Source: Rippkaea orientalis PCC 8801 (GTDB lineage: Bacteria > Cyanobacteriota > Cyanobacteriia > Cyanobacteriales > Microcystaceae). Taken from it: 64,000 nt of DNA. Shown here piece after piece: positions 1 to 64,000 of the stretch. Made by a program: the position numbers and the translations under genes. Location: NCBI RefSeq assembly GCF_000021805.1, contig NC_011726.1, forward strand, positions 372,001 through 436,000. Reading direction: 5' to 3'. Positions within the stretch are counted from its first letter, which is position 1; each line of letters opens with the position of its first letter. The notes under the pieces were generated by a model. It saw only the letters and a program-made list of their open reading frames with translations. It made no database searches and was not told the DNA's origin.

Positions 1-2
1 AC

Positions 3-587
3 CAGAAAATAGCTAGATTACACCAACGTATTTCTGATACTAGAAAAGACTGGCATTTTAAATTAGCTCATCGCCTTTGTAACCAATCTCAATCAATATT
101 TATAGAAGATATTGATTTTCGGTCATGGGGTAGAGGGATGTTGTCTAAGCATTGTCTTGATGCTGCTTTTGGACAATTTGTCACCATTCTTAAATGGGTG
201 GCATGGAAACGAGATGTTTTTGTGGCTGAGGTTAATAAAAATTACACTTCACAAATTTGTCCTAATTGTGGTTTTCATACTGGTAAGAAACTGCTTTCAG
301 AACGAGAACATAATTGTCCTGAATGTGGATACAAAACCCATCGAGATGTGGCGGCAGCACAAGTGATCAGAAATTGTGGTGTAGAAGAATATGCGATGCA
401 GCGCGGTCTTGGGGGTTTCCCCCATGAGCGACTGCATCAAGACGCGCTAGGGCATAGCGTATCAGAAAATGCCTGTGGAGATGGTCTGACGGGGGCTTTG
501 CCTAGTCAAGAATCTGTGAAACAGGAACTCTTAAGTGTGAGTTTAAGAATCTCCCGTTACAGCGACGATAGGAGCTTAACGGGATGA
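3..587 (+). CDS. tnpB: TnpB (IS200/IS605 OrfB family), 5' end cut by window edge
   Basis: This is the C-terminal part of an RNA-guided TnpB nuclease; the reading frame is open from base 3, so the gene starts outside the window. Visible motifs in order are a RuvC-II-like segment (EDIDFRSWGRG, codons at about 108-140), the zinc-ribbon pair CPNCG and CPECG (about bases 258-326), and a RuvC-III-like RDVAAAQVIRN. The catalytic RuvC-I Asp lies off the window, so activity cannot be judged. After RuvC-III comes an unusual 20-residue stretch encoded by a palindromic element (395-447), then a tail ending in the DGLTGA/QESVKQE type common in cyanobacterial copies. The stop codon lies just past a hairpin that probably marks the right end of the element. 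Confidence 0.85.
   Translation, partial: QKIARLHQRISDTRKDWHFKLAHRLCNQSQSIFIEDIDFRSWGRGMLSKHCLDAAFGQFVTILKWVAWKRDVFVAEVNKNYTSQICPNCGFHTGKKLLSEREHNCPECGYKTHRDVAAAQVIRNCGVEEYAMQRGLGGFPHERLHQDALGHSVSENACGDGLTGALPSQESVKQELLSVSLRISRYSDDRSLTG
395..447. repeat. Interleaved palindrome inside tnpB
   Basis: Three inverted repeats are stacked here: GATGCAG (395-401) with CTGCATC (432-438); GCGCGGTCTTG (401-411) with CAAGACGCGC (438-447, one base missing); and GGGGG (411-415) with CCCCC (419-423). The order A-B-C-C'-A'-B' means that A and B pairings cross, as in a pseudoknot. The insert is in frame with tnpB and adds residues absent from ordinary TnpB tails. Confidence 0.6.
553..583. repeat. Probable right-end hairpin of the IS200/IS605 element
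   Basis: CCCGTTA (553-559) pairs perfectly with TAACGGG (577-583) around a 17-nt loop. It overlaps the last tnpB codons and stops 4 bases before the end of the stop codon. Subterminal hairpins at the right end are typical of this IS family, where TnpA recognises them and the 3' end of tnpB supplies the guide RNA scaffold. The exact cleavage site cannot be fixed from one copy. Confidence 0.5.
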
Positions 588-1433
588 GTGTCAATATGGC
601 TCAGATTATTGCTCATCGCCACGGCAGACAAGGAGAATCCCTCAGTGCTAATCAAAACCCTATCCATTCTTAGTGTTTGAGGGGGGGGACAATATTAGAT
701 TTGTTAGGGGGTCAGGCACGGGATTAATTTTGGCGAACAATCCGCGTTTATCCGTACCTTAATTTACCCAAGGAACTCGTCATCAATGATAGATTTTATG
801 CTTAGCCCAAATCACGACGCGGAGGAAATCCCCATTTTCCATTGTGTTTGGCAAGCATGAGTAATCCGTAAATCATCAACAGATAAAGGGCGGCGACAAG
901 CAGAGTGATCAGAGGCATTTTCGGTGGTTAGTTTATCATTGCTAAGGTGGATATCAGTGAACAGAACAAACTTCCTAAGCATCATTGTTAATGATCGCTA
1001 AGGATAAATAGGATACAGAAAACTCTACCCTTGGAGCGAAGAAAATAGGGAAAATTAGCTTGAGATAAACTTAAGCTCAATCAACATCCCTACCTAACCC
1101 GTCCAAGGTTAAGCTATTCTGGATCAATGCGCGTTATTTCCTAGTCAACTAAAAACAGCTAACTAGACCTTCTTCCCGAGAATCGACTCTGTTGAATCAA
1201 TGCCTCAACAGCTTTGGGAAACAAAGGAAGATGGGAAATTCTTAAAACCCTTATTATTATCTTAACATAATCCCTCAGCTTATGACAGATTTTTTTCGAG
1301 ATTTTACGGAGGGGAGATCTCGATTCAAGCAAAAAAAGTCATCGATTTCGTTCCCTTGTCTGTAGAGGTTAGCTTAAAATAAATACAAGGATATGTAAAC
1401 TTTCGTAACTGATGCCCCAGGTTTGGCTAACCA
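588..1433. other. Long intergenic region between tnpB and sds
   Basis: The stretch holds one plausible small ORF on the minus strand (802-918, listed separately). A 29-codon plus-strand ORF (584-673) overlaps the tnpB stop as ATGA and starts MSVNMAQIIAHRHG; it may be a fragment of a disrupted gene but is too short to name. An eight-G run occurs near 680. I see no tRNA, no clear sigma-70 promoter and no strong terminator before sds. Confidence 0.5.
802..918 (-). CDS. Putative 38-aa single-span membrane protein
   Basis: A complete ATG-to-TAA ORF on the minus strand encodes 38 residues. Residues 3-22 form one hydrophobic helix (ITLLVAALYLLMIYGLLML), followed by a basic, Trp-containing tail (KHNGKWGFPPRRDLG). 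The layout of a short helix with a cytoplasmic positive tail resembles the tiny accessory subunits of cyanobacterial thylakoid complexes, but I do not recognise the family. No good Shine-Dalgarno sequence lies upstream. It is too short for routine ORF calling, so it may be unannotated. Confidence 0.4.
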   Translation of the reverse strand: MPLITLLVAALYLLMIYGLLMLAKHNGKWGFPPRRDLG

Positions 1434-2405
1434 ATGATATCAACCACCTCTCTTTTTGCGCCTGTTGACGACGATCTACGCCTTCTAACCAATAATCTCA
1501 AACAGTTGGTGGGGGCTCGCCATCCCATTTTAGGGGCAGCGGCTGAACATCTGTTTGATGCGGGGGGTAAGCGTATTCGTCCGGCGATCGTCCTATTAGT
1601 GTCACGGGCTACAATGCTAGAACGGGAAATTACGCCCCGTCATCGACGCTTAGCCGAAATTACTGAGATGATTCACACCGCGAGTCTGGTTCATGATGAT
1701 GTGGTGGATGAAGCAGAACTGCGGCGCAATGTGCCGACGGTTAATAGTTTATTTGATAATCGCATTGCGGTGTTGGCGGGAGATTTTCTCTTTGCCCAGT
1801 CCTCTTGGTATTTGGCAAATTTGGATAATTTAGAAGTGGTCAAATTACTATCGGAGGTGATCCGAGATTTTGCTGAGGGGGAAATTCTCCAAGGGATTAA
1901 TCGCTTTGATACGACCCTTACTTTAGAAGCGTATTTAGAAAAAAGTTATTATAAAACGGCTTCGTTGATCGCCAATAGTGCTAAAGCGGCGGCGGTTTTA
2001 AGTGATTCCCCTAGGGAAATGATTGATCATCTCTATGATTACGGACGGGATTTAGGATTAGCCTTTCAGATAGTTGATGATATTCTAGATTTTACTACGC
2101 CAACGGAAGTTTTAGGTAAGCCGTCTGGGTCTGATTTAATCAGTGGAAATATTACGGCTCCTGCACTGTTTGCAATGGAAGAACAGCCCTATTTAGAAAC
2201 ATTAATTGAGCGAGAGTTTAGCGAGGAAGGAGACATCGAAAAAGCTTTATTATTAGTAGAAGAAAGTCAAGGAATTACGCGATCGCGGGAATTGGCTGCT
2301 CATCATGCTCAATTAGCACTCAAACATCTGGACTGCCTTGCTCCTTCCCCTTCTGCTCAAGTCTTAAAAGATTTGGTTGATTATGTTTTAAGTCGGCTTT
2401 ATTAA
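1434..2405 (+). CDS. sds: Solanesyl (all-trans polyprenyl) diphosphate synthase
   Basis: This trans-prenyltransferase extends allylic diphosphates with isopentenyl diphosphate to make the long side chain of plastoquinone. The 323-residue protein has the family length and all signature motifs: GGKRIRP at 44-50, the first aspartate-rich motif DDVVD at 88-92 and the second, DDILD, at 215-219. The Tyr-containing segment after GDFLFAQSSWYLA fits a long-chain enzyme, but chain length (C40-C45) is inferred from cyanobacterial orthologues. It is followed after about 240 bp by a UbiB-like kinase gene, also linked to prenylquinone metabolism, so the two may be functionally paired. Confidence 0.9.
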   Translation: MISTTSLFAPVDDDLRLLTNNLKQLVGARHPILGAAAEHLFDAGGKRIRPAIVLLVSRATMLEREITPRHRRLAEITEMIHTASLVHDDVVDEAELRRNVPTVNSLFDNRIAVLAGDFLFAQSSWYLANLDNLEVVKLLSEVIRDFAEGEILQGINRFDTTLTLEAYLEKSYYKTASLIANSAKAAAVLSDSPREMIDHLYDYGRDLGLAFQIVDDILDFTTPTEVLGKPSGSDLISGNITAPALFAMEEQPYLETLIEREFSEEGDIEKALLLVEESQGITRSRELAAHHAQLALKHLDCLAPSPSAQVLKDLVDYVLSRLY

Positions 2406-2641
2406 TACGGATGAAAACTTATTAGTTTTTTCGTCACAATCAACCTGGTGCTTAACCCAACCTATAAAATATAAGATTTTCTTATAACCACAGATACGGG
2501 AGAGCGGACAACCGTATTAAGGCGTATTTTAGTAGAATTGTGTTGAGTCGGAAAATCTTGTAATTTTAATCCGACTTTAACAGAATTTGTTACAATACTT
2601 TACATAAGCAGCATTGCTAAAGTAACCCCCCAATAAGTCCT

Positions 2642-4639
2642 ATGCCTGAAGCGACCGTACTCCCCCATGTTGAGCCTCAAACTGTGATTACCATTGAAGC
2701 ACAACCAATTCATATTCCCAAAACCCATACAGAAGACTTAGGGCCAATTAGTGATACCTCTCCCGAAAGTTGGCAATATCATCCAGAAACCATTAAAGAA
2801 TATTATCGTCAACGTCCTCTAGAAGTATTGAGTAGATTAATCTATGTTGCTTCGCAATTTTGCGGGTTTATATTAGGTTTATGGTGGGATAAACGTTGGG
2901 GAAAAAACCCCCAACAAGAGAAGAAAAGAGCGATTCAACTGAGGGAAATGCTCACTCGATTAGGACCGACCTATATTAAAGTGGGGCAAGCATTATCAAC
3001 ACGGCCGGACTTAGTTCCTCCGCTTTATTTGGAAGAATTAACCACGCTACAAGATCAACTCCCTTCTTTTCCGAATGAAGTTGCCTATCGTTTTATTGAA
3101 GAAGAATTAGGCGAAACTCCCCAAGCCATTTATGCAGAACTTTCTGCTAAACCCTTAGCAGCAGCTTCTCTAGGACAAGTCTACAAGGGTAGGTTAAAAA
3201 CAGGGGAACAAGTCGCGGTTAAAGTGCAACGTCCTGACCTTATTCGCCGCATCACCTTAGATATTTATATTATGCGCAGTCTAGCGACTTGGGCGCAAAA
3301 GAATCTAAAATTTATTCGCTCAGATTTAGTGGCTATTACCGATGAATTAGCCAGTCGTATTTTTGAAGAAATTAACTATATTCAAGAAGGTCGCAACGCT
3401 GAAAAATTTGCCGAACTTTATGGACATTTACCAGAGATTTATGTCCCTAAAATTTATTGGGAATATACCGGCCGTCGTGTTCTGACAATGGAATGGGTAG
3501 AAGGAACCAAATTAACCAATATTCAAGAAGTTCAAGCCAAGGGAATTGATGCAACCCATTTAGTTGAAGTTGGGGTGAATTGTTCGCTACGTCAATTATT
3601 AGAACATGGCTTTTTTCATGCTGACCCCCACCCGGGCAATTTATTAGCAACTCCCGATGGAAAATTAGCCTATTTAGACTTTGGGATGATGAGCAACATT
3701 AAACCCTATCAACGCTATGGGTTAATAGAAGCCGTTGTCCACTTAGTCAATCGAGATTTTGAAGCCTTAGCCTACGATTATGTTAAGCTAGATTTTTTAA
3801 ATCCTGATACCGATTTATCCCCGATTGTTCCGGCTTTAAGTCAAGTTTTTGGGAATGCTTTAGGGGCGAGCGTTGCTGAATTAAATTTTAAAAGTATTAC
3901 CGATCAAATGTCAGCAATGATGTATGAATTTCCCTTCCGAGTTCCGGCTTATTATGCCCTAATTATTCGGTCTATGGTAACATTAGAAGGGATTGCGATC
4001 GGCATTGATCCCAATTTTAAAGTCCTTAGTAAAGCCTATCCTTATGTTGCTAAACGATTACTGACTGATCCCTCTCAAGAGTTACGAACTTCTCTAAAAG
4101 ATTTATTATTTAAAGAGGGTAGTTTTCGCTGGAATCGCTTAGAAAATTTACTTCGCAATGCCAAAGATTCACCTGACTATAATATTGATAAAGTTCTTGA
4201 TCAAGCGACTGATTTCCTCTTCTCCGAAAGAGGTGCATTTATTCGGGAAAGGATGATTGATGAAGTGATAAATACTGTTGATATTTTTAGTCGTCGAACC
4301 TGGCTTAATTTTTCGACAATTGTGCGGGAACAGGTCGGAATGGCTGTTCAAGAAACCCCCCCAGAATTAAGAGATAATGCTCAAACCACAGAACATCTGA
4401 AAAATATCGTTAAAATCCTTCAAGATACACCAGGATTTGATACAATGCGACTTATTCAAGTGTTAACTAAGTTATTAACTAAACCAGAAACCCAACAGAT
4501 GGGACAAAAAATTGCTGAAGGGTTATTCCAAAAAGCCTTGGCTCGTTTAATTCGTAATATTCTTCTAGAATTAGATAAACCAAAGGATGACTCCAGTCAG
4601 ATTCCTCATAATCAACCTTCTCTACCTGTTGGCTATTAA
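2642..4639 (+). CDS. ABC1/UbiB/ADCK-family atypical kinase
   Basis: The 665-residue protein belongs to the UbiB/ABC1 kinase-like family, which in plastids and cyanobacteria is tied to prenylquinone and tocopherol metabolism. Signature elements are visible in order: the KxGQ motif (KVGQ, 113-116), the Ala-rich loop AAAS (173-176) that replaces the glycine-rich loop, the VAVK lysine at 194, the catalytic-loop-like HADPHPGN (326-333) and DFG (346-348). A long C-terminal region after residue 450 contains helical and hydrophobic segments. Position just after sds supports a quinone-related role. The true substrate of this family is unsettled, so no specific activity is claimed. Confidence 0.88.
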   Translation: MPEATVLPHVEPQTVITIEAQPIHIPKTHTEDLGPISDTSPESWQYHPETIKEYYRQRPLEVLSRLIYVASQFCGFILGLWWDKRWGKNPQQEKKRAIQLREMLTRLGPTYIKVGQALSTRPDLVPPLYLEELTTLQDQLPSFPNEVAYRFIEEELGETPQAIYAELSAKPLAAASLGQVYKGRLKTGEQVAVKVQRPDLIRRITLDIYIMRSLATWAQKNLKFIRSDLVAITDELASRIFEEINYIQEGRNAEKFAELYGHLPEIYVPKIYWEYTGRRVLTMEWVEGTKLTNIQEVQAKGIDATHLVEVGVNCSLRQLLEHGFFHADPHPGNLLATPDGKLAYLDFGMMSNIKPYQRYGLIEAVVHLVNRDFEALAYDYVKLDFLNPDTDLSPIVPALSQVFGNALGASVAELNFKSITDQMSAMMYEFPFRVPAYYALIIRSMVTLEGIAIGIDPNFKVLSKAYPYVAKRLLTDPSQELRTSLKDLLFKEGSFRWNRLENLLRNAKDSPDYNIDKVLDQATDFLFSERGAFIRERMIDEVINTVDIFSRRTWLNFSTIVREQVGMAVQETPPELRDNAQTTEHLKNIVKILQDTPGFDTMRLIQVLTKLLTKPETQQMGQKIAEGLFQKALARLIRNILLELDKPKDDSSQIPHNQPSLPVGY

Positions 4640-4646
4640 TCAACGT

Positions 4647-4781
4647 AGTAGAGTGTTTCATCCAAAATAGTTCAATAGCTCTAGCTAGGTTCGTAGTTAG
4701 GGCTTTAGCCCTAAAATAATCTCTAAAGATCTTACTACAAACTTCAATTCTCAAGCAACGTTTTAGATGAAACAATCCACT
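4647..4781. mobile_element. MITE-like nested palindrome (135 bp)
   Basis: Imperfect 21-bp terminal inverted repeats, 4647-4667 and 4761-4781, match at 18 of 21 positions. Inside them GTTCGTAGT (4688-4696) pairs with ACTACAAAC (4734-4742, one G:T), and there is an inner hairpin TTAGGGC..GCCCTAA near 4697-4712. It encodes no protein and fits a non-autonomous element or palindromic intergenic repeat. It lies between the UbiB-like gene and the MOSC gene and could also act as a transcriptional boundary. Confidence 0.55.
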
Positions 4782-4817
4782 AGATAAGAGATTTAAGTCA
4801 GATAATAATTTTTCTAA

Positions 4818-5609
4818 ATGACGAATACAATTGCCTATGTTTCAAGATTATTAATTTACCCTATTAAATCCTTAAATGAGGTTAGCACAGATAGGGTAAC
4901 TATTCTCAAAAGTGGTGCGATTAAAGGTGATCGCCAATGGGCAATTTTTGATCAATCAGGAAAATTTGTTAATGGCAAACGCAATGATAAAATCCATAAA
5001 ATACGCACTAAGTTTAATCTAGAAACGAATAAAATTTCCTTGAACGTCCAAGAAAGTGAGGATATTAAAGTATTTGATATTGACCAAGATCTCGAAGGAT
5101 TATCTAATTGGTTAAGTGACTACTTTGGGTTTCCAGTAAACATTAAACAAGACTTAGACAAGGGATTTCCTGATGATACATTATCCCCTGGCCCAACGAT
5201 TATTAGCACCGCAACCTTAGAAGCGATCGCCTCATGGTATCCTAACCTTGAGGTTGAAGAACTGCGTCGAAGATTTCGCGCTAATATTGAAATTTCAGGT
5301 GTTCCTGCTTTTTGGGAAGATCAGCTTTTTACAACAGCCGAAAAAACCCTTAATTTCCAGATAGGAAAGGTACAATTTTTAGGGATTAACCCTTGTCAAC
5401 GATGTGTGGTGGTTACTCGTCATTCTCAAACCGGAGAAGCTGATGCCAATTTTCAAAAGATCTTTGTGACTAAACGACAAGAAACTTTACCCCACTGGGT
5501 TGAGCGATCGCGGTTTAATCACTTTTATCGATTAGCAATCAATACCCAAGTACCGAATACTGAAGCGGGAAAAACCATTAGTATCGGAGATGAACTGAGG
5601 TTAACTTAA
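4818..5609 (+). CDS. MOSC-domain protein (YcbX/mARC-like)
   Basis: The 263-residue protein has an N-terminal MOSC beta-barrel (LLIYPIKSLNEVSTDRV, with the family's YPIKS motif) and a C-terminal MOSC domain. The conserved Cys block GINPCQRCVVVTRHSQTGE, near residue 195, is the molybdenum-cofactor-binding type seen in YcbX and mARC enzymes, which reduce N-hydroxylated compounds or take part in Moco-sulfur chemistry. No ferredoxin domain is fused at the C terminus, unlike E. coli YcbX, so electrons would come from a separate partner. The last 9 bases overlap the 3' end of convergent trpE. Confidence 0.85.
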   Translation: MTNTIAYVSRLLIYPIKSLNEVSTDRVTILKSGAIKGDRQWAIFDQSGKFVNGKRNDKIHKIRTKFNLETNKISLNVQESEDIKVFDIDQDLEGLSNWLSDYFGFPVNIKQDLDKGFPDDTLSPGPTIISTATLEAIASWYPNLEVEELRRRFRANIEISGVPAFWEDQLFTTAEKTLNFQIGKVQFLGINPCQRCVVVTRHSQTGEADANFQKIFVTKRQETLPHWVERSRFNHFYRLAINTQVPNTEAGKTISIGDELRLT

Positions 5610-7124
5610 ACAACGAATGGCTTCTAACAATCCCCTTGCTTTATTTAACGTTTCTTCATATTCCTTTTCGGGGTCAGAATCTGCTACTAACCCGGCTCCG
5701 GCTTGTACCGAAACCCGATGTTGATTGCCCCCTAACGGACGAACTACCATAGTCCGAATGGCGATCGCTGTATTTAGCTGTCCCTCAAAATCGTAGTAAC
5801 CGTAAACCCCCGAATAGGGGCCTCGTCGTTCGGGTTCCAATTCATGGATAATTTCCATGGCACGGATTTTGGGTGCACCACTGACGGTTCCTGCCGGAAA
5901 ACAGGCTTTTAATAAGTCCCAGGCCGTTTTATCAGGGGACAATTCTCCGATCGCATTGCTGACGATGTGCATAACATGGGAGTAGCGTTCAATCACCATG
6001 AGCTCATCAATAGTAACCGTTCCTTCGACGCAGACCCGGCCTAAATCATTTCTTCCCAAGTCCACTAACATGACGTGCTCGGCGATTTCCTTGGGATCTT
6101 GCAGTAAATCCTGAGCTAATGCCTGATCTTCTGCCACTGTCTTACCCCGTTTTCGGGTTCCCGCGATGGGTCTTAGGGTTGCTTTAATTTTCTTTTCTTC
6201 TATCCGTTCAGCCTTAACCATTACTTCTGGACTTGACCCAATAATTTGCCAGTCTCCAAAATTGTAATAGGCCATATAGGGAGACGGATTAATCAACCGC
6301 AGGGAACGATAAAGATTGAAGGGATCATCGCTATAATGGGCTGTCAGGCGTTGAGAAAGCACGACTTGAAAGATATCCCCGGCACGGATATATTCCTTGG
6401 CTTTGAGGACATTTTCACAAAAGCGCGATCGCTCTATATTGCTATTATAATTTAATGGGTCAGATTCGGCTGATTTTGGGTTTAATTCTAGGGTTTTGGC
6501 TTCTACTGGTAAGGGAAGTTGTAGCTTGATCACTAACTTAGTAACGCGATCGCAAGCTTGTTGATAGGCTTGTTTGAGGTCAACTTTTTCCCCTCGTAAA
6601 TCAGCATAGGCGATCGCCCAAATTTTTCGCTTCACCTGATCAAAAATAATTAAATTATCTACCTGCATCCAGATTCCATCGGGTAAGTCCTCTTGGGTAC
6701 ACGGATAGATGGGGACTCGCGGTTCAATCCAATGAATTAACTCATAGCCCCAAAATCCAAATAATCCCCCAATTCCTGAGGGAAGTTGAGGTAACATGAC
6801 TGGATGAATTGTTGCCAAGCATTGAGGCAAAATATCCAAAGGATTGCCCTGAAATATCTTAATGCTACCATCTCGATAGGTTTGAGTCGTCGTCTCTCCC
6901 TTGGTTTCTAATACCCAAACGGGGTCACATCCCAAAAAGCTATAGCGTCCGAGGTTTTCTCCCCCTTCCACCGACTCTAATAGAAAGCTGTAGGGTTGAT
7001 CACCACAGACCTTATACCAAGAAGAAACCGGGGTTTCTAGGTCGGCAACCCATTCTTGATACACGGGGACAAAATTCCCCTGTTGTGCCAAAGCGCAAAA
7101 TTGCTTGAAATCGGGAAAAATCAT
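5601..7124 (-). CDS. trpE: Anthranilate synthase component I
   Basis: TrpE converts chorismate to anthranilate, using ammonia from the TrpG glutaminase, as the first step of tryptophan synthesis. The 507-residue protein has the N-terminal tryptophan-binding motif LLES (48-51), implying feedback inhibition, and the full chorismate-binding domain with FPAGTVSGAPK, GVYGYYDF and the terminal DPEKEYEETLNKARG. It has no fused glutaminase. It lies 3' of psaD on the same strand, a psaD-trpE order I also know from Synechocystis PCC 6803. The two are separated by about 200 bp with an inverted repeat (7150-7211), so trpE may have its own promoter. Confidence 0.92.
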   Translation of the reverse strand: MIFPDFKQFCALAQQGNFVPVYQEWVADLETPVSSWYKVCGDQPYSFLLESVEGGENLGRYSFLGCDPVWVLETKGETTTQTYRDGSIKIFQGNPLDILPQCLATIHPVMLPQLPSGIGGLFGFWGYELIHWIEPRVPIYPCTQEDLPDGIWMQVDNLIIFDQVKRKIWAIAYADLRGEKVDLKQAYQQACDRVTKLVIKLQLPLPVEAKTLELNPKSAESDPLNYNSNIERSRFCENVLKAKEYIRAGDIFQVVLSQRLTAHYSDDPFNLYRSLRLINPSPYMAYYNFGDWQIIGSSPEVMVKAERIEEKKIKATLRPIAGTRKRGKTVAEDQALAQDLLQDPKEIAEHVMLVDLGRNDLGRVCVEGTVTIDELMVIERYSHVMHIVSNAIGELSPDKTAWDLLKACFPAGTVSGAPKIRAMEIIHELEPERRGPYSGVYGYYDFEGQLNTAIAIRTMVVRPLGGNQHRVSVQAGAGLVADSDPEKEYEETLNKARGLLEAIRCLS

Positions 7125-7149
7125 AGGTCAGTGGAGAGCGATCGGTGAT

Positions 7150-7211
7150 CAGTGACCAGTCATCTAAAAATTATGCAAATAATGGCGTTTTTTCTAGATA
7201 ACTGGCCACTG
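7150..7211. repeat. Imperfect inverted repeat between psaD and trpE
   Basis: The arms 7150-7170 and 7189-7211 are inverted copies of each other with two mismatches and extra A/T bases. The arms contain CAGTGACCAGT and ACTGGCCACTG. The hairpin could separate the psaD transcript from trpE. A smaller hairpin, TGCGTT-GGA-AACGCA, sits at 7271-7285, nearer the psaD stop codon. Confidence 0.5.
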
Positions 7212-7326
7212 GAAGGATGTTAAGAGAATTTACCCATTATGACGATTTTACACTCCCTAGAAGTGGGAAATGCGTTGGAAACGCAGCCTACTCTGGGGTT
7301 TGTATTTGAGTCCTGGTTAAACACTC

Positions 7327-7755
7327 TTAAACATCATAAGGGGCTTTTCCTGAGAATTTCAGGGTAGCAGGTTCAGGGTTATCCCCAATTTTACGGTCTT
7401 TCTTGCCGTTAAATTCCCGGCCTTCATTGACTTTTTCGGGGAAGACTCCATCAGCCGGGTGAAGATATTGGGTTTCTCCACTGGGATAGATACGATAGAT
7501 CTTATAATCTTGGATTTTGGGTTTGAACTTGGTTCTTAACTGGGTTCCCAATGCTAAGCATTGCTCTTTGCGAGCTAAATATAAGAGGTTTTCCCCTTTA
7601 TTCATGATAGCTGCACCACCGGTTGGCATTTCAAAGACTTGCTCTGTTGTGCTAGTCCAGGTGATGGCGTATTTTTCTTCACGGTCGGCTTTGGAAAGTA
7701 GGCCACCCGTGCTACCACCGAATTTAGGAGACAGTCCTTTAAGCTCATCTGCCAT
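7327..7755 (-). CDS. psaD: Photosystem I reaction centre subunit II (PsaD)
   Basis: PsaD is a stromal-side peripheral subunit that stabilises PsaC and forms the ferredoxin docking site. The 142-residue sequence is of normal cyanobacterial length and matches throughout, including the [10 protein letters not shown] strand, the basic ferredoxin-binding region around [16 protein letters not shown] and the conserved [14 protein letters not shown] segment. It has no signal or membrane segment, as expected. The promoter region upstream (7805-7843) contains an HLR1 box and a matching core promoter, indicating RpaB-controlled, light-dependent transcription. Confidence 0.97.
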
Positions 7756-7804
7756 AGTAATTTAATTTCCCTCAAGAAAGGTGTTTTAGGGCATGGTATC
7801 ACTG

Positions 7805-7843
7805 AGATCAACTTTGTTACCTAGGTTTGTCAAGAACTGTAAC
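7805..7843 (-). promoter_or_regulatory. psaD promoter with HLR1 (RpaB) box
   Basis: Read on the minus strand: GTTACAGT (7836-7843), TC (7834-7835), TTGACAAA (7826-7833). This fits the HLR1 consensus of two (G/T)TTACA(T/A)(T/A) repeats with a 2-nt spacer, with 7 of 8 matches in each half. The second half contains the -35 hexamer TTGACA (7828-7833); a 17-bp spacer leads to a -10-like TGATCT (7805-7810), about 50 bp before the psaD start codon. RpaB binding is inferred from the motif. Confidence 0.7.
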
Positions 7844-8037
7844 AATTAGATCGGACTTAACCTATTTTCCCTCCTAAGGGGTCTGTTGTTCAATGGCTTC
7901 GACTAAATCTTCTGCTACACCTAACTGAAGTCCCCAATAGCTTAAAATAGGGGTGATCTAGAGTTCCTTTTTGTACTTTTAATATCCCTAATGGGCAATA
8001 CCTACCCTACGGGGTTTGATTTCTGAAACCGTGAAAT

Positions 8038-8077
8038 AGTTTTTAAAAACTAATATTGGTTTTTAAAAACCAATATT
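8038..8077. terminator. Tandem perfect palindromes downstream of the Uma2 gene
   Basis: A 26-bp perfect palindrome (8052-8077, AATATTGGTTTTT and its complement) abuts a 14-bp perfect palindrome (8038-8051, AGTTTTTAAAAACT). They lie directly after the stop codon of the minus-strand Uma2 gene, so a transcript could fold into AT-rich hairpins. They probably serve as a terminator or 3' end stabiliser. The rest of 7870-8037 shows no gene. Confidence 0.5.
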
Positions 8078-8080
8078 ATA

Positions 8081-8851
8081 CTAATCCTCAGGCTCCACCC
8101 CTAATGCGCGTAATTGTGCTGCTAAACGCTCGGCGCGTTGCCGTTCCTGTTCAGTCCATTCTTGACTGGTTAACAACAAATTACCGTCAGTATCCCACCA
8201 CCGCAACCAAGGAAACTGTTGATTTTGGTATTCCCCTTGCCAAATTCCCAATTCTATTTTTAACGGTTCAATACAATAATGACCTCGGCTATTGGGTGTC
8301 ATTTTTTGATAACGACCATGAACTAGCTGATAAACTTCAACTCGGGCTTTATTAACTTCATAAATTCCATAAAAAGGGATCTGAATGGCTCTTTCATAGA
8401 CCCAAAATTTACCTTTAACTGGCGTTTGATCCCGTTCTTCTACTCCAGTACCTGAAACAAATTCTAATGCAATTAACGGCTCAATTGTTTCCTGCCACAT
8501 CACGAAGGAACGGCGAACTTGTCCATCGATAGTAGGGGAAACATTGGGAACATAAAACCAATCTGGAGCAACAGCACCTTTTTCTAGAGATTCTGGAGGA
8601 TCTGGCAGTCGCCAATAAATACCACAATCTCGACCCAGGCAATAGTTTCCATCAGGATGTATTTTATTTAAAATAGGTGTAATTGTATCAGTGAGCAGAT
8701 CGCCTTGAGGGGGTTCTTGATAATTTTTCACAAAATTCCCATCTTCATCGGGTAATTGGGTATGATCGGGTAAAGAAGTCGCCCAATTTCCTACAGAGGA
8801 TGCTTCTTGATCAGTGGTTGATTGTTCTACTGTTTGGGACATTGAACTCAT
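8081..8851 (-). CDS. Uma2-family (DUF820) putative endonuclease
   Basis: The 256-residue protein is a member of the Uma2/DUF820 family, which is greatly expanded in cyanobacteria and has a PD-(D/E)XK nuclease-like fold. The central region carries the family's acidic elements (VAPDWFYV near 95; PLIALEFVSGTG near 125) and the GIYEVNKARVEVYQL strand. It has an N-terminal polar extension and a C-terminal helical tail rich in Arg and Gln (TEQERQRAERLAAQLRALG), common in this subfamily. It follows the DUF29 gene by 45 bp on the same strand. The biological role of the family is unknown. Confidence 0.8.
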   Translation of the reverse strand: MSSMSQTVEQSTTDQEASSVGNWATSLPDHTQLPDEDGNFVKNYQEPPQGDLLTDTITPILNKIHPDGNYCLGRDCGIYWRLPDPPESLEKGAVAPDWFYVPNVSPTIDGQVRRSFVMWQETIEPLIALEFVSGTGVEERDQTPVKGKFWVYERAIQIPFYGIYEVNKARVEVYQLVHGRYQKMTPNSRGHYCIEPLKIELGIWQGEYQNQQFPWLRWWDTDGNLLLTSQEWTEQERQRAERLAAQLRALGVEPED

Positions 8852-8896
8852 CTTACACTCCCCTATTTGGGTGCTTTATTTTCAATTTTATAACTT

Positions 8897-9364
8897 TTAA
8901 GGCTGTATTGGCCACCAATTTTCATCTAACAGTTGTTCCAAGCGATAGGGACATTGTGAGGGAAATAGACTAATATCTTGTCCCATTTTTTTAGCCGTTA
9001 TTTTACTAGCAGTTTGATATAAATTTTGTAATTCATCGAGTAAATAGTTATTGAGGTTAGTTGTTAATAATCGATTAAGTTGATCCCTAAAGGTTAAAAT
9101 TTCTCCTTGCCAATGATTGTTATTGTATTGATATTCATTTGTCCAATATTGCAGCATCAAGCAATGAATAATAATTTGTTGTAGAAGACTGGCAACTTTA
9201 GCTTTATCACGACGACTCAAGCTTTCTAATTCCTCAATTAAGTGTTCTACGTCTAGTTGATCAAGTTGATGATTTTTCAGTAACTTGATCGTTTCTTCTA
9301 ACCAAAGATGATCGTCAAGATCATAGACTTGTGATAAGTTAATATTCGTCTTAGAGGTCTTCAT
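8897..9364 (-). CDS. DUF29-family protein
   Basis: This 155-residue protein matches the DUF29 pattern: an opening LYxxDxxxWLEET-like segment (VYDLDDHLWLEETIKLL), then DVEHLIEELESLSRRDKAKVASLLQQIIIHCLMLQY and a C-terminal FPSQCPYRLEQLLDENWWP. It is predicted to be a soluble, mostly helical protein. DUF29 genes are common and often multicopy in cyanobacteria, and no function is established. It is 45 bp upstream of the Uma2 gene, and the two may be co-transcribed. AT-rich codons are like those of its neighbours. Confidence 0.85.
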   Translation of the reverse strand: MKTSKTNINLSQVYDLDDHLWLEETIKLLKNHQLDQLDVEHLIEELESLSRRDKAKVASLLQQIIIHCLMLQYWTNEYQYNNNHWQGEILTFRDQLNRLLTTNLNNYLLDELQNLYQTASKITAKKMGQDISLFPSQCPYRLEQLLDENWWPIQP

Positions 9365-9398
9365 AGGTTAAACCGCGATCGCGCTTATAACAGTTAAA

Positions 9399-9423
9399 TA
9401 GGATGCGTTGGGAACGCATCCTA
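9399..9423. terminator. Hairpin after carA
   Basis: TAGGATGCGTT (9399-9409) and AACGCATCCTA (9413-9423) form a perfect 11-bp stem with a GGG loop, 5 bp past the carA stop on the minus strand. No strong U-run follows, so it may be a weak terminator or a palindromic repeat. A shorter relative (TGCGTT-GGA-AACGCA) lies at 7271-7285 after psaD. Confidence 0.5.
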
Positions 9424-9428
9424 CTACT

Positions 9429-10571
9429 TTACTTTTTATGTTCGCGCATTAAATTAACAAACTTCTCGAATAAATAATCGGCATCGTGGGGTCCAGGACT
9501 TGCCTCTGGGTGATATTGCACTGAGAAAAAGGGTAAGGTTTTATGGGATAATCCGGCAATAGTGTGATCGTTCAAATTCAAGTGAGTAATTTCCACATCA
9601 GCCCCCAAGGATTTATCAGTCACAGCAAACCCATGATTTTGACTGGTAATTTCTACTTCTTGATTTAATCCACAAGGCTGATTTAATCCGCGATGACCAA
9701 ACTTTAACTTAAAAGTTTGAGCCCCCAAAGATAGCCCTAAAATTTGGTGTCCCATACAGATCCCAAAGGTCGGTTTACCCGCTTTAATCAGTTCTTTTGC
9801 TGTTTCAATTCCCTCTTGAACAGCAGAAGGATCACCCGGACCATTAGATAAGAAAATCCCATCAGGATCGTACTTTAAAATCTCCTCGGCCGGGGTATTA
9901 GCGGGAACGACAATCACATGACAGCCATAACTCGCTAAACGGCGTAAAATATTGCGTTTAACTCCAAAATCAATGGCTACAACTTTTAAGGTTCCCTTAT
10001 CCATCGTCTGGTTCTTGGGATTAAATTCCCACTGGGAGTCTGTCGGAGTAAACCACTCATAAACCTCTTTGGTCGTAACCTCTTTGACTAAATTCAGTCC
10101 TGCCATACTGGGGGTTAATTGTACCTGACGGAGTAACTCAGTAGGTTCGAGGATTTCCGTAGAAATTGCGCCATTGATCGCCCCCACAGCCCGAATTTTA
10201 CGGGTTAAAGCCCGAGTATCGAGTCCATAAATACCAATAACGTTGTGACGCAGCAAATAATCCGGTAAAGATTCCGTGGAACGCCAGTTACTGGGACGAT
10301 AAGTAATATTACGCGCAATCACCCCTTTAACTTGGGGACGGGAAGATTCTTCATCATCAGGGTTAACCCCCGTATTGCCCAATTCTGGATAGGTAAAGGT
10401 GACAATTTGACCGCAATAACTGGGATCGGTTAACACTTCTTGATATCCCGTCATACCCGTATTAAAGACCACTTCTCCGAGGGTTGTTCCTTTTGCTCCA
10501 AAGGACAAACCTTCAAAGGAAGTTCCATCTGCTAACATTAATAGGGCTGGTGTCGCCTTTGCTATTGCCAT
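9429..10571 (-). CDS. carA: Carbamoyl-phosphate synthase small (glutaminase) subunit
   Basis: CarA hydrolyses glutamine and channels ammonia to CarB for carbamoyl phosphate, which feeds arginine and pyrimidine synthesis. The 380-residue protein has the N-terminal CPSase_sm_chain domain ([14 protein letters not shown], then [21 protein letters not shown]) and a class I glutaminase domain with nucleophile Cys272 ([11 protein letters not shown]) and His354/Glu356 ([12 protein letters not shown]). It is alone here; carB is not in the window. It is divergent from the HTH/acidic protein, with about 200 bp between them. A hairpin follows the gene. Confidence 0.96.
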
Positions 10572-10768
10572 AATCGTTAAGTTTTTGATACTAGAAATGG
10601 ATGAAACCTAACGGTGAGCGATAGACTAGATCAGGCAACCAGTTTCATTCAAACTGTCTTGCCATCTGTTGAGACACACTCATCCCCAGGTTACACCCGA
10701 TCATCTTACCAGATGAGTTTAAACCTGTTAGGGTAGAGTCAAACTGCTGCAAAGGTAGCTACAATCCT

Positions 10769-11710
10769 ATGAGTCCCAAGAAACTGACTAATGACGATAA
10801 GCAAGAAATTCTTAAGCTTTATCGACAAACACCAGAAACCACCTCTACTTTGGCTGATCGTTATGGGGTCAGCAGTTCAACGATTAGCCGTTTTCTTAAA
10901 GGTCATTTGTCAGAATTGGAGTATGAGGACTTAATCCAACAAAAACGGCTCGCTCGAACAACAAAGTCTGATAAGCTTGAGTCTGAACCGCTACCTGTCC
11001 TAGAGATTGTAGAAACTGCACAAACTCCAGAAATTCCTGAACCAGTCTCTCAACCCAAGGCTAAACTAGCCCCAGAAATTGCCGAAATTCCCGAAATTCC
11101 CGAACCAGTCCCCCAACCCAAACCTAAACCCGTTCCCATTTTAGCGAGAACCCTTGCACCTATGGTCGTGGAAGAACCCGTCTCGTTGAACCTACAGCCT
11201 ACTATAGAAGCACCAGAAGATGAGGAAGATGAGGAAGATGAACTCGAAGGGGTTGATGTCTTTGCTCTTGGTGAGATGCTTGGAGAAGAGTTAGCTGAGG
11301 ATGAAGACGATGAGGATGAGTTGGAAGATGAAGATTGGGATGAGGAAGATGAGTTAGAATATAGTCCCTCTTTACCCAAGGACGGTAAGGTCAAAGTTTT
11401 ACCGTTATCAGCAGCGATTTTCCCCAAAACTTGTTATTTAGTGATTGATCGCGCAGCAGAATTAATCGCTCGACCCCTCAAAGAATTTGCCCATTTAGGT
11501 CAAATTCCCCCCGAAGAAGTACAACAAAGAACCTTACCTGTGTTTGATAATCATCAAGGAGCTCGTCGCTTTTCCAACCGATCGCAACGAGTGATTAAGG
11601 TTCCCGATGGACGTATATTGTACAAAACCTGCCCTTATTTATACGCCAAAGGGATTACCCGTCTGCTGATGGATGGACAGATTTATTCTTTAGTTTCTGC
11701 GGCTGATTAG
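10769..11710 (+). CDS. HTH-domain protein with long acidic linker, function unknown
   Basis: Residues 1-60 form a helix-turn-helix of the transposase/Hin-like type (QEILKLYRQTPETTSTLADRYGVSSSTISRFLKG), predicted to bind DNA. A Pro/Glu/Lys-rich linker with repeated EIPEPV and QPK units follows (about 80-130), then a strongly acidic tract of Asp/Glu runs (about 147-195). The C-terminal 100 residues form a separate conserved-looking domain (VLPLSAAIFPKTCYLVIDRAAELIARPL to the end). I do not recognise a named family; similar proteins seem restricted to cyanobacteria. It could be a nucleoid-associated or regulatory factor, but this is inference. It is divergent from carA. Confidence 0.65.
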   Translation: MSPKKLTNDDKQEILKLYRQTPETTSTLADRYGVSSSTISRFLKGHLSELEYEDLIQQKRLARTTKSDKLESEPLPVLEIVETAQTPEIPEPVSQPKAKLAPEIAEIPEIPEPVPQPKPKPVPILARTLAPMVVEEPVSLNLQPTIEAPEDEEDEEDELEGVDVFALGEMLGEELAEDEDDEDELEDEDWDEEDELEYSPSLPKDGKVKVLPLSAAIFPKTCYLVIDRAAELIARPLKEFAHLGQIPPEEVQQRTLPVFDNHQGARRFSNRSQRVIKVPDGRILYKTCPYLYAKGITRLLMDGQIYSLVSAAD

Positions 11711-12156
11711 ACACTTTTGGATCAGGCGATCATAAACAGTTGATATTGCTTCTTGAAGTGATGGATTCTATGATGAACATTGTATAATATAATCTAGCAA
11801 AGATAAGTAGTATTTGCGTAATTTTAGCGAGCAGAACTTAGATCTGTTCTTAATACTCCCTGATCATACTGTCTGTTGATCGGTAATAATCTCCTAAATG
11901 ATCTATTTTGTTTGAAAAAGAGATAAGTTTTTTTAACAGAGGATAGACCTTGACTCTAAAGTGATTTTTTAAGAGTAGAATTTGAAATATAGTAACTAAA
12001 ATGCTGAAGTTCAAGCCAGCTAAGGGGCTTGAATATTGATTTAGATTACCTAAATTTAGTATGGGCTAAGATTTCTGATGGGCTTAATATTTAACGAGAT
12101 CTGATCCCATTAAGGTTATTACTGTTAGTTCCCCCCTTTAGGAGTTGGTATTTATT
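11711..12156. other. Intergenic region upstream of the pentapeptide-repeat gene
   Basis: This AT-rich stretch has no convincing ORF. One clear structure is a hairpin, TTCAAGCC (12010-12017) with GGCTTGAA (12026-12033), placed so that it could lie in a long 5' leader of the pentapeptide-repeat gene. A Shine-Dalgarno AGGAG at 12140-12144 precedes the ATG at 12157. Confidence 0.5.
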
Positions 12157-13032
12157 ATGAAAACGGAGCGTTTACGTCAACTTTATGAACAAGGAATCAG
12201 AGAATTTCCTGAGATCGATCTTAGAGGAGAAAACCTATCTAGGGCAATGCTCATCTGTGTCAATTTAACCAACGCTAATTTAATGGGAATTAATTTAAGT
12301 CGCAGCTTTTTGACTAAATCGATTCTCAAGCAAGCGAGTCTCAATTGGGCTGATCTCACCTATGCCAAAATGAGTGAGATTCATCTAGAGGAAGCTGATC
12401 TAACTAAAGCCAATATCAGTGGGGCTTTTATGGTTAAAGCGAATCTTATTAAAGCCAGACTCAGTGGCGCGGACTTATCCCATACTAACTTACGGGCGGC
12501 TGATTTGCGTAACGCTAATCTTTGTGGGGCAAATCTCCATCGGGTCAATCTGCGCGAAGCCAATTTAGAAGGTGTTAACTTTAATTGGGCGAATTTAGCG
12601 GAAGCTCGGTTAAGTGCAGCTAACTTGGCAGGGGTTTCTTTTTTTAATGCTAATCTTAGTCTAGCGTTTCTTAAAGACGTGGATTTAAGTGGGGCTGATT
12701 TAGAAGGCGTTAACCTTAGTGAAGCCAGATTAGGGGAAAGTAATCTCGAAAAAGCTAACTTAAAAGGAGCCAATCTTCAAGGAGCACGGTTAAGACATAC
12801 TAATTTGCGCGGTGCGAACTTAATTGGGGCAAATTTAAGAGATGCACAATTAGACGAAGCTGATTTAACCGGGGCAATCCTGAAAGCCGAAGACTCATCT
12901 TCTGTCAGTTCGACTCCGACAACTGTAGAAGAAATGTACCGACGAAAAGACAAGAGGCTGCAGTTAAACCGCTCCCAAACCAGAGAAGTTAAAGCCTATT
13001 CTAGTTATTTCCAACAATTTCAACTTAGCTAA
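12157..13032 (+). CDS. Pentapeptide-repeat protein
   Basis: About 45 tandem A(D/N)LxX pentapeptides run from residue 14 to about 245, with no large interruption, predicting a right-handed quadrilateral beta-helix of roughly 11 turns. An N-terminal helical cap (MKTERLRQLYEQGIREFPEIDL) and a non-repeat C-terminal tail (SSVSSTPTTVEEMYRRKDKRLQL...) flank it. I chose the ATG at 12157 rather than the TTG at 12145 because an AGGAG lies 12 nt upstream. There is no signal peptide or transmembrane segment, so it is likely cytosolic. Such proteins are abundant in cyanobacteria; the partner here is unknown. The next gene is the HhoA-type protease. Confidence 0.88.
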   Translation: MKTERLRQLYEQGIREFPEIDLRGENLSRAMLICVNLTNANLMGINLSRSFLTKSILKQASLNWADLTYAKMSEIHLEEADLTKANISGAFMVKANLIKARLSGADLSHTNLRAADLRNANLCGANLHRVNLREANLEGVNFNWANLAEARLSAANLAGVSFFNANLSLAFLKDVDLSGADLEGVNLSEARLGESNLEKANLKGANLQGARLRHTNLRGANLIGANLRDAQLDEADLTGAILKAEDSSSVSSTPTTVEEMYRRKDKRLQLNRSQTREVKAYSSYFQQFQLS

Positions 13033-13150
13033 CTCATCGAATGGGTTCACCTGATTGTTATCTTAAGGCTGTAAGTGTGTCGTCTGTTACCATAGAAGAT
13101 AATAGCCTTAAGCTCTCAATCTTGAACCCTTTTGAGGTTTAGCAAACATT

Positions 13151-14344
13151 ATGAAGTCTGGAAATTTGCTACGCCGATGGAGTAGTCATTTGATGTCACT
13201 CTTTCTTGGCGTACTTCTGTGCTTTGGTGGCTTCCACTTCCTATCCTCTCAAGCTCAACCCTTAGCCCCACTGTCTTTACAAGAACCCTTAACTGTCGCC
13301 ATAACCCCAAATTTAGGGAGTAGCGATAGTTTTGTTTCGGCTGCGGTTGCTCGAACCGGACCGGCAGTCGTCCGAATTGATACAGAAACCGTGGTGACAC
13401 GACAAATGGATCCATTTTTTGATGATCCCTTTTTCCGCGAATTTTTTGGGCAACAGTTTCGTGTTCCTCCCCAACAACAACGGATTACGGGTCAGGGTTC
13501 GGGGTTTATTATTGATGGAGATGGAATTATTCTCACTAACGCCCATGTAGTTAATAATGCTAGTAAAGTAACCGTTACCCTCAAAGATGGCCGCACCTTT
13601 AATGGACAAGTCCGAGGAACCGATGAGGTAACGGACTTAGCGGTGGTCAAAATTAATACCCAAGGGGCAAAATTGCCAGTAGCTCCCCTAGGAGATTCGA
13701 CTAACCTCCAAGTGGGAGATTGGGCGATCGCGGTAGGAAATCCCGTGGGATTGGATAATACTGTCACCCTAGGTATTATTAGTACCATTGGCCGTTCTGC
13801 GGCGAAAGCGGGTATCCCCGATAAACGCCTCGATTTTATTCAAACCGATGCCGCCATTAACCCGGGCAATTCTGGGGGTCCGCTATTGAATGCTCAAGGG
13901 GAAGTCATTGGTATTAATACGGCGATTCGGGCTGATGCTATGGGAATTGGCTTTGCTATTCCTATTAATAAGGCAAAAGCTCTACAAAATACCTTAGCAT
14001 CAGGAGAAAAGGTTCCTCATCCCTATATTGGGGTGCAAATGGTCAATTTAACGCCTGAATTAGCCAGGGAAAATAATCAAAATCCCAATTCTCCCCTGAT
14101 GGTTGCAGAAGTCAACGGCATTTTAGTGGTACAAGTTATTCCCAATACTCCGGCAGCTACCGCAGGGATTCGTCGCGGAGATGTCATTGTGGGGGTCAAT
14201 GGACAACCAGTGACTGATGGCTCTCAATTACAGTCGATTGTGGAAAATTCCGGACTGAATGCCTCCCTGAAACTGAAACTCTATCGAGGAGATCGCCTGA
14301 TGGATGTCACGGTTAAAACTGCCCAATTAGAAGGAAATTCTTAA
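13151..14344 (+). CDS. hhoA: Deg/HtrA-family serine protease (HhoA-type)
   Basis: This 397-residue periplasmic or thylakoid-lumen protease degrades misfolded proteins. An N-terminal hydrophobic segment (about 13-35, ending in SSQAQPLAP) is a signal peptide or anchor. The trypsin-like domain has the triad His132 (TNAHVV), Asp162 (TDLAVVK) and Ser241 (NPGNSGGPL), and one PDZ domain follows (about 285-390, TAGIRRGDVIVGVNGQ). One PDZ is the cyanobacterial HhoA/HhoB/HtrA arrangement; which paralogue this is cannot be fixed by eye, so the symbol is tentative. A perfect GC-rich hairpin follows the stop codon. Confidence 0.9.
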   Translation: MKSGNLLRRWSSHLMSLFLGVLLCFGGFHFLSSQAQPLAPLSLQEPLTVAITPNLGSSDSFVSAAVARTGPAVVRIDTETVVTRQMDPFFDDPFFREFFGQQFRVPPQQQRITGQGSGFIIDGDGIILTNAHVVNNASKVTVTLKDGRTFNGQVRGTDEVTDLAVVKINTQGAKLPVAPLGDSTNLQVGDWAIAVGNPVGLDNTVTLGIISTIGRSAAKAGIPDKRLDFIQTDAAINPGNSGGPLLNAQGEVIGINTAIRADAMGIGFAIPINKAKALQNTLASGEKVPHPYIGVQMVNLTPELARENNQNPNSPLMVAEVNGILVVQVIPNTPAATAGIRRGDVIVGVNGQPVTDGSQLQSIVENSGLNASLKLKLYRGDRLMDVTVKTAQLEGNS

Positions 14345-14353
14345 GATTAGCCT

Positions 14354-14378
14354 GTGGGGTGGGAAAAACCCACCCCAC
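14354..14378. terminator. Hairpin terminator between hhoA and the GT2 gene
   Basis: GTGGGGTGGG (14354-14363) and CCCACCCCAC (14369-14378) form a perfect 10-bp GC-rich stem with an AAAAA loop. It lies between convergent genes, 9 bp after the hhoA stop, and can serve both. It belongs to the GGGTGGG palindromic family found at several gene ends in this window. Confidence 0.65.
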
Positions 14379-14401
14379 TTGATGATTAATTTTGGTGAAC
14401 C

Positions 14402-15337
14402 TCATTGACTTCTATTAAATCCTAAGCGTTCTCGAACTAAGTACAAAGGACGTTGTTTGTTTTCTCGATAAATACGACCAATATACTCACCAATTACCCC
14501 TAAAAAGACTAATTGAATCCCTCCAATAAAGAGAACAGAAATAAAGAGCAAAGTCCATCCTTCGACCCAACTTTTGGTAAAAAGACGGATGATTAACGCA
14601 TAAATAATTCCAATTAAAGATAATCCAAAGGTAAAAAGACCTGTCCAAATTGCCATCCGTAAAGGAACTAACGAAAAGGATAAAATACCGTCAGTAGCAA
14701 AGCGTACCATTTTCCAAAAAGGATACTTACTAACCCCGGCTAAACGGGGGGCTCTTTGATAGGGCACAGCAACTTGTTTAAACCCAACCCAACTGATCAT
14801 TCCTCTTAAAAAGCGATCGCGTTCTGGCATTAATTTTAAGGCTTCTACGACTTGACGATCCATCAAGCGAAAATCGCCTGTATCCAAGGGAATTGGCACA
14901 TCAGAAAGTTGATTCATTAACCGATAAAACGCTTTAGCTGTCCAACGTTTAAAAGCGGTTTCTCCAATTCTTTCCGTACGGACTCCGTAAGCAACATGAT
15001 AGCCTTGACTCCATTGATAGACCATCTGTTCAATGACTTCAGGGGGGTCTTGTAAATCTGCATCAATCAGAACAATTGCATCTCCTGTTGCATGATCTAA
15101 CCCCGCAGTAACAGCCATTTGATGACCAAAATTGCGGGATAATAGAATAGTACGAATCCGTGGATCATTTTGTTGTAATTGACGCAACAAATCAGCCGTT
15201 TTATCTTGACTTCCGTCATCAACATAAATTAATTCAAAGTTAGGGGTAATCCCTTGGATAACACTAATTAAGCGACAGTTAGTTTCGTTGATGACTGCCT
15301 CTTCATTATAGCAAGGAATAATAACAGAAATAAGCAA
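14402..15337 (-). CDS. Family 2 glycosyltransferase, membrane-anchored (DPM/GtrB-like)
   Basis: The 311-residue protein has a GT2 catalytic domain (VIIPCYNEE at the start, YVDDGSQDKT, the DXD-type VLIDADLQDPPE) and two C-terminal transmembrane helices (about 230-255 and 265-290). This is the layout of GtrB/polyprenyl-phosphate sugar transferases, which load a sugar onto a lipid carrier at the inner membrane face. The start is TTG, supported by an AAGGAGG Shine-Dalgarno (15346-15352 on the plus strand) 8 nt upstream. It sits in a surface-polysaccharide gene block next to an FkbM methyltransferase and near a GT39-like protein that could use such lipid-linked sugars. Confidence 0.88.
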   Translation of the reverse strand: MLISVIIPCYNEEAVINETNCRLISVIQGITPNFELIYVDDGSQDKTADLLRQLQQNDPRIRTILLSRNFGHQMAVTAGLDHATGDAIVLIDADLQDPPEVIEQMVYQWSQGYHVAYGVRTERIGETAFKRWTAKAFYRLMNQLSDVPIPLDTGDFRLMDRQVVEALKLMPERDRFLRGMISWVGFKQVAVPYQRAPRLAGVSKYPFWKMVRFATDGILSFSLVPLRMAIWTGLFTFGLSLIGIIYALIIRLFTKSWVEGWTLLFISVLFIGGIQLVFLGVIGEYIGRIYRENKQRPLYLVRERLGFNRSQ

Positions 15338-15379
15338 ATTTTTACCCTCCTTTGATTAATTTTGAGATTAATATTTAGA

Positions 15380-16243
15380 TTATTTTGGAGTACATAATAG
15401 GGTGTGTTCGTACATCTCCATTGTATAACCCAAGGATTCTAAAAAGGGTTTAACTCCTAATAAAGCAGATTTTCCAGTTTTAACATCTTCATGAATATCT
15501 ATAGAAAGATAGGGAGAATATTTATCTAAAGTGGTTTTTGCTCCGTATAACGCATAAAGTTCAAACCCTTCAATATCAATTTTTATCGCTTTAGGTTCTA
15601 AGTTATGGGTCGCTACATAATCATCAATGGTGGTAACATTTACCCAATAACTTTCATGTTCTCGGTTCAGATTAGTATCAGGGGTACTGAGCGTTGAAAC
15701 ATCCGAAGCCCAAAATAAGTCTTGATTAGGCGTATATTCGATAAATTCTGCTTGTCCAGGTTCTTCACTGATTGCTGATTGAACAATGGTAACATTTTTT
15801 ATTTGGTTTAAGTCGATGATTTGTTGTAAGAACTTCTGGGTTTTTCTGGCTGGTTCAAAGGCATAAATATGACCTTTTTTGCCAATTGCTTGAGTCATGG
15901 GTAAGGTAATGACTCCAAAAGCAGCACCAACGTCTAAAATAATATCACCATAGTCAATTTTAGAACATAGCCAGTCAGCGCAATGGGTTTCAATCCAGAA
16001 ATTTAGGGTTTCTTCTTTCAAAGGTTCGAGACAATGTTGATAAACTTGTAATGTCTCAATAGGAGCTAAAATAGGCATACGATTAATGCGACATTTTAGA
16101 ATAGCTCCGGGTTGAATTTTCTTTAATAAGTTCTGGGTTGATTCTCGTTTTTGATCGCGCAACAGAAGATCAATTCCTTCAAGAACATCAATAATTCCAG
16201 TAACCCTGCGTAATTTTGTGATGAAATAGTCTTTAATACCCAT
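15380..16243 (-). CDS. FkbM-family SAM-dependent methyltransferase
   Basis: The 287-residue protein has a Rossmann methyltransferase core: motif I ILDVGAAFGVITLP near residue 95, the acidic motif II YAFEPARKTQKFL and the FkbM-typical IKIDIEGFELYALYGA. FkbM enzymes O-methylate sugars or polyketides. In this block, between a GT2 gene 42 bp downstream on the same strand and a divergent GT39-like gene, methylation of a glycan residue is the simplest guess. The first 60 residues are not part of the fold and may be a regulatory or binding extension. Confidence 0.82.
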   Translation of the reverse strand: MGIKDYFITKLRRVTGIIDVLEGIDLLLRDQKRESTQNLLKKIQPGAILKCRINRMPILAPIETLQVYQHCLEPLKEETLNFWIETHCADWLCSKIDYGDIILDVGAAFGVITLPMTQAIGKKGHIYAFEPARKTQKFLQQIIDLNQIKNVTIVQSAISEEPGQAEFIEYTPNQDLFWASDVSTLSTPDTNLNREHESYWVNVTTIDDYVATHNLEPKAIKIDIEGFELYALYGAKTTLDKYSPYLSIDIHEDVKTGKSALLGVKPFLESLGYTMEMYEHTLLCTPK

Positions 16244-16455
16244 ATTAGGTCTGGCAATAGGTCAATAATCGATTAATCAACGGTTGCAGTTAGTTAGACT
16301 TCTTACTCTATGTCTAAAGTTCCTAACCATAAAATTAGTAAATTAACCTGCTATGATACTCTAAGTCTGTTTAATTGTCTATCTATTGAGTTCTCAAGAG
16401 TCAAATAAGTCAGGCGATCGCGGACAAAAAATCCAGATTTTGACGTTTTTTAGAG

Positions 16456-18243
16456 ATGAAAAACTTAATTTTAAAAAATTGGCTGACTAAATCTCTTTTT
16501 ATTATTCTGATTTTAATCTATTTTTTAATTGGAATTTATTTGATTAATCAAACCTCTATTACTTCTGATGAATCTGCCTATATTGGTGCAGCTTATGCCT
16601 ATACTAAAGGGTTAGGATTAAATCAAGAACATCCTCTTTTTTTAAAGTTGGTTAATTCTTTAATTATTAACCTATTTTTCTCTGATTATCAAATAGCTGT
16701 TCCAACTATTGATATTGTTACTGGTCAGGAAAATATAGAAGCTCGTCTAGCGGCTTTTAATTTAGGGTATAGTTTATTAATGGATCGTCCTGAAAATTTT
16801 GACAAACTCCTTTTTAGTTTAAGATTTTCCTATTTATTAATTAATAGTATTTTGTTGCTATGGCTGTATTTTTTTACTTTTATTATTAAAGCAATTAATC
16901 CTAGTATTTCTATTTCTTTTGCAATTTTATATGTATTTTCCCCGAGTTTTTATAGTCATAATTTTCTCATCGCTTTTGATGTTGCAGTTAGTATTTATGC
17001 TTTATTGGCTATCTGGACAATAATGATTTGTGTTCAACAAATTTCCAAACTCAACAATCAAAAACTAATTACTTATTTTTGTATTTTTAATCTAGTTCTT
17101 TTTGGTGCTATTAATACAAAATTTAGTAATCTAATTTTAATTCCTATTGTCTTAGCCTGTTATTTAATAATTTTAATTTATTTATGGAAAAAGCATCAAC
17201 CTCAGTTAGCTATTAAGTTTACCATTTTAGGGGTTATTAGTGCTTTAATTCAGTTGCTGTTCATTGTTTTAATGTATCGGTATGCTTTCAGAAATTTAGC
17301 CAACCAATCAATTTTTGATAACCTAGAGCGTTATCGCCAGGGAATTACAATGAATTTAAGTACAGTCGGGGGTATTCGTGAACCGTTTTGGCAGGAAAAA
17401 TTTACTTCAATGACTTCTTTAGAATATTTAACTAAAATCTTTTGGTTTAAAGAAAATCTTGGACTTTTTGTGATTATTGGTTGCTTGATTTTAGCTTTAA
17501 TATATGTAGTCTTAATTAATAAGTTTTCTTTGCGTTGTTGGATAAAAAAAATATTTAAAAAGCAAAATAAATGGCAATTTGCTTTATTAATGCTAGGAGC
17601 TTCATATCCGCTTATTTATTTTTTTCTAATTCATAAAAGCCGCTTTATTATTGGATATCGATATTTTTATCCTTTAATCATCTTTATTTATTTTGGGTTA
17701 GCAACACTAACAGTTTATCTTAAACAAAAGTGGCAAAAATATTTATTAATAGGAACTTTTAGTTTATATATTTATTTCGGTTTATTGGGGATTCCTCAAT
17801 CTTTGAGTTATGTTAATCCCTTGTGGACTCAAGAAAAATGGCAATTAACAGACGACTCAACTATTAATTGGGGACAAGCAACTAAACATAGTGTTCAATA
17901 CCTACTCAACAATCAGCTTTTACCAGAAAAAAATCTTGATACTATTGCTTATAAAACCTTTGGAGTTAACATAAACTTTGTACAGTACATATCTCTATTA
18001 AGTCAACAAAAAAATTATCCCATTGATATTGAATCTTACTATAAGCATGGATACTTTGAGCCAGAAACTACACAGATTTCTCAATTACCCCAAAAATATT
18101 TATTAATTGATAGTACGGTAAAACAGAAAATTATGTCTCAGCGTCACAATAATTCTATTGCTGCTAAAAATTGGGAATTTTTAGCCAATAAAAACCCAAT
18201 TTATTCTCACAATGATATTATCTTTATTTATAAACTCAAATAA
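16456..18243 (+). CDS. GT39/ArnT-like multi-pass membrane glycosyltransferase
   Basis: The 595-residue protein is strongly hydrophobic, with roughly 10-12 membrane spans. Its first external loop carries SDESAYIGAAYAYTKGLGLNQEHPLFLK, resembling the DE..Y...G....EHP pattern of PMT/ArnT-type GT-C enzymes that use lipid-linked sugars; the DE pair would be catalytic. A soluble C-terminal part of about 120 residues follows. Codon usage is very AT-rich compared with flanking housekeeping genes, suggesting weak selection or transfer. It starts a plus-strand run with the SAM methyltransferase and the PTPS-related membrane gene. Substrate unknown. Confidence 0.75.
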   Translation: MKNLILKNWLTKSLFIILILIYFLIGIYLINQTSITSDESAYIGAAYAYTKGLGLNQEHPLFLKLVNSLIINLFFSDYQIAVPTIDIVTGQENIEARLAAFNLGYSLLMDRPENFDKLLFSLRFSYLLINSILLLWLYFFTFIIKAINPSISISFAILYVFSPSFYSHNFLIAFDVAVSIYALLAIWTIMICVQQISKLNNQKLITYFCIFNLVLFGAINTKFSNLILIPIVLACYLIILIYLWKKHQPQLAIKFTILGVISALIQLLFIVLMYRYAFRNLANQSIFDNLERYRQGITMNLSTVGGIREPFWQEKFTSMTSLEYLTKIFWFKENLGLFVIIGCLILALIYVVLINKFSLRCWIKKIFKKQNKWQFALLMLGASYPLIYFFLIHKSRFIIGYRYFYPLIIFIYFGLATLTVYLKQKWQKYLLIGTFSLYIYFGLLGIPQSLSYVNPLWTQEKWQLTDDSTINWGQATKHSVQYLLNNQLLPEKNLDTIAYKTFGVNINFVQYISLLSQQKNYPIDIESYYKHGYFEPETTQISQLPQKYLLIDSTVKQKIMSQRHNNSIAAKNWEFLANKNPIYSHNDIIFIYKLK

Positions 18244-18274
18244 TCACTTTTAAAAGTAACTAAAAAGTGATTAT
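18241..18274. terminator. Hairpin spanning the stop codon of the GT39-like gene
   Basis: TAATCACTTTT (from 18241) and AAAAAGTGATTA (to 18274) are inverted repeats that include the stop codon, with about a 10-nt loop. It is followed by TTTGTT. It may be a weak terminator or attenuator before the methyltransferase gene. A GTG at 18267 inside the hairpin is unlikely to be the next gene's start. Confidence 0.45.
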
Positions 18275-18317
18275 TTGTTATGGTATACTTGACAATAAAA
18301 ATAATTTATTAAATTAT

Positions 18318-19046
18318 ATGGCTGATTTTGTAGACAACAATGAGTATCAATATGTGGGTTCAGAACTAGAAATTGCCCGTGAAGCCACGAATTGGAAAAA
18401 TTACTTTTGTTCTCTAATATACCCCTATTTAGGCAATGAGGTGTTAGAAGTAGGTGCTGGTATGGGAGGAACCACTAAAGTTCTCTGCAAAAGCCATCAT
18501 AAACGCTGGCTCTGCTTAGAACCTGATGCGCAATTAGCCTCTATTATTGATGATTCAATTAATCAAAAAGACTTACCTAACTGTTGTCTAGTCAAAAATG
18601 GAACTTTAATTGATCTAGAGTCGTCGGAGAAATTTGATTCCCTAGTTTATATAGATGTTTTGGAGCATATAAAAGACGATATTCACGAAACAAATTTAGC
18701 AACCAATTACCTAAAACCAGGAGGAAATTTAATTATTCTTTGCCCGGCTCATCAGTGGCTTTTTACCCCTTTTGACTCAGCCCTAGGCCATTATCGCCGC
18801 TATAATAAGAAAACTTTATCATTAGTCATTCCAGAGTATCTAATCTGTCAAAAATTGATGTATTTAGATTCTATCGGAACCCTAGCTTCCTTAGGCAATC
18901 GTTTACTCTTAAAAAGTTCTCAGCCAACCCTCCAACAAATTAAATTTTGGGATCGCGTTATGGTTCCTTTGTCAACTCAAATAGATCCCTTGATTGGCTA
19001 TTCTTTTGGTAAATCAATTTTAGGAATTTGGCAAAAAACTTTTTAG
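18318..19046 (+). CDS. Class I SAM-dependent methyltransferase
   Basis: From the ATG at 18318 the protein has 242 residues (a GTG at 18267 would add 17 but lies within a hairpin). It has motif I VLEVGAGMGGTTKVL, an acidic CLEPDAQL strand, YIDVLEHIKDD (the post-motif typical of type 11 methyltransferases) and LKPGGNLIILCPAHQWLFTPFDSALGHYRRY. The last segment is common in methyltransferases that lie with glycosyltransferases and act on lipids or sugar carriers. It follows the GT39-like gene and precedes the PTPS-related membrane gene by 19 bp, so an operon is likely. Confidence 0.82.
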   Translation: MADFVDNNEYQYVGSELEIAREATNWKNYFCSLIYPYLGNEVLEVGAGMGGTTKVLCKSHHKRWLCLEPDAQLASIIDDSINQKDLPNCCLVKNGTLIDLESSEKFDSLVYIDVLEHIKDDIHETNLATNYLKPGGNLIILCPAHQWLFTPFDSALGHYRRYNKKTLSLVIPEYLICQKLMYLDSIGTLASLGNRLLLKSSQPTLQQIKFWDRVMVPLSTQIDPLIGYSFGKSILGIWQKTF

Positions 19047-19065
19047 TTTTTTAGGATAATAAGCA

Positions 19066-21180
19066 ATGAATTTTAAGGAACTTAAAACCTTTGTAGAAAC
19101 CAACAAAACTGTCCTATTAATTTTAGGTCTTTATGCAGTCATTGCTATTAGTTTAATGGGACCTATCACCTCATCGGAAATTATTTTTCCCATGCCTGAT
19201 ACTGCATCCCATGTTGGCTATGTTCACCAAGCACGTCTTGCCCTAGAAGAAGGACAATTTCCCCTGAGAGTCGCTCCCGTAGAAGATAACGGTTGGCGTT
19301 ATCCAGGGTTTCAATTTTATAGTCAGTTTCCCTATCTTTTTGGAGGATTGCTCTATAAATTTATCACCCCTTCCAATCCCTATAATGCCTATAAAATCCT
19401 TATTTGGACATCTTTTCTAGTTGGAGCTTTTTATATTTATCGGCTTAGTCGGTGGTTAATTGAGTCCCAAATAGGAGCAATTTTAGCCGGCATTGCCTAT
19501 ATGTCTGCCCCCTATTTTCTCAACAATATTCATGCTAGGGGAGCCTTTACTGAAGCCATTGCCCAAGGAATTTTACCCCTTGTTCTTTATTACACCATTC
19601 AATGCTATACCACAGCTAAACGACGTTATATCCTCCTATCTGGAGTCAGTTGGTTTCTATTAGCAACGACCCATATTATTACCTTTATTTATACCACCCT
19701 AGCTATTGGATTACTTGCCCTAATCGTCATTCGACAAACGCGCTCAAATGGGTTTCAATGGTTCCAACTACGGCCTCCAACGATCGCCTATGGATTGGGT
19801 TGGCTTCTCGCTTTGTACTTTCTTGCCCCCGTTGTCTTGATGTCAAGTAATCTAGCCGTTGGTCGGCAAGTTGGCGGCTCTAACCCTTTTGGTAATAATT
19901 GGTACACACTGTTACCGACCCTGATTTCCCCTACTTCCTTACCTCCTGCACCTTCAGAAACCGGGTTTGCCCCCACCTATGGCTTACATCCTGCCGTTGG
20001 CTGGATTTTCTTAGCTGCCTGGGGAGTCGCTCTTTATTACGCCTACTCTCGTCAAATTCCTGCTCGACTTCCCCTAAACCGTCCCTATCTAATCGGGTTA
20101 TTGTGGGTTTTTTTCATCGCCTTTTTTGCCGTTTGGAGTCCCATCGACTTTTGGAAGCTACTCCCTCGGCAATTATGGGTGACACAGTTCACCTTCCGCA
20201 TTCTAACTCATGTTATGTGGACAGGAGCCCTCCTCACAGGTTACGCAGTGGTGTTACTCTTTCGCAAACGATTAGACCTGCGTCACTTAGTCATGGGCAT
20301 TTTAATTATTGTGATCGCCAGTCGTCCTTGGCTTCCTGTCCCTATAAGTACTGCAAAAGTCGAAGACTTAATCAAAGAGCCCCTATTTCGCTATTCAGGA
20401 GCCCTCGACTATCTGTATCGTGCCCCCATTGATAAATTATATGGAAAAGCAGAACTGTCTTTACTTCCCGTTGACTGGACACCAGGTTATGCTACTTGGG
20501 ATGTTTTTATCGGTAGTCCTCTCATCTTAGAAGCAGAATTACGCTATCCCCGATGGGAAAAAGAAGAAAAACCCGTTTTGTACCTTCAAGGGGAAGTTCC
20601 CTTAGAAAATATCGCAGGAAATGCTTCTTTAATCGTTCAAGTCGATGGCAGAACCGTCGATACCATTGCATTAACTTCGCGTGACTTAAATTGGCGAGTT
20701 CCCTTTGATCAAGTATCCGTTGGGGGAGAAGATTTTGGGCTAAAATTTTTAGTCGATGGAGCGACTAATAATGGTCAACCCCTCAGAATTAAAGTCCATC
20801 GGCTGTCCTTTGAAGGACTCTTACCCAAACATACCTTAATCCCCGTTACAGAAACCCAAAAGCATTGCTCCCAAAAAGGAATCAGTACAGTTTGTGAAAT
20901 TACCGTTAACCAGAACGCTGAAATTGTTCAACTCCCTATTTTATATTACTCTAAACTGTTAAAAGTGTGGGTCAATAATCAAAGATTTAGCCAATATTTT
21001 CCTGTCCATTATCGGGATTACAATTTAGTAGGTTTAAGCCTAAAACCTGGAACCTATCAAATTCGTGTCACCTTTCATGGTTTAGCATGGGCTAATTGGG
21101 TGAGTGGGTTAACGTGGCTAGGGTTTTTAGGGATAATCATAACGCCATTGGTTCAAAAGAAACTCAATATTAATCCTTAA
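19066..21180 (+). CDS. PTPS-related large integral membrane protein (GT-C-like)
   Basis: The 704-residue protein has about 9-11 transmembrane spans in its first 430 residues and a soluble C-terminal region with beta-rich character, then a final membrane helix (about 675-695). The segment PDTASHVGYVHQARLALEEGQFPLR followed by YPGFQFYSQFPYLFGGLLYKF matches the misnamed '6-pyruvoyl-tetrahydropterin synthase related' membrane family, which resembles YfhO/GT-C glycosyltransferases. It has nothing to do with pterin synthesis. It fits the polysaccharide block, and the small secreted protein gene starts 3 bp after its stop. Substrate unknown. Confidence 0.7.
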   Translation: MNFKELKTFVETNKTVLLILGLYAVIAISLMGPITSSEIIFPMPDTASHVGYVHQARLALEEGQFPLRVAPVEDNGWRYPGFQFYSQFPYLFGGLLYKFITPSNPYNAYKILIWTSFLVGAFYIYRLSRWLIESQIGAILAGIAYMSAPYFLNNIHARGAFTEAIAQGILPLVLYYTIQCYTTAKRRYILLSGVSWFLLATTHIITFIYTTLAIGLLALIVIRQTRSNGFQWFQLRPPTIAYGLGWLLALYFLAPVVLMSSNLAVGRQVGGSNPFGNNWYTLLPTLISPTSLPPAPSETGFAPTYGLHPAVGWIFLAAWGVALYYAYSRQIPARLPLNRPYLIGLLWVFFIAFFAVWSPIDFWKLLPRQLWVTQFTFRILTHVMWTGALLTGYAVVLLFRKRLDLRHLVMGILIIVIASRPWLPVPISTAKVEDLIKEPLFRYSGALDYLYRAPIDKLYGKAELSLLPVDWTPGYATWDVFIGSPLILEAELRYPRWEKEEKPVLYLQGEVPLENIAGNASLIVQVDGRTVDTIALTSRDLNWRVPFDQVSVGGEDFGLKFLVDGATNNGQPLRIKVHRLSFEGLLPKHTLIPVTETQKHCSQKGISTVCEITVNQNAEIVQLPILYYSKLLKVWVNNQRFSQYFPVHYRDYNLVGLSLKPGTYQIRVTFHGLAWANWVSGLTWLGFLGIIITPLVQKKLNINP

Positions 21181-21183
21181 TTT

Positions 21184-21606
21184 ATGAATAAATTCATCAA
21201 AATTTTCCTTCTGAGTAGCTTAATGTTGATCAGTGTTGGTTTCTCCCACCAAGAGATCCTCATGAGCCAAGTACAAGCGCAACAGGAGTGGGGACGCTTA
21301 GGAGAACGCTCTGTCGGAGCGCAAGCAGACCGTGATACGATTATCGTAACAGGTTCCCAAGGAACCTTTCGTCAGCTTAAATTCGTGGTTTTGCGTCATC
21401 CTATCCGTATCTATCGCATTGTCGTCCATTACGGCAACGGTCGGTCAGAAACGATAGAAACCCGTGAACTGATTCGAGCCGGTAGCGAATCGCGGGTAAT
21501 CAATTTGCGAGGTGGCGATCGCGTCATCAAAAAAATTGACTTCTGGTATGAAACAAAGTCTTTAGGTAAGAACCGAGCTATTATTCGGGTCTATGGACGA
21601 TCCTAA
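21184..21606 (+). CDS. Small secreted protein, DUF2541-like
   Basis: This 140-residue protein starts with a signal peptide (KIFLLSSLMLISVGFSH, cleavage probably near VQAQQ at 31-34). The mature part is beta-rich with RDTIIVTGSQGTFRQLKF, YRIVVHYGNGRSETIETRELIRAGSESRVINL and a terminal IIRVYGRS. The pattern resembles DUF2541 periplasmic proteins, though the assignment is by eye. It starts 3 bp after the PTPS-related gene, so they are translationally close and probably one operon, which suggests an envelope role. Confidence 0.6.
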   Translation: MNKFIKIFLLSSLMLISVGFSHQEILMSQVQAQQEWGRLGERSVGAQADRDTIIVTGSQGTFRQLKFVVLRHPIRIYRIVVHYGNGRSETIETRELIRAGSESRVINLRGGDRVIKKIDFWYETKSLGKNRAIIRVYGRS

Positions 21607-21690
21607 TGGTGCTGATGTTGAGGCTAGGATCACTGACAATCAATCACAGAAGGTTTATAACGGTTTTCATCCTTCTTCAAACCTGCTTTA

Positions 21691-22422
21691 ATGACCTATA
21701 GCATTAGAATTGCCGATATTCCTACCAATGAGCGTCCAAGGGAGAGATTACTGACTTTGGGAGCCAAAAGTCTCGCAACAGCAGAACTCTTAGCGATTCT
21801 TTTGGGGACGGGACAAGGCAAGGGCAAACTATCAGCCGTGGGACTCGGACACTATATCCTGCAAGAATTGAGTCAACATCGCCGTGACCCCTTGGATGTT
21901 TTGCGGGAGATCAACCCCCAAGAATTGATGGCCATTGAAGGGATCGGCCCTGCTAAAGCCACCACCATTTTAGCCGCGATCGAATTAGGAAAACGGGCCT
22001 TTCAGGTCAGACCGATGGAACGGATAGTCATTGAAAATCCCGATACAGCCGCCGCAGCCTTAAGTCATGATTTAATGTGGCAAACCCAAGAACGCTTCGC
22101 GGTCGTGTTTTTGGATGTTAAAAATCGCCTCATTGGGACAAAAATTATTACTATTGGTACAGCAACAGAAACCCTGGTACATCCGCGAGATATTTTTCGA
22201 GAAACCTTGAAACAGGGAGCAACTCGCCTCATTGTTGCCCATAATCATCCCTCCGGCAGTTTAGACCCTTCGTCCGAAGATCTCGACTTAACCGAACAAC
22301 TACTCGAAGGAGCCAACTATTTAGGGATTCCTCTATTAGATCATCTAATTTTAGGGGAGGGTGACTATCAAAGTTTACGACAAACGACCGATTTATGGAA
22401 TAAATATCCTCATTTTCAGTGA
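21691..22422 (+). CDS. radC: RadC-family JAB/MPN-domain protein
   Basis: The 243-residue protein has the N-terminal UPF0758 helix-hairpin-helix region ([24 protein letters not shown], then [18 protein letters not shown]) and a C-terminal JAB metalloprotease-like domain with the zinc-binding HNHPSG...SSED motif (His184, His186, Asp197). Despite the name, direct roles in DNA repair are disputed; the MPN fold suggests a metal-dependent hydrolase linked to DNA metabolism or mobile elements. Length and motifs are complete. It is convergent with the Uma2 gene 26 bp downstream. Confidence 0.92.
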
Positions 22423-22447
22423 TGACAGGGACTTTATCGGTCAAAAT

Positions 22448-23050
22448 CTAAGCAACTGAGGGCAAAATAGCAGATAGAGAAACAATAACATCAGAAAAGG
22501 CTAAGGGAGAAACTTGGTTCGGTTCCGTCAGAATTAAATGACTTTTATAGGCTGTTGGGGTGGGATCACAGAAGAGATGAAGTTGGCGATTTTTGAGATC
22601 TAATACCCAATACTCAACAATTCCCGCCTGAGCATACAGTTTATCTTTGATTTCACAGTCGTACTTTAGTGTTGAATCTGCTATCTCTATTATTAAGGAG
22701 ATATCTTCAGGACAGGGATGATGATCGACATAATCCCATACCTTGCCCAAAACAATCGCTAAATCTGGTTCTGGTTCAGAAAAATCATTCAATTGAATTG
22801 GATCTTGAGTCCGAATTAAAGCCCTATTTCCGACTTGTTCCCGCAATAAATTAGCCAGTAAATACAGCGATGTTACATGATGAGTTCCTTTAGCAGCCAT
22901 CAAGGTAATTTGTCCCTCAATTAACTCTGTTCGTTCCTCAGCGTCAAGTATCCCTAACTCACTCATGCGATGATAGTCCTCTATAGTCCAACGCTTGAGA
23001 GACTGAGTTTCTAGGGTGAAAATGGAATTAGAAAGCGTTTTTAAGGGCAT
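22448..23050 (-). CDS. Uma2-family (DUF820) putative endonuclease
   Basis: This 200-residue protein is a standard full-length Uma2 protein. It has the N-terminal RWTIEDYHRMSELGIL and ELIEGQITLMAAKGTHH, the acidic EPDLAIVLG and SLIIEIADSTLKYD, and the closing lysine motif KDKLYAQAGIVEYWVLDLKNRQL. These together form the PD-(D/E)XK-like active site. It is the second Uma2 gene in the window, and the two are distinct subfamilies, not recent duplicates. It is 5 bp downstream of aroH on the same strand, which may be chance. Function unknown. Confidence 0.88.
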   Translation of the reverse strand: MPLKTLSNSIFTLETQSLKRWTIEDYHRMSELGILDAEERTELIEGQITLMAAKGTHHVTSLYLLANLLREQVGNRALIRTQDPIQLNDFSEPEPDLAIVLGKVWDYVDHHPCPEDISLIIEIADSTLKYDCEIKDKLYAQAGIVEYWVLDLKNRQLHLFCDPTPTAYKSHLILTEPNQVSPLAFSDVIVSLSAILPSVA

Positions 23051-23055
23051 AATCG

Positions 23056-23469
23056 CTACTTTATACCAACATGAGAAGAAACCTGACGACTTATTTGGCT
23101 CAATTGTAAGTCAGGACGAAGATTATACGCACCGCGTAAATAGGAATGATGAATTTCTTTTTGCAGCTTTGGGGTATTAATATGAATTAAGACGCGAATA
23201 CACCGAGGTAAGCTATCCTTAACCTGCATTTGTTGAACATCCAACAGGGGGACGTTTTGCCAATGAGGACGTTGACGAGCGATCGCAGCCGGAAAAACTG
23301 CATCGAGATCGGGAGTCGCTGTAAATGTTGCACTGACAATCTCTTCGGGATCGAGTTGGTTTTGGGTTTCGATCTCATCTAACAATTCCCTGACAGCCTC
23401 TCCTATGGCTTGTTCAGTATTGTCTGATGCGGTGGTTGCTCCTCGAATCCCCCGTACTTTCCAATTCAC
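23056..23469 (-). CDS. aroH: Monofunctional chorismate mutase (AroH class)
   Basis: The enzyme rearranges chorismate to prephenate, the entry to phenylalanine and tyrosine synthesis. The 137-residue protein has the AroH trimeric alpha/beta-barrel signature: VRGIRGATTASDNTEQAI at the start, ATFTATPDLDAVFPAAIARQ in the middle and RCIRVLIHINT with the conserved Arg near residue 90, then HHSYLRGAYNLRPDL. The start is GTG (AAT TGG follows). trpE, competing for chorismate, is 16 kb away on the same strand. No regulatory ACT domain is present. Confidence 0.93.
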   Translation of the reverse strand: MNWKVRGIRGATTASDNTEQAIGEAVRELLDEIETQNQLDPEEIVSATFTATPDLDAVFPAAIARQRPHWQNVPLLDVQQMQVKDSLPRCIRVLIHINTPKLQKEIHHSYLRGAYNLRPDLQLSQISRQVSSHVGIK

Positions 23470-23509
23470 GCTCCAATCCCTCCGACGATATAATGCTAAA
23501 TTTTAGGGT

Positions 23510-24328
23510 TTAAGGTCGATATAACCATAATAGTTGACCGTTAGTCGCTAACTCAAATTTTACCCAATCGATAGCCGTTCCTAGTCCCTTGGAGCTTTGA
23601 TTACGAGATAACAAGCGATTCCAGAGCGGTTTCGGTTCTTCGATCGTGTAACATTGAGCTTGGTCAGGTTTTAGTCCGGCTAATTCGGCAGCCCAGCGAC
23701 GGGCATCTTCTTCAGTTCCTAAGCGATCAACCACTCCTAATTCTAAGGCTTGCTGTCCCGTAAAAATTCGTCCATCGGCAAAACTTTTAACTTTTTCGAC
23801 GGAGAGATTACGACCTTGAGCCACAGTCGTGACAAATTGCTGATAACTCACATCGATCATCTCTTGAAGAATGGTCTGTTCTTCTTGGGTTAACTCTCGA
23901 TCAAAGGAGAGAATATCTTTATAAGGACCAGATTTAATGACTTTAAAGGAAATTCCTACTTTATCGAGTAATCTTTCTAAGTTATTCCCCCGTAAGATAA
24001 CACCGATACTTCCGGTAATGGTTCCAGGGTTCGCCACAATATATTCTGCGCCTACGCCGATGTAAACCCCTCCAGATGCGGAAATATTGCCAAAACTGGC
24101 CACAATTTTCACCGATTTGCGGAGTTCCTTGAGGGCTTCGTAAATTTCTTGGGAGTCGGCAACGGTTCCGCCAGGGGAGTCAATACGCAGTAATAAGGCG
24201 GGAAATTTCTTGTCTTTAACGGTTTTTAAGGCTTTCAGAACAGTTTGACGAGTTTCTGAGGCGATCGCTCCGGTAATTTCGATGCGAGCAATTTGTTTAC
24301 GGGTACTGGGTTTAAAGGGCCAAATCAT
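23510..24328 (-). CDS. sppA: Signal peptide peptidase SppA (short type)
   Basis: This S49-family protease degrades cleaved signal peptides and, in cyanobacteria, has been linked to light acclimation. The 272-residue protein is the single-domain form. Nucleophile Ser85 (ISASGGVYIG) and general-base Lys137 (GPYKDIL) are 52 residues apart, the same spacing as in Bacillus SppA. IDSPGGTV near 50 is also conserved. It has no clear N-terminal transmembrane helix, unlike B. subtilis SppA, so membrane association would need another mode. It lies 40 bp upstream of aroH on the same strand. Confidence 0.93.
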   Translation of the reverse strand: MIWPFKPSTRKQIARIEITGAIASETRQTVLKALKTVKDKKFPALLLRIDSPGGTVADSQEIYEALKELRKSVKIVASFGNISASGGVYIGVGAEYIVANPGTITGSIGVILRGNNLERLLDKVGISFKVIKSGPYKDILSFDRELTQEEQTILQEMIDVSYQQFVTTVAQGRNLSVEKVKSFADGRIFTGQQALELGVVDRLGTEEDARRWAAELAGLKPDQAQCYTIEEPKPLWNRLLSRNQSSKGLGTAIDWVKFELATNGQLLWLYRP

Positions 24329-24329
24329 T

Positions 24330-24449
24330 GTTTTGAGAGGGTGAGGAGATGTGGGGGAGAGGGGGGGAGGGGGGAGGGTGGGGAGGGGGAGATAATTTTA
24401 ACTCCTGCCTCCTGCCTATTGCCTATTGCCTCCTGAAATGCGTACTAGC
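24330..24449. repeat. Purine-rich low-complexity tract and heptad repeats
   Basis: From about 24343 to 24390 the plus strand is almost pure G/A with long G runs. It is followed by CTCCTGCCTATTGCCTATTGCCTCCTG, which contains repeated CTATTGC heptads. The region lies between sdhB and sppA. It is the inverted counterpart of the C-rich tract upstream of sdhB (25560-25640). Confidence 0.6.
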
Positions 24450-25439
24450 TTACTGATTACTTTTTACTGCTTTGACAGATTCGATGAGCGATCGCACTTC
24501 TTCAGTTCCTTCTGAGGATTCAAAGGATACAGGAAACTTACCACGAGAGAACATTGTTAAGCCTAAAGGAACTAAACTGAGTAATCCTAGTAAATCTCGC
24601 CAATAATTGCCCACTACTAATAGACCAAACTTGCGTTCATCTATCCATCCCCCTTGTTTGACCAATTCTACCAAGACTTTACGGTGACGAATGGCACGAC
24701 TGGCTTGGGCATCTTTGCGGTCTAAAATTTCTTGTTTAATGCGTCCAATTTGATCCATTGGGGCAACTTCCATGGGACAAACCGCATTGCAGAAATAACA
24801 CCGGGTGCAGCCCCAAACCCCTTGGGTGTCTTGATTATACAGTTCTAAACGGGCTTCGAGTTCTGTATCGCGCGAATCAACCACCATGCGTTGTGCTTTG
24901 GCTAAAGCGTGGGGTCCGACGAAAGAATCATTGACCATCACCGCATTACATTCAGAATAACAGGCTCCGCACATAATACAATTTCCGGTTTGATCGAGAC
25001 GCGATCGCTCTTCTGGGGTTTGCAGAAATTCCCGTTCTGGGATATCTCTTGCTTGGGTACTGACGTAGGGTTCTACGGCTTCTAATTTTTGCCAGAATTT
25101 CGACATATCCACCACTAAATCCTTAACTACAGGCAAATTACCCAAAGGTGCAATGGTAATTTCCGGCAGTTCTCCGCTTTGAGTGTGGCTAAATTGTTGG
25201 AGTTCACTGCCCACATTTTCCTTACACGCTAGGGCAGAACGACCATTAATTCTCATACTACAACTGCCACAGATAGTATTTCGGCAGTTTTTGCGAAAGG
25301 CTAAAGTCCCATCTTGTTCCCATTTAATTCGATTGAGACATTCTAGAATAGTATTTCCTGACTCAACTTCTAGGGTGTAGCTCTGGAAATGGGGTGTATG
25401 ATTAGATTTTTGTCGAAGAACTTTAAACAGAACCTGCAT
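24450..25439 (-). CDS. sdhB: Succinate dehydrogenase / fumarate reductase iron-sulfur subunit
   Basis: SdhB carries electrons from the flavoprotein to plastoquinone in thylakoid respiration. From the ATG at 25439 (the TTG at 25466 would add nine residues) it has 329 residues. It has the [2Fe-2S] cysteines at 52, 57, 60 and 72 (CRNTICGSC...C), then CIMCGACYSEC and CTRCYFCNAVCP for the [4Fe-4S] and [3Fe-4S] clusters. The C-terminal extension of about 90 residues is longer than in proteobacterial SdhB, as in other cyanobacteria. No sdhA or membrane anchors are adjacent, which is usual for cyanobacteria. G/C-rich inverted tracts flank the gene. Confidence 0.92.
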   Translation of the reverse strand: MQVLFKVLRQKSNHTPHFQSYTLEVESGNTILECLNRIKWEQDGTLAFRKNCRNTICGSCSMRINGRSALACKENVGSELQQFSHTQSGELPEITIAPLGNLPVVKDLVVDMSKFWQKLEAVEPYVSTQARDIPEREFLQTPEERSRLDQTGNCIMCGACYSECNAVMVNDSFVGPHALAKAQRMVVDSRDTELEARLELYNQDTQGVWGCTRCYFCNAVCPMEVAPMDQIGRIKQEILDRKDAQASRAIRHRKVLVELVKQGGWIDERKFGLLVVGNYWRDLLGLLSLVPLGLTMFSRGKFPVSFESSEGTEEVRSLIESVKAVKSNQ

Positions 25440-25466
25440 AGGAGCAATCGTAATAAGGGATCTCAA

Positions 25467-25936
25467 GATAATGAACTTAGTCTCTTTATTTAGTTTAACC
25501 TGACTTCAGTAAACAGTTATCAGTGAATAGTAAATAGTGAATAGTGAATAGTTAACCAAGTCCCCCTCACCCCTTCACCTCCCCACCCCCTCACCCCCTC
25601 ACCTCCCCACCTCCTCACCTCCCCACCCCTACCCCCTCTTTGGTTCAAGTATATTTACTCAAAATCTTGAACAGTAGGACTTTTAGGGTTTTTCGCTGAT
25701 GACTTCTAGGAACTTATTTTGAGACTAGGTAATTAAAATCGTTCACGGATCTTGGGGAGTAATTTTTCTGAGTGCCTAGGTTAGTACCCAAATTTGTCCC
25801 CTTGAAGCGTCCTGTTCTGGGGTTCATAATTCTTGAAAATTTTCTTGATCTATTTAGTAATTTAACGTTATATTTTTGATATGATCAAATAAGACCAACA
25901 ACCATTGGCATCAAATCAAGGAACATTGACAACATT
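25467..25936. other. Intergenic region between sdhB and cyAbrB2
   Basis: It contains AGTGAATAGTAAATAGTGAATAG-type short repeats (about 25511-25552), then a long pyrimidine tract with repeated CCCCTCACC and CCTCCCCA units (about 25560-25640). The remaining 300 bp is AT-rich leader of the cyAbrB2 gene with no ORF. On the sdhB coding strand the pyrimidine tract reads as multiple G runs, which could form a G-quadruplex. Confidence 0.6.
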
Positions 25937-26338
25937 ATGAGTGACGCACCTAATCCTACTCCTTTAACGGGGAAAGCCTTGCTTGGAAAAGTTAAAGAGC
26001 TATCCCACTTACCCCGGCGAGAAACGGCCAAAAAATGTGGCTATTACTCAGTAACCAAAGACGGACAGACCCGTGTCAATTTAACCGACTTTTACGATGC
26101 AGTCCTTGCAGCAAAAGGGGTTCCCCTTGAACCAGGAACTGCTAAAGATGGCCGCGGCCGGGAACCTACCTACCGGGTTAGTGTTCACAAAAACGGTCAA
26201 ATTGTCATCGGTTCAACCTATACCGAGGAAATGGGTTTGAAACCTGGAGATGAGTTTGAAATTAAACTCGGTTACAAACACATTCATCTCAAACAGATCG
26301 GAGAAGAAGACGAGGTTTCTAAAGGCGAGGCTGCATAA
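25937..26338 (+). CDS. abrB2: cyAbrB2-type transcriptional regulator
   Basis: This 133-residue cyanobacterial AbrB-like DNA-binding protein has the family's N-terminal LTGKALLGKVKELSHLPRRETAKKCGYY and a C-terminal SpoVT/AbrB-like fold (YRVSVHKNGQIVIGSTYTEEMGLKPGDEFEI) reversed in position relative to Bacillus AbrB. The LTDFYDAVLAAKG segment is the cyAbrB2 (Sll0822) type rather than cyAbrB1 as I remember them. In Synechocystis, cyAbrB2 controls carbon/nitrogen balance genes, including fermentation and hydrogenase genes. It lies about 100 bp upstream of the CPBP protease gene. Confidence 0.82.
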   Translation: MSDAPNPTPLTGKALLGKVKELSHLPRRETAKKCGYYSVTKDGQTRVNLTDFYDAVLAAKGVPLEPGTAKDGRGREPTYRVSVHKNGQIVIGSTYTEEMGLKPGDEFEIKLGYKHIHLKQIGEEDEVSKGEAA

Positions 26339-26440
26339 ATCCCTCACCCTAAACAGTCATCGGTTATCACTGTATTAAGTGAGTCAACTTAGACTTAGCT
26401 GATCAGCCGATAACCGACTATTAGCCATGATGGAGAATCA

Positions 26441-27298
26441 ATGTTTTTGTCTCAAGTAGATTCCTGGCTAAGTCTTTTCGTTACTCTCCCGGGAACGGTT
26501 AAGGGATTTCTTCTATTAGTCCTGTGGGTAATACTCTGGCTGCCCTTAGCTTGGCTTATGGCAAAAAGAGTTCAATGGCGACCATTTACCCCCTTGACTC
26601 CAACCCAAAAGTTACCGATGGTAGCCTCTCTTTACCTAGTTGTTCCCCTTTTGGTGTGGCTGTTGGTCACGCTGGAGGGGACTTCTGTGTCTGACTATGG
26701 CTTATGGTGGCGATCGGTTTTTCTAACATCGCTTCTATGGGGTATGGGATTAGCCATAGTAGGGTTAGGAATTGTCTTTGGGGTTGAGGGATGGTTAGGT
26801 TGGTTAGTCTGGCAAAAGCAAAATTTACCCCGTTTAGGGAGACTTTTACTACCGTTGTTGGGGTTAGGACTTTGGGTCGGAATCACAGAAGAAGTGATTT
26901 TTCGGGGAATTTTGCTCAATTTACTCGAAGAAGACTTGGCTTTGTGGATAGCGGCAGCCCTTTCTAGCGCAATTTTCGCTCTGTTACACTTAGTGTGGGA
27001 AAGACAAGAAACCTTACCCCAAATACCCGGATTATGGTTAATGGGGATGGTCTTAGTCTGGGCTCGGTTAGTCGATGGAGAAAGTTTAGGATTAGCCTCG
27101 GGACTCCATGCTGGTTGGGTTTGGGGGTTAGCGTCCCTCGATGCTGCGGAATTAATTACTTATACTGGTAAAGGGTCAGATTGGATTATCGGTTGGGGAA
27201 AACAACCCTTAGCCGGACTTGCTGGCATTATCTGTTTATTAGGGACGGGACTAATATTATGGCCGTTATTTCAGCTTATTCCAAAGCAATATCTTTGA
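26441..27298 (+). CDS. CPBP-family intramembrane metalloprotease
   Basis: The 285-residue membrane protein has about 7-8 spans and the three CPBP (Abi/Rce1-like) motifs: EEVIFR at 150-155, FALLHL with His183, and a later HAGWVWG near 230. These residues chelate zinc in Rce1-type proteases, which cleave prenylated CAAX proteins in eukaryotes; bacterial members act in immunity to peptides or in unknown processing. Substrate unknown. It lies between cyAbrB2 and a DUF445 gene on the same strand. Confidence 0.87.
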   Translation: MFLSQVDSWLSLFVTLPGTVKGFLLLVLWVILWLPLAWLMAKRVQWRPFTPLTPTQKLPMVASLYLVVPLLVWLLVTLEGTSVSDYGLWWRSVFLTSLLWGMGLAIVGLGIVFGVEGWLGWLVWQKQNLPRLGRLLLPLLGLGLWVGITEEVIFRGILLNLLEEDLALWIAAALSSAIFALLHLVWERQETLPQIPGLWLMGMVLVWARLVDGESLGLASGLHAGWVWGLASLDAAELITYTGKGSDWIIGWGKQPLAGLAGIICLLGTGLILWPLFQLIPKQYL

Positions 27299-27473
27299 GA
27301 TTATTACCTTTAACTGAATGTCGGGAGAAGTCCCCCGCTATATTTAAAGCTTCAATTCATCGGTTATTTGAGGGTCAACTCAAAACCGTTACTATCACTA
27401 AAACACCGACATCAGAATCCCCAAGTATAGCGTCAGCTTAGTTGGGGTAGTTCACAGAGAATGGCAAGACTCT

Positions 27474-28727
27474 ATGTCGATTATTCACCTGACTACCTTA
27501 AATTTTTCATTGCTTTGGACGATCGCTCTTCCTCCGATTGCAGGAACCATTATTGGCTATTTTACCAACGATATTGCCATAAAAATGTTGTTTCGTCCCT
27601 ATAAAGCGGTTTATATTGGCGAACGTCGTCTACCCTTCACTCCTGGGTTAATTCCGCGTAACCAGGAACGCTTAGCCAAGAAAATCTCAGATACGATTAT
27701 GGGGTCGTTATTAACCCCTGAAGAATTACAAAATTTAGCCCGACGCTTACTACAAACTGAACGGGTACAAGCAGCCATTCTTTGGTTATTAAATTTGGCT
27801 ATTCAACAGGTAAAAGACGATAAAAATCAAAAAACAGCCAAAATTCTGGCAGATATTCTACGAGATTTATTTAGTGAATCTTTACCCCGACTATTGAAGG
27901 CGTTAGCGCGTCGGGAAGATTTCCTAGAACAGCAAATTAATCAAATTTTTGACCAAGTATTATTAGATTTTCGTCTGACGGATGCTCAAGCGCGACAATT
28001 TGCGGACTGGTTGTTAGAAACAGTGGTTCCTCCTGATGTGTTGCGACGGACGTTAATTGATTTTTTAACAGACCGAAATATTCAAGTGATTGATGAAGGG
28101 TTTCGGGAAAAAACCAGTGGAACCTATTGGGTAGTCGCCAATTTATTTGGACTAAGTAATACTTTAGTTCGGTTACGGAGTTTTTGTCTGGAAGAACAGG
28201 AATTAGCCAATACTCGCTTAAAAGAAATCTTACTTTCTTTAGAAGTGCGGAGTCGCTTAAGAGAATGGTTACAGAGTCTTTGCTTACAAAATTTACCCGT
28301 TTCTACGGTACGACAATTACGCAAAACCACTAGAGAAACTGTGCGTAGTTATATTCAAGAAAGTGGGGCGGATTTTCTTCAGAATTTAGGAGAAACGGTT
28401 GACTGGGAGCAAATTTCTATCTTAATTATGAATCGTTTGCAAACCTCAGCAGCATTAACCACATCCTTAGAAACCATTAGTCAAGAACTTGCGTTAATTC
28501 TAGAGAGATATTTAGAAGAAGATTTAGAGAAAATTGTCGCTCAAGCGATTCCGATTTTATCGATTGATCAGGTTATTATTAATCGGGTTAATGCAACTTC
28601 TCCTGAAAACTTAGAAATGGCTATTCAAGGAATTGTTAAAAGCGAGTTGCAAGCTATTGTTAATATTGGGGGAGTTTTAGGGTTTTTAGTTGGCGTATTT
28701 CAAAGTATTTTACTTATCTTTAGATAA
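27474..28727 (+). CDS. DUF445-family membrane protein
   Basis: The 417-residue protein starts with a membrane segment and the family motif [23 protein letters not shown], then [20 protein letters not shown]. The long middle region (about 90-385) is helical and charged. It ends with [18 protein letters not shown], a second membrane span. This N-term/C-term membrane hairpin layout is the DUF445 family (B. subtilis YheB-like). No function is established. It follows the CPBP gene by about 175 bp. Confidence 0.85.
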
Positions 28728-28939
28728 AAAATTATTAATTATTTAAAAAAGTTTGATTATAAAATTAATCTGTAGAAAATTTTGTCAAGAATAATTTTGC
28801 CAATACCATTATGTGAGTAGATGGGGGTAAATCAACCCAGGGTGGGTATGGCCGACCCCACAGGTTTTATTGGTTCTATCGACTATTTACTTAGATTGTA
28901 TCATCCATCAGTATCCTGAAAAAAGTTGAGACTTATATT

Positions 28940-31687
28940 ATGAGTGCTGAACAAAAACGTCTCCAGTCGGTTCGTAATGGGTTTGTGTGGAAAAAATGGG
29001 GGCCTTATTTGAGTGAAAGACAATGGGGAACAGTCAGGGAAGATTATAGCGATAATGGGGATGCCTGGAATTATTTTTCTCACGATCAAGCGCGATCGCG
29101 TGCCTACCGTTGGGGAGAAGATGGACTAGGGGGAATTAGTGATGATCATCAAATTCTGTGTTTTGCCTTAGCCTTATGGAATGGCCAAGATCCTATCCTC
29201 AAAGAACGATTATTTGGGTTAACCAATAGTGAAGGCAATCACGGGGAAGATGTCAAAGAATATTACTTTTATCTTGACAGTACCCCCACCCATTCCTACA
29301 TGAAATATTTGTATAAGTATCCCCAAAGAGAGTATCCCTATGGAGATTTAATCAACACCAACCGTCAACGCAATCGTCATGAACCCGAATACGAATTACT
29401 CGATACAGGAATTTTTAACGACGATCGTTATTTTGATGTCTTTGTCGAATACGCGAAGGATAATCCCGAAGATATTTTCATTAAAATTAGTGTTTATAAT
29501 CGAGGTCCAGAGGCAGCTAACCTTGATGTCTTACCTACTATATGGTTCCGTAATACTTGGTCTTGGTCTGATGGGGGATCAAAACCCATTGTGCAGAAAG
29601 TGGGGGATAGGGTCATTCAAACCCATCATACTGACCCCCTATTCCAAGAATACCTGACAGACTATTATTTATACTGCGATCGCACTGTTCCTCTGTTATT
29701 CACCGAAAACGAAACCAATAACGCCCATCTTTTTGGAACACCCAATCCGAGTCACTACGTCAAAGATGGCATTAATAACTACATCGTTAATGGACATCAC
29801 GACGCAGTTAATCCCCATCAAAGCGGAACCAAAGCTTGTGCCCATTATCACCTAACCGTAGCCGCCGGAGCAACCGAGGTCATTTACTTGCGTCTGACCA
29901 AAACAGCCCCTAGTGCTACCAGTGACCCCTTTGCTACGGTTGAAACGATTTTTAAGACCCGTTTAGAAGAAGCTGATGCCTTTTATGATACGATAACTCC
30001 CCTGTCTATCAAAACCGATAGCGATCGCGTCAATGTTATGCGTCAAGCGTTAGCCGGGATGCTTTGGACGAAACAATATTTCTACTACGATGTCGATAAA
30101 TGGCTCGAAGAACACAATATTAACCCGTTATTGGGTTCAGAGCAACGGAACCGCATTCGCAACGGGGAATGGTTCCATATGTACAGTGATGACATTATTT
30201 CCATGCCGGATAAATGGGAATATCCCTGGTTTGCTGCGTGGGATCTGGCTTTCCATATGTTGCCGTTGTCCAGCGTTGACTCAGACTTTGCTAAAGAACA
30301 GCTAGACTTGATGTTACGCAACGACTATTTACACCCTAATGGTCAAATTCCAGCTTATGAATGGAATTTTGGGGATGTTAACCCCCCCGTTCATGCCTAT
30401 GCCACCATGCAAATTTATTTAATGGACAAGGCACGGAATTTTGGACAAGGGGATCTCAACTTTCTCAAGTATGCCTTTTCAAAATTGCTAGTTAACTTTA
30501 CCTGGTGGGTTAACCGCAAAGATAGCGACGGTAACAACGCCTTTGAAGGGGGCTTTTTAGGACTCGATAATATTGGAGTCTTTGATCGCAGTTCTCCCTT
30601 ACCCACCGGAGGCTGTTTAGAACAGGCTGACGGAACAGCCTGGATGGTCTTTTTTAGCCAACAGATGTTACGCATTGCGGTGGAATTAGCTATCCATGAC
30701 CCCCTCTATGAAGAGTTTGTCAGTAAGTTCTTTGAGCATACCATGTGGATCGCCGGAGCGATGGATCGCATTGGGGAAAACCAAGATGAAATGTGGGACG
30801 AACAAGACGGGTTTTTCTATGATCTGCTGCGTTTACCGAATGGGGATGCTATGCGCTTAAAAGTGCGATCGCTTGTTGGACTCTTACCCTTAGCGGCGGT
30901 TGCCATTTTTAATGAGGATGATATTGTCAAATTACCTAACTTTTATAAGCGGGCTCAAGCTTTTTGGAGTCGTCATGGTGATTTAGTGGAGAATATCCAC
31001 ATTCCTGATCAACAAGGGGCAGGAGGTCGCTATATGCTATCTTTGTTTACTGAGGATAAGTTGCGTCGGGTATTGGCACGGATGCTTGATGAAAAGGAGT
31101 TTTTCAGTCCCTATGGCATTCGTTCTCTGTCTCGCTATCATGCGGATCATCCCTTTGTCTTTCACCATAACGGGGAAGAATTTCGGGTGGATTATGTCCC
31201 TGGTGATTCTAATACGGGAATGTTTGGGGGTAACTCTAACTGGCGTGGACCGGTGTGGATGCCTGTTAATATGTTATTTGTGGCAGCCCTACGGCGACTC
31301 TATGCTTTTTATGGTGATGAGTTCAAGGTAGAATGTCCCACGGGATCAGGCAAGTATATGAACTTATTCCAAGTGTCTCAGGAACTCGCTGAACGGCTGA
31401 CCCGCCTCTTTTTGACAGATGGCAATGGCAAGCGTCCAGTTTATGGCACTGCCGAAAAATTCCAAAGCGATCCCCACTGGAAAGATTTGATCCTCTTTTA
31501 CGAGTATTTTAATGGAGATACTGGGGCAGGTATTGGCGCAAGTCACCAAACGGGTTGGACGGGTGGAATTGCGACGATTATCCAAGCTTACGGTATTTTG
31601 ACTGATGAAGTCGTCAAAGAACTCTTCTCTAGTTCGGATGTGGAACTTGAAGCCATGAAGAGATATCTTCAGAAAATCAAGCAATAA
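28940..31687 (+). CDS. GH63 / MGH1-like glycoside hydrolase
   Basis: The 915-residue protein has an (alpha/alpha)6-barrel glucosidase architecture. It starts with a beta-rich domain (WKKWGPYLSERQWGTVREDYS, WRWGEDGLGGISD-like) and continues with the catalytic region (PDKWEYPWFAAWDLAFHMLPL, GQIPAYEWNFGDVNPPVHAYA, DEMWDEQDGFFYD, SNWRGPVWMPVNM). These are typical of the mannosyl-oligosaccharide glucosidase/MGH1-like family, which acts on alpha-linked glucosyl compounds. Likely acid/base residues lie in the AAWD and DEQDGFFYD motifs but cannot be fixed. There is no signal peptide, so it is cytosolic and may act on a compatible solute or storage glycan. Confidence 0.82.
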   Translation: MSAEQKRLQSVRNGFVWKKWGPYLSERQWGTVREDYSDNGDAWNYFSHDQARSRAYRWGEDGLGGISDDHQILCFALALWNGQDPILKERLFGLTNSEGNHGEDVKEYYFYLDSTPTHSYMKYLYKYPQREYPYGDLINTNRQRNRHEPEYELLDTGIFNDDRYFDVFVEYAKDNPEDIFIKISVYNRGPEAANLDVLPTIWFRNTWSWSDGGSKPIVQKVGDRVIQTHHTDPLFQEYLTDYYLYCDRTVPLLFTENETNNAHLFGTPNPSHYVKDGINNYIVNGHHDAVNPHQSGTKACAHYHLTVAAGATEVIYLRLTKTAPSATSDPFATVETIFKTRLEEADAFYDTITPLSIKTDSDRVNVMRQALAGMLWTKQYFYYDVDKWLEEHNINPLLGSEQRNRIRNGEWFHMYSDDIISMPDKWEYPWFAAWDLAFHMLPLSSVDSDFAKEQLDLMLRNDYLHPNGQIPAYEWNFGDVNPPVHAYATMQIYLMDKARNFGQGDLNFLKYAFSKLLVNFTWWVNRKDSDGNNAFEGGFLGLDNIGVFDRSSPLPTGGCLEQADGTAWMVFFSQQMLRIAVELAIHDPLYEEFVSKFFEHTMWIAGAMDRIGENQDEMWDEQDGFFYDLLRLPNGDAMRLKVRSLVGLLPLAAVAIFNEDDIVKLPNFYKRAQAFWSRHGDLVENIHIPDQQGAGGRYMLSLFTEDKLRRVLARMLDEKEFFSPYGIRSLSRYHADHPFVFHHNGEEFRVDYVPGDSNTGMFGGNSNWRGPVWMPVNMLFVAALRRLYAFYGDEFKVECPTGSGKYMNLFQVSQELAERLTRLFLTDGNGKRPVYGTAEKFQSDPHWKDLILFYEYFNGDTGAGIGASHQTGWTGGIATIIQAYGILTDEVVKELFSSSDVELEAMKRYLQKIKQ

Positions 31688-32286
31688 ACCTTTAGGGTGG
31701 GCAATGCTCACCCTAGTACAGAGACTCTAATTATCTATGCTCAGATCTTGCATCAGAACAAAAATACTTAATAATCAGACGCAGGAGGTCAATATATAAT
31801 ATTTATTTATTTAATTCTGTAAACAAGATGATTTATTTCTATAAATTAAGCCTCTCCATTTAACTTTATCCAGATCGCAGTTTTCCTAATTTTCTCAAAA
31901 TTTGCCCCAAAATCAAAGTGTAAAGTAGTGTAAATTTTCAAAATCTGCTATCATCATGATATGATTGGCTTATTCTATTCAAAAAAACAAGTTAATTTCT
32001 TGAAGTTCTTATTTATTGCCTGTTTTGACATGGCTGACGTTGATTTTAAAGGAAGCGTTGAAACCCAGCTTGAAGAAAGTGATAATCTAGGGTTAAAGCT
32101 GTTGAAATGTGATGATTTATCATAACAATAAAAGATAAACAATCAGTTAAGAAGTAGGTTTTATCTTAATACTATGGAATCATGTAAGCAATCTGATCAG
32201 TTTTTTCGCTATTCTTGTGACAGATTAAAATAAGAAAATTTATTTATACTACGAATACAAGAGAAATCAAGGCATCTTACGTTACT
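31688..32286. other. Intergenic region after the GH63-like gene, with terminator hairpin
   Basis: A hairpin at 31694-31714 (AGGGTGGGCA with TGCTCACCCT, one G:T pair, one-base loop) ends the GH gene. The remainder is AT-rich. An open frame of 54 codons (31961-32125, [31 protein letters not shown]...) exists but has no Shine-Dalgarno sequence and no recognisable homologue, so I do not call it a gene. Confidence 0.5.
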
Positions 32287-32877
32287 ATGCTCTCACAAAT
32301 CGTTCGTCCTCTAGTACAAACTCAAATTCGTCTCCTGGCTAATTCTCAAGCAACCCAAACGACTCTAATAGACACCATTGCGCGATGGTTGGGTTATCTG
32401 GGGGTTCAAGCTAAGGTCACAAAATTAACCCCAGATTCTGAACGGATTCATCTTTCTTTGACCGTTGCTAAACCCGATGGCTGTGACAGTCAAGACTGGC
32501 AACAAATTCTTAATAATCTGCGTTCCCCTGCTACTATTGAGGGTTCATCTGAGAATAATTATACTCAGATGAGTGAGGTTCAACAACAGCAACTCGCTCG
32601 ATTATTGGCTTACTTAATTCAAGTAGGGAACCCGAATGGTAAGATTAGTTGGACTGAGGTAGAAACTCAACTGCTACCCCTTAATCTTAATCCGTTTATT
32701 TTAAGCAGTATTCAAGTTGCTTTAAAGGTTCCTCAACCAACAGATTTACTACAAAAACTTGATCCTGATGTCGCTGCTAGTGCTTTTCCTATTGCGGTTA
32801 GAATAGCTTGGTTTGATCAAGAAATTAATCCCCACGAACATGATGCTTTGTCTACTCTATTATCAGCGATGAAATAA
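32287..32877 (+). CDS. Conserved-looking hypothetical protein (possible TerB-like C terminus)
   Basis: I do not recognise this 196-residue protein. Residues 1-100 are mixed alpha/beta, including LIDTIARWLGYLGVQAKVTKL. Residues 105-196 are helical, with AFPIAVRIAWFDQEINPHEHDALSTLL. The last segment, with acidic DQEINPHE, resembles a TerB-like helical motif, but this is weak. No signal peptide or membrane segment is present. It is convergent with the YdeI-like gene, with 7 bp between stop codons. Confidence 0.6.
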   Translation: MLSQIVRPLVQTQIRLLANSQATQTTLIDTIARWLGYLGVQAKVTKLTPDSERIHLSLTVAKPDGCDSQDWQQILNNLRSPATIEGSSENNYTQMSEVQQQQLARLLAYLIQVGNPNGKISWTEVETQLLPLNLNPFILSSIQVALKVPQPTDLLQKLDPDVAASAFPIAVRIAWFDQEINPHEHDALSTLLSAMK

Positions 32878-32884
32878 AAACGGG

Positions 32885-33475
32885 TTAGTAATTTGCTTTA
32901 ATGCCTTGTTCTGCTTTTTGAACCGTCTCTCGGATACGTTTTGCTCTGGTTTCAGGACGCTTGGCATTTTTTATCCATTCTAAAATCCCTCGTTTTGAGG
33001 AAGGAGGAAAGTCCTCAAAATTCTTTTGAGCAATCTTATTTTCTGACAAAAGTAGCTTCAGATCATCAGGTATTATAAGTGCTTCAACATCATCTAAAAA
33101 AGACCATGAACCATCGATTTTTGCTTGGTCAATTTTAGTTAATCCTGCTTGGTGAATTAATCCTAATTCTTCTAATTTTATGACACGATTTTTATTAGCT
33201 TTTGACCAGTTACTACCTTGTTTACGAGGAGAAATATAGAGCATTGTTCGCTGTTCATCAAGTTTTCTTGGCAAACTATCTATCCATCCAAAACACAGAC
33301 ATTCTTCGACGATATCATCATAAGGTAGATAATATTCGTGAGTTTTTTTGTAAGTAATTAACCAAACACCTTGCTTTTGACTGTGATGAATTTCAAGCCA
33401 TTGTCTCAACTCACTACGGGTTTTTATTGCAATTTGTTCAGGATTTTTAGTTGATTTTAGCCTAGTATTTTTCAT
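32885..33475 (-). CDS. YdeI/OmpD-associated-family protein
   Basis: The 196-residue protein matches the YdeI/OmpD-associated family: ELRQWLEIHHSQKQGVWL, YDDIVEECLCFGWIDS, RTMLYISPRKQGSNWSKANK and a C-terminal FEDFPPSSKRGILEWIKNAKRPETRAKRI. It is predicted to be cytosolic with no known catalytic residues. Proposed roles include metal or antimicrobial peptide resistance in some bacteria, which cannot be transferred here. Just upstream lies a MITE-like repeat flanked by 23-bp direct repeats that separates it from dacB. Confidence 0.8.
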   Translation of the reverse strand: MKNTRLKSTKNPEQIAIKTRSELRQWLEIHHSQKQGVWLITYKKTHEYYLPYDDIVEECLCFGWIDSLPRKLDEQRTMLYISPRKQGSNWSKANKNRVIKLEELGLIHQAGLTKIDQAKIDGSWSFLDDVEALIIPDDLKLLLSENKIAQKNFEDFPPSSKRGILEWIKNAKRPETRAKRIRETVQKAEQGIKANY

Positions 33476-33477
33476 GT

Positions 33478-33635
33478 TTGTATTCCTAACGTTTTTTCAG
33501 AACTGTAGGGTGGGAAAAGCCTTAAAAGTCTTTGAAATTAACGAGAAATTTATGTACTTTGCCCACTCTACCAATCATAGTGCTAATGAACTGAAATAAT
33601 TGACCGACTCCCTTGTATTCCTAACATTTTTTTAG
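33478..33635. mobile_element. MITE-like element copy A with flanking direct repeats
   Basis: The core 33505-33571 (67 bp) has inverted ends GTAGGGTGGG and GCCCACTCTAC. A 100-bp block, 33505-33604, is homologous in reverse orientation to 60209-60308. Flanking this block, TTGTATTCCTAAC(G/A)TTTTTT(C/T)AG occurs at both 33478-33500 and 33613-33635 (21 of 23 matches). The second repeat includes the last codons of dacB, so the insertion or duplication lies at the dacB 3' end. Confidence 0.6.
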
Positions 33636-35126
33636 TTGGCTAAGTAAGATAATAATATCATCAATTCCTTGTCTTAATTCGGGTAAGGAAACCTCGGATT
33701 GATTAACCATAATACTAAAGACTAATTCAGGATAATTAGGGGGTTGTAAATAACCAGATAGGGTAGAAGTTCCTAGAAGAGTTCCTGTTTTTGCTTGTAC
33801 TATTCCCTGAATAGGTGTTCCTTGAAAACGATTTTTTAGGGTTCCATTAACTCCTCCTATCGCTAAAGATTGTTGGTAGGTTTTCGCGTCTGGTGTTTTA
33901 GCCATTAATCTCAAGGTACTGACTAATGCTTCTGGAGTGACTAAATTTTGACGAGATAATCCTGAACCGTCTTTTAACTGATAGGAAATTGGGTTAACTC
34001 CTAATTGAGTTAAAGTCTCGTTTAACCCTTCTAAGTTAGATTTATTCATCCTATCATTAGCCAATAATTTTAATAAACTTTCAGCAAATAAATTATGACT
34101 ATCTTGATTGACTTTTGTTACTAATTTATCTAGGTTTTCAGATTCAAGTTCAGTCATTTTTTTGTCATCATTAGAATCTTTTTTTAATTGATTAATTGTT
34201 GCCGAATTAACCCCAATACCTTCTCGGATTAAAATAGTTTTTAACGTTTCTAAAAAGTAAGCATTAGGATTAACAACCGCTAACCCGAATTGATCGGGTT
34301 CAGAATCAATGGCTAATTCTCCTTTGATGTTTAAAATAGGTTGCCCTAATTTCGTTTCTATGGCTATCGAATAAGGTGTCCCTTTTTTTCCTGTTATTGC
34401 CTGATGGTTAACTTGCCATTGTTCTGCTGCAATGGGATCAGACCATTCTAATTTTAATGGTTCTCCGATCTTTTGGGGAACTAACGTTAAAGTAACTGAA
34501 TTTTCATTGAGAATTAAATCATTAACTGCTGTTGCATAATTATAGTGAACATCTTCCCATTCCCAAGTAGGATTAATTCCAGACTCATCGATATTTTCTG
34601 CTTCAATAATCAAATGATCGATCTGAGTGACTCCCCGAAGCTTTAACAGTTTAGCTAAGTTTTGTAACTTTTCAGTTGTTAAACTCGGATCACCTTTTCC
34701 CACCAGTCGTAAAGTTTTCAAATGGGGAAAATTTCCGCTTATATAAATCGGCGTTTTAAACCGAAATTCCGAACCAAACTTAAATAATGCTGCTGCTGTT
34801 GTCAGCAATTTTACATTAGAAGCGGGGAGAAAATATTTATCTTTTTCTAACGCATATAACATATCTCCTGACTCCAAGGTTTGAACGAGAATACCCCACC
34901 GCGATCGCTTAAATTTATCCTGAGTAATAATATCATTAATTAACTCAGCTACATCGGCTGAACAAACTTGAGAATTATCAAAATTTTGAGTTGTTTTCGA
35001 GTTAACATCAGTCGGATTAATTGCGAGGAGTTGTTTAGTCAATAAAGCTTCCCCAAAACAGAATAATATTAGTAAGAGTTGAGGGAATCGTCGCCCAAAA
35101 TTTAAGATACCATTAAAGTCAGCCAT
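33621..35126 (-). CDS. dacB: D-alanyl-D-alanine carboxypeptidase/endopeptidase (PBP4, S13 family)
   Basis: The 501-residue protein trims peptidoglycan stem peptides or cross-links in the periplasm. A hydrophobic N-terminal segment (about 15-35) is the export signal. Penicillin-binding motifs are all present: SxxK at 103-106 (LPASNVKLLTTAAAL), SxN (DSHNLFAESLLK, near 340) and KTG (VQAKTGTLLGTST, near 445). The large insertion domain between SxxK and SxN is characteristic of class C type-5 PBP4. The 3' end is overlapped by the direct repeat of the MITE-like element. Confidence 0.93.
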   Translation of the reverse strand: MADFNGILNFGRRFPQLLLILFCFGEALLTKQLLAINPTDVNSKTTQNFDNSQVCSADVAELINDIITQDKFKRSRWGILVQTLESGDMLYALEKDKYFLPASNVKLLTTAAALFKFGSEFRFKTPIYISGNFPHLKTLRLVGKGDPSLTTEKLQNLAKLLKLRGVTQIDHLIIEAENIDESGINPTWEWEDVHYNYATAVNDLILNENSVTLTLVPQKIGEPLKLEWSDPIAAEQWQVNHQAITGKKGTPYSIAIETKLGQPILNIKGELAIDSEPDQFGLAVVNPNAYFLETLKTILIREGIGVNSATINQLKKDSNDDKKMTELESENLDKLVTKVNQDSHNLFAESLLKLLANDRMNKSNLEGLNETLTQLGVNPISYQLKDGSGLSRQNLVTPEALVSTLRLMAKTPDAKTYQQSLAIGGVNGTLKNRFQGTPIQGIVQAKTGTLLGTSTLSGYLQPPNYPELVFSIMVNQSEVSLPELRQGIDDIIILLSQLKKC

Positions 35127-35228
35127 TCAAATCCAGATGAATCCGAATAAATGTATTAAAATTAGAAAAGAAAGACGGCAGACAATAGCAGTAAGTTTCG
35201 CTCAACACATAAGGAGTTTTCTAGCAAT

Positions 35229-36581
35229 ATGAGTTATGATTTCGATCTATTTGTGATTGGTGGGGGTTCAGGGGGTATTGCCACCGCCAGACGTGCTGCC
35301 GAATATGGCGCGAAAGTCGGATTAGCCGAAATGGGTCGTTTAGGCGGAACTTGCGTTAATCGAGGCTGTATTCCCAAAAAACTGATGGTCTATACCTCCC
35401 ATTTTCCCAGTCTCTTCCAAGAGTCCGAAGGCTATGGCTGGAGTCCCGTAAAAAGTACCCTGAACTGGACAAAAATGATCACCGCCGTTCAGGCTGAAGT
35501 GGAACGTCTTAACGGCATCTACCAAGGGATGTTAGATCGTTCTAAAGTCCAACTCTACTCCGCCTATGGGAAGTTAATTGACCCCCATACCGTTGAAGTA
35601 GGAGACACCAAAGTCACCGCCGATAAAATTTTAATTGCCGTGGGGGGTTATCCCGTTAAACCCGATATCCCAGGAAAAGAACATTTAGTCATCTCTGATG
35701 CCATGTTTGAACTGCCGGAACAACCCAAACGAGTCGTTGTTTGGGGAGGAGGTTATATTGGGGTAGAATTTGCTTGTATTATGCAGGGACTGGGCTCAGA
35801 AGTTATCCAAATTATTCGCCAGGATAAGATATTACGAGGGTTTGATGAAGATATTCGCTCCACCATTCAAGAAGGAATGGAAAAGCATGGTATTCGTATT
35901 CTCAATAATTGTTCTATTTCAGCAGTAGAAAAGACCTCTGATGGCTTAAAAATATCCTTAGCAGGAGAGAATTGTGAGGAGATGATCCTAGCTGATACCG
36001 TTGGGTTAGCGGCAACGGGACGCATTCCCAATTTAAGCAATTTAGGTCTAGAAAATACCGCCATAGAAGTCAAGAATGGAGCTATTGTGGTGGATGAACA
36101 CAGTCGAACGGCTGAACCGAATATTTATGCCGTCGGAGACTGTACTGATCGCATTAATTTAACCCCCGTTGCTATTAATGAAGGACGTGCCTTTGCTGAT
36201 ACCGAATTTGGGGGAAAACCACGCATCATGAGTCATCAAAATGTTCCCTCTGCGGTGTTTAGTTATCCCGAAGCAGCCACCGTCGGATTAACCGAAGAGG
36301 AAGCAAAACAACAGTATGGCGAGGACAAAATTAAAGTCTACCGTAGCAAATTCCGTCCGATGTATTATGTGTTGCCGAACAAAGAAGAAAAGACCTTAAT
36401 GAAATTAATTGTTCATCAAGAAAGCGATAAAGTTTTAGGGGCTCACATGGTGGGAGATCACGCTGCTGAAATTATTCAAGGAGTAGCGATCGCGGTGAAA
36501 ATGGGAGCAACTAAAGCCGATTTTGATGCTACGGTTGGTATTCATCCGAGTTCTGCCGAAGAGTTTGTCACCATGCGGTAA
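35229..36581 (+). CDS. gor: Glutathione-disulfide reductase
   Basis: This flavoprotein reduces oxidised glutathione with NADPH. The 450-residue protein has the FAD-binding GGGSGGIATARRAAEYGAK, the redox-active Cys42/Cys47 pair (GGTCVNRGCIPKKLM), the second nucleotide-binding motif GGGYIGVEFA, the FAD motif YAVGDCTDRINLTPVA, and the catalytic C-terminal His439-Glu444 (HPSSAEE). The NADP-specific arginines would be near IIRQDKILRGFD. Length is normal. It fits the oxidative-stress theme of the window with sodB. A strong 12-bp hairpin follows. Confidence 0.92.
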   Translation: MSYDFDLFVIGGGSGGIATARRAAEYGAKVGLAEMGRLGGTCVNRGCIPKKLMVYTSHFPSLFQESEGYGWSPVKSTLNWTKMITAVQAEVERLNGIYQGMLDRSKVQLYSAYGKLIDPHTVEVGDTKVTADKILIAVGGYPVKPDIPGKEHLVISDAMFELPEQPKRVVVWGGGYIGVEFACIMQGLGSEVIQIIRQDKILRGFDEDIRSTIQEGMEKHGIRILNNCSISAVEKTSDGLKISLAGENCEEMILADTVGLAATGRIPNLSNLGLENTAIEVKNGAIVVDEHSRTAEPNIYAVGDCTDRINLTPVAINEGRAFADTEFGGKPRIMSHQNVPSAVFSYPEAATVGLTEEEAKQQYGEDKIKVYRSKFRPMYYVLPNKEEKTLMKLIVHQESDKVLGAHMVGDHAAEIIQGVAIAVKMGATKADFDATVGIHPSSAEEFVTMR

Positions 36582-36586
36582 ATCAG

Positions 36587-36627
36587 TGATCAGTGATCAG
36601 TCAACAGTAATAACCGATCACTGATCA
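36587..36627. terminator. Hairpin after gor
   Basis: TGATCAGTGATC (36587-36598) and GATCACTGATCA (36616-36627) form a perfect 12-bp stem with a 17-nt loop, 5 bp after the gor stop codon. It is made from TGATCAG repeats of a kind also seen near 7140-7160. No U-run follows, so termination is likely but not proved. Confidence 0.5.
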
Positions 36628-36649
36628 TGTTTTTAGGAGATCAATTTTT

Positions 36650-37288
36650 ATGGTACAAACAATACCAGCAGAAAGAATAACTCTCTATGAATTAGTCGAA
36701 AAGTTTAACTTAAAATCAAGAGAAGATCCTAGCTTTTTTCCGGAATGGTCTGAAAATTTACCCCCAATTAATGAAGAAGAAAAGCACCAGTTACATCGCG
36801 TTAAAAGGAATTTTTTAAACCTAGCCATGCGTCCGATGTTAGAAGATATGGTAAAAATGATGGTTCTGTCTCCTTTATTGGATTTAGCAGGATTCTATGT
36901 ATGGCCATTTTCGACAACGGCTGAGACTTCCGTAGAGATTGAAACAAAAGACAACGGGGTAATTATTCGAGGGAAAATCGATGTTTTAGTGTGGCACAAT
37001 CGATTATGGATTTTGGTCATAGAGTCTAAGCGATCGCAGTTTTCTTTAGAAGTGGGTATTCCTCAAGCGTTAGCTTATATATTAGCCAGTCCCAATCTAG
37101 ATAAATCGGTCTTTGGAATGGTAACAAATGGTAGTAATTTTATTTTTCTAAAATTAGTTAAACAGGCAACTCTTAATTATGCGTTATCCGACGAGTTCAG
37201 TCTAAGAAGAGGCGATGATTTAGTCACCGTTTTAGCTATTTTGAAACGCTTAGGAGCAACGATAAACTATCAAAGCCAAGCCGAATAA
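36650..37288 (+). CDS. PD-(D/E)XK-type restriction-endonuclease-like protein
   Basis: The 212-residue protein carries a PD-(D/E)XK core: IIRGKIDVLVWHNRLWILVIESKRSQF contains the catalytic-type Asp, then Glu-x-Lys (ESK). This is followed by GIPQALAYILASPNLDKSVFGMVTNGSNFIFLKL, as in the helper or N-terminal part of type I R subunits and related cyanobacterial orphan proteins. No helicase domain and no methyltransferase partner is adjacent, so a full restriction system is unlikely. Its 3' end overlaps the convergent HAD gene by 19 bp. Confidence 0.72.
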   Translation: MVQTIPAERITLYELVEKFNLKSREDPSFFPEWSENLPPINEEEKHQLHRVKRNFLNLAMRPMLEDMVKMMVLSPLLDLAGFYVWPFSTTAETSVEIETKDNGVIIRGKIDVLVWHNRLWILVIESKRSQFSLEVGIPQALAYILASPNLDKSVFGMVTNGSNFIFLKLVKQATLNYALSDEFSLRRGDDLVTVLAILKRLGATINYQSQAE

Positions 37289-38058
37289 TCTTGATTAAAT
37301 TGTGCTAAAGAGAGTAACTCAATCCCTGGCGTTTCAGCTACAAGATTACGAGTTGTAGAAGTATTATAACCCCAATCGGCTAAAAATAATTTGACTTCCT
37401 GTAAATCCGCTTGTTGTCGAACTTTGTGTAACGTATTCAATAAATCTTCAACAAACCACAAACAAGAAGGACTCTGAGCATGATTTTCTAGTAATTGACG
37501 AAGGGTTTGATATTTAGGTTGTTTAACTTCTTTCCCTAAAATATTTTGCCTCGGTAATTCTACTCCTTGCTGCTGGAGTAATTGTTGAACAAAACGACCT
37601 TCTTTTGTTGTAACAATATACAAAAGCGTCGAAGAATTAAGAATTTTCAACAACCGCACAATAATCCCCGGATAAAAGTCATGTAAAGCCAACCACCCCG
37701 CTAAATCAGTCTCAATCCAATCATCTCTCACCCCGTCAAGTTGAACCATCAGATCTTGGGAGTTGAGATTATCCCTAGCCACAATATCCTGACAAATACT
37801 AGACCAATGGGATTCAAGCTCCATCTTCCCATAACCAAGCATCAACGCCCGCAATAAAATAGGCATTTCCCAACCCGTTTCGATCACCGGACGTAATTGA
37901 TAAAATTCCTCACACATCCCCTCAAGTTGATCTACAGAGTGATCCGTCCAAATTTGACGATAGGTGCGTTGAGTCGTTTGGAAATATTCCCGTAAACCAT
38001 TACAAATGACCCCATCGAAATCGAGGGCTAAAATTTGAGGAGCAGCATCAATAACCAT
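37270..38058 (-). CDS. HAD-superfamily phosphatase-like protein
   Basis: From the ATG at 38058 (the TTG at 38085 would add nine residues) the protein has 262 residues. It has HAD motif I near the start (LALDFDGVICNG), a helical cap, motif II LLYIVTTKEGRF, the basic motif III region around LGKEVKQPKYQTL, and motif IV CLWFVEDLLNTLHKV. The cap type resembles small-molecule phosphatases. Substrate unknown. Its 3' end overlaps the PD-(D/E)XK gene by 19 bp (convergent). Confidence 0.8.
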   Translation of the reverse strand: MVIDAAPQILALDFDGVICNGLREYFQTTQRTYRQIWTDHSVDQLEGMCEEFYQLRPVIETGWEMPILLRALMLGYGKMELESHWSSICQDIVARDNLNSQDLMVQLDGVRDDWIETDLAGWLALHDFYPGIIVRLLKILNSSTLLYIVTTKEGRFVQQLLQQQGVELPRQNILGKEVKQPKYQTLRQLLENHAQSPSCLWFVEDLLNTLHKVRQQADLQEVKLFLADWGYNTSTTRNLVAETPGIELLSLAQFNQDYSAWL

Positions 38059-38212
38059 GACAATCTTTAACTTAGGTTTTAACAAAACTTATTTGTCATG
38101 ATGACATACTATAGAAATAGTGGGAAAAATTGTATAAGACTTAATTAACTCAAATTAAGTAAAAATAACTAATAAAGATTGTTGATGAATTATTCAAGGG
38201 CAGGAGGCATCC

Positions 38213-40903
38213 GTGAGAGATAATCTAGACTTAAGCAATTGCTCCATGCTAGATCTGTTCAGCATGGAAGTAGAAAGTCAAGGGGAAGTCCTCAACGATA
38301 ACCTCTTGAACTTAGAAAATCAACTTCAGGAGTCCCAAGGACAAGCCAGTGCTAGTTCCCTTGCCTTATTAGAGTCCCTGATGCGAGCCTCTCACTCCAT
38401 CAAGGGAGCCGCTCGAATTGTCCAACTTGAACCCGCCGTCAGAATTGCCCATGTCATGGAAGATTGCTTTATGGCGGCCATGGATCGCACCATTAATTTG
38501 CAATCGGACCACATTGATCTGCTCTTACAAGCCGTCGATTTTCTCCTAGCCATTGGTCAAGTGGGAGAAGCCAATATCAATCATTGGCTTGGAGAACATC
38601 AAGGGGAAGCAGAACAATTAGTGATCTCTATTGCTTCTATCATGGGAAGACGCAAAAGCGATCGCGGTTCTGATAAAAGTCCCCAAACACAACGAACCAC
38701 AACGACTCCACAACCCCCACCCCCTTCCCCGGCAAAAAGTCAAAAAATCCCCAAGACTCCAGAACTTTTAACCCCTCCTCCATCGAACTCAAACCGTCGA
38801 AAAACCCCAGAAACCCCAGAAGACGAATTTTTCTTAGGATCTACCCTAGAAGCTGACGAAGAGCCAGAAAACTCAAGTTTTCCAGATTTTGAACTCTCCT
38901 TAGATGATGTCTTTTCTGAGGATACAGATATACAGTTAGGTAAATCCAAGTATATACAAGATATTTCTCATATTTCTGAGGAGGAGTCAACCGGAAATCT
39001 GCTCACTGAGTCAGCGTCAAAATTAGAGTCCACTTTTGACCTATCCGAAGAAGTGATGACTTGGGTAGAAGACGACAACGAACCGATTAGTCAAGGGACT
39101 TCTTCCCTAACCTCTACCTCAAAAGATGAACCCATCACCTCTATCTCATCAGGCGGCGGTTCTTCTAAAGATCGTTTTGTCCGAGTAAGTGCAGAAGGAT
39201 TAAATCGCCTGATGGGATTAGCGGGAGAATCCCTCGTGGAAGCGACGGCCTTAAGTCCGATGGCAGACTCCTTTATCACCCTCAAACGCAGTCAACTGGA
39301 TTTATCGCGCTTGCTCGAACAATTACAAATGATCTTGAGTCAGCTTTCTTTAGGCAAAGAAATGGAGGACTTTATCACTGATATTGTCGAAAAAGAACGA
39401 GAATGTCGCACCATTTTAGGCGATCGCCTCAGTGACCTAGAACAATTTGCCTATCGTTCCTTTAATTTATCCGATCGCCTCTATCGAGAAGTGATTGCCA
39501 CCCACATGCGTCCCTTTGAAGAAGGAGTCACCGGGTTTCCGCGCATGGTACGAGATATATCCCGAAAACTCAATAAACGAGTCAAATTAGAGATTGCTGG
39601 ACGCATGACCATGGTAGATCGGGATATTCTGCGAAAATTAGAAGCTCCTCTGACCCATATTTTAAGCAATTCCATCGATCATGGCATTGAATCCCCTGAA
39701 GAACGGGTCAAAAAAGGAAAACCCCCAGAGGGACATATTCTCCTCGAAGCCAGTCACCGTTTTGGGATGTTGTCGATTAATGTGATAGACGACGGACGGG
39801 GAATTGAACTGGAGAAATTGCGTCAATCAATCGTTGATAAAGGATTAGTTCCCGCAGAAATGGCCAAACAACTCAATGAAGCTGAGTTGATGGAATTTAT
39901 CTTTTTACCCAATTTTTCCACCAGTAAGACCGTCACCGATATCTCCGGTCGTGGGGTGGGATTAAATATTGCGAAAACTATGGTACAAGAAGTTGGAGGC
40001 AACCTTCAGGCAGTTTCTCGGCCAGGAGAAGGTATGAGTTTTCATTTCCAATTACCTCTAACCCTTTCGGTGATTCGCACCCTTTTAGTCGATATTGCTG
40101 GTCAACCCTACGCCTTCCCCTTATCCCGTATCGATCAAATTTTGACCCTCAATTATAAAGATATTCACTCCGTAGAAAATCGACAATACTTTACCCTTGA
40201 AGGGCAAAATATTGGCTTAGTTAGAGCCGATCAAGTGTTAAATATTTCGTCTCCGGCTTCTCCCTTAGAACCCCTATCAATTGTTATTTTAAGTGACCAA
40301 ACTAATCGCTATGGCTTGGTTGTTGATCGCTTTATTGGGGAAAAAAGTTTAGTGGTTCGTCCCTTAGATTCTCGCTTAGGAAAAGTTCAAGATATTAGTG
40401 GTGCAGCCATTCTCGAAGATGGTTCGCCGATTCTTATTTTAGATGTGTTAGATTTAGTGCGATCGCTTGATAAACTCTTGGCTAATGTTCAAGTTAATCA
40501 AATTAAAACCGAGGAAGAAGCAGAGTGGAAAGAAAATAAAAAGCATATTTTAGTCGTTGATGATTCCATTACCGTCCGAGAAATGGAAAAAAAATTATTG
40601 CAAAATCAGGGCTATCTTGTGGATGTCGCTGTTGATGGAATGGAAGGGTGGAATGCCGTGCGAATGGGCAATTATGACCTCGTGATTAGTGATATAGATA
40701 TGCCCCGGATGAATGGGATTAAATTAGTCAGTCAAATCAAAAATCATCCTAATTTAAAATCAATCCCTGTGATTATTGTTTCCTATAAAGATCGCGAAGA
40801 AGATCGCCTACAAGGCTTAGAAGCAGGAGCCGATTATTACTTAACAAAAAGTAGTTTCCATGATGATACTTTAATCAATGCCGTTGTTGATTTAATTGGG
40901 TAA
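38213..40903 (+). CDS. Hybrid CheA-type histidine kinase (Hpt-HATPase-CheW-REC)
   Basis: The 896-residue protein starts at GTG, with AGGAGG (38202-38207) 5 nt upstream. Domains in order: an Hpt domain with phospho-acceptor His61 (ASHSIKGAARI); a Pro/Ser/Glu-rich linker (about 145-320); a CheA kinase region (LTHILSNSIDHGIESPEE, then DDGRGIELEKL and GRGVGLNIAK); a CheW-like coupling domain (about 620-760); and a C-terminal receiver with Asp827 (LVISDID). This is the PilL/PixL-like layout used for pilus or phototaxis signalling. No cheW, cheY or MCP gene is nearby, so it is an orphan here. Confidence 0.9.
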   Translation: MRDNLDLSNCSMLDLFSMEVESQGEVLNDNLLNLENQLQESQGQASASSLALLESLMRASHSIKGAARIVQLEPAVRIAHVMEDCFMAAMDRTINLQSDHIDLLLQAVDFLLAIGQVGEANINHWLGEHQGEAEQLVISIASIMGRRKSDRGSDKSPQTQRTTTTPQPPPPSPAKSQKIPKTPELLTPPPSNSNRRKTPETPEDEFFLGSTLEADEEPENSSFPDFELSLDDVFSEDTDIQLGKSKYIQDISHISEEESTGNLLTESASKLESTFDLSEEVMTWVEDDNEPISQGTSSLTSTSKDEPITSISSGGGSSKDRFVRVSAEGLNRLMGLAGESLVEATALSPMADSFITLKRSQLDLSRLLEQLQMILSQLSLGKEMEDFITDIVEKERECRTILGDRLSDLEQFAYRSFNLSDRLYREVIATHMRPFEEGVTGFPRMVRDISRKLNKRVKLEIAGRMTMVDRDILRKLEAPLTHILSNSIDHGIESPEERVKKGKPPEGHILLEASHRFGMLSINVIDDGRGIELEKLRQSIVDKGLVPAEMAKQLNEAELMEFIFLPNFSTSKTVTDISGRGVGLNIAKTMVQEVGGNLQAVSRPGEGMSFHFQLPLTLSVIRTLLVDIAGQPYAFPLSRIDQILTLNYKDIHSVENRQYFTLEGQNIGLVRADQVLNISSPASPLEPLSIVILSDQTNRYGLVVDRFIGEKSLVVRPLDSRLGKVQDISGAAILEDGSPILILDVLDLVRSLDKLLANVQVNQIKTEEEAEWKENKKHILVVDDSITVREMEKKLLQNQGYLVDVAVDGMEGWNAVRMGNYDLVISDIDMPRMNGIKLVSQIKNHPNLKSIPVIIVSYKDREEDRLQGLEAGADYYLTKSSFHDDTLINAVVDLIG

Positions 40904-41266
40904 AGACACTATCAAGATTTTTATCCTAATTATTAAGAATACTCTACAAAATCAGACAAAAAAATCCCTAAAATTGGCAAAACTTTACTATCTTTTACGA
41001 GTTGTTCAATTCCTTGTAAAAATCTAATTTCTTAGGAGCCAAAAGACTTGTTTTTTTTAAAAAGTTTCGTTATAGTTTTTACAAGTCAAACAAAAAGTAG
41101 GCAGTGCGGTTATATCATTTCTCTAGTAGGCAAGGTACTCTTAAATATCTCAAAAGCCTGTGGGTTAAGGCTTGTGGTGGCCTCATACGCGAGAGAATTG
41201 CTATAGTGCTTTGTTGACTTTTTGCGATGGCCATATTAAACACTATTAACTGTTGGATAATCAGTT
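40904..41266. other. AT-rich intergenic region upstream of the PEP-CTERM gene
   Basis: No ORF or RNA gene is visible. It has T-rich runs (GTTTTTTTTAAAAAG near 41050) and the segment TTGTTGACTTTTTGCGATGG about 55 bp before the ATG. It may hold the gene's promoter, but no clear -10 can be assigned. Confidence 0.4.
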
Positions 41267-42070
41267 ATGTTGACAACAAACAAATTAACCAAAACCTTTG
41301 CTTCTGGCACGATAACCCTAGGAGTTCTCGCTGGTTTAGGTCTAGCTAGTACTCCCGCCCAAGCCGGAATCTTCACATTTAACGATCAATTCGTAGAAGA
41401 CAGTGAATGGGGTGCAGGTACTCCTGAACCTATCTGGTCAACCTTCCCTGATGGTACTGGTGACGATCCCGGTACCGCAGAAGGTTGTTTGCATAATTTG
41501 ACTCAGTGTGTTAACGGTTACGACAACCCTCTAATCACACACACCGGTGGCGGGAAGTTCAAGATTGAGTACTTCGGGAGTGGGAATGCCGCCCTGACAA
41601 ACGATTTCTTGTGGGATTTGAATGGTGATGGTGTGATCGCTTCCAACGAAACTGTCTTCGGTCCCCATAATGGCAGTAATGACGGTTGCTCAGGATCTGG
41701 TAGCTTTGCACAACCTTGTGATGGTAATAGTTTGTCAGCTACACCTACGTTCACGAACCCGGTCTATGTAGACGCCGTAGACGGAGTTCTCCCCTTTACG
41801 TTCGTAGCTAATGGCCTCAACATCGACAACGGAGATACCTACGTAGATGGTAACCCACACTTCTTTGCGACCATCGACGGTACGTGGGCTACCACGAGCG
41901 GCGGTCCTGTTCTTTACCTTGGTCTATCTGATCGTGGTGGTAATGACGATGATGCGGCAGATTACGTGATCCGTATCACCCAGGTCAAAGTCCCCGAACC
42001 CGGAACGATTCTTGGACTTCTCGCCGTGGGTGGTCTCGGATTCATTTCCAAAAAGAGAAAACAAAAATAA
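41267..42070 (+). CDS. PEP-CTERM sorting-domain secreted protein
   Basis: The 267-residue protein has a signal peptide (FASGTITLGVLAGLGLASTPAQA, cleavage near residue 33) and a C-terminal PEP-CTERM signal: VPEPGTILGLLAVGGLGF, then the basic SKKRKQK end. The middle is Gly/Asn/Asp-rich with no recognised domain. PEP-CTERM proteins are exported and processed by exosortase EpsH/XrtA-type enzymes, often with extracellular polysaccharide; no exosortase is in the window. Base composition is visibly more GC-rich, and has more GGT/GAC/AAC codons, than the genes around it, which suggests transfer or different selection. Confidence 0.85.
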   Translation: MLTTNKLTKTFASGTITLGVLAGLGLASTPAQAGIFTFNDQFVEDSEWGAGTPEPIWSTFPDGTGDDPGTAEGCLHNLTQCVNGYDNPLITHTGGGKFKIEYFGSGNAALTNDFLWDLNGDGVIASNETVFGPHNGSNDGCSGSGSFAQPCDGNSLSATPTFTNPVYVDAVDGVLPFTFVANGLNIDNGDTYVDGNPHFFATIDGTWATTSGGPVLYLGLSDRGGNDDDAADYVIRITQVKVPEPGTILGLLAVGGLGFISKKRKQK

Positions 42071-42101
42071 CAGTTACCAATGTGTGCAAGACATTGATAA
42101 C
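42069..42101. terminator. Hairpin after the PEP-CTERM gene
   Basis: CAGTTACCAATGT and ACATTGATAACTG, separated by a 7-nt loop, form a 13-bp stem with one G:T-type mismatch, overlapping the stop codon. It probably ends the transcript. A second, shorter hairpin (GCGGAA..TTCCGC) lies near 42293-42308, before the methyltransferase gene. Confidence 0.5.
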
Positions 42102-42351
42102 TGTGACGTTGAACAAGAATAGCTAAAGGTTAGATGCCCTCTGTGGTTTCTAGCTTTTAGCTTTCCTTAAGTGTTGATTCTAACGCAAGCCAAGACCTAA
42201 TTTTTGTTTTTAACAGGAATGTCGAAAGAAGTCCCCATGTATAAATTCTAAAGAAATACCCACATTTTAGATAGGGACGGGGCTTTTAAAGTGCGGAAAT
42301 AATTCCGCTTTAGGAAAAAGAGTAAATAAGTTTAACAAACAAGTTTCAACT

Positions 42352-43107
42352 ATGGATCAAATCAACCTGGCTGAAGAAATTGCCCAAATATCCTGGTTCC
42401 ATTCAATTGACTTTGGGAATGGGATTGTATCATCTGGGATAAAACCCCTAGGAACTATTAGAAGAGAAGCAGATATTATTTTTAAATATGATATCACAGG
42501 CAAAAGTGTTATTGATGTAGGCGCTTGGAATGGTGCTTTTAGTTTTGAGGCTAAAAAACGCCATGCTCAAAGAGTTCTAGCCACTGATTATTTTTGCTGG
42601 GGTCATTGCGGTGGTTGGGAACCGGGAACCAAAAAAGGGTTTGATTTTGCTAGAAAAACTTTAGGCTTAGAGATAGAGGATTTAGAAATTGATGTTATGG
42701 ATATTAATCCCAATTCTGTTGGAACTTTCGACATTATGCTGTTTTTGGGGGTCTTCTATCATCTAAAAAATCCTTTCGCTGCCATAGAATCACTCTCTCA
42801 AGTTGTTAAGGAAGTAATGATTTTAGAAACTCATTTAGACGCTCATCACCTGAAAGAGCCAGCAATGGTTTTTTATCCTGATAAAGAATTGAATAATGAT
42901 CCCACTAATTGGTGGGGACCTAACCCCGTTTGCGTTATTAGTTTGTTGAAATGCTGTGGTTTTCAAAAGGTTGAGTTTACCCCGACAGCTTGGAGGAGTC
43001 CCCAAACCTTAGTTGAAAAGATTCAAAATAGAATGGGGCAAAAAATCCCTAAACGGGGAATTTTTCACGCTTTTCGTCAATATATTAACACTGGTCAAGC
43101 TCACTGA
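42352..43107 (+). CDS. CmoB-like / DUF1698 SAM-dependent methyltransferase
   Basis: The 251-residue protein has SAM motif I VIDVGAWNGAFSFEAKKR, a second-strand RVLATDYFCWG, the post-motif FDIMLFLGVFYHLKNPFAAIESL and the C-terminal WWGPNPVCVISLLKCCGF. The LGVFYHLKNP and WWxPN motifs are typical of the CmoB/DUF1698 group, which includes tRNA-U34 carboxymethyl transferases. Most cyanobacteria lack the tRNA cmo5U pathway partner CmoA, so a glycan or lipid substrate is equally possible. It is an isolated gene upstream of sufA. Confidence 0.75.
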   Translation: MDQINLAEEIAQISWFHSIDFGNGIVSSGIKPLGTIRREADIIFKYDITGKSVIDVGAWNGAFSFEAKKRHAQRVLATDYFCWGHCGGWEPGTKKGFDFARKTLGLEIEDLEIDVMDINPNSVGTFDIMLFLGVFYHLKNPFAAIESLSQVVKEVMILETHLDAHHLKEPAMVFYPDKELNNDPTNWWGPNPVCVISLLKCCGFQKVEFTPTAWRSPQTLVEKIQNRMGQKIPKRGIFHAFRQYINTGQAH

Positions 43108-43221
43108 AATTAGCGAGATCCCAAAAGCAGTCAGAAAGAACCTTCTGTAAGACAAGAACTCGCTATGATAGAAAATAGAAAGCTTGCAGAACTTAATCGT
43201 TGTTAGGAGCTACCCTTACTG

Positions 43222-43578
43222 ATGACACAAGCCACTCAAACCCAATCAAAAGGTATTCAACTCACCGACACCGCCCTAAAGCACGTTCTCCTGTTACGGG
43301 AACAGCAAAGAACAGACCTCTGCTTGCGCGTCGGAGTCCGTCAGGGAGGATGTTCCGGAATGTCCTACATTATGGACTTTGAAGACGAAAGCAAAATTAC
43401 CGAACACGACGAAGTGTTTGACTACGAAGGCTTTAAAATCGTCTGCGATCGCAAAAGTCTCCTCTATCTTTACGGCCTTGTCCTCGACTACAGCAACGCC
43501 ATGATCGGGGGGGGTTTCCAATTCACCAACCCCAACGCTACCCAAACCTGCGGTTGTGGGACATCCTTCGCCGTCTAA
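43222..43578 (+). CDS. sufA: A-type Fe-S cluster carrier (SufA)
   Basis: The 118-residue protein carries or delivers Fe-S clusters. It has the A-type cysteines Cys44 (RQGGCSGMSY) and the terminal Cys110/Cys112 pair (TCGCGTSFAV), and the typical DRKSLLYLYGLVLDYSNAMIGGGFQF. It matches my memory of Slr1417 (SufA) more than Slr1565 (IscA). It starts a plus-strand run with the TPR and M48 genes and lies 2.2 kb before sufR, so the Suf functions cluster here. The upstream 110 bp shows no CAAC-N6-GTTG SufR operator. Confidence 0.88.
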   Translation: MTQATQTQSKGIQLTDTALKHVLLLREQQRTDLCLRVGVRQGGCSGMSYIMDFEDESKITEHDEVFDYEGFKIVCDRKSLLYLYGLVLDYSNAMIGGGFQFTNPNATQTCGCGTSFAV

Positions 43579-43591
43579 AGAAACCCGCAAC

Positions 43592-43613
43592 AGGGCATAA
43601 TAGATTATGCCCT
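43592..43613. terminator. Hairpin after sufA
   Basis: AGGGCATAAT (43592-43601) and ATTATGCCCT (43604-43613) form a perfect 10-bp stem with a 2-nt loop, between sufA and the TPR gene. It could terminate sufA or separate the two transcripts. Confidence 0.5.
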
Positions 43614-43635
43614 CCATTCACTTTGAAGCAACAGC

Positions 43636-44061
43636 ATGACTGAATCGGTAGAAACCGCCTTTGAACAAGGCTTAGAACGCTATAAACAAGGGGAAGCCCC
43701 CGAAACCCTGATTCCCTACTTTAAAGATATCTGCGATCGCGCACCAAAAAACAGCACGGCCTGGACTTGCTTGGCTTGGCTATACCTCCTCACCGACAAA
43801 CCTGATCGCGCCCTCAAAGCCGCCAGCAAAAGCGTTAAAATTGACGATAGGCCTCCCCAAGCCCGTATTAATCTAGCGTTGGCTATGTTAGACACCGGGG
43901 CTAAAGGGGTACGCCCTCATATCGAAGCGGTTGAACGGATCATTTCCCTGAGTGACGAAATTCGTCAAGATATCCAAGAAAATATCGAAGACGGTTTAAC
44001 CCGCAAACCCGACTGGAAAAGTCTCCAACGCATCAAAAATTGGTTATTCCCGACTGAATAA
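43636..44061 (+). CDS. Small tetratricopeptide-repeat protein
   Basis: The 141-residue protein is mostly helical with TPR-type pairs. The clearest repeat is NSTAWTCLAWLYLLTDKPDRALKAASKSVKIDDRPPQARINLALAMLDTG (about 39-88), which has the W-LG-Y-A-F-A-P spacing of TPRs. It is probably a protein-protein interaction scaffold in the cytosol. It ends 1 bp before the M48 protease gene, so the two are almost certainly co-transcribed. Confidence 0.78.
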   Translation: MTESVETAFEQGLERYKQGEAPETLIPYFKDICDRAPKNSTAWTCLAWLYLLTDKPDRALKAASKSVKIDDRPPQARINLALAMLDTGAKGVRPHIEAVERIISLSDEIRQDIQENIEDGLTRKPDWKSLQRIKNWLFPTE

Positions 44062-44062
44062 A

Positions 44063-44938
44063 ATGGACTTAACAAAAAACTGTTTAATTGGCCTCAAAGC
44101 TGACGATTTTCGCCACCCCTTAGACCTGAAAGCAACGACAGCCCTCAAACAACTCCCCGGACTGGATATGGTGGTACGCAGTCTCCTCGGATCGGTGGCA
44201 GAACAGTTTTTTTATCTCAATAACATCGCCTCGAGTGTCCGCGTCAGCGATCAGCAACTGCCCCATTTCCACAACCTCTTACTAGAGGCTTGTCGTATCC
44301 TCGACCTCGAACCCCCTCAACTGTACATCCAGCAACACCCCGTCCCTAATGCCTATACATTTGCCATGCAGGGAAAACAACCCTTTATGGTCATTCATAC
44401 TTCCTTAATTGAAATTCTGACCCCCGAAGAAATTCAAGGGGTAATGGCGCACGAATTGGGACACCTCAAATGTGAACACGGGGTTTACTTGACCCTAGCT
44501 AATATTATGGTATTGGCCGCTGGGTTATTGCCTAACTGGGGAACTGCGATCGCCCAGTCTCTGCAAGGACAAATGTTAGAATGGCTACGCTGTGCCGAAT
44601 TTAGCTGCGATCGCGCTGCCCTGTTAGCGACCCAAGATCCCAAGGTGGTCATGTCTATTTTGATGAAATTGGCCGGGGGTTCTCCCACTATAGCCCCCCA
44701 ATTAAACCTAGAGGCATTTATCCAACAGGCCAGGGATTATGAAGCCATTAGCGACACCTTTTTGGGAGAAATGCTAAAAACGGCACAAACGGAGCAATTA
44801 ACCCATCCTGTGCCTGTATTGCGGGCTAAAGAGATTGATTGCTGGTCAAGTTCTCAAGATTATCATCGGTTGTTAGAAATAGGCAAAAGGCAGTATAATC
44901 AAAAAAGTGATCCCAAGGGCGGATGGCGAAATTGGTAG
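44063..44938 (+). CDS. M48-family zinc metalloprotease
   Basis: The 291-residue protein has the zinc motif HELGH at 130-134 (GVMAHELGHLKCEHG) and the third-ligand region AEFSCDRAAL near 183. Hydrophobic stretches (about 140-165) follow the motif, as in HtpX/Ste24-like proteases. It lies 1 bp after the TPR gene. Its last eight codons (GGC GGA TGG CGA AAT TGG and stop) lie within the tRNA-Leu gene, so the tRNA 5' end and the protease 3' end share DNA. Confidence 0.87.
   Translation: MDLTKNCLIGLKADDFRHPLDLKATTALKQLPGLDMVVRSLLGSVAEQFFYLNNIASSVRVSDQQLPHFHNLLLEACRILDLEPPQLYIQQHPVPNAYTFAMQGKQPFMVIHTSLIEILTPEEIQGVMAHELGHLKCEHGVYLTLANIMVLAAGLLPNWGTAIAQSLQGQMLEWLRCAEFSCDRAALLATQDPKVVMSILMKLAGGSPTIAPQLNLEAFIQQARDYEAISDTFLGEMLKTAQTEQLTHPVPVLRAKEIDCWSSSQDYHRLLEIGKRQYNQKSDPKGGWRNW
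44870..44899 (+). promoter_or_regulatory. Probable tRNA-Leu promoter within the M48 gene
   Basis: TTGTTA (44870-44875) and TATAAT (44894-44899) are separated by 18 bp, with the -10 perfect. It is 18 bp before the tRNA 5' end, inside the M48 coding region, so it would drive the tRNA independently. Confidence 0.6.
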
Positions 44939-44998
44939 ACGCACCACACTCAAAATGTGGCGGCTTCGGTCATGCGAGTTCGAGTCTCGCTCTGCCCA
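44917..44998 (+). tRNA. trnL-CAA: tRNA-Leu (CAA anticodon)
   Basis: The acceptor stem GGGCGGA (44917-44923) pairs with TCTGCCC (44991-44997), followed by discriminator A. The anticodon stem is CCACA/TGTGG with loop CTCAAAA, giving anticodon CAA (44951-44953). A long variable arm (class II), as expected for leucine, precedes the T arm GAGTTCGAGTCTC. No CCA is encoded. The 5' 22 bases are also the end of the M48 coding sequence. Confidence 0.93.
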
Positions 44999-45009
44999 TC
45001 TTGACACTT

Positions 45010-45037
45010 CCACCCCTGCGCTACGCTAAAGGGGTGG
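45010..45037. repeat. Hairpin at the end of the tnpB remnant / after tRNA-Leu
   Basis: CCACCCCT (45010-45017) pairs with AGGGGTGG (45030-45037) around GCGCTACGCTAA. It lies 12 bp after the tRNA. It could be the tRNA terminator or the right-end hairpin of the degenerate IS200/IS605 copy whose tnpB remnant lies on the minus strand just downstream. Confidence 0.4.
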
Positions 45038-45159
45038 GATTCTTTCATCACAGACTCTTATCTAGCCCATCAAAATTGACCACGAAAGAACGTCTCCAAA
45101 AGCATTTTGAATTACGGGCTGTCCGATCGCAATTAATCCACGATTTCTGATTACTTGAC

Positions 45160-45363
45160 TAGCCGCTTAAGTCTTATTAAATTATACACTCTATCAGATA
45201 GATTCTTTTTACCTGTATGTATATTACAATTGGGACAAATTTGAGATGTATAGTCTTTATCTACTTTGAGGAAATAGACATCTCTTTTCCAACAAACATA
45301 AGCCAGGATGTTGAAAAACTGACCAAAACCAGCATCTTTAGTCAAGATAACCAAGAAAATCAA
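45160..45363 (-). pseudogene. Degenerate tnpB fragment (IS200/IS605 family)
   Basis: The minus strand encodes a piece of TnpB: DAGFGQFFNILAYVCWKRDVYFLKVDKDYTSQICPNCNIHTGKKNLSD. It parallels the tnpB at the window start (AAFGQF...WKRDVFV...NYTSQICPNC.) but has lost the second CxxC and the RuvC-III segment, and the N-terminal part is missing. It is a decayed insertion next to tRNA-Leu. The rest of 45000-45457 shows no intact gene. Confidence 0.75.
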
Positions 45364-45457
45364 TTATCAAATAGTTATTGTTAAAATTTAACTCTGTTCC
45401 CTGTTGTCCGTTCCCTCTCATCACTAGCTAATTTTAAACAAGGTACAAGATCTTAGT

Positions 45458-45712
45458 TTACCATTTTAAAACCGCAGCATCTATCCCTTTTTCTCGCTTA
45501 ATTTTGGCATCTTTTTCTACCCATTCTATCACTTGAGAATGGGTTAATTCATCAAGAGAAACTCCTATATCTTTAGCGATTATTTGTAATAACCTTAAAG
45601 AAGAAATCGTTAGACGAGTTAAAAATTTTTCCGAGGAAGAAAGCAACGCTTTGTCAACATCGGCTGATTCTTCAGGGGTTAAAAATTGAGCAGGTGATTG
45701 AGGTTCATTCAT
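45458..45712 (-). CDS. Small conserved-looking protein, function unknown
   Basis: I do not recognise this 84-residue protein. It has PAQFLTPEESADVDKALLSSSEKFLTRLTISSLRLLQIIAKD, then a SLDELTHSQVIEWVEKDAKIKREKG segment; the whole is predicted helical and cytosolic, with no Cys or signal peptide. It is 57 bp upstream of the sufR stop in the same direction as sufR, so read-through from sufR is possible. Codon use is ordinary for the region, which supports it as a real gene. Confidence 0.6.
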   Translation of the reverse strand: MNEPQSPAQFLTPEESADVDKALLSSSEKFLTRLTISSLRLLQIIAKDIGVSLDELTHSQVIEWVEKDAKIKREKGIDAAVLKW

Positions 45713-45769
45713 ACTTTAAATTGATCAAAAATAATTGTGCAATAATAACTATTAACTATTCCCTATTCC

Positions 45770-46429
45770 CTATTCCCTTTTTTGAATTAAATAGCCACAA
45801 TTATGCTCACCTTCATTGATCCAATGGGTTCGTTCAACGGTACAGTCTGGTAAAATGGCCGCAAACATTTGTAATTCATGGTCGCAGACAGTTGGGTAAG
45901 ACTCCGCTACGTTAGAAATTGCGCAATGGTGCTCAGCCAGGATATACCCTTCCGTTTGGCGTTGATTGGCATTTTTTCGATTAACTAGGTGTAATTCAGC
46001 CATATAACCTTCTTCCTGACGCAATTTAACCAACCTATCCACTCGTTCTTTAAGAGTCCCCTCTCCGATATTTTGGCGATAGTCTTCGGCCTTGCGTTCC
46101 CATTGTTTACGCAAAACTTCCGTCACTTGGTGTTTTCCCACCGTTTCTGCGAGGGTATCTAGGAAAGAAACCGCAAACTCTCCATAACGGTTAGGAAAGC
46201 GATCGCGTCCTTGTTTACTAAGATGATACAGGTATTGGGGTCGTCCTAACCCTTCTTGGGCTGACTGATGTTCAATTAACCCCTCCGCTTCTAAGTCTTT
46301 TAGGTGACGACGGGTTGCTTGGGGGGTAATTTCTAGCGTTTGCGCTAATTCCTGGGCACTGGCTTGGCCTTGTTTGAGGAGATACTGTAGTATATCTTCT
46401 TTTGTAGAAGGAGGATGGATAATAGTCAT
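45770..46429 (-). CDS. sufR: SufR, Fe-S-sensing repressor of the suf operon
   Basis: SufR is a DeoR/ArsR-like winged-helix repressor that senses Fe-S cluster status. From the ATG at 46429 (a TTG at 46453 would add eight residues) it has 219 residues. The N-terminal HTH is SAQELAQTLEITPQATRRHLKDLEAEG, and the C terminus has Cys169, Cys182, Cys196 and Cys211, matching the CX12CX13CX14C spacing described for cyanobacterial SufR. It is divergent from sufB, and the 300 bp between them hold two SufR-type operators, so it probably represses sufBCDS and itself. Confidence 0.94.
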   Translation of the reverse strand: MTIIHPPSTKEDILQYLLKQGQASAQELAQTLEITPQATRRHLKDLEAEGLIEHQSAQEGLGRPQYLYHLSKQGRDRFPNRYGEFAVSFLDTLAETVGKHQVTEVLRKQWERKAEDYRQNIGEGTLKERVDRLVKLRQEEGYMAELHLVNRKNANQRQTEGYILAEHHCAISNVAESYPTVCDHELQMFAAILPDCTVERTHWINEGEHNCGYLIQKRE

Positions 46430-46566
46430 GTTTCGGTGAGTATAGGCAGTCAAATAGGACTTAAATCAACAAACAATCGGCAAAGATCTTAAAAATAGTT
46501 TATTTTCAATCGTTGGATCTCCAAAGAACGTCTTAATCACTCCTCAAAAAAGATTTTAATGTGACT

Positions 46567-46624
46567 TTGACAACAATGGGGTTGTTATTCTATTGTAGAA
46601 TAGAGTTGAGCAACAAAAATGTTG
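46567..46624 (+). promoter_or_regulatory. sufR-sufB control region: two SufR operators and -35 box
   Basis: Two perfect CAAC-N6-GTTG sites occur: CAAC 46571-46574 with GTTG 46581-46584, and CAAC 46611-46614 with GTTG 46621-46624, centres 40 bp apart. The first overlaps TTGACA (46567-46572), a -35 box directed at sufB, with TATTGT at 46591-46596 (18-bp spacer) as a possible -10. Binding by SufR is inferred from the published site consensus. Confidence 0.75.
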
Positions 46625-46729
46625 TTTAATTCATCAGGTGATTGAGGGATACCTCACCCAAAGCCATAACCTACCATCACCTAATTGGTATGCTTAAGGC
46701 TGCTTACTCTCTCTTAGAGAGATTATTCA

Positions 46730-48196
46730 ATGGAAACGGAGAACACAACGCTAATGAGTGCCACATCAGTCAAAACCCTAGTCAACCAACCCTATAAGTA
46801 TGGGTTTGTGACAGACATTGAGACAGATACTATTCCTCGCGGACTTAATGAGGATATTATTCGTCTGATTTCAGCTAAAAAGAACGAACCTGATTTTATG
46901 TTAGCGTTTCGTCTTAGAGCTTATCAACAATGGCAGAAAATGACGGAACCAACTTGGCCTCATGTTACTTATCCGCCCATTGACTACCAAAATATTATCT
47001 ATTATTCTGCCCCAAAACAGAAGAAAGAAAAGTTAGGCAGTTTAGATGAAGTTGACCCCACCCTATTAGAAACCTTTGAAAAGTTAGGCATTCCTCTTTC
47101 TGAACAAAAACGTCTGGGAAATGTGGCTGTTGATGCCATTTTTGATAGCGTTTCTATCGCTACCACCTTTAAGGAAAAATTAGCCGAGTCGGGTGTAATT
47201 TTCTGTTCTATTTCTGAAGCACTCCAAGAACATCCAGAATTAGTGAAAAAGTACCTTGGTACAGTAGTTCCAGTGGCGGATAATTTCTTTGCAGCCCTCA
47301 ATTCTGCAGTCTTTAGTGATGGGTCTTTTGTGTTCATCCCTAAAGGGGTAAAATGCCCCATGGAATTGTCTACCTATTTCCGTATTAATAGTGGCGATAC
47401 GGGACAGTTTGAACGGACATTGATTGTAGCAGAAGAAGGGGCTTCGGTGAGTTATCTCGAAGGCTGCACTGCTCCGATGTATGATAGTAATCAACTCCAT
47501 GCTGCGATCGTAGAATTAGTTGCCCTAGATAATGCCGAGATTAAATATTCAACGGTTCAAAATTGGTATGCGGGTGACGAAAATGGCAAAGGCGGAATTT
47601 ACAACTTTGTGACTAAGCGGGGACTCTGTAAAGGGGTTAATTCTAAGATTTCTTGGACGCAAGTAGAAACGGGTTCTGCTATTACTTGGAAGTATCCTAG
47701 TTGTGTATTAGTAGGCGATAATTCCGTTGGAGAATTTTACTCTATCGCTTTGACCAATAATAAACAACAGGCTGATACAGGAACCAAAATGATTCATATT
47801 GGCAAAAACACCCGAAGCACTATTATTTCTAAAGGTATCTCAGCCGGAGGTTCTAAGAATAGTTATCGGGGGTTAGTGAAAATAGGACCTAAAGCAGACG
47901 GCGCAAGAAATTACTCTCAATGTGATTCTATGTTAATTGGAGATAACGCCCAAGCTAATACTTTCCCTTACATCCAAGTTGACAACAATACTGCTAAAGT
48001 TGAACACGAAGCGTCAACCTCCAAAATTGGAGAAGATCAATTATTTTACTTTGCTCAACGGGGAATTTCTGAAGAAGATGCTGTCTCAATGTTAGTCAGT
48101 GGCTTTTGTAAAGATGTCCTCAACGAATTACCCATGGAATTTGCGGCTGAAGCTGATAAATTACTTAGCCTCAAGTTAGAAGGAACCGTTGGGTAA
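46730..48196 (+). CDS. sufB: Fe-S assembly scaffold SufB
   Basis: SufB, with SufC and SufD, forms the scaffold on which Fe-S clusters are assembled. The 488-residue protein has the beta-helix core with [21 protein letters not shown] and the conserved terminal [27 protein letters not shown]. Cysteines for cluster or persulfide transfer lie in GCTAP and near residue 400 (SQCDSML). It is the first gene of sufBCDS, under the SufR operators, with a spacing of 85 bp to sufC that contains ACTATCAACTATTAAC repeats. Confidence 0.96.
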
Positions 48197-48281
48197 AATT
48201 AGTGAATAGTGAATAGATATCAACTCCTAACTATTAACTATCAAATTCTAACTATCAACTATTAACGATCAACTATCAACT

Positions 48282-49052
48282 ATGAGTGAGACGATTTTAT
48301 TAGTTAAAAATTTAACAGCTAATGTTGAAGGAACTCCTATCCTCAAAGGCGTTAATTTAGAAATTAAGTCCGGTGAAGTTCACGCTATTATGGGCAGAAA
48401 TGGCTCAGGAAAAAGTACATTATCTAAAATTTTAGCGGGTCATCCTGACTATGAAATTACTGGAGGAGAAATTCTCTACAAAGGAGAAAATATCCTCGAT
48501 AAAGAACCCGATGAACGGGCAAAAATGGGCATCTTTTTGGCCTTCCAATATCCCTTAGAAATTCCAGGGGTCAGTAATTTCGATTTTCTACGGGTGTCCT
48601 ACAATGCACGTCGTCAATACCTAGGACTCGAAGAGATGGACACCTTCGACTTTGAAGACTTAGTTGAACAAAAGTTAGAAGTTGTTAAGATGAACCCCAG
48701 TTTCCTCGAAAGAAGTTTAAATGAAGGGTTCTCCGGTGGTGAAAAGAAACGCAATGAAATCCTGCAAATGGCGTTACTAGAACCCACGCTATCGATTCTA
48801 GATGAAATTGATTCAGGCCTTGATATTGATGCTTTAAAAATTGTAGCCAATGGGGTTAACCAGTTAACCAACCCTGACAATGCTTTATTGGTAATTACCC
48901 ATTATCAAAGATTATTGGACTATATTGAACCCCATTATGTCCATGTTATGCACGATGGGAAAATTGTCACCACAGGAAGCAAAGAATTAGCCCTTGAACT
49001 AGAAGCAAGTGGTTATGACTTTGTAGAAGAAAAGCTACTGACCAATGCTTAA
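48282..49052 (+). CDS. sufC: Fe-S assembly ATPase SufC
   Basis: This ABC-type ATPase drives conformational change in SufBCD. The 256-residue protein has Walker [10 protein letters not shown] (38-46), the SufC-type signature [17 protein letters not shown] and Walker B with catalytic Glu ([12 protein letters not shown]). The length and motifs are standard. It is 85 bp after sufB and 57 bp before sufD, all in one operon. Confidence 0.97.
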
Positions 49053-49109
49053 AGAACTAGAGAGAATCATTCTCAAAAGTTCATCAGCTAAAAATTCATA
49101 TCAAGGCAA

Positions 49110-50483
49110 ATGGTTATGACATCATCAATTGTAGAAAAAAGTACTAATGTAGTGAATCAGGGACAAAATTATCTGTTAGAATTATTAGCAGAGTTTGAAG
49201 TAAAAACGGCGGCAATGGCCACAGATTTTTTAAGTCCCTTACGGAGAAATGCAGCTTATCGAATTGATAAGGAAGAAGTACCTTTTCCCACAACCCATCA
49301 TGAAGAATGGAGATTCACAGATTTATCGGAATTATATCAAATTAGATTTGACCCAAGACCGAGATCAACGACCATTCTGTCAGACACCCTTGCCCCATTT
49401 ATCTTACCGGAAGCTAAATTAAGCAGTCTCATTTTTGTTAATGGGGAGTTTGCTCCTGAATTATCCAATCTTGCTGCCTTACCTGATGGGGTATATGTGG
49501 GCAACCTGATGGGACTATCCTCCGAAAAAAGGGAAAAAGTCGTGAATTACTTAGCCAAACATGACGGGGCTAAAGACGTTTTTACCTTGATGAATACGGC
49601 GGATATGTATCATATTGCCATTGTTTGGGTTGACCCGAACGTGACAGTTGATATCCCCATTTTCTTGCTATTTTTGACCGTTGCTAGCCATATCCATAAC
49701 ATAATTCAACCGCGCGTCTTAGTTATCGCTGAAACCGGGTCTAGCTTACAGTTAGTTGAGCATTATGGAGCAATATCCGAGGACTGTTCTGATTTAGCGC
49801 ACAATAAAGCCTATTTTACCAATACAGTAACTGAAATTTGGGTAAAAGACAACGCTCAAGTGAATCACACCCGTGTGCAACGGGAATTAGGTGATAGTTT
49901 TCACATTGGCAAAACCGCGATCGCCCAAAGTCAAGATAGTCGCTACACCTGCACAGAAATCAATTTAGGGGCTAAATTATCGCGCCATACCTTAGAAGTT
50001 TTTCAGCATGGCAAGCAAACAGAAACCTATCTCAATGGGTTAACAATGGTAGGAGGAAAACAAGTCGCTGATACCCATAGTGCCGTCTTTCTCAATCATT
50101 CTTATGGCATGGCCCATCAGTTACATAAATGTATTATAGATGATGAAGCTCGCGGCGTTTTCAATGGAAAAATCTTTGTTCCCAAGGCTGCCCAACTGAC
50201 TAATGCAACCCAACTAAACCGCAATTTGTTATTATCGCCGAAAGCTCGAATTAACACCAAACCCGAACTACAAATTACCGCCGATAATGTTAAATGTTCT
50301 CACGGAGCAACCATTAGTCAATTAGAGTCGGATGAACTCTTTTATTTACAGAGTCGAGGGTTAACTGAAAGCGATGCGCGTAACCTATTAATTGATGCCT
50401 TCGCTGCCGAAATTTTAGATAAAATTCCTCTTGCTTCTCTTCGCACAAGACTCAGCCAATGCGTTGCCTGTCGTACCACCTAA
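49110..50483 (+). CDS. sufD: Fe-S assembly scaffold SufD
   Basis: SufD pairs with SufB. The 457-residue protein has the N-terminal ATDFLSPLRRNAAYRI and EEWRFTDLSELYQIRF segment, and the C-terminal beta-helix with GKQVADTHSAVFLNHSYG, NTKPELQITADNVKCSHGATI and LFYLQSRGL. The last motif, with the conserved His, is the SufB-SufD interface that ligates cluster. Met1 and Met3 are both ATG; the choice is not certain. It is third in the operon. Confidence 0.95.
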   Translation: MVMTSSIVEKSTNVVNQGQNYLLELLAEFEVKTAAMATDFLSPLRRNAAYRIDKEEVPFPTTHHEEWRFTDLSELYQIRFDPRPRSTTILSDTLAPFILPEAKLSSLIFVNGEFAPELSNLAALPDGVYVGNLMGLSSEKREKVVNYLAKHDGAKDVFTLMNTADMYHIAIVWVDPNVTVDIPIFLLFLTVASHIHNIIQPRVLVIAETGSSLQLVEHYGAISEDCSDLAHNKAYFTNTVTEIWVKDNAQVNHTRVQRELGDSFHIGKTAIAQSQDSRYTCTEINLGAKLSRHTLEVFQHGKQTETYLNGLTMVGGKQVADTHSAVFLNHSYGMAHQLHKCIIDDEARGVFNGKIFVPKAAQLTNATQLNRNLLLSPKARINTKPELQITADNVKCSHGATISQLESDELFYLQSRGLTESDARNLLIDAFAAEILDKIPLASLRTRLSQCVACRTT

Positions 50484-50554
50484 TGCTCATCCTCAAAAAC
50501 TGATATGGATGCGGAAACATTCTACATTCTGACTTCTGACTTCTGACTTCTATT

Positions 50555-51814
50555 ATGACTGCCATACAAGAAAAAACTCTAGCCGCTAAAACCCGTTCTG
50601 ACTTTCCTCTTTTGCATCAACAAATCAATGGAAAGCCCTTAATTTATCTTGATAATGCGGCAACTTCTCAAAAGCCCTTAGCTGTTATTAACACCCTCAA
50701 AAATTACTACGAAAACGATAACGCCAACGTACACCGAGGAGCCCATAGTTTAAGTATACGGGCAACAGAAGCCTATGAAGGAGCAAGAGATAAAATTGCT
50801 CAATTTGTTAACGCTACTTCATCCCAAGAAATTGTTTTTACCCGTAATGCCACTGAAGCCATTAATTTAGTCGCCTATAGTTGGGGACTAACGAATTTAA
50901 AACCAGGAGATGAAATCATCATTTCTGTGATGGAACATCATAGTAATATTGTGCCGTGGCAAATGATCGCACAAAAGACAGGGGCAGTCATTAAATATGT
51001 CCCTTTAACAGAAACAGAAGAATTTGATTTAGAACAATTTAAAGCCCTATTATCCAATAAAACTAAATTAGTTGCCGTCGTCCATGTTTCTAACACCTTA
51101 GGCTGTATTAACCCCGTTGAAACCATTATTAATCTCGCCCATCAAGCCGGGGCAAAAGTCTTAATTGACGCTTGTCAAAGTGTCCCCCATTTAGCCATTG
51201 ATGTCCAAGCAATAGACTGTGATTGGCTGGTTGCCAGTGGCCATAAAATGTGCGCTCCTACGGGGATTGGGTTCCTCTATGGCAAAAAAGCCATTTTAGA
51301 AGAAATGCCCCCTTTCCTGGGCGGAGGAGAGATGATAGGAGAGGTTTTTTTTGATGGGTTCACCTACGGAGAATTACCCCATAAATTTGAAGCCGGAACC
51401 CCCGCCATTGGAGAAGCGATCGCCCTAGGGGCAGCCGTGGATTATTTAACCACCCTTAGCTTTAAAGAAATTCATGCCTATGAAGAAGAATTAACTGCCT
51501 ATTTGTTCAAGAAATTGCTCGAAATTCCTAAGCTAAGAATTTACGGACCAAAACCTACTATCGATGGCAAAGGAAGGGCTGCCTTAGCCTCATTTAATAT
51601 CGAAGGAATCCACGCCAGCGACTTATCAACCTTGCTAGATAATGAAGGCATTGCCATCCGTTCAGGACACCACTGTACTCAACCTTTACATCGTCTGTTT
51701 GATGCGTCAGGAAGTGCCAGAATTAGCTTATATTTCTATAACACCCGCGAAGAAATTGATCGCTTTATTTTAGCCTTACAAGAAACTATCGATTTTTTTG
51801 GGATGATGCTGTAG
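50555..51814 (+). CDS. sufS: Group II cysteine desulfurase SufS
   Basis: SufS removes sulfur from cysteine and passes it to the scaffold. The 419-residue PLP enzyme has the Schiff-base Lys231 ([12 protein letters not shown]) and persulfide Cys374 ([11 protein letters not shown]), and the upstream [21 protein letters not shown]. No sufE is adjacent, though most cyanobacteria encode it elsewhere. It ends the operon, and an 11-bp hairpin follows. CTGACTT heptad repeats lie just before the ATG (50526-50551). Confidence 0.96.
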
Positions 51815-51824
51815 TTTAATTGGC

Positions 51825-51851
51825 AATCTCCTGATTTCTAATCAGGAGATT
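51825..51851. terminator. Bidirectional hairpin between sufS and the S1-domain gene
   Basis: AATCTCCTGAT (51825-51835) and ATCAGGAGATT (51841-51851) form a perfect 11-bp stem with a 5-nt loop, between convergent genes. It ends the suf operon and the rps1-like gene alike. Confidence 0.7.
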
Positions 51852-51894
51852 TGACCAAGCAGCATCCTTGAGGCTTTAAACTGTGGTTGATCAA

Positions 51895-52803
51895 TTATTC
51901 TTCTTTTTGGAGTTTTTCTAAGGCTTGTTCAACCCTGGCTGAAGCCGTTTTCATCACTTCATCAAACTGTTCTAAAATTTCCCCTGGATAATTTTCTAAG
52001 ACTTTAGTCGATAAAGAAATTCGCCCTTTGTATTCATCGATATTGAGAATCATGACTTGAATTTCTTGGCCAAACTTAAACAGGGTATTTAAGTCATCAA
52101 TGCGTAACCCACTAATTTGAGTAATATGGAGTAATCCCGTTACCCCGTTCAAATCAACAAAAATGCCATAGGGTTGAATTTTGGCAACTTTTCCAGTGAT
52201 CAGGTTTCCTGCGGTGATTTTGTCCATTTGAGCGGCCATAATCACACGGCGTTGGGACAAGACTAACTTGTTATCATCGGGATTAACTTCTAAAAAATTC
52301 GCTGTTAATAATTGACCCACTAACGCATCTAAATTATCTTTTTCGAGTAAATGCGATCGCGGAATAAAGCCCCGCAACCCTTCCACGTCCCCAATCACTC
52401 CCCCTTTATTGGTTCCAATCACCCGCATTTGTACGGTTTTGCCCGTTTCGGCAATTTCCGCCACTTTTTCCCACGCTTGTTGGAGTTGCAATTGACGGCA
52501 GGATAATTTGACTTGTCCTTCGGAGTTTTGGTCACTAATAATCAGAAATTCGGCTTCTTCGTTTAAAGGAAGGACCTCAGCTAAATTCGGGGTAGAATCG
52601 AGGGACGCTTCCCGCAGAGGAACAAACCCTGACGACTTACCACCAATATCAACATAGGCTCCATCGGAGGTATGTTGAACCACTGTGCCCCGAACGACTT
52701 GCCCTTTTTCAAAGGTATAATCGTGCTGATCTAAGGCTTTAGCAAAGTCATCCATTGAAAAGGAAATCTGGGAAGATTTACGCGAAGTCGAATCTGAAGT
52801 CAT
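51895..52803 (-). CDS. rps1b: S1 RNA-binding-domain protein (30S ribosomal protein S1 homologue)
   Basis: From the ATG at 52803 (a longer start at 52848 gives a hydrophobic but unlikely leader) the protein has 302 residues. It has three S1 domains: about 30-100 (GQVVRGTVVQHTSDGAYVDIGGKSSGFVPL), 110-180 (GKTVQMRVIGTNKGGVIGDVEGLRGFIP) and 195-265 (GNLITGKVAKIQPYGIFVDLNGVTGLLHI), with a helical tail. Three S1 repeats is the cyanobacterial Rps1/Nbp1-type length, shorter than the six-repeat E. coli S1. Which of the two cyanobacterial paralogues this is cannot be settled, so the symbol is tentative. Confidence 0.87.
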   Translation of the reverse strand: MTSDSTSRKSSQISFSMDDFAKALDQHDYTFEKGQVVRGTVVQHTSDGAYVDIGGKSSGFVPLREASLDSTPNLAEVLPLNEEAEFLIISDQNSEGQVKLSCRQLQLQQAWEKVAEIAETGKTVQMRVIGTNKGGVIGDVEGLRGFIPRSHLLEKDNLDALVGQLLTANFLEVNPDDNKLVLSQRRVIMAAQMDKITAGNLITGKVAKIQPYGIFVDLNGVTGLLHITQISGLRIDDLNTLFKFGQEIQVMILNIDEYKGRISLSTKVLENYPGEILEQFDEVMKTASARVEQALEKLQKEE

Positions 52804-52876
52804 GGTAATTAAAAGAACAAGGAAAAGCGGAAGACAATCAACACGCACAACATCGGTGATAACTGTCCACTAATTA

Positions 52877-53647
52877 CTATCTTAAGGTGTTGCTGAACAA
52901 ATCTAGCAGATGATTCCAAGCATCTTGGGCAGCTTCTGGATGATAACTGCTACGGCGATCGCAGAAAAAGCCGTGATCTGCGCCTTCATAGCGAAAGACC
53001 CGGTGAGAAATATTATAGTTTGTTAAGGCGGCTTCAATTTCGTTGACTTGTTCGGGGGGAATACTGGCATCTTCTTGTCCAAAAAAGGTATAAATCGTTC
53101 CTTTAATGTCTGGAGTTCGAGTAATCGTCGGTTCTCCTTCCCCTGGAGTCCAATGGGTAATCCCTGCGCCATAGAACGAGGCAGTTGCTTTGATATCCGT
53201 GAGGGTAGCGGTTAAATAGGTAACGTGACCTCCAAAACAAAAGCCAATTGACCCCACACCGTCTTTTTTGACATTGGGTAAGGTGTAGAGATAATCAATG
53301 GTTGCTTGAATATCCCTGAGTAATTCCTCAGCCTTGGTTTTATTTTTGTAAATTCGACCAATTTTAATATCTTCTGGTGTGTAACCGCTTTCAAACCCTG
53401 GGGCTAACCGTTGATAGATTGCGGGGGCGATCGCCACATAGCCTTGCTTAGCGATTCGTTCTGTAACCTCTCGAATATGCTCATTAACACCGAAAATCTC
53501 TTGAATTACCACTATCCCTGGAAAAATACCAGCTTCCGTTGGCATGGCTAAATAGGCATCAATGGCTAAGTCTCCATTTTGTACTTGAACGGTTTGGGTT
53601 TTTAGAGACGATACCGCCATGGCTAAATTGTTATCTAAATTACTCAT
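52877..53647 (-). CDS. Dienelactone hydrolase-family protein
   Basis: The 256-residue alpha/beta hydrolase has the nucleophile motif GSIGFCFGGHVTYL, with Cys as nucleophile as in true dienelactone hydrolases, and the C-terminal His in GADHGFFCDRRSSYH. The catalytic Asp is likely in TFFGQEDASIPP. Such enzymes open lactones, but most cyanobacterial members have no assigned substrate. Met10 (MAVSSLKTQ) is an alternative start. It lies 73 bp upstream of the S1-domain gene on the same strand. Confidence 0.88.
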   Translation of the reverse strand: MSNLDNNLAMAVSSLKTQTVQVQNGDLAIDAYLAMPTEAGIFPGIVVIQEIFGVNEHIREVTERIAKQGYVAIAPAIYQRLAPGFESGYTPEDIKIGRIYKNKTKAEELLRDIQATIDYLYTLPNVKKDGVGSIGFCFGGHVTYLTATLTDIKATASFYGAGITHWTPGEGEPTITRTPDIKGTIYTFFGQEDASIPPEQVNEIEAALTNYNISHRVFRYEGADHGFFCDRRSSYHPEAAQDAWNHLLDLFSNTLR

Positions 53648-53922
53648 TATTTTTATTGTAAAACAGTTGGGACTATCTTAAGTTATCCTAGGGTTAAACT
53701 TTTTTATGATCTTCAATTAATTTTGAGTTAATCTAATTTTCTTGACACTTTCCTCAGTGAGAATTACTGACGAGTCTATCTTGATTAGCCCTATATTTCA
53801 GTGATTTTTCGGATGATTTTTGTAATCATCAGTCTTACATTAGGTCATGATGAGGGAAATGTAATTAATATTGCTATTACAAGACAGCCCCAAAGATTAG
53901 TCAGTATTAAAACGAGGATACC
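53648..53922. other. Intergenic leader between the hydrolase and small ORF
   Basis: This AT-rich region lies between two divergent genes and likely contains both promoters, but I cannot assign boxes confidently. It has no ORF and no strong hairpin. Confidence 0.4.
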
Positions 53923-54078
53923 ATGTCTAAAATTGAAGCTCAATATCTCTTTAATACCTTAGAAGGCTACGAAAAGTTTATCACGGACTTATTAGACAAT
54001 GAAACGGTAGATGTAATGGTTGATCCTAGGCTAGATTGGGAAGAGGCGATCTTCAATAATAATCTCTTGCTTAAATAA
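53923..54078 (+). CDS. Small 51-aa hypothetical protein
   Basis: An ATG ORF encodes 51 residues, MSKIEAQYLFNTLEGYEKF onward, acidic and helical, ending WEEAIFNNNLLLK. A GAGGA Shine-Dalgarno (53914-53918) lies 4 nt upstream. The start, the codon use and placement 180 bp upstream of petG make a real gene likely. It has no signal peptide or membrane span. I do not recognise it. Confidence 0.5.
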   Translation: MSKIEAQYLFNTLEGYEKFITDLLDNETVDVMVDPRLDWEEAIFNNNLLLK

Positions 54079-54258
54079 CATTTATGCTTAACATTTTTGG
54101 CTTAACCTAGGGCAGAATAATTATTCTTTCCCCTATTGGGTTGGTAAGGGTGTTGAAAACCATACCCCCTGATGTCCTAACTCCTAATCTCTGTTTGCCG
54201 TTCCCTGATGAGGTAAGATAAAAAACGGTAATTATTATTCGGATTAAGGAGTATCACC

Positions 54259-54375
54259 GTGATTGAACCGTTATTATTAGGCATTGTTTTAGGATTGATC
54301 CCCATCACCTTAGCGGGTTTATTTGTCGCTGCTTACTTACAATACAAGCGTGGAAATCAACTCAACATCGACTGA
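54259..54375 (+). CDS. petG: Cytochrome b6f complex subunit PetG
   Basis: The ORF encodes 38 residues, starting [20 protein letters not shown] and ending [13 protein letters not shown]. It is the single-span subunit V of cytochrome b6f, needed for complex stability. The start is GTG (54259), with a strong AAGGAG (54246-54251) 7 nt upstream, which decides the start. The N terminus faces the lumen and the basic tail the stroma. It is too short for routine ORF lists. A degenerate palindrome (54445-54472) follows it. Confidence 0.95.
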
Positions 54376-54444
54376 ATTACTCCAACTGCTCCCATGGCGG
54401 TATAGTTGGAACTTCTGTAGATCTAAACGCTGAAACGTTGTTAT

Positions 54445-54472
54445 GTAGGGGTCAACAGTCGTTGATCTCTAC
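54445..54472. repeat. 28-bp palindrome, degenerate copy
   Basis: GTAGGGGTCAACAGTCGTTGATCTCTAC is a degenerate copy of the perfect palindrome at 55886-55913. It lies 70 bp after petG and could act as its terminator. The two copies flank the sodB gene. Confidence 0.6.
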
Positions 54473-54493
54473 TATAATGTATACGAAAAAACC

Positions 54494-54625
54494 TTATCTA
54501 TGCTGTTGTTGAGATTGACTAATCATAGATTGGATTAAACCAGGGGGTAACTGAGGAAAGGGTATTAAATCAGCAAAACAAAAAACAATGGCACAAGCTA
54601 AGAGAAATTTAAAGAGACAACCCAT
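54494..54625 (-). CDS. Possible 43-aa hydrophobic small protein
   Basis: A minus-strand ATG ORF encodes 43 residues, MGCLFKFLLACAIVFCFADL then a Pro/Gln-rich tail (IPFPQLPPGLIQSMISQSQQ). The start is hydrophobic, as in a lipoprotein-like or single-span peptide. The Shine-Dalgarno is weak. It may be real but I cannot confirm it. Confidence 0.3.
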   Translation of the reverse strand: MGCLFKFLLACAIVFCFADLIPFPQLPPGLIQSMISQSQQQHR

Positions 54626-54830
54626 AACAATAAACCTGAGAATCACTTCTCTTTTACTATCTCTCGATTAATTGCTTGAAATCTTCCTCTGATCGGATGA
54701 ACTACTTGTATAGGTGAATAGGAAGGCTGTTTTTAGTCAATTTTGTTACAGTTTATTCGGAAAAAAGTAGGGGGATAATTTCACGGGCTTAATCTTATTA
54801 AACCCCTACTAACCTAGTGACTTTGTTAAG

Positions 54831-54851
54831 AGGGTGGGCAATGCCCACCCT
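54831..54851. terminator. sodB terminator hairpin
   Basis: AGGGTGGGCA (54831-54840) pairs perfectly with TGCCCACCCT (54842-54851) across one base. It lies 5 bp beyond the sodB stop on the minus strand. It is a member of the GGGTGGGCA family also found at 31694-31714 and in the element ends near 33505 and 60242. Confidence 0.6.
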
Positions 54852-54856
54852 AAGAA

Positions 54857-55459
54857 TTAAGCAGCTTTAGCGAAATTTTCAGCGACAAAATCCCAGTTGA
54901 TTAATTTTTCAACAAACGTATCGATGTAAGCGGGACGCTTATTTTGATAGTCCAGATAATAGGCGTGTTCCCAAACATCCATCGTTAATAAGGGAGTTTG
55001 TCCCGCCGTCATGGGATTTTCTGCGTTAGAAGTTTTGGTGACTTTTAGGGTTCCATTATCTAACACTAACCAAGCCCAACCGCTACCAAATTGAGTCGCC
55101 CCGGCGGCTTTAAAGGCTGTGACAAATTCCTCAAAACTACCGAAATCTTGATTGATTTTATCCGCTAACGCCCCTGTGGGTGCGCCTCCGCCGTTAGGTT
55201 TGATACAATTCCAATAAAAAGAGTGGTTCCACGCTTGGGCTGCATTGTTAAAGAGTCCTGCTTTAGAGGAATCTCCCGCAATGGCTTTAATCACTTCTTC
55301 AATGGGTTTAGCGTCGAGTTCGCTTCCTGCAACAGCGTTATTGTAGTTGTTGACATAAGCTGCGTGGTGCTTGTCGTGGTGAAATTCTAAGGTACTCTTA
55401 GAAATATGGGGTTCTAATGCGGTATAACCGAAAGGTAATTCAGGAAGTGCGTATCCCAT
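54857..55459 (-). CDS. sodB: Iron superoxide dismutase
   Basis: SodB detoxifies superoxide in the cytosol. The 200-residue protein has the metal ligands in the usual positions: His in STLEFHHDKHHAAYV, His in AAQAWNHSFYW, and Asp and His in DVWEHAYYLDYQ. The AAQAWNHSFYW motif is typical of Fe-SOD rather than Mn-SOD. A Shine-Dalgarno AGAGGA lies 8 nt upstream (55468-55473). It has no signal peptide. Confidence 0.95.
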   Translation of the reverse strand: MGYALPELPFGYTALEPHISKSTLEFHHDKHHAAYVNNYNNAVAGSELDAKPIEEVIKAIAGDSSKAGLFNNAAQAWNHSFYWNCIKPNGGGAPTGALADKINQDFGSFEEFVTAFKAAGATQFGSGWAWLVLDNGTLKVTKTSNAENPMTAGQTPLLTMDVWEHAYYLDYQNKRPAYIDTFVEKLINWDFVAENFAKAA

Positions 55460-56036
55460 GTGTTCAGTCCTCTTAATTGCTTGATCTCAACATCTCAATT
55501 GCTGAAGGTCTGCCATCATGCTTGGCCACTATGAAAGCTATCTTGAGCTGATGGCATAGTTAATAAAACTTAACCACGTTGATCTTAACTTAAAAGGGGA
55601 CAACTACACGAATCCTTAAACAGATAGTTTGTATAATTTCTTTATTATTTTGTCTTGACAAAAAATTACAATCATGATAAGAAACGTTAACAAAGATAAG
55701 AAATTAAAAATCAAAAAGTTATAATTAAAATAATTAAGAAAATATTCTCTTATTAATCTTAAATTAAAGCATTTTAGAGGTTGTTGGTCAAGAGAAAATA
55801 AAGTGCTATTTCCTAGGGTGGGCAAGGGTTAAATTTCCTCTCTATTCAATTGACGACTAGCTATAGCATTACCCGAAAAGTTTAAGTAGGGGTCAACGGC
55901 CGTTGACCCCTACAGGAGAAGGTTTGAGGGATAACGAATGTCCTAACCAAAATGCGTAGTGCTATATCTTTCCACCGTGGCACTGAATTATTTGTAGCCC
56001 ATCTAAACGCCATTGAATACAATAGGGGGCAATACA
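55460..56036. other. AT-rich intergenic region between sodB and the oxidoreductase gene
   Basis: It contains the sodB promoter region, a 69-codon minus-strand open frame (55616-55825) that I reject, and a perfect 28-bp palindrome at 55886-55913. An AGGGGG Shine-Dalgarno sits at 56024-56029, before the next start codon. Confidence 0.5.
55886..55913. repeat. 28-bp perfect palindrome
   Basis: GTAGGGGTCAACGG (55886-55899) is exactly complementary to CCGTTGACCCCTAC (55900-55913). A degenerate copy is at 54445-54472. It could be an intergenic repeat or terminator-type structure. Confidence 0.7.
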
Positions 56037-57572
56037 ATGGAAACGTTTGATTATATTATTTTAGGAGCAGGATTAGGAGGACTTTCGACAGCAGCCTGTT
56101 TAACGAAACAAGGCAAACGAGTCCTCGTGTTAGAACAGCATTATTTACCAGGAGGATGCTGTCATACTTTCAATTACGGAGATTATAGTTTCTGCGCCGA
56201 TGTCCACTATATCTCCAAATGTGGACTAGGGGAAACTATTCGTATATTTCTCGACTATATTAACCGAGCAGTGGCTTTCAATTCCCTTGATCCTGATTGT
56301 ATTGATCGAATTATTACCCCAGAGGTTGAGTTTGCAATTCCTTTGGGGTGGGAGAATCTCCGTCAGCGACTCTTATCTACTTTTCCTGAAGAAAGCACGG
56401 CTATTAACGATTATTGTGATGAAATTCAACGTCTTCATCAGGAAATTCGTAAATTTTCCAGGGATATTCGTTGGTTTGCTCAAAAGTGGTCAGATTGGTG
56501 GAAGTTGCCCAAATATTGGCATCTATTTTCCCGACGCAATTGGACGTTACAAGATCTCTACGATCGTGTCGGACTTTCGCCAAAACTGCAAGCTATATTA
56601 GCGGGACAAAGTGGTGATTATGCGTTACCTCCCAATCAAATTGCGTTAATTACTCATACCTCTTTGGTGTGGGACTATTCCCAAGGAGCTTACTATCCTA
56701 AGCATCATTTTAAGGATTTTGTTGATACGATCGCAGATGCCATTACCGCAAAAGGAGGGGTTATTTTATATTCAACCCCAGTAGAGTATATTGAGGTCAA
56801 AAACAAGAAAGTACAAAGTATAACAGCCGCAGGAAAAACCTATCAAGCGACTCTAGATTATATCAGTGATCTTGACCCAAAATTAACAATACAGTTAATG
56901 CAAGAGGGGGCTAAAAGTTTGAGTCAATCTGAGTATGACCGTTTAACGAATTATGAGTATTCAGCGAGTGCTTTTAATGTTTATTTAGGACTAGCAGAAA
57001 GTTTTGATCCTAAACAGTATAATCTGGGTAATTGGAATATTTGGTATTATCCTAATGGGGATCTTAATCAAGCTTATCACGAACAATTCAACGGTCATTT
57101 AGATCATCCTTGGATTTTTCTATCTTGTCCTACCCTAAAATCAACGGAACCGGGAATGGCACCAGAAGGTAAACATATTTTAGAGATTGCAACTGTTTGT
57201 CCTTATGAACCGTTTAAGTTACTTAATGAAAACGATCAGACTGCTTATAAAGCGAAAAAACGAGAGGTTTATCAACAAATTATGACCAGTGTGCGAGATA
57301 TTATTCCTGACATCGATCACCATATTCGGATGAAGATTTATGGCACTCCTACCACCAGTGAATATTATCTAGGACAACCTCAAGGTAATATTTATGGAGC
57401 TAAATTAATTCCTAACCAAATTGGATTAAATCGTTTAGGCTATCGCACAGAATTAGGGAACCTATTTTTAGTGGGTGCGAGTGCGGGTTATCCTAGTGTA
57501 CCAGGGGTCATTCGTAATGGTTTAGATGTTGTAGAATTGCTCACAGGTCAATCAATTCGAGTGAATAGTTAA
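56037..57572 (+). CDS. FAD-dependent phytoene-desaturase-like / RetSat-CRTISO-like oxidoreductase
   Basis: The 511-residue protein, started at the ATG 56037 with AGGGGG 7 nt upstream, has the dinucleotide-binding motif DYIILGAGLGGLSTAACLTKQGK and the FAD-adjacent motif LVLEQHYLPGGCCHTF. A C-terminal FLVGASAGYPSVPGVIRNGLDVVELL matches the carotenoid isomerase/retinol saturase branch rather than the CrtI-type desaturase. It probably acts on a carotenoid, retinoid-like or other isoprenoid polyene. It is a single gene, followed by hypAB about 100 bp downstream. Confidence 0.82.
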   Translation: METFDYIILGAGLGGLSTAACLTKQGKRVLVLEQHYLPGGCCHTFNYGDYSFCADVHYISKCGLGETIRIFLDYINRAVAFNSLDPDCIDRIITPEVEFAIPLGWENLRQRLLSTFPEESTAINDYCDEIQRLHQEIRKFSRDIRWFAQKWSDWWKLPKYWHLFSRRNWTLQDLYDRVGLSPKLQAILAGQSGDYALPPNQIALITHTSLVWDYSQGAYYPKHHFKDFVDTIADAITAKGGVILYSTPVEYIEVKNKKVQSITAAGKTYQATLDYISDLDPKLTIQLMQEGAKSLSQSEYDRLTNYEYSASAFNVYLGLAESFDPKQYNLGNWNIWYYPNGDLNQAYHEQFNGHLDHPWIFLSCPTLKSTEPGMAPEGKHILEIATVCPYEPFKLLNENDQTAYKAKKREVYQQIMTSVRDIIPDIDHHIRMKIYGTPTTSEYYLGQPQGNIYGAKLIPNQIGLNRLGYRTELGNLFLVGASAGYPSVPGVIRNGLDVVELLTGQSIRVNS

Positions 57573-57680
57573 TAGTTAATAGTTAATAAGGAATGGTTGA
57601 TTGCTTAAAATTTCCTAAAGAAAACGCCTATTGTTCAAAAATGTGCGTTATACAGAACAATATTGTTTTAAGCTTGCCTT

Positions 57681-58025
57681 ATGCACGAACTGGGAATCAC
57701 GCAAAATATTATCGCAATTGTTGCTGAACAGGCTAAAGGGATACCTGTTAAGCGTGTAACTCTAGAAATTGGTCAACTATCTGCGATTATGGCGGATTCC
57801 ATTCGCTTTTGTTTTGATATTTGTTGTCAAGGGACGGTATTAGAAGGAGCAACCCTAGAAATTATTGAGATTTTAGGGAGAGGAAAATGCCGAGACTGTG
57901 GTCAAGAAATTGCTCTTTTTCAACCCTTTGGAACCTGCGATCGCTGTGGCAGTATTCAATTAGAAATTATTCAAGGACAAGAGTTAAAAATCAAGGAAAT
58001 GGAGATCGAAGAAATATGTGTGTAA
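57681..58025 (+). CDS. hypA: Hydrogenase maturation nickel-insertion protein HypA
   Basis: HypA delivers nickel to [NiFe] hydrogenase with HypB. The 114-residue protein starts MHELGITQNI, whose His2 and Glu3 are nickel-site residues, and has a zinc site with Cys70, Cys73, Cys86 and Cys89 (GKCRDCGQE...GTCDRCGS). It overlaps hypB by 10 nt, typical of translational coupling. ATTGTTC (57630-57636) and GAACAAT (57655-57661) form an inverted repeat just upstream, possibly an operator. Confidence 0.93.
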   Translation: MHELGITQNIIAIVAEQAKGIPVKRVTLEIGQLSAIMADSIRFCFDICCQGTVLEGATLEIIEILGRGKCRDCGQEIALFQPFGTCDRCGSIQLEIIQGQELKIKEMEIEEICV

Positions 58026-58870
58026 CTTGCGGTTGTTCTGATGATAGTCAAGCCACTTTAATAAATGTTGAAACAGGGGTTAAAACAGAGATGAATCATC
58101 ATCACCATAGCCATACTTTGCCTGATGGGACGGTCATTACCCATTCCCATGATCACCAAGAACATCATACCCATTTCCCCACAGATACCGCCACAATTCA
58201 TGCTAAAATTCATAGCAATACCATTAGTTTAGAACAAAGTATCCTCAGAAAAAATGACTTAATTGCTGCCCAAAATCGAGGCTGGTTTAAAGGAAGAAAT
58301 ATCCTAGCATTAAACCTGGTTAGTTCCCCCGGTTCAGGGAAAACGACCTTATTAACCCGAACTATTACTGATTTAAAAGATCGCCTTAATATTAATGTCA
58401 TTGAAGGGGATCAAGAAACGGCGAATGATGCCCAAAAAATCCGAGAAACTGGCTGTCAAGTCATTCAAATTAATACAGGGACAGGCTGTCACTTAGAAGC
58501 GGATATGGTAGAAAAAGGGTACAGTCAATTAAATCCCCCTCCTCACTCTATTTTAATGATAGAAAATGTAGGAAATTTAGTCTGTCCGGCTTTATTTGAT
58601 TTAGGAGAATATGCCAAAGTTGCCATTCTTTCGGTAACAGAAGGAGAAGATAAACCGATTAAATATCCCCACATGTTTCGGGAAAGTCAGGTCATGATTT
58701 TAACGAAAATTGACCTACTGCCTTACCTACAATTTGATATTAATCGCTGTTTAGACTATGCCAAAAAAGTCAACCCAAATATCGTTATTTTTCAGGTATC
58801 TTCGACCACAGGAGAAGGGTTAACGTCCTGGTATGATTGGTTAGAAACCACCTTATCAAAGATTTCGTAA
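58016..58870 (+). CDS. hypB: Hydrogenase maturation GTPase HypB
   Basis: HypB is a GTPase that drives nickel insertion. The 284-residue protein, started at the ATG 58016 that overlaps hypA, has a Cys motif at the N terminus (MCVTCGCSDDS), a histidine-rich nickel-storage stretch (MNHHHHSHTLPDGTVITHSHDHQEHHTH, about 24-50), the P-loop SSPGSGKTTL, NTGTGCHLEADMV with metal-site Cys/His, and TKIDLLPYL with VTEGEDKP. No hydrogenase structural gene is in the window. Its last 79 bp overlap the convergent GGDEF gene. Confidence 0.94.
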   Translation: MCVTCGCSDDSQATLINVETGVKTEMNHHHHSHTLPDGTVITHSHDHQEHHTHFPTDTATIHAKIHSNTISLEQSILRKNDLIAAQNRGWFKGRNILALNLVSSPGSGKTTLLTRTITDLKDRLNINVIEGDQETANDAQKIRETGCQVIQINTGTGCHLEADMVEKGYSQLNPPPHSILMIENVGNLVCPALFDLGEYAKVAILSVTEGEDKPIKYPHMFRESQVMILTKIDLLPYLQFDINRCLDYAKKVNPNIVIFQVSSTTGEGLTSWYDWLETTLSKIS

Positions 58871-60159
58871 CAGCCTTTTCCTTTTGCTTTGGCGCGATAC
58901 ATAGCAATGTCTGCATCTCGAATCAAATCATCAGGCAATGAATAGTCAGTAGAACTTAAGACAATGCCAATACTGGTATTAGTCAAGACTTCTTTCCCAT
59001 CAATTAAAAAAGGAACTTGTAGGATTTTATGAATTCGTTGGGCAATTTGAATCGCTTCTTCAGAGGAATGAATATTTTCAAGAAGAATAGCAAATTCATC
59101 GCCTCCAAAACGAGAAATCGTATCAATAGAACGTAAAACATTCCTTAAACGACTGGCAACAGAAGTTAACAGGCGATCACCTATAGGATGGCCTAAACTA
59201 TCATTAATAACTTTAAAGCGATCCAAGTCTAAAAATAATACAGCAAATAAATAAGTTGGATTGCGTTTAACTCGTTCAATAGCATCAATTAAGCGTTCAT
59301 AAAACCAGCGACGGTTAGGCAAATTAGTTAGGGGATCATAAAACGCCTGTCGATGAAGTTTTTGATTCATTAACTTCTGTTCCGTGATGTCCCGAAAGAT
59401 AACAACGACTCCCATACATTGAGATTTTTGCTTCTTCAGAGAAATTATGTCCTTATCTTCATAAATTAAGGCAATACTATCGCCGATAGGAATTTCTTGT
59501 TGATCTTTTGTGATTAAGACTGTATTGTCTGGTAAGTTTTTGATTTGACGGATTTCTAGGGCTTTTGTAATAGGAGATTCAATCGGTTGACGAGTCACTT
59601 CATCAATCAGTTTAAAGACTTCCGTGACGGGTTTTCCCCTGGCTTCTGCTAAAGACCATCCCGTTAAGTGTTCTGCCATGGGATTAAGATAGGTTATTTG
59701 ACCATGAATATCTGTGGTTAGTACTCCATCTCCGACACTTTGTAAAATTGTAAATAACCATTGTTTGTATTCAATCAGTGTTTGTTGAATTTGATGTTTA
59801 TACAGGGCAATTTCTAGGGTAATACGCAAATCTTGTTCAACAAAAGGTTTAATTAAATAGCCATAGGGATTGGTTAATTTTGCCCTTGCTACGGTTTCTT
59901 CATCTCCATGGGCTGTTAAATAAACAATCGGAATATTCCAATTTTTAACAATGATTCCGGCTGCTTCAATACCATCCATTTCACCAATTAAGCGGATATC
60001 CATGAGAATTAAATCCGGTTTAAAGGTGGTAGCTTTTTCAATGGCTAATTCTCCTGAATCTGCGATCGCACAGACTTCATATCCCAACTCTTCTAAGGTC
60101 ATCTGAAGATCTTGGGCTACAATACTTTCATCTTCAACTATTAAGATATTAACTGGCAT
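58792..60159 (-). CDS. Response regulator with REC-PAS-GGDEF domains (diguanylate cyclase)
   Basis: From the ATG at 60159 (a GTG at 60180 would add seven residues) the protein has 455 residues. Domains in order: a receiver (VNILIVEDESIVAQDLQ, with phospho-acceptor in DLILMDIRL), a PAS domain (VGDGVLTTDIHGQITYLNPMAEHLTGWS), and a GGDEF domain with intact SRFGGDEFAILLENIHSSEE. No EAL domain follows. It probably makes c-di-GMP in response to phosphorylation. It is downstream of the large PAS kinase on the same strand, 240 bp away with a MITE-like element between. The 3' end overlaps hypB by 79 bp. Confidence 0.9.
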   Translation of the reverse strand: MPVNILIVEDESIVAQDLQMTLEELGYEVCAIADSGELAIEKATTFKPDLILMDIRLIGEMDGIEAAGIIVKNWNIPIVYLTAHGDEETVARAKLTNPYGYLIKPFVEQDLRITLEIALYKHQIQQTLIEYKQWLFTILQSVGDGVLTTDIHGQITYLNPMAEHLTGWSLAEARGKPVTEVFKLIDEVTRQPIESPITKALEIRQIKNLPDNTVLITKDQQEIPIGDSIALIYEDKDIISLKKQKSQCMGVVVIFRDITEQKLMNQKLHRQAFYDPLTNLPNRRWFYERLIDAIERVKRNPTYLFAVLFLDLDRFKVINDSLGHPIGDRLLTSVASRLRNVLRSIDTISRFGGDEFAILLENIHSSEEAIQIAQRIHKILQVPFLIDGKEVLTNTSIGIVLSSTDYSLPDDLIRDADIAMYRAKAKGKGCYEIFDKVVSNQSYQDVNPSPVVEDT

Positions 60160-60208
60160 TTTTGATAAGTTAGTGAACACGGAACGAAAAACAGAGAATG
60201 GGGATCAG

Positions 60209-60308
60209 GTCAACTTTGTCAGTTCATTAACACTATGATTGGTAGGGTGGGCAAAGCACAGAAATTTCTAATTAGTTTCAAAGACTTTTCAGATTTTGCC
60301 CACTCTAC
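60209..60308. mobile_element. MITE-like element copy B between kinase and GGDEF gene
   Basis: The core 60242-60308 (67 bp) has ends GTAGGGTGGGCAAA and TTTGCCCACTCTAC. The homologous block extends left to 60209. It matches the block at 33505-33604 in reverse orientation at a large majority of positions, and both blocks are exactly 100 bp with the core exactly 67 bp. Together they define a small non-coding mobile or palindromic repeat. Confidence 0.65.
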
Positions 60309-60398
60309 AGTTCACGCTTTTGGTATATTTGTTTTGACAAAACTGACCTACTCTCCAGAGAATGCTATCCTTAGCATCAAGGCTTAAAAATAAGATGA

Positions 60399-63300
60399 TT
60401 AATGAATTCTTGTTAAAATAATTTCAAACTGTGTACCTCCCTTGCTATTAATGGTAATTTTTCCTCTCAGTTGATTGGTTAAGCTTTTTACTAATTGTAA
60501 CCCTAAGGTTTTTACTTGATCTAAATCAAAGTCCTTCGGCAATCCTTTGCCATTATCTGTGACGGTTAAAACCAGTTCTTGATTGTTATTGATCATCGCT
60601 TTTAACAAAATTTCTCCTTGATCTCCTATACTAAAAGCGTATTTATAGGCATTAGAAATTAATTCATTGACAATTAAACCACAGGGAACAGCCGCATCAA
60701 TGTTTAAAGAAATTCTGGGATCAATGTTAGCTTTTAAAGTTATTTTGGTTGAAATAGTTTTGTAAGAATTGAGTAAATTATTAACTAAGTCATTAATATA
60801 GTCAGCCAAATTAATACTAGCGATATTTTCAGATCGATAAAGTTTTTCATGCACTAAAGACATGGATCTAACTCGGTTTCGACTTTCCTGTAAAAGTTCC
60901 TTAATACTGCCATCTTGAACAGAACGAGATTGTAAATTAAGTAGACTACAAATTACTTGTAAATTATTTTTAACTCGATGATGAATTTCTCTGAGTAATA
61001 CCTCTTTTTCTTGGAGAGATGCGGCGATTTTTTGTTCGGCTTCCTTGCGATCGCTAATATCGACTAAATAGCCTAAAATTTCTTTGGGTTTTCCCTTGGA
61101 ATCACGCATCAGACGGATCTGTTCAAATAGCCAACAATAAGTACCATCGCTGCGTAAAAAACGAAATTCATGGGAGTGTAATTCCCTGGTAAATATAGTT
61201 GGAAGATTCAAAAGAACCCCTTCTAAATCATCAGGATGAATGTGATCAATCCAAAAGCGAGAGTCATCTAAAAATACTTGACTGCTATAACCTAAAACAT
61301 TGATCACATTCTCACTCACATAGGTTGCTTCAAAATTGCCATCGGATTTACAACTAAAAATAACGACTGGAGAAGAACTAATCAGATATTGAAGTCGTTG
61401 CTCGCTTGCTATTAATGCTTCTTCTGTTTGCTTGCGATCATCAATATCCTCTTGTACTGCTACTAATACTTTACCATAATCCGGATGATCAAAACAACTG
61501 GTAGTGGCACGACACCAAAAGGGAGTACCATCTTTTTTGACATTATAGACTTCATAAGTATATTCTCCTTTTGCTAACACATGATGTCTAATTTCTTGAT
61601 TAACATCTTCAGCACTTTGGCTCTCATCTTCATAATTAACAATCGAAACGTGCTTCCCTTTTAATTCTCCAATTTCATAGCCAAACATCCGTTCAAACTT
61701 CGGATTAGAATAAACAAGTTCCCCATTACTAGCACTGACTAAACAAACCCCTTCTGCCATATTTTTGACGATGACATCTTGTAATTCTAGGGTTTTTTGG
61801 ATGGCTTTACGCTCAGTAATATCTTCAGCAATTCCTGCCATACGATAGATGTTACCCGATTCATCAAGAACGGGAAAACTTCGTGACCAAATCCAACGAA
61901 TTTCTCCATTGGGACGAATAATGCGATATTCTTCATCAAACTTAGTCCCACTCATCATCTGTTTATCAAAGGCAATGGTCACACTTTCACGATCATCAGG
62001 GTGAATGCTATCAATCCAAGCATAGGGATTTTCATAGACTTTCGCACAAGGAATCCCCCAAATTTTCTCAAACGCAGGACTCAGATAGAGTAACTGATAG
62101 GTTTGGGTATCATGGATATATAAAACATCTCTTACATTGTCGATTAATTGACGAAACTTGAGCTTATTTTCCCGTAAAGATTCTTCAATTTGTTTAAGAT
62201 CTGTCACGTTGCGAAGACTAATAACAACACCAGAAATATTGTGATCTGCTTCAACGTAGGGGAAAAAATTAGCGCTAATAAATTGTCTTCCTAAAAGGGG
62301 TAACTCAAACCAATCTTGAGATTTTAGAGGTTCTCCTAAAAAAGTTCGATCAACAAAGGGTTTAACTTGGGTTTGAAAGACTTTCTCTCCTAAAATTTCT
62401 GAAACACGGTGTCCGATAACTTCTTCTGAGGTCTTTTGATGCAAGTTTAGATAAGCTTGGTTAGCCAGTTGATAAGTATAGTCACGATCTAATAAAATTA
62501 CTGCATCGCTAGTAGCTGAAACAATATGTTCATATTGCTTTAATCGAGCTTCTGATTGTTTACGAGAGTTAATATTTTCAACCATAGCAAACCCATAACG
62601 GAGCTTTCCTTGTTCATCTCGCAAGCAAGCTGCTGTCAGCATAACCCAAAGGATCTGACCATTTTTAGTAATGTATCGTTTCTCTAGAGAATAATAGGGA
62701 ATTTCTTGATTGTATAATTGTTCTGCTAACTGTATATCCTTATCAATATCATCGGGATGAGTAACCTCAACAAAGGTTAACGCAAGTAATTCTGACTCAG
62801 AATAGCCTAACATTTGACAGAGAGTATGATTAACATTAATAAACCGATAATCTAACCCTACAATTGCCATTCCTAATGGTCCTTCTTCAAACACCTTGCG
62901 AAATCGTTCTTCGTGTTCTTTAAACAATTTGTCTGCTTGTTTACGCTGACTAATGTCGCGTAAAATAACTGTAAAAATCGTTTCGTTAGGTAGTTTTAAC
63001 TGAGAGATCGATGCTTCTGCGGGAAACTCGGTTCCATCTCGCCGTAACCCAAAAATTTCTCGATGGGGACTCATTTTTCTGGGGATATGATCGGATTCAC
63101 TGAACTCTTTAACGTACTGTTGATGTTCTGAGACAAAACGCTTAGGTAAAAGATAATATAACGGTTTACCAAGGATATCTAAAGCCTTCCAACCAAAGAT
63201 TTTTTCTGCTCCTTGATTAAATAGGGTAATCTGTTGGTTATGATTAATACAAATGATGGCATCTTCTGCTATATTTAAAATCCCCTCTAGACGTGCTTGG

Positions 63301-63680
63301 GAAGTTTCTATAACGGTTTTTATGTCTAGATATTTAGTTTTAGAGATCAAGAAAATGAGATTGATAGCAATATAAATTGATAATAAGGCAGCCAAGGATT
63401 TAATAATAGCAAATAGCCCATTATTTGGATGCCAAAGCGTTGCTATTTCTATCAAATGAATTGTCCCACAGATGATAAGAAAGATACTCAATAAAAGTCC
63501 TATCGATTGATAAGAAAAATCAGGACATTTTCGGCTCAAATAAATCAGTGTTGAGGCAACACAATAATAGGCTATGGTAATTAAAATATCAGAAGTTAAG
63601 TGAAGCGTAATTAAAGAATTTTGCCCATTGCCCAATATAACATCACCATAAAACAGAAAATAAACCAAGAAATAAACCAT
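60399..63680 (-). CDS. Ethylene-receptor-like multi-PAS histidine kinase (HisKA_2)
   Basis: From the ATG at 63680 (a TTG at 63686 would add two residues) the protein has 1093 residues. Residues about 23-112 have three to four membrane spans with Asp31, Tyr38, Cys71 and His75. These have exactly the spacing of Asp25, Tyr32, Cys65 and His69, the ethylene/copper-binding residues of plant ETR1 (D-x6-Y, Y-x32-C, CxxxH). Six PAS domains follow (about 128-870, first [14 protein letters not shown], last [15 protein letters not shown]). The C terminus is HisKA_2 ([20 protein letters not shown]) and HATPase_c ([23 protein letters not shown]). No receiver is fused; the GGDEF response regulator downstream could be its partner. 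Confidence 0.85.
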
Positions 63681-63686
63681 TATCAA

Positions 63687-64000
63687 TAACAGTCATCTAA
63701 ATAAAAATGAGAACATTCAGAAACTTTAAAATTTTATTTTATTTTAGCTTTTATTTTTTATAGATCTCCCTTTGAAGGTAATAATCGTCTCTCAATATCG
63801 TTAAGATATTCGCTAAGGGTGAGGAGTTTAATAGCGATCGCCATCAATTTTCACCGATTCACCAGAGCCTCAATTTCGATCTTAACCTGAAGCTAGTCTA
63901 AAGTTATCGAGGATTTCAGGGATTGTTGATTAAGATGAGTGAACAAGTAACACCCATGAAGTCAAATTTCCGACTTCTGATTTCCGACTTCTGACTTCAA
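63687..64000. other. Upstream region of the kinase and window end
   Basis: This AT-rich stretch holds no ORF. It ends with short tandem repeats of TTCCGACTTCTGATT-type units (63967-63998), similar to the heptads before sufS (50526-50551). The kinase promoter is presumably here but is not identifiable by eye. Confidence 0.4.

Follow-up and report, generated by a model that had tools for sequence, protein, structure and literature searches.

A strongly diverged ethylene-binding domain in a HisKA_2 histidine kinase of Rippkaea orientalis PCC 8801, encoded next to a GGDEF response regulator

One histidine kinase of Rippkaea orientalis PCC 8801 carries Asp, Tyr, Cys and His in its N-terminal membrane region at the spacing found in Arabidopsis ETR1. 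A first-pass annotation, made from the sequence alone, therefore proposed an ethylene receptor kinase with an intact copper/ethylene site. Does this region still have the pocket of an ethylene receptor, and which output does the kinase serve? The window analyzed here is the whole stretch of 64,000 nucleotides (contig NC_011726.1, positions 372,001 to 436,000), and all coordinates are window positions unless another contig is given.

The kinase and its domains are encoded as follows:

60399..63680, minus strand: histidine kinase gene, 1093 aa, with an ethylene-binding domain (EBD), six PAS domains, HisKA_2 and HATPase_c (translation, Pfam, NCBIfam PAS S-box)
63321..63623, minus strand: EBD homologue, residues 20-120, three predicted helices, strongly diverged (PF25487, model, divergence tests)
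61026..63305, minus strand: six PAS domains, residues 126-885 (Pfam, NCBIfam)
60762..60989, minus strand: HisKA_2, residues 898-973, phospho-acceptor motif EIHHRVKNN present (Pfam, alignment)
60414..60677, minus strand: HATPase_c, residues 1002-1089 (Pfam)

The reading frame (63680..60399, minus strand, 1093 aa) has no internal stop codon. The domain order that had been proposed for the part behind the membrane region (six PAS domains, HisKA_2, HATPase) was borne out by Pfam and TIGR00229. Up to six PAS stretches are recognized by several overlapping Pfam models and six by TIGR00229, while HisKA_2 (E = 2.4e-29) and HATPase_c (E = 9.7e-11), together with the phospho-acceptor histidine, make the protein a HisKA_2 sensor kinase. 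The same annotation had regarded this as a distinct receptor design. It is not unique, because EBD-PAS(n)-HisKA_2 kinases are present in 14 of 80 loci (the best 80 of at least 566 relatives), among them a Nostoc protein of 1657 aa with eight PAS_3 stretches.

Judged by homology, the N-terminus of the kinase truly belongs to the family of ethylene-receptor N-terminal domains. The profile match that had been named as a check was obtained well over the cut-off: ETR1_N (PF25487) matches residues 23-114 with E = 1.7e-22 and 80 bits (cut-off 27). For comparison, scores are 129-151 bits in nine relatives that have the complete domain and 86 in a partial remnant. D31, Y38, C71 and H75 were found at the positions and the ETR1 spacing that had been described, and a six-frame scan of the window (127,996 letters) gives the pattern D-x6-Y-x32-C-x3-H only once, at this EBD. 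An AlphaFold2 model of residues 1-125 (mean pLDDT 74, pTM 0.58) has helices at 19-51, 58-81 and 88-115, with D31 and Y38 in the first. Model and hydropathy agree in predicting three transmembrane helices, the second of which holds C71 and H75, in line with the topology that had been named as a further check; their placement in the membrane is one that we infer. A phmmer search against the PDB gave only two weak matches to nanobodies (E = 0.057 and 0.27), which we take as chance, and a Foldseek search of the model against the PDB gave no match at E<=0.001. Among viral contigs, 28 stretches carry the pattern and none is a relative.

The residues that would form the ethylene site are located as follows:

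63588..63590, minus strand: D31 (ETR1 D25), kept (pattern search, alignment)
63567..63569, minus strand: Y38 (ETR1 Y32), kept (pattern search, alignment)
63555..63560, minus strand: V41-A42, replacing ETR1 I35-P36 (alignment)
63477..63479, minus strand: L68, replacing ETR1 I62 (alignment)
63456..63470, minus strand: C71 and H75 (ETR1 C65 and H69, copper ligands), kept (pattern search, alignment)

Because the D-Y-C-H spacing is that of ETR1, these positions map onto ETR1 without gaps (+6). For scoring, we used seven residues which we take to be those needed for ethylene binding by ETR1 (D25, Y32, I35, P36, I62, C65, H69). The window EBD keeps four of these seven and carries the changes I35V, P36A and I62L. 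All three copper-site residues (ETR1 C65, H69 and D25) are represented, by C71, H75 and D31, and the equivalent of ETR1 F61 is unchanged (F67). K94 and S101 are also kept, at positions that we assume to correspond to ETR1 K91 and S98, T94 being placed in the same way. The primary alanine scan of ETR1 is reportedly that of Wang 2006. The assumed equivalence of K91, T94 and S98 agrees with the shifts D25-D35 and K91-K98 given for AzoEtr1 (PMC11819568).

The ethylene site had been called intact. This part of the annotation is unsupported because I35, P36 and I62 are all substituted and because 19 of 44 near-invariant columns (each at least 90% conserved) are changed; membership in the EBD family and the kinase motifs stand. 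Ethylene binding by ETR1 requires seven residues according to PMC6682694 and PMC11819568. The latter names C65 and D25 and reports that the seven were identified by alanine scanning, so that alanine at P36 was probably one of the changes tested. In PMC6586836, I35, P36, I62, C65 and H69 are called essential, and the count there may exceed seven; PMC8879215 lists Y32, F61, I62, C65 and H69 and says that I62A diminishes binding. The ethylene-insensitive tomato mutant Never-ripe is Pro36Leu in ETR3 (PMC6727826).

How unusual these substitutions are was judged from 199 EBD rows, corresponding to 181 distinct sequences, of which 180 were scored at the near-invariant columns; the row left unscored, presumably the partial L024, was too gappy. 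The genome contigs contributed the best 80 of at least 566 relatives, which are biased towards conserved pockets because they were picked by the consensus patterns SIP or YW.SG. The remaining 115 distinct rows are other loci and 60 extra stretches, namely top-scoring matches to the window EBD, leaving out five matches without a locus and those beyond the top-scoring ones taken. Across the 181 distinct rows, which include those best 80, 165 keep all seven ETR1 residues, nine keep six, five keep five, and one is gapped. The window EBD is the sole row keeping four and thus has the fewest, the gapped row being unassessed. In the 180 other EBDs, the P36 position holds P in 169, T in 4, S in 3, A in 3 and a gap in 1; the I35 position holds I in 178, T in 1 and a gap in 1; and the I62 position holds I in 176, T in 2 and M in 2. 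One row is gapped at both I35 and P36. D25 and Y32 are each conserved in 178 of the 180, C65 and H69 each in 179.

The divergence extends beyond the pocket. At the near-invariant columns the window EBD matches 25/44, the lowest value of the 180 scored (including the best 80 of at least 566), the next being 73% and the median 98%. The PHGxC stretch before helix 1, present in 175/179 ORFs, is lost, and the window protein alone lacks the N-terminal Cys before this helix (present in 178/179 ORFs of the same sample), which is a possible dimer link (PMC6682694). In a FastTree phylogeny of the EBDs, the window has the longest end branch of all 181 (1.07; median 0.073), and its identity to 28 other aligned EBDs is 33-49%.

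Comparison with a syntenic ortholog shows on which lineage this change occurred. Orthologs were sought with the full-length protein in 50 genomes of the host family, at most 15 candidates being scored per genome. The ortholog from G011, a genome of another genus of this family, shows 68% sequence identity over residues 20-1092 and has the same domain order (EBD-PAS6-HisKA_2). Its EBD scores 144 bits with ETR1_N, as compared to 80 for the window, has the consensus pocket, and keeps 42/44 near-invariant columns. The two EBDs are 46.5% identical (48.9% over residues 23-114), while identity is 60-81% in the PAS domains and 70.7-70.9% in the kinase part (HK). Between G011 and G023 (Hydrococcus sp. 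Prado102; the same sequence as L087, with which it forms an identical pair in the HK tree), identity is 70.3% in the EBD and 53.4% in the HK.

Relative-rate tests on the EBD assign 34 sites to the window and 7 to G011 with G023 as outgroup (p = 2.5e-5), and 31 and 8 with G009 as outgroup (p = 2.3e-4); for the HK, the corresponding counts are 10 and 18 (G023) and 9 and 15 (G009), which is not significant. The excess of EBD change thus sits on the window's lineage and is absent from the kinase. In an HK tree of 24 rows, the window lies on a short branch (0.17) beside G011 with SH-aLRT 100. Pairwise NG86 dN/dS values against G011, which mix both lineages and have a high dS, are 0.445/0.922 (0.48) for the EBD, 0.188/1.078 for the PAS domains and 0.170/0.759 for the HK. 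The excess is amino acid change, since dN is raised in the EBD relative to PAS and HK; the EBD ratio of 0.48 is below 1, so that some constraint may remain. A frameshift or assembly error was considered and rejected because, as judged from the alignment by eye, the differences are scattered substitutions across the whole domain. A mutational hot spot or a genome-wide bias was likewise rejected, given that synonymous divergence is similar across domains and that a second EBD of the host is fully conserved.

The presumed partner of the kinase is encoded next to it:

58792..60180, minus strand: presumed partner response regulator, REC-PAS-GGDEF, 462 aa, 218 bases downstream of the kinase gene on the same strand

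No terminator-like site was found between the two genes, and promoter-like sites are about as numerous there as in shuffled sequence. The GGDEF motif, the receiver Asp and an RxxD site are present (alignment, judged by eye). The pair recurs in G011 (regulator 71% identical), G023 (62%) and G009 (regulator split into two frames), so that an adjacent REC-GGDEF regulator is conserved with the kinase in these three genomes and the window. In G010, the regulator (56%) is adjacent to a related kinase that has no EBD match in Pfam. The window regulator stops after GGDEF, whereas the regulator genes of G011, G023, G009 and G010 end in an EAL domain. An EAL remnant was not found in the window, the best tblastn match (E = 0.17) lying elsewhere in it. 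On the plus strand, positions 57681-58870 hold the open frames of hypA and of a cobW/hypB-like GTPase gene, which overlap each other. The GTPase gene also runs into the 3' end of the GGDEF gene, with which it is convergent, at the place where one would look for the EAL part.

Neighbouring genes were surveyed at 80 loci with 81 EBD ORFs (the best 80 of at least 566 relatives) using home-made profiles; the counts are lower bounds because the cut-offs were strict. Within this set, at least 14 of the 81 EBD ORFs have HisKA_2. A REC-GGDEF-EAL gene, irrespective of a PAS call, comes after three of these 14; nine have a REC-PAS neighbour (eight downstream, one upstream), one has a REC-HisKA_2 gene, and one is without such a neighbour. 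From the same best 80 loci, at least two EBD ORFs in which HisKA_2 was not called lie next to a REC-GGDEF-EAL gene, and at least four carry GGDEF-EAL themselves. In a literature search at the level of titles and abstract openings, with PMC5812497, PMC6682694 and PMC11819568 also consulted, we found no statement that an EBD kinase controls c-di-GMP in cyanobacteria; a negative of this scope carries little weight.

The analysis establishes that the N-terminus is homologous to EBDs, that the frame and motifs of the kinase are intact, that the pairing with an adjacent REC-PAS-GGDEF(-EAL) regulator recurs, and that evolution in the window lineage was accelerated specifically in the EBD. Taken from the sequence, the protein may be a retired or re-tuned ethylene sensor, and we lean towards a former ethylene receptor: its sensor domain would have escaped constraint or taken on another task, with constraint persisting on the kinase and on its c-di-GMP partner. 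The kinase would then be a HisKA_2 histidine kinase, anchored in the membrane and equipped with several PAS domains, whose ancestor was an ethylene receptor of cyanobacteria. As their adjacency suggests, it would hand phosphate to the REC domain of its neighbour and so set the diguanylate cyclase (c-di-GMP) activity. With P36 and I62 (and also I35) of the pocket substituted, the EBD probably binds ethylene more weakly or no longer at all, and input would now come mainly from the PAS domains, or from a non-ethylene ligand at the kept D/C/H metal site. Against a loss stand the kept polar and metal-site residues and F67, the conservative nature of I35V and I62L, in which they differ from the plant mutations, and the presence of T, S or A at the P36 position in 10/180 other EBDs. 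Since the copper ligands are kept, residual or altered ligand binding might persist.

We see some room, albeit with considerable doubt, for a working ethylene receptor in which the copper site would be enough and the pocket substitutions would do no harm beyond, perhaps, a shift in affinity. All metal ligands are kept, as are Y38, K94 and S101; the ETR1_N match is strong (1.7e-22), C71 and H75 lie in a predicted helix, the full open frame, kinase motifs and partner are all present, and the EBD dN/dS is still below 1. Such a receptor is at odds with P36A, I62L and I35V, with the lowest conservation of the 180 EBDs scored (including the best 80 of at least 566), with an acceleration limited to the EBD and to the window lineage, and with the loss of the N-terminal Cys and of PHGxC. 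Improbable in our view is a retuned sensor that would still bind Cu(I) via D31, C71 and H75 and sense copper itself or another small ligand, its pocket having changed under selection with the metal ligands held. It would be consistent with an EBD dN/dS of 0.48, below neutral, although this pairwise value mixes both lineages, and with the sparing of six polar and metal-site residues (equivalents of D25, Y32, C65, H69, K91 and S98) despite 19/44 near-invariant changes; however, the chance of such sparing is about 0.025 for six residues chosen post hoc, that for D/Y/C/H alone is 0.09, and there is no positive evidence for another ligand. We would give no more credit to a scenario in which the ethylene pocket was abandoned, the kept Cu(I) ligands serve to sense copper or another ligand, and the partner c-di-GMP enzyme, two-way at first (GGDEF-EAL), became one-way (GGDEF only). 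A mere chance resemblance, with the region being a three-helix membrane anchor of other origin than ethylene receptors, would fit the identity of only 33-49% to 28 other aligned EBDs, but is refuted for practical purposes by the Pfam match far over the cut-off and by the ortholog with a standard EBD (144 bits) at the same place in the same protein and operon.

The host has a second EBD protein, encoded outside the window (G000:C3:19259-21304; L224:6260-8305, plus strand), with the layout EBD-PAS-GAF-GGDEF and 682 aa. It keeps 44/44 near-invariant columns and a fully conserved pocket, and is a candidate for a direct ethylene-to-c-di-GMP protein. Among six other genomes of the host genus, four are without an EBD match at E<=0.001. 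G037 has an EBD histidine kinase (L225:6391-8403) in which Asn stands where ETR1 has D25, and its branch in the EBD tree ranks second in length. The sole EBD match in G038 (87% complete, 370 contigs) is an open frame of 173 aa (L229:5819-6337), which joins an EBD fragment to a GGDEF fragment, is 60-77% identical there to the host's EBD-PAS-GAF-GGDEF protein, and looks like an internally deleted remnant. With no EBD match in four genomes, the Asn in G037 and the fragment in G038, ethylene-receptor genes look unstable in the host genus. Elsewhere, Kamptonema sp. UHCC 0994 (L138:4252-9438) has two tandem EBD genes, 64 bases apart, followed by a receiver-domain gene. Contigs with non-cyanobacterial labels also carry EBD genes (L060, L089 and L115, Verrucomicrobia MAGs; L116, a MAG labelled Proteobacteria), all from the 80 kept matches to the window EBD (the best 80 of at least 566).

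The window protein shares with Arabidopsis ETR1 and tomato ETR3 the N-terminal three-helix domain and D-Y-C-H at identical spacing, but has V, A and L where ETR1 has I35, P36 and I62 (PMC6586836). ETR1 combines GAF and a DHp/catalytic kinase part with a receiver (PMC12643061), as opposed to six PAS domains and HisKA_2. SynEtr1/UirS (Slr1212) of Synechocystis is likewise a histidine kinase with an N-terminal EBD of the cyanobacterial kind, and its ethylene binding has been demonstrated (PMC6682694); it carries a cyanobacteriochrome and signals to slr1213, whereas the window protein has PAS domains only and adjoins a GGDEF regulator. Geitlerinema PCC 7105 resembles the host in having two EBD proteins, GeiEtr1 and GeiEtr2, both of which keep all seven binding residues (4/7 in the window EBD); the GeiEtr2 gene is grouped with one for a diguanylate-cyclase-domain protein (PMC6682694). 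AzoEtr1 of Azospirillum brasilense also has a response regulator gene just downstream, but keeps the seven residues and has been shown to bind ethylene, and its regulator of 135 aa is without other recognizable output motif (PMC11819568), in contrast to REC-PAS-GGDEF here. EBDs on varied bacterial outputs, including cyanobacterial kinases, are already published (PMC6682694, PMC7700396, PMC11819568). We have not seen a description of a variant that combines a kept D-Y-C-H set with changes elsewhere in the pocket, faster evolution specific to the EBD and a partner lacking EAL.

The annotation of ethylene receptors in bacteria usually relies on homology and on a handful of residues, and this case shows that the D-Y-C-H spacing can outlast other residues of the pocket. 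As a matched pair, the window protein and its ortholog (68% identical, standard EBD) can serve to test which residues matter. For cyanobacteria, a recurring link of EBD proteins to c-di-GMP enzymes is indicated, and this link is testable.
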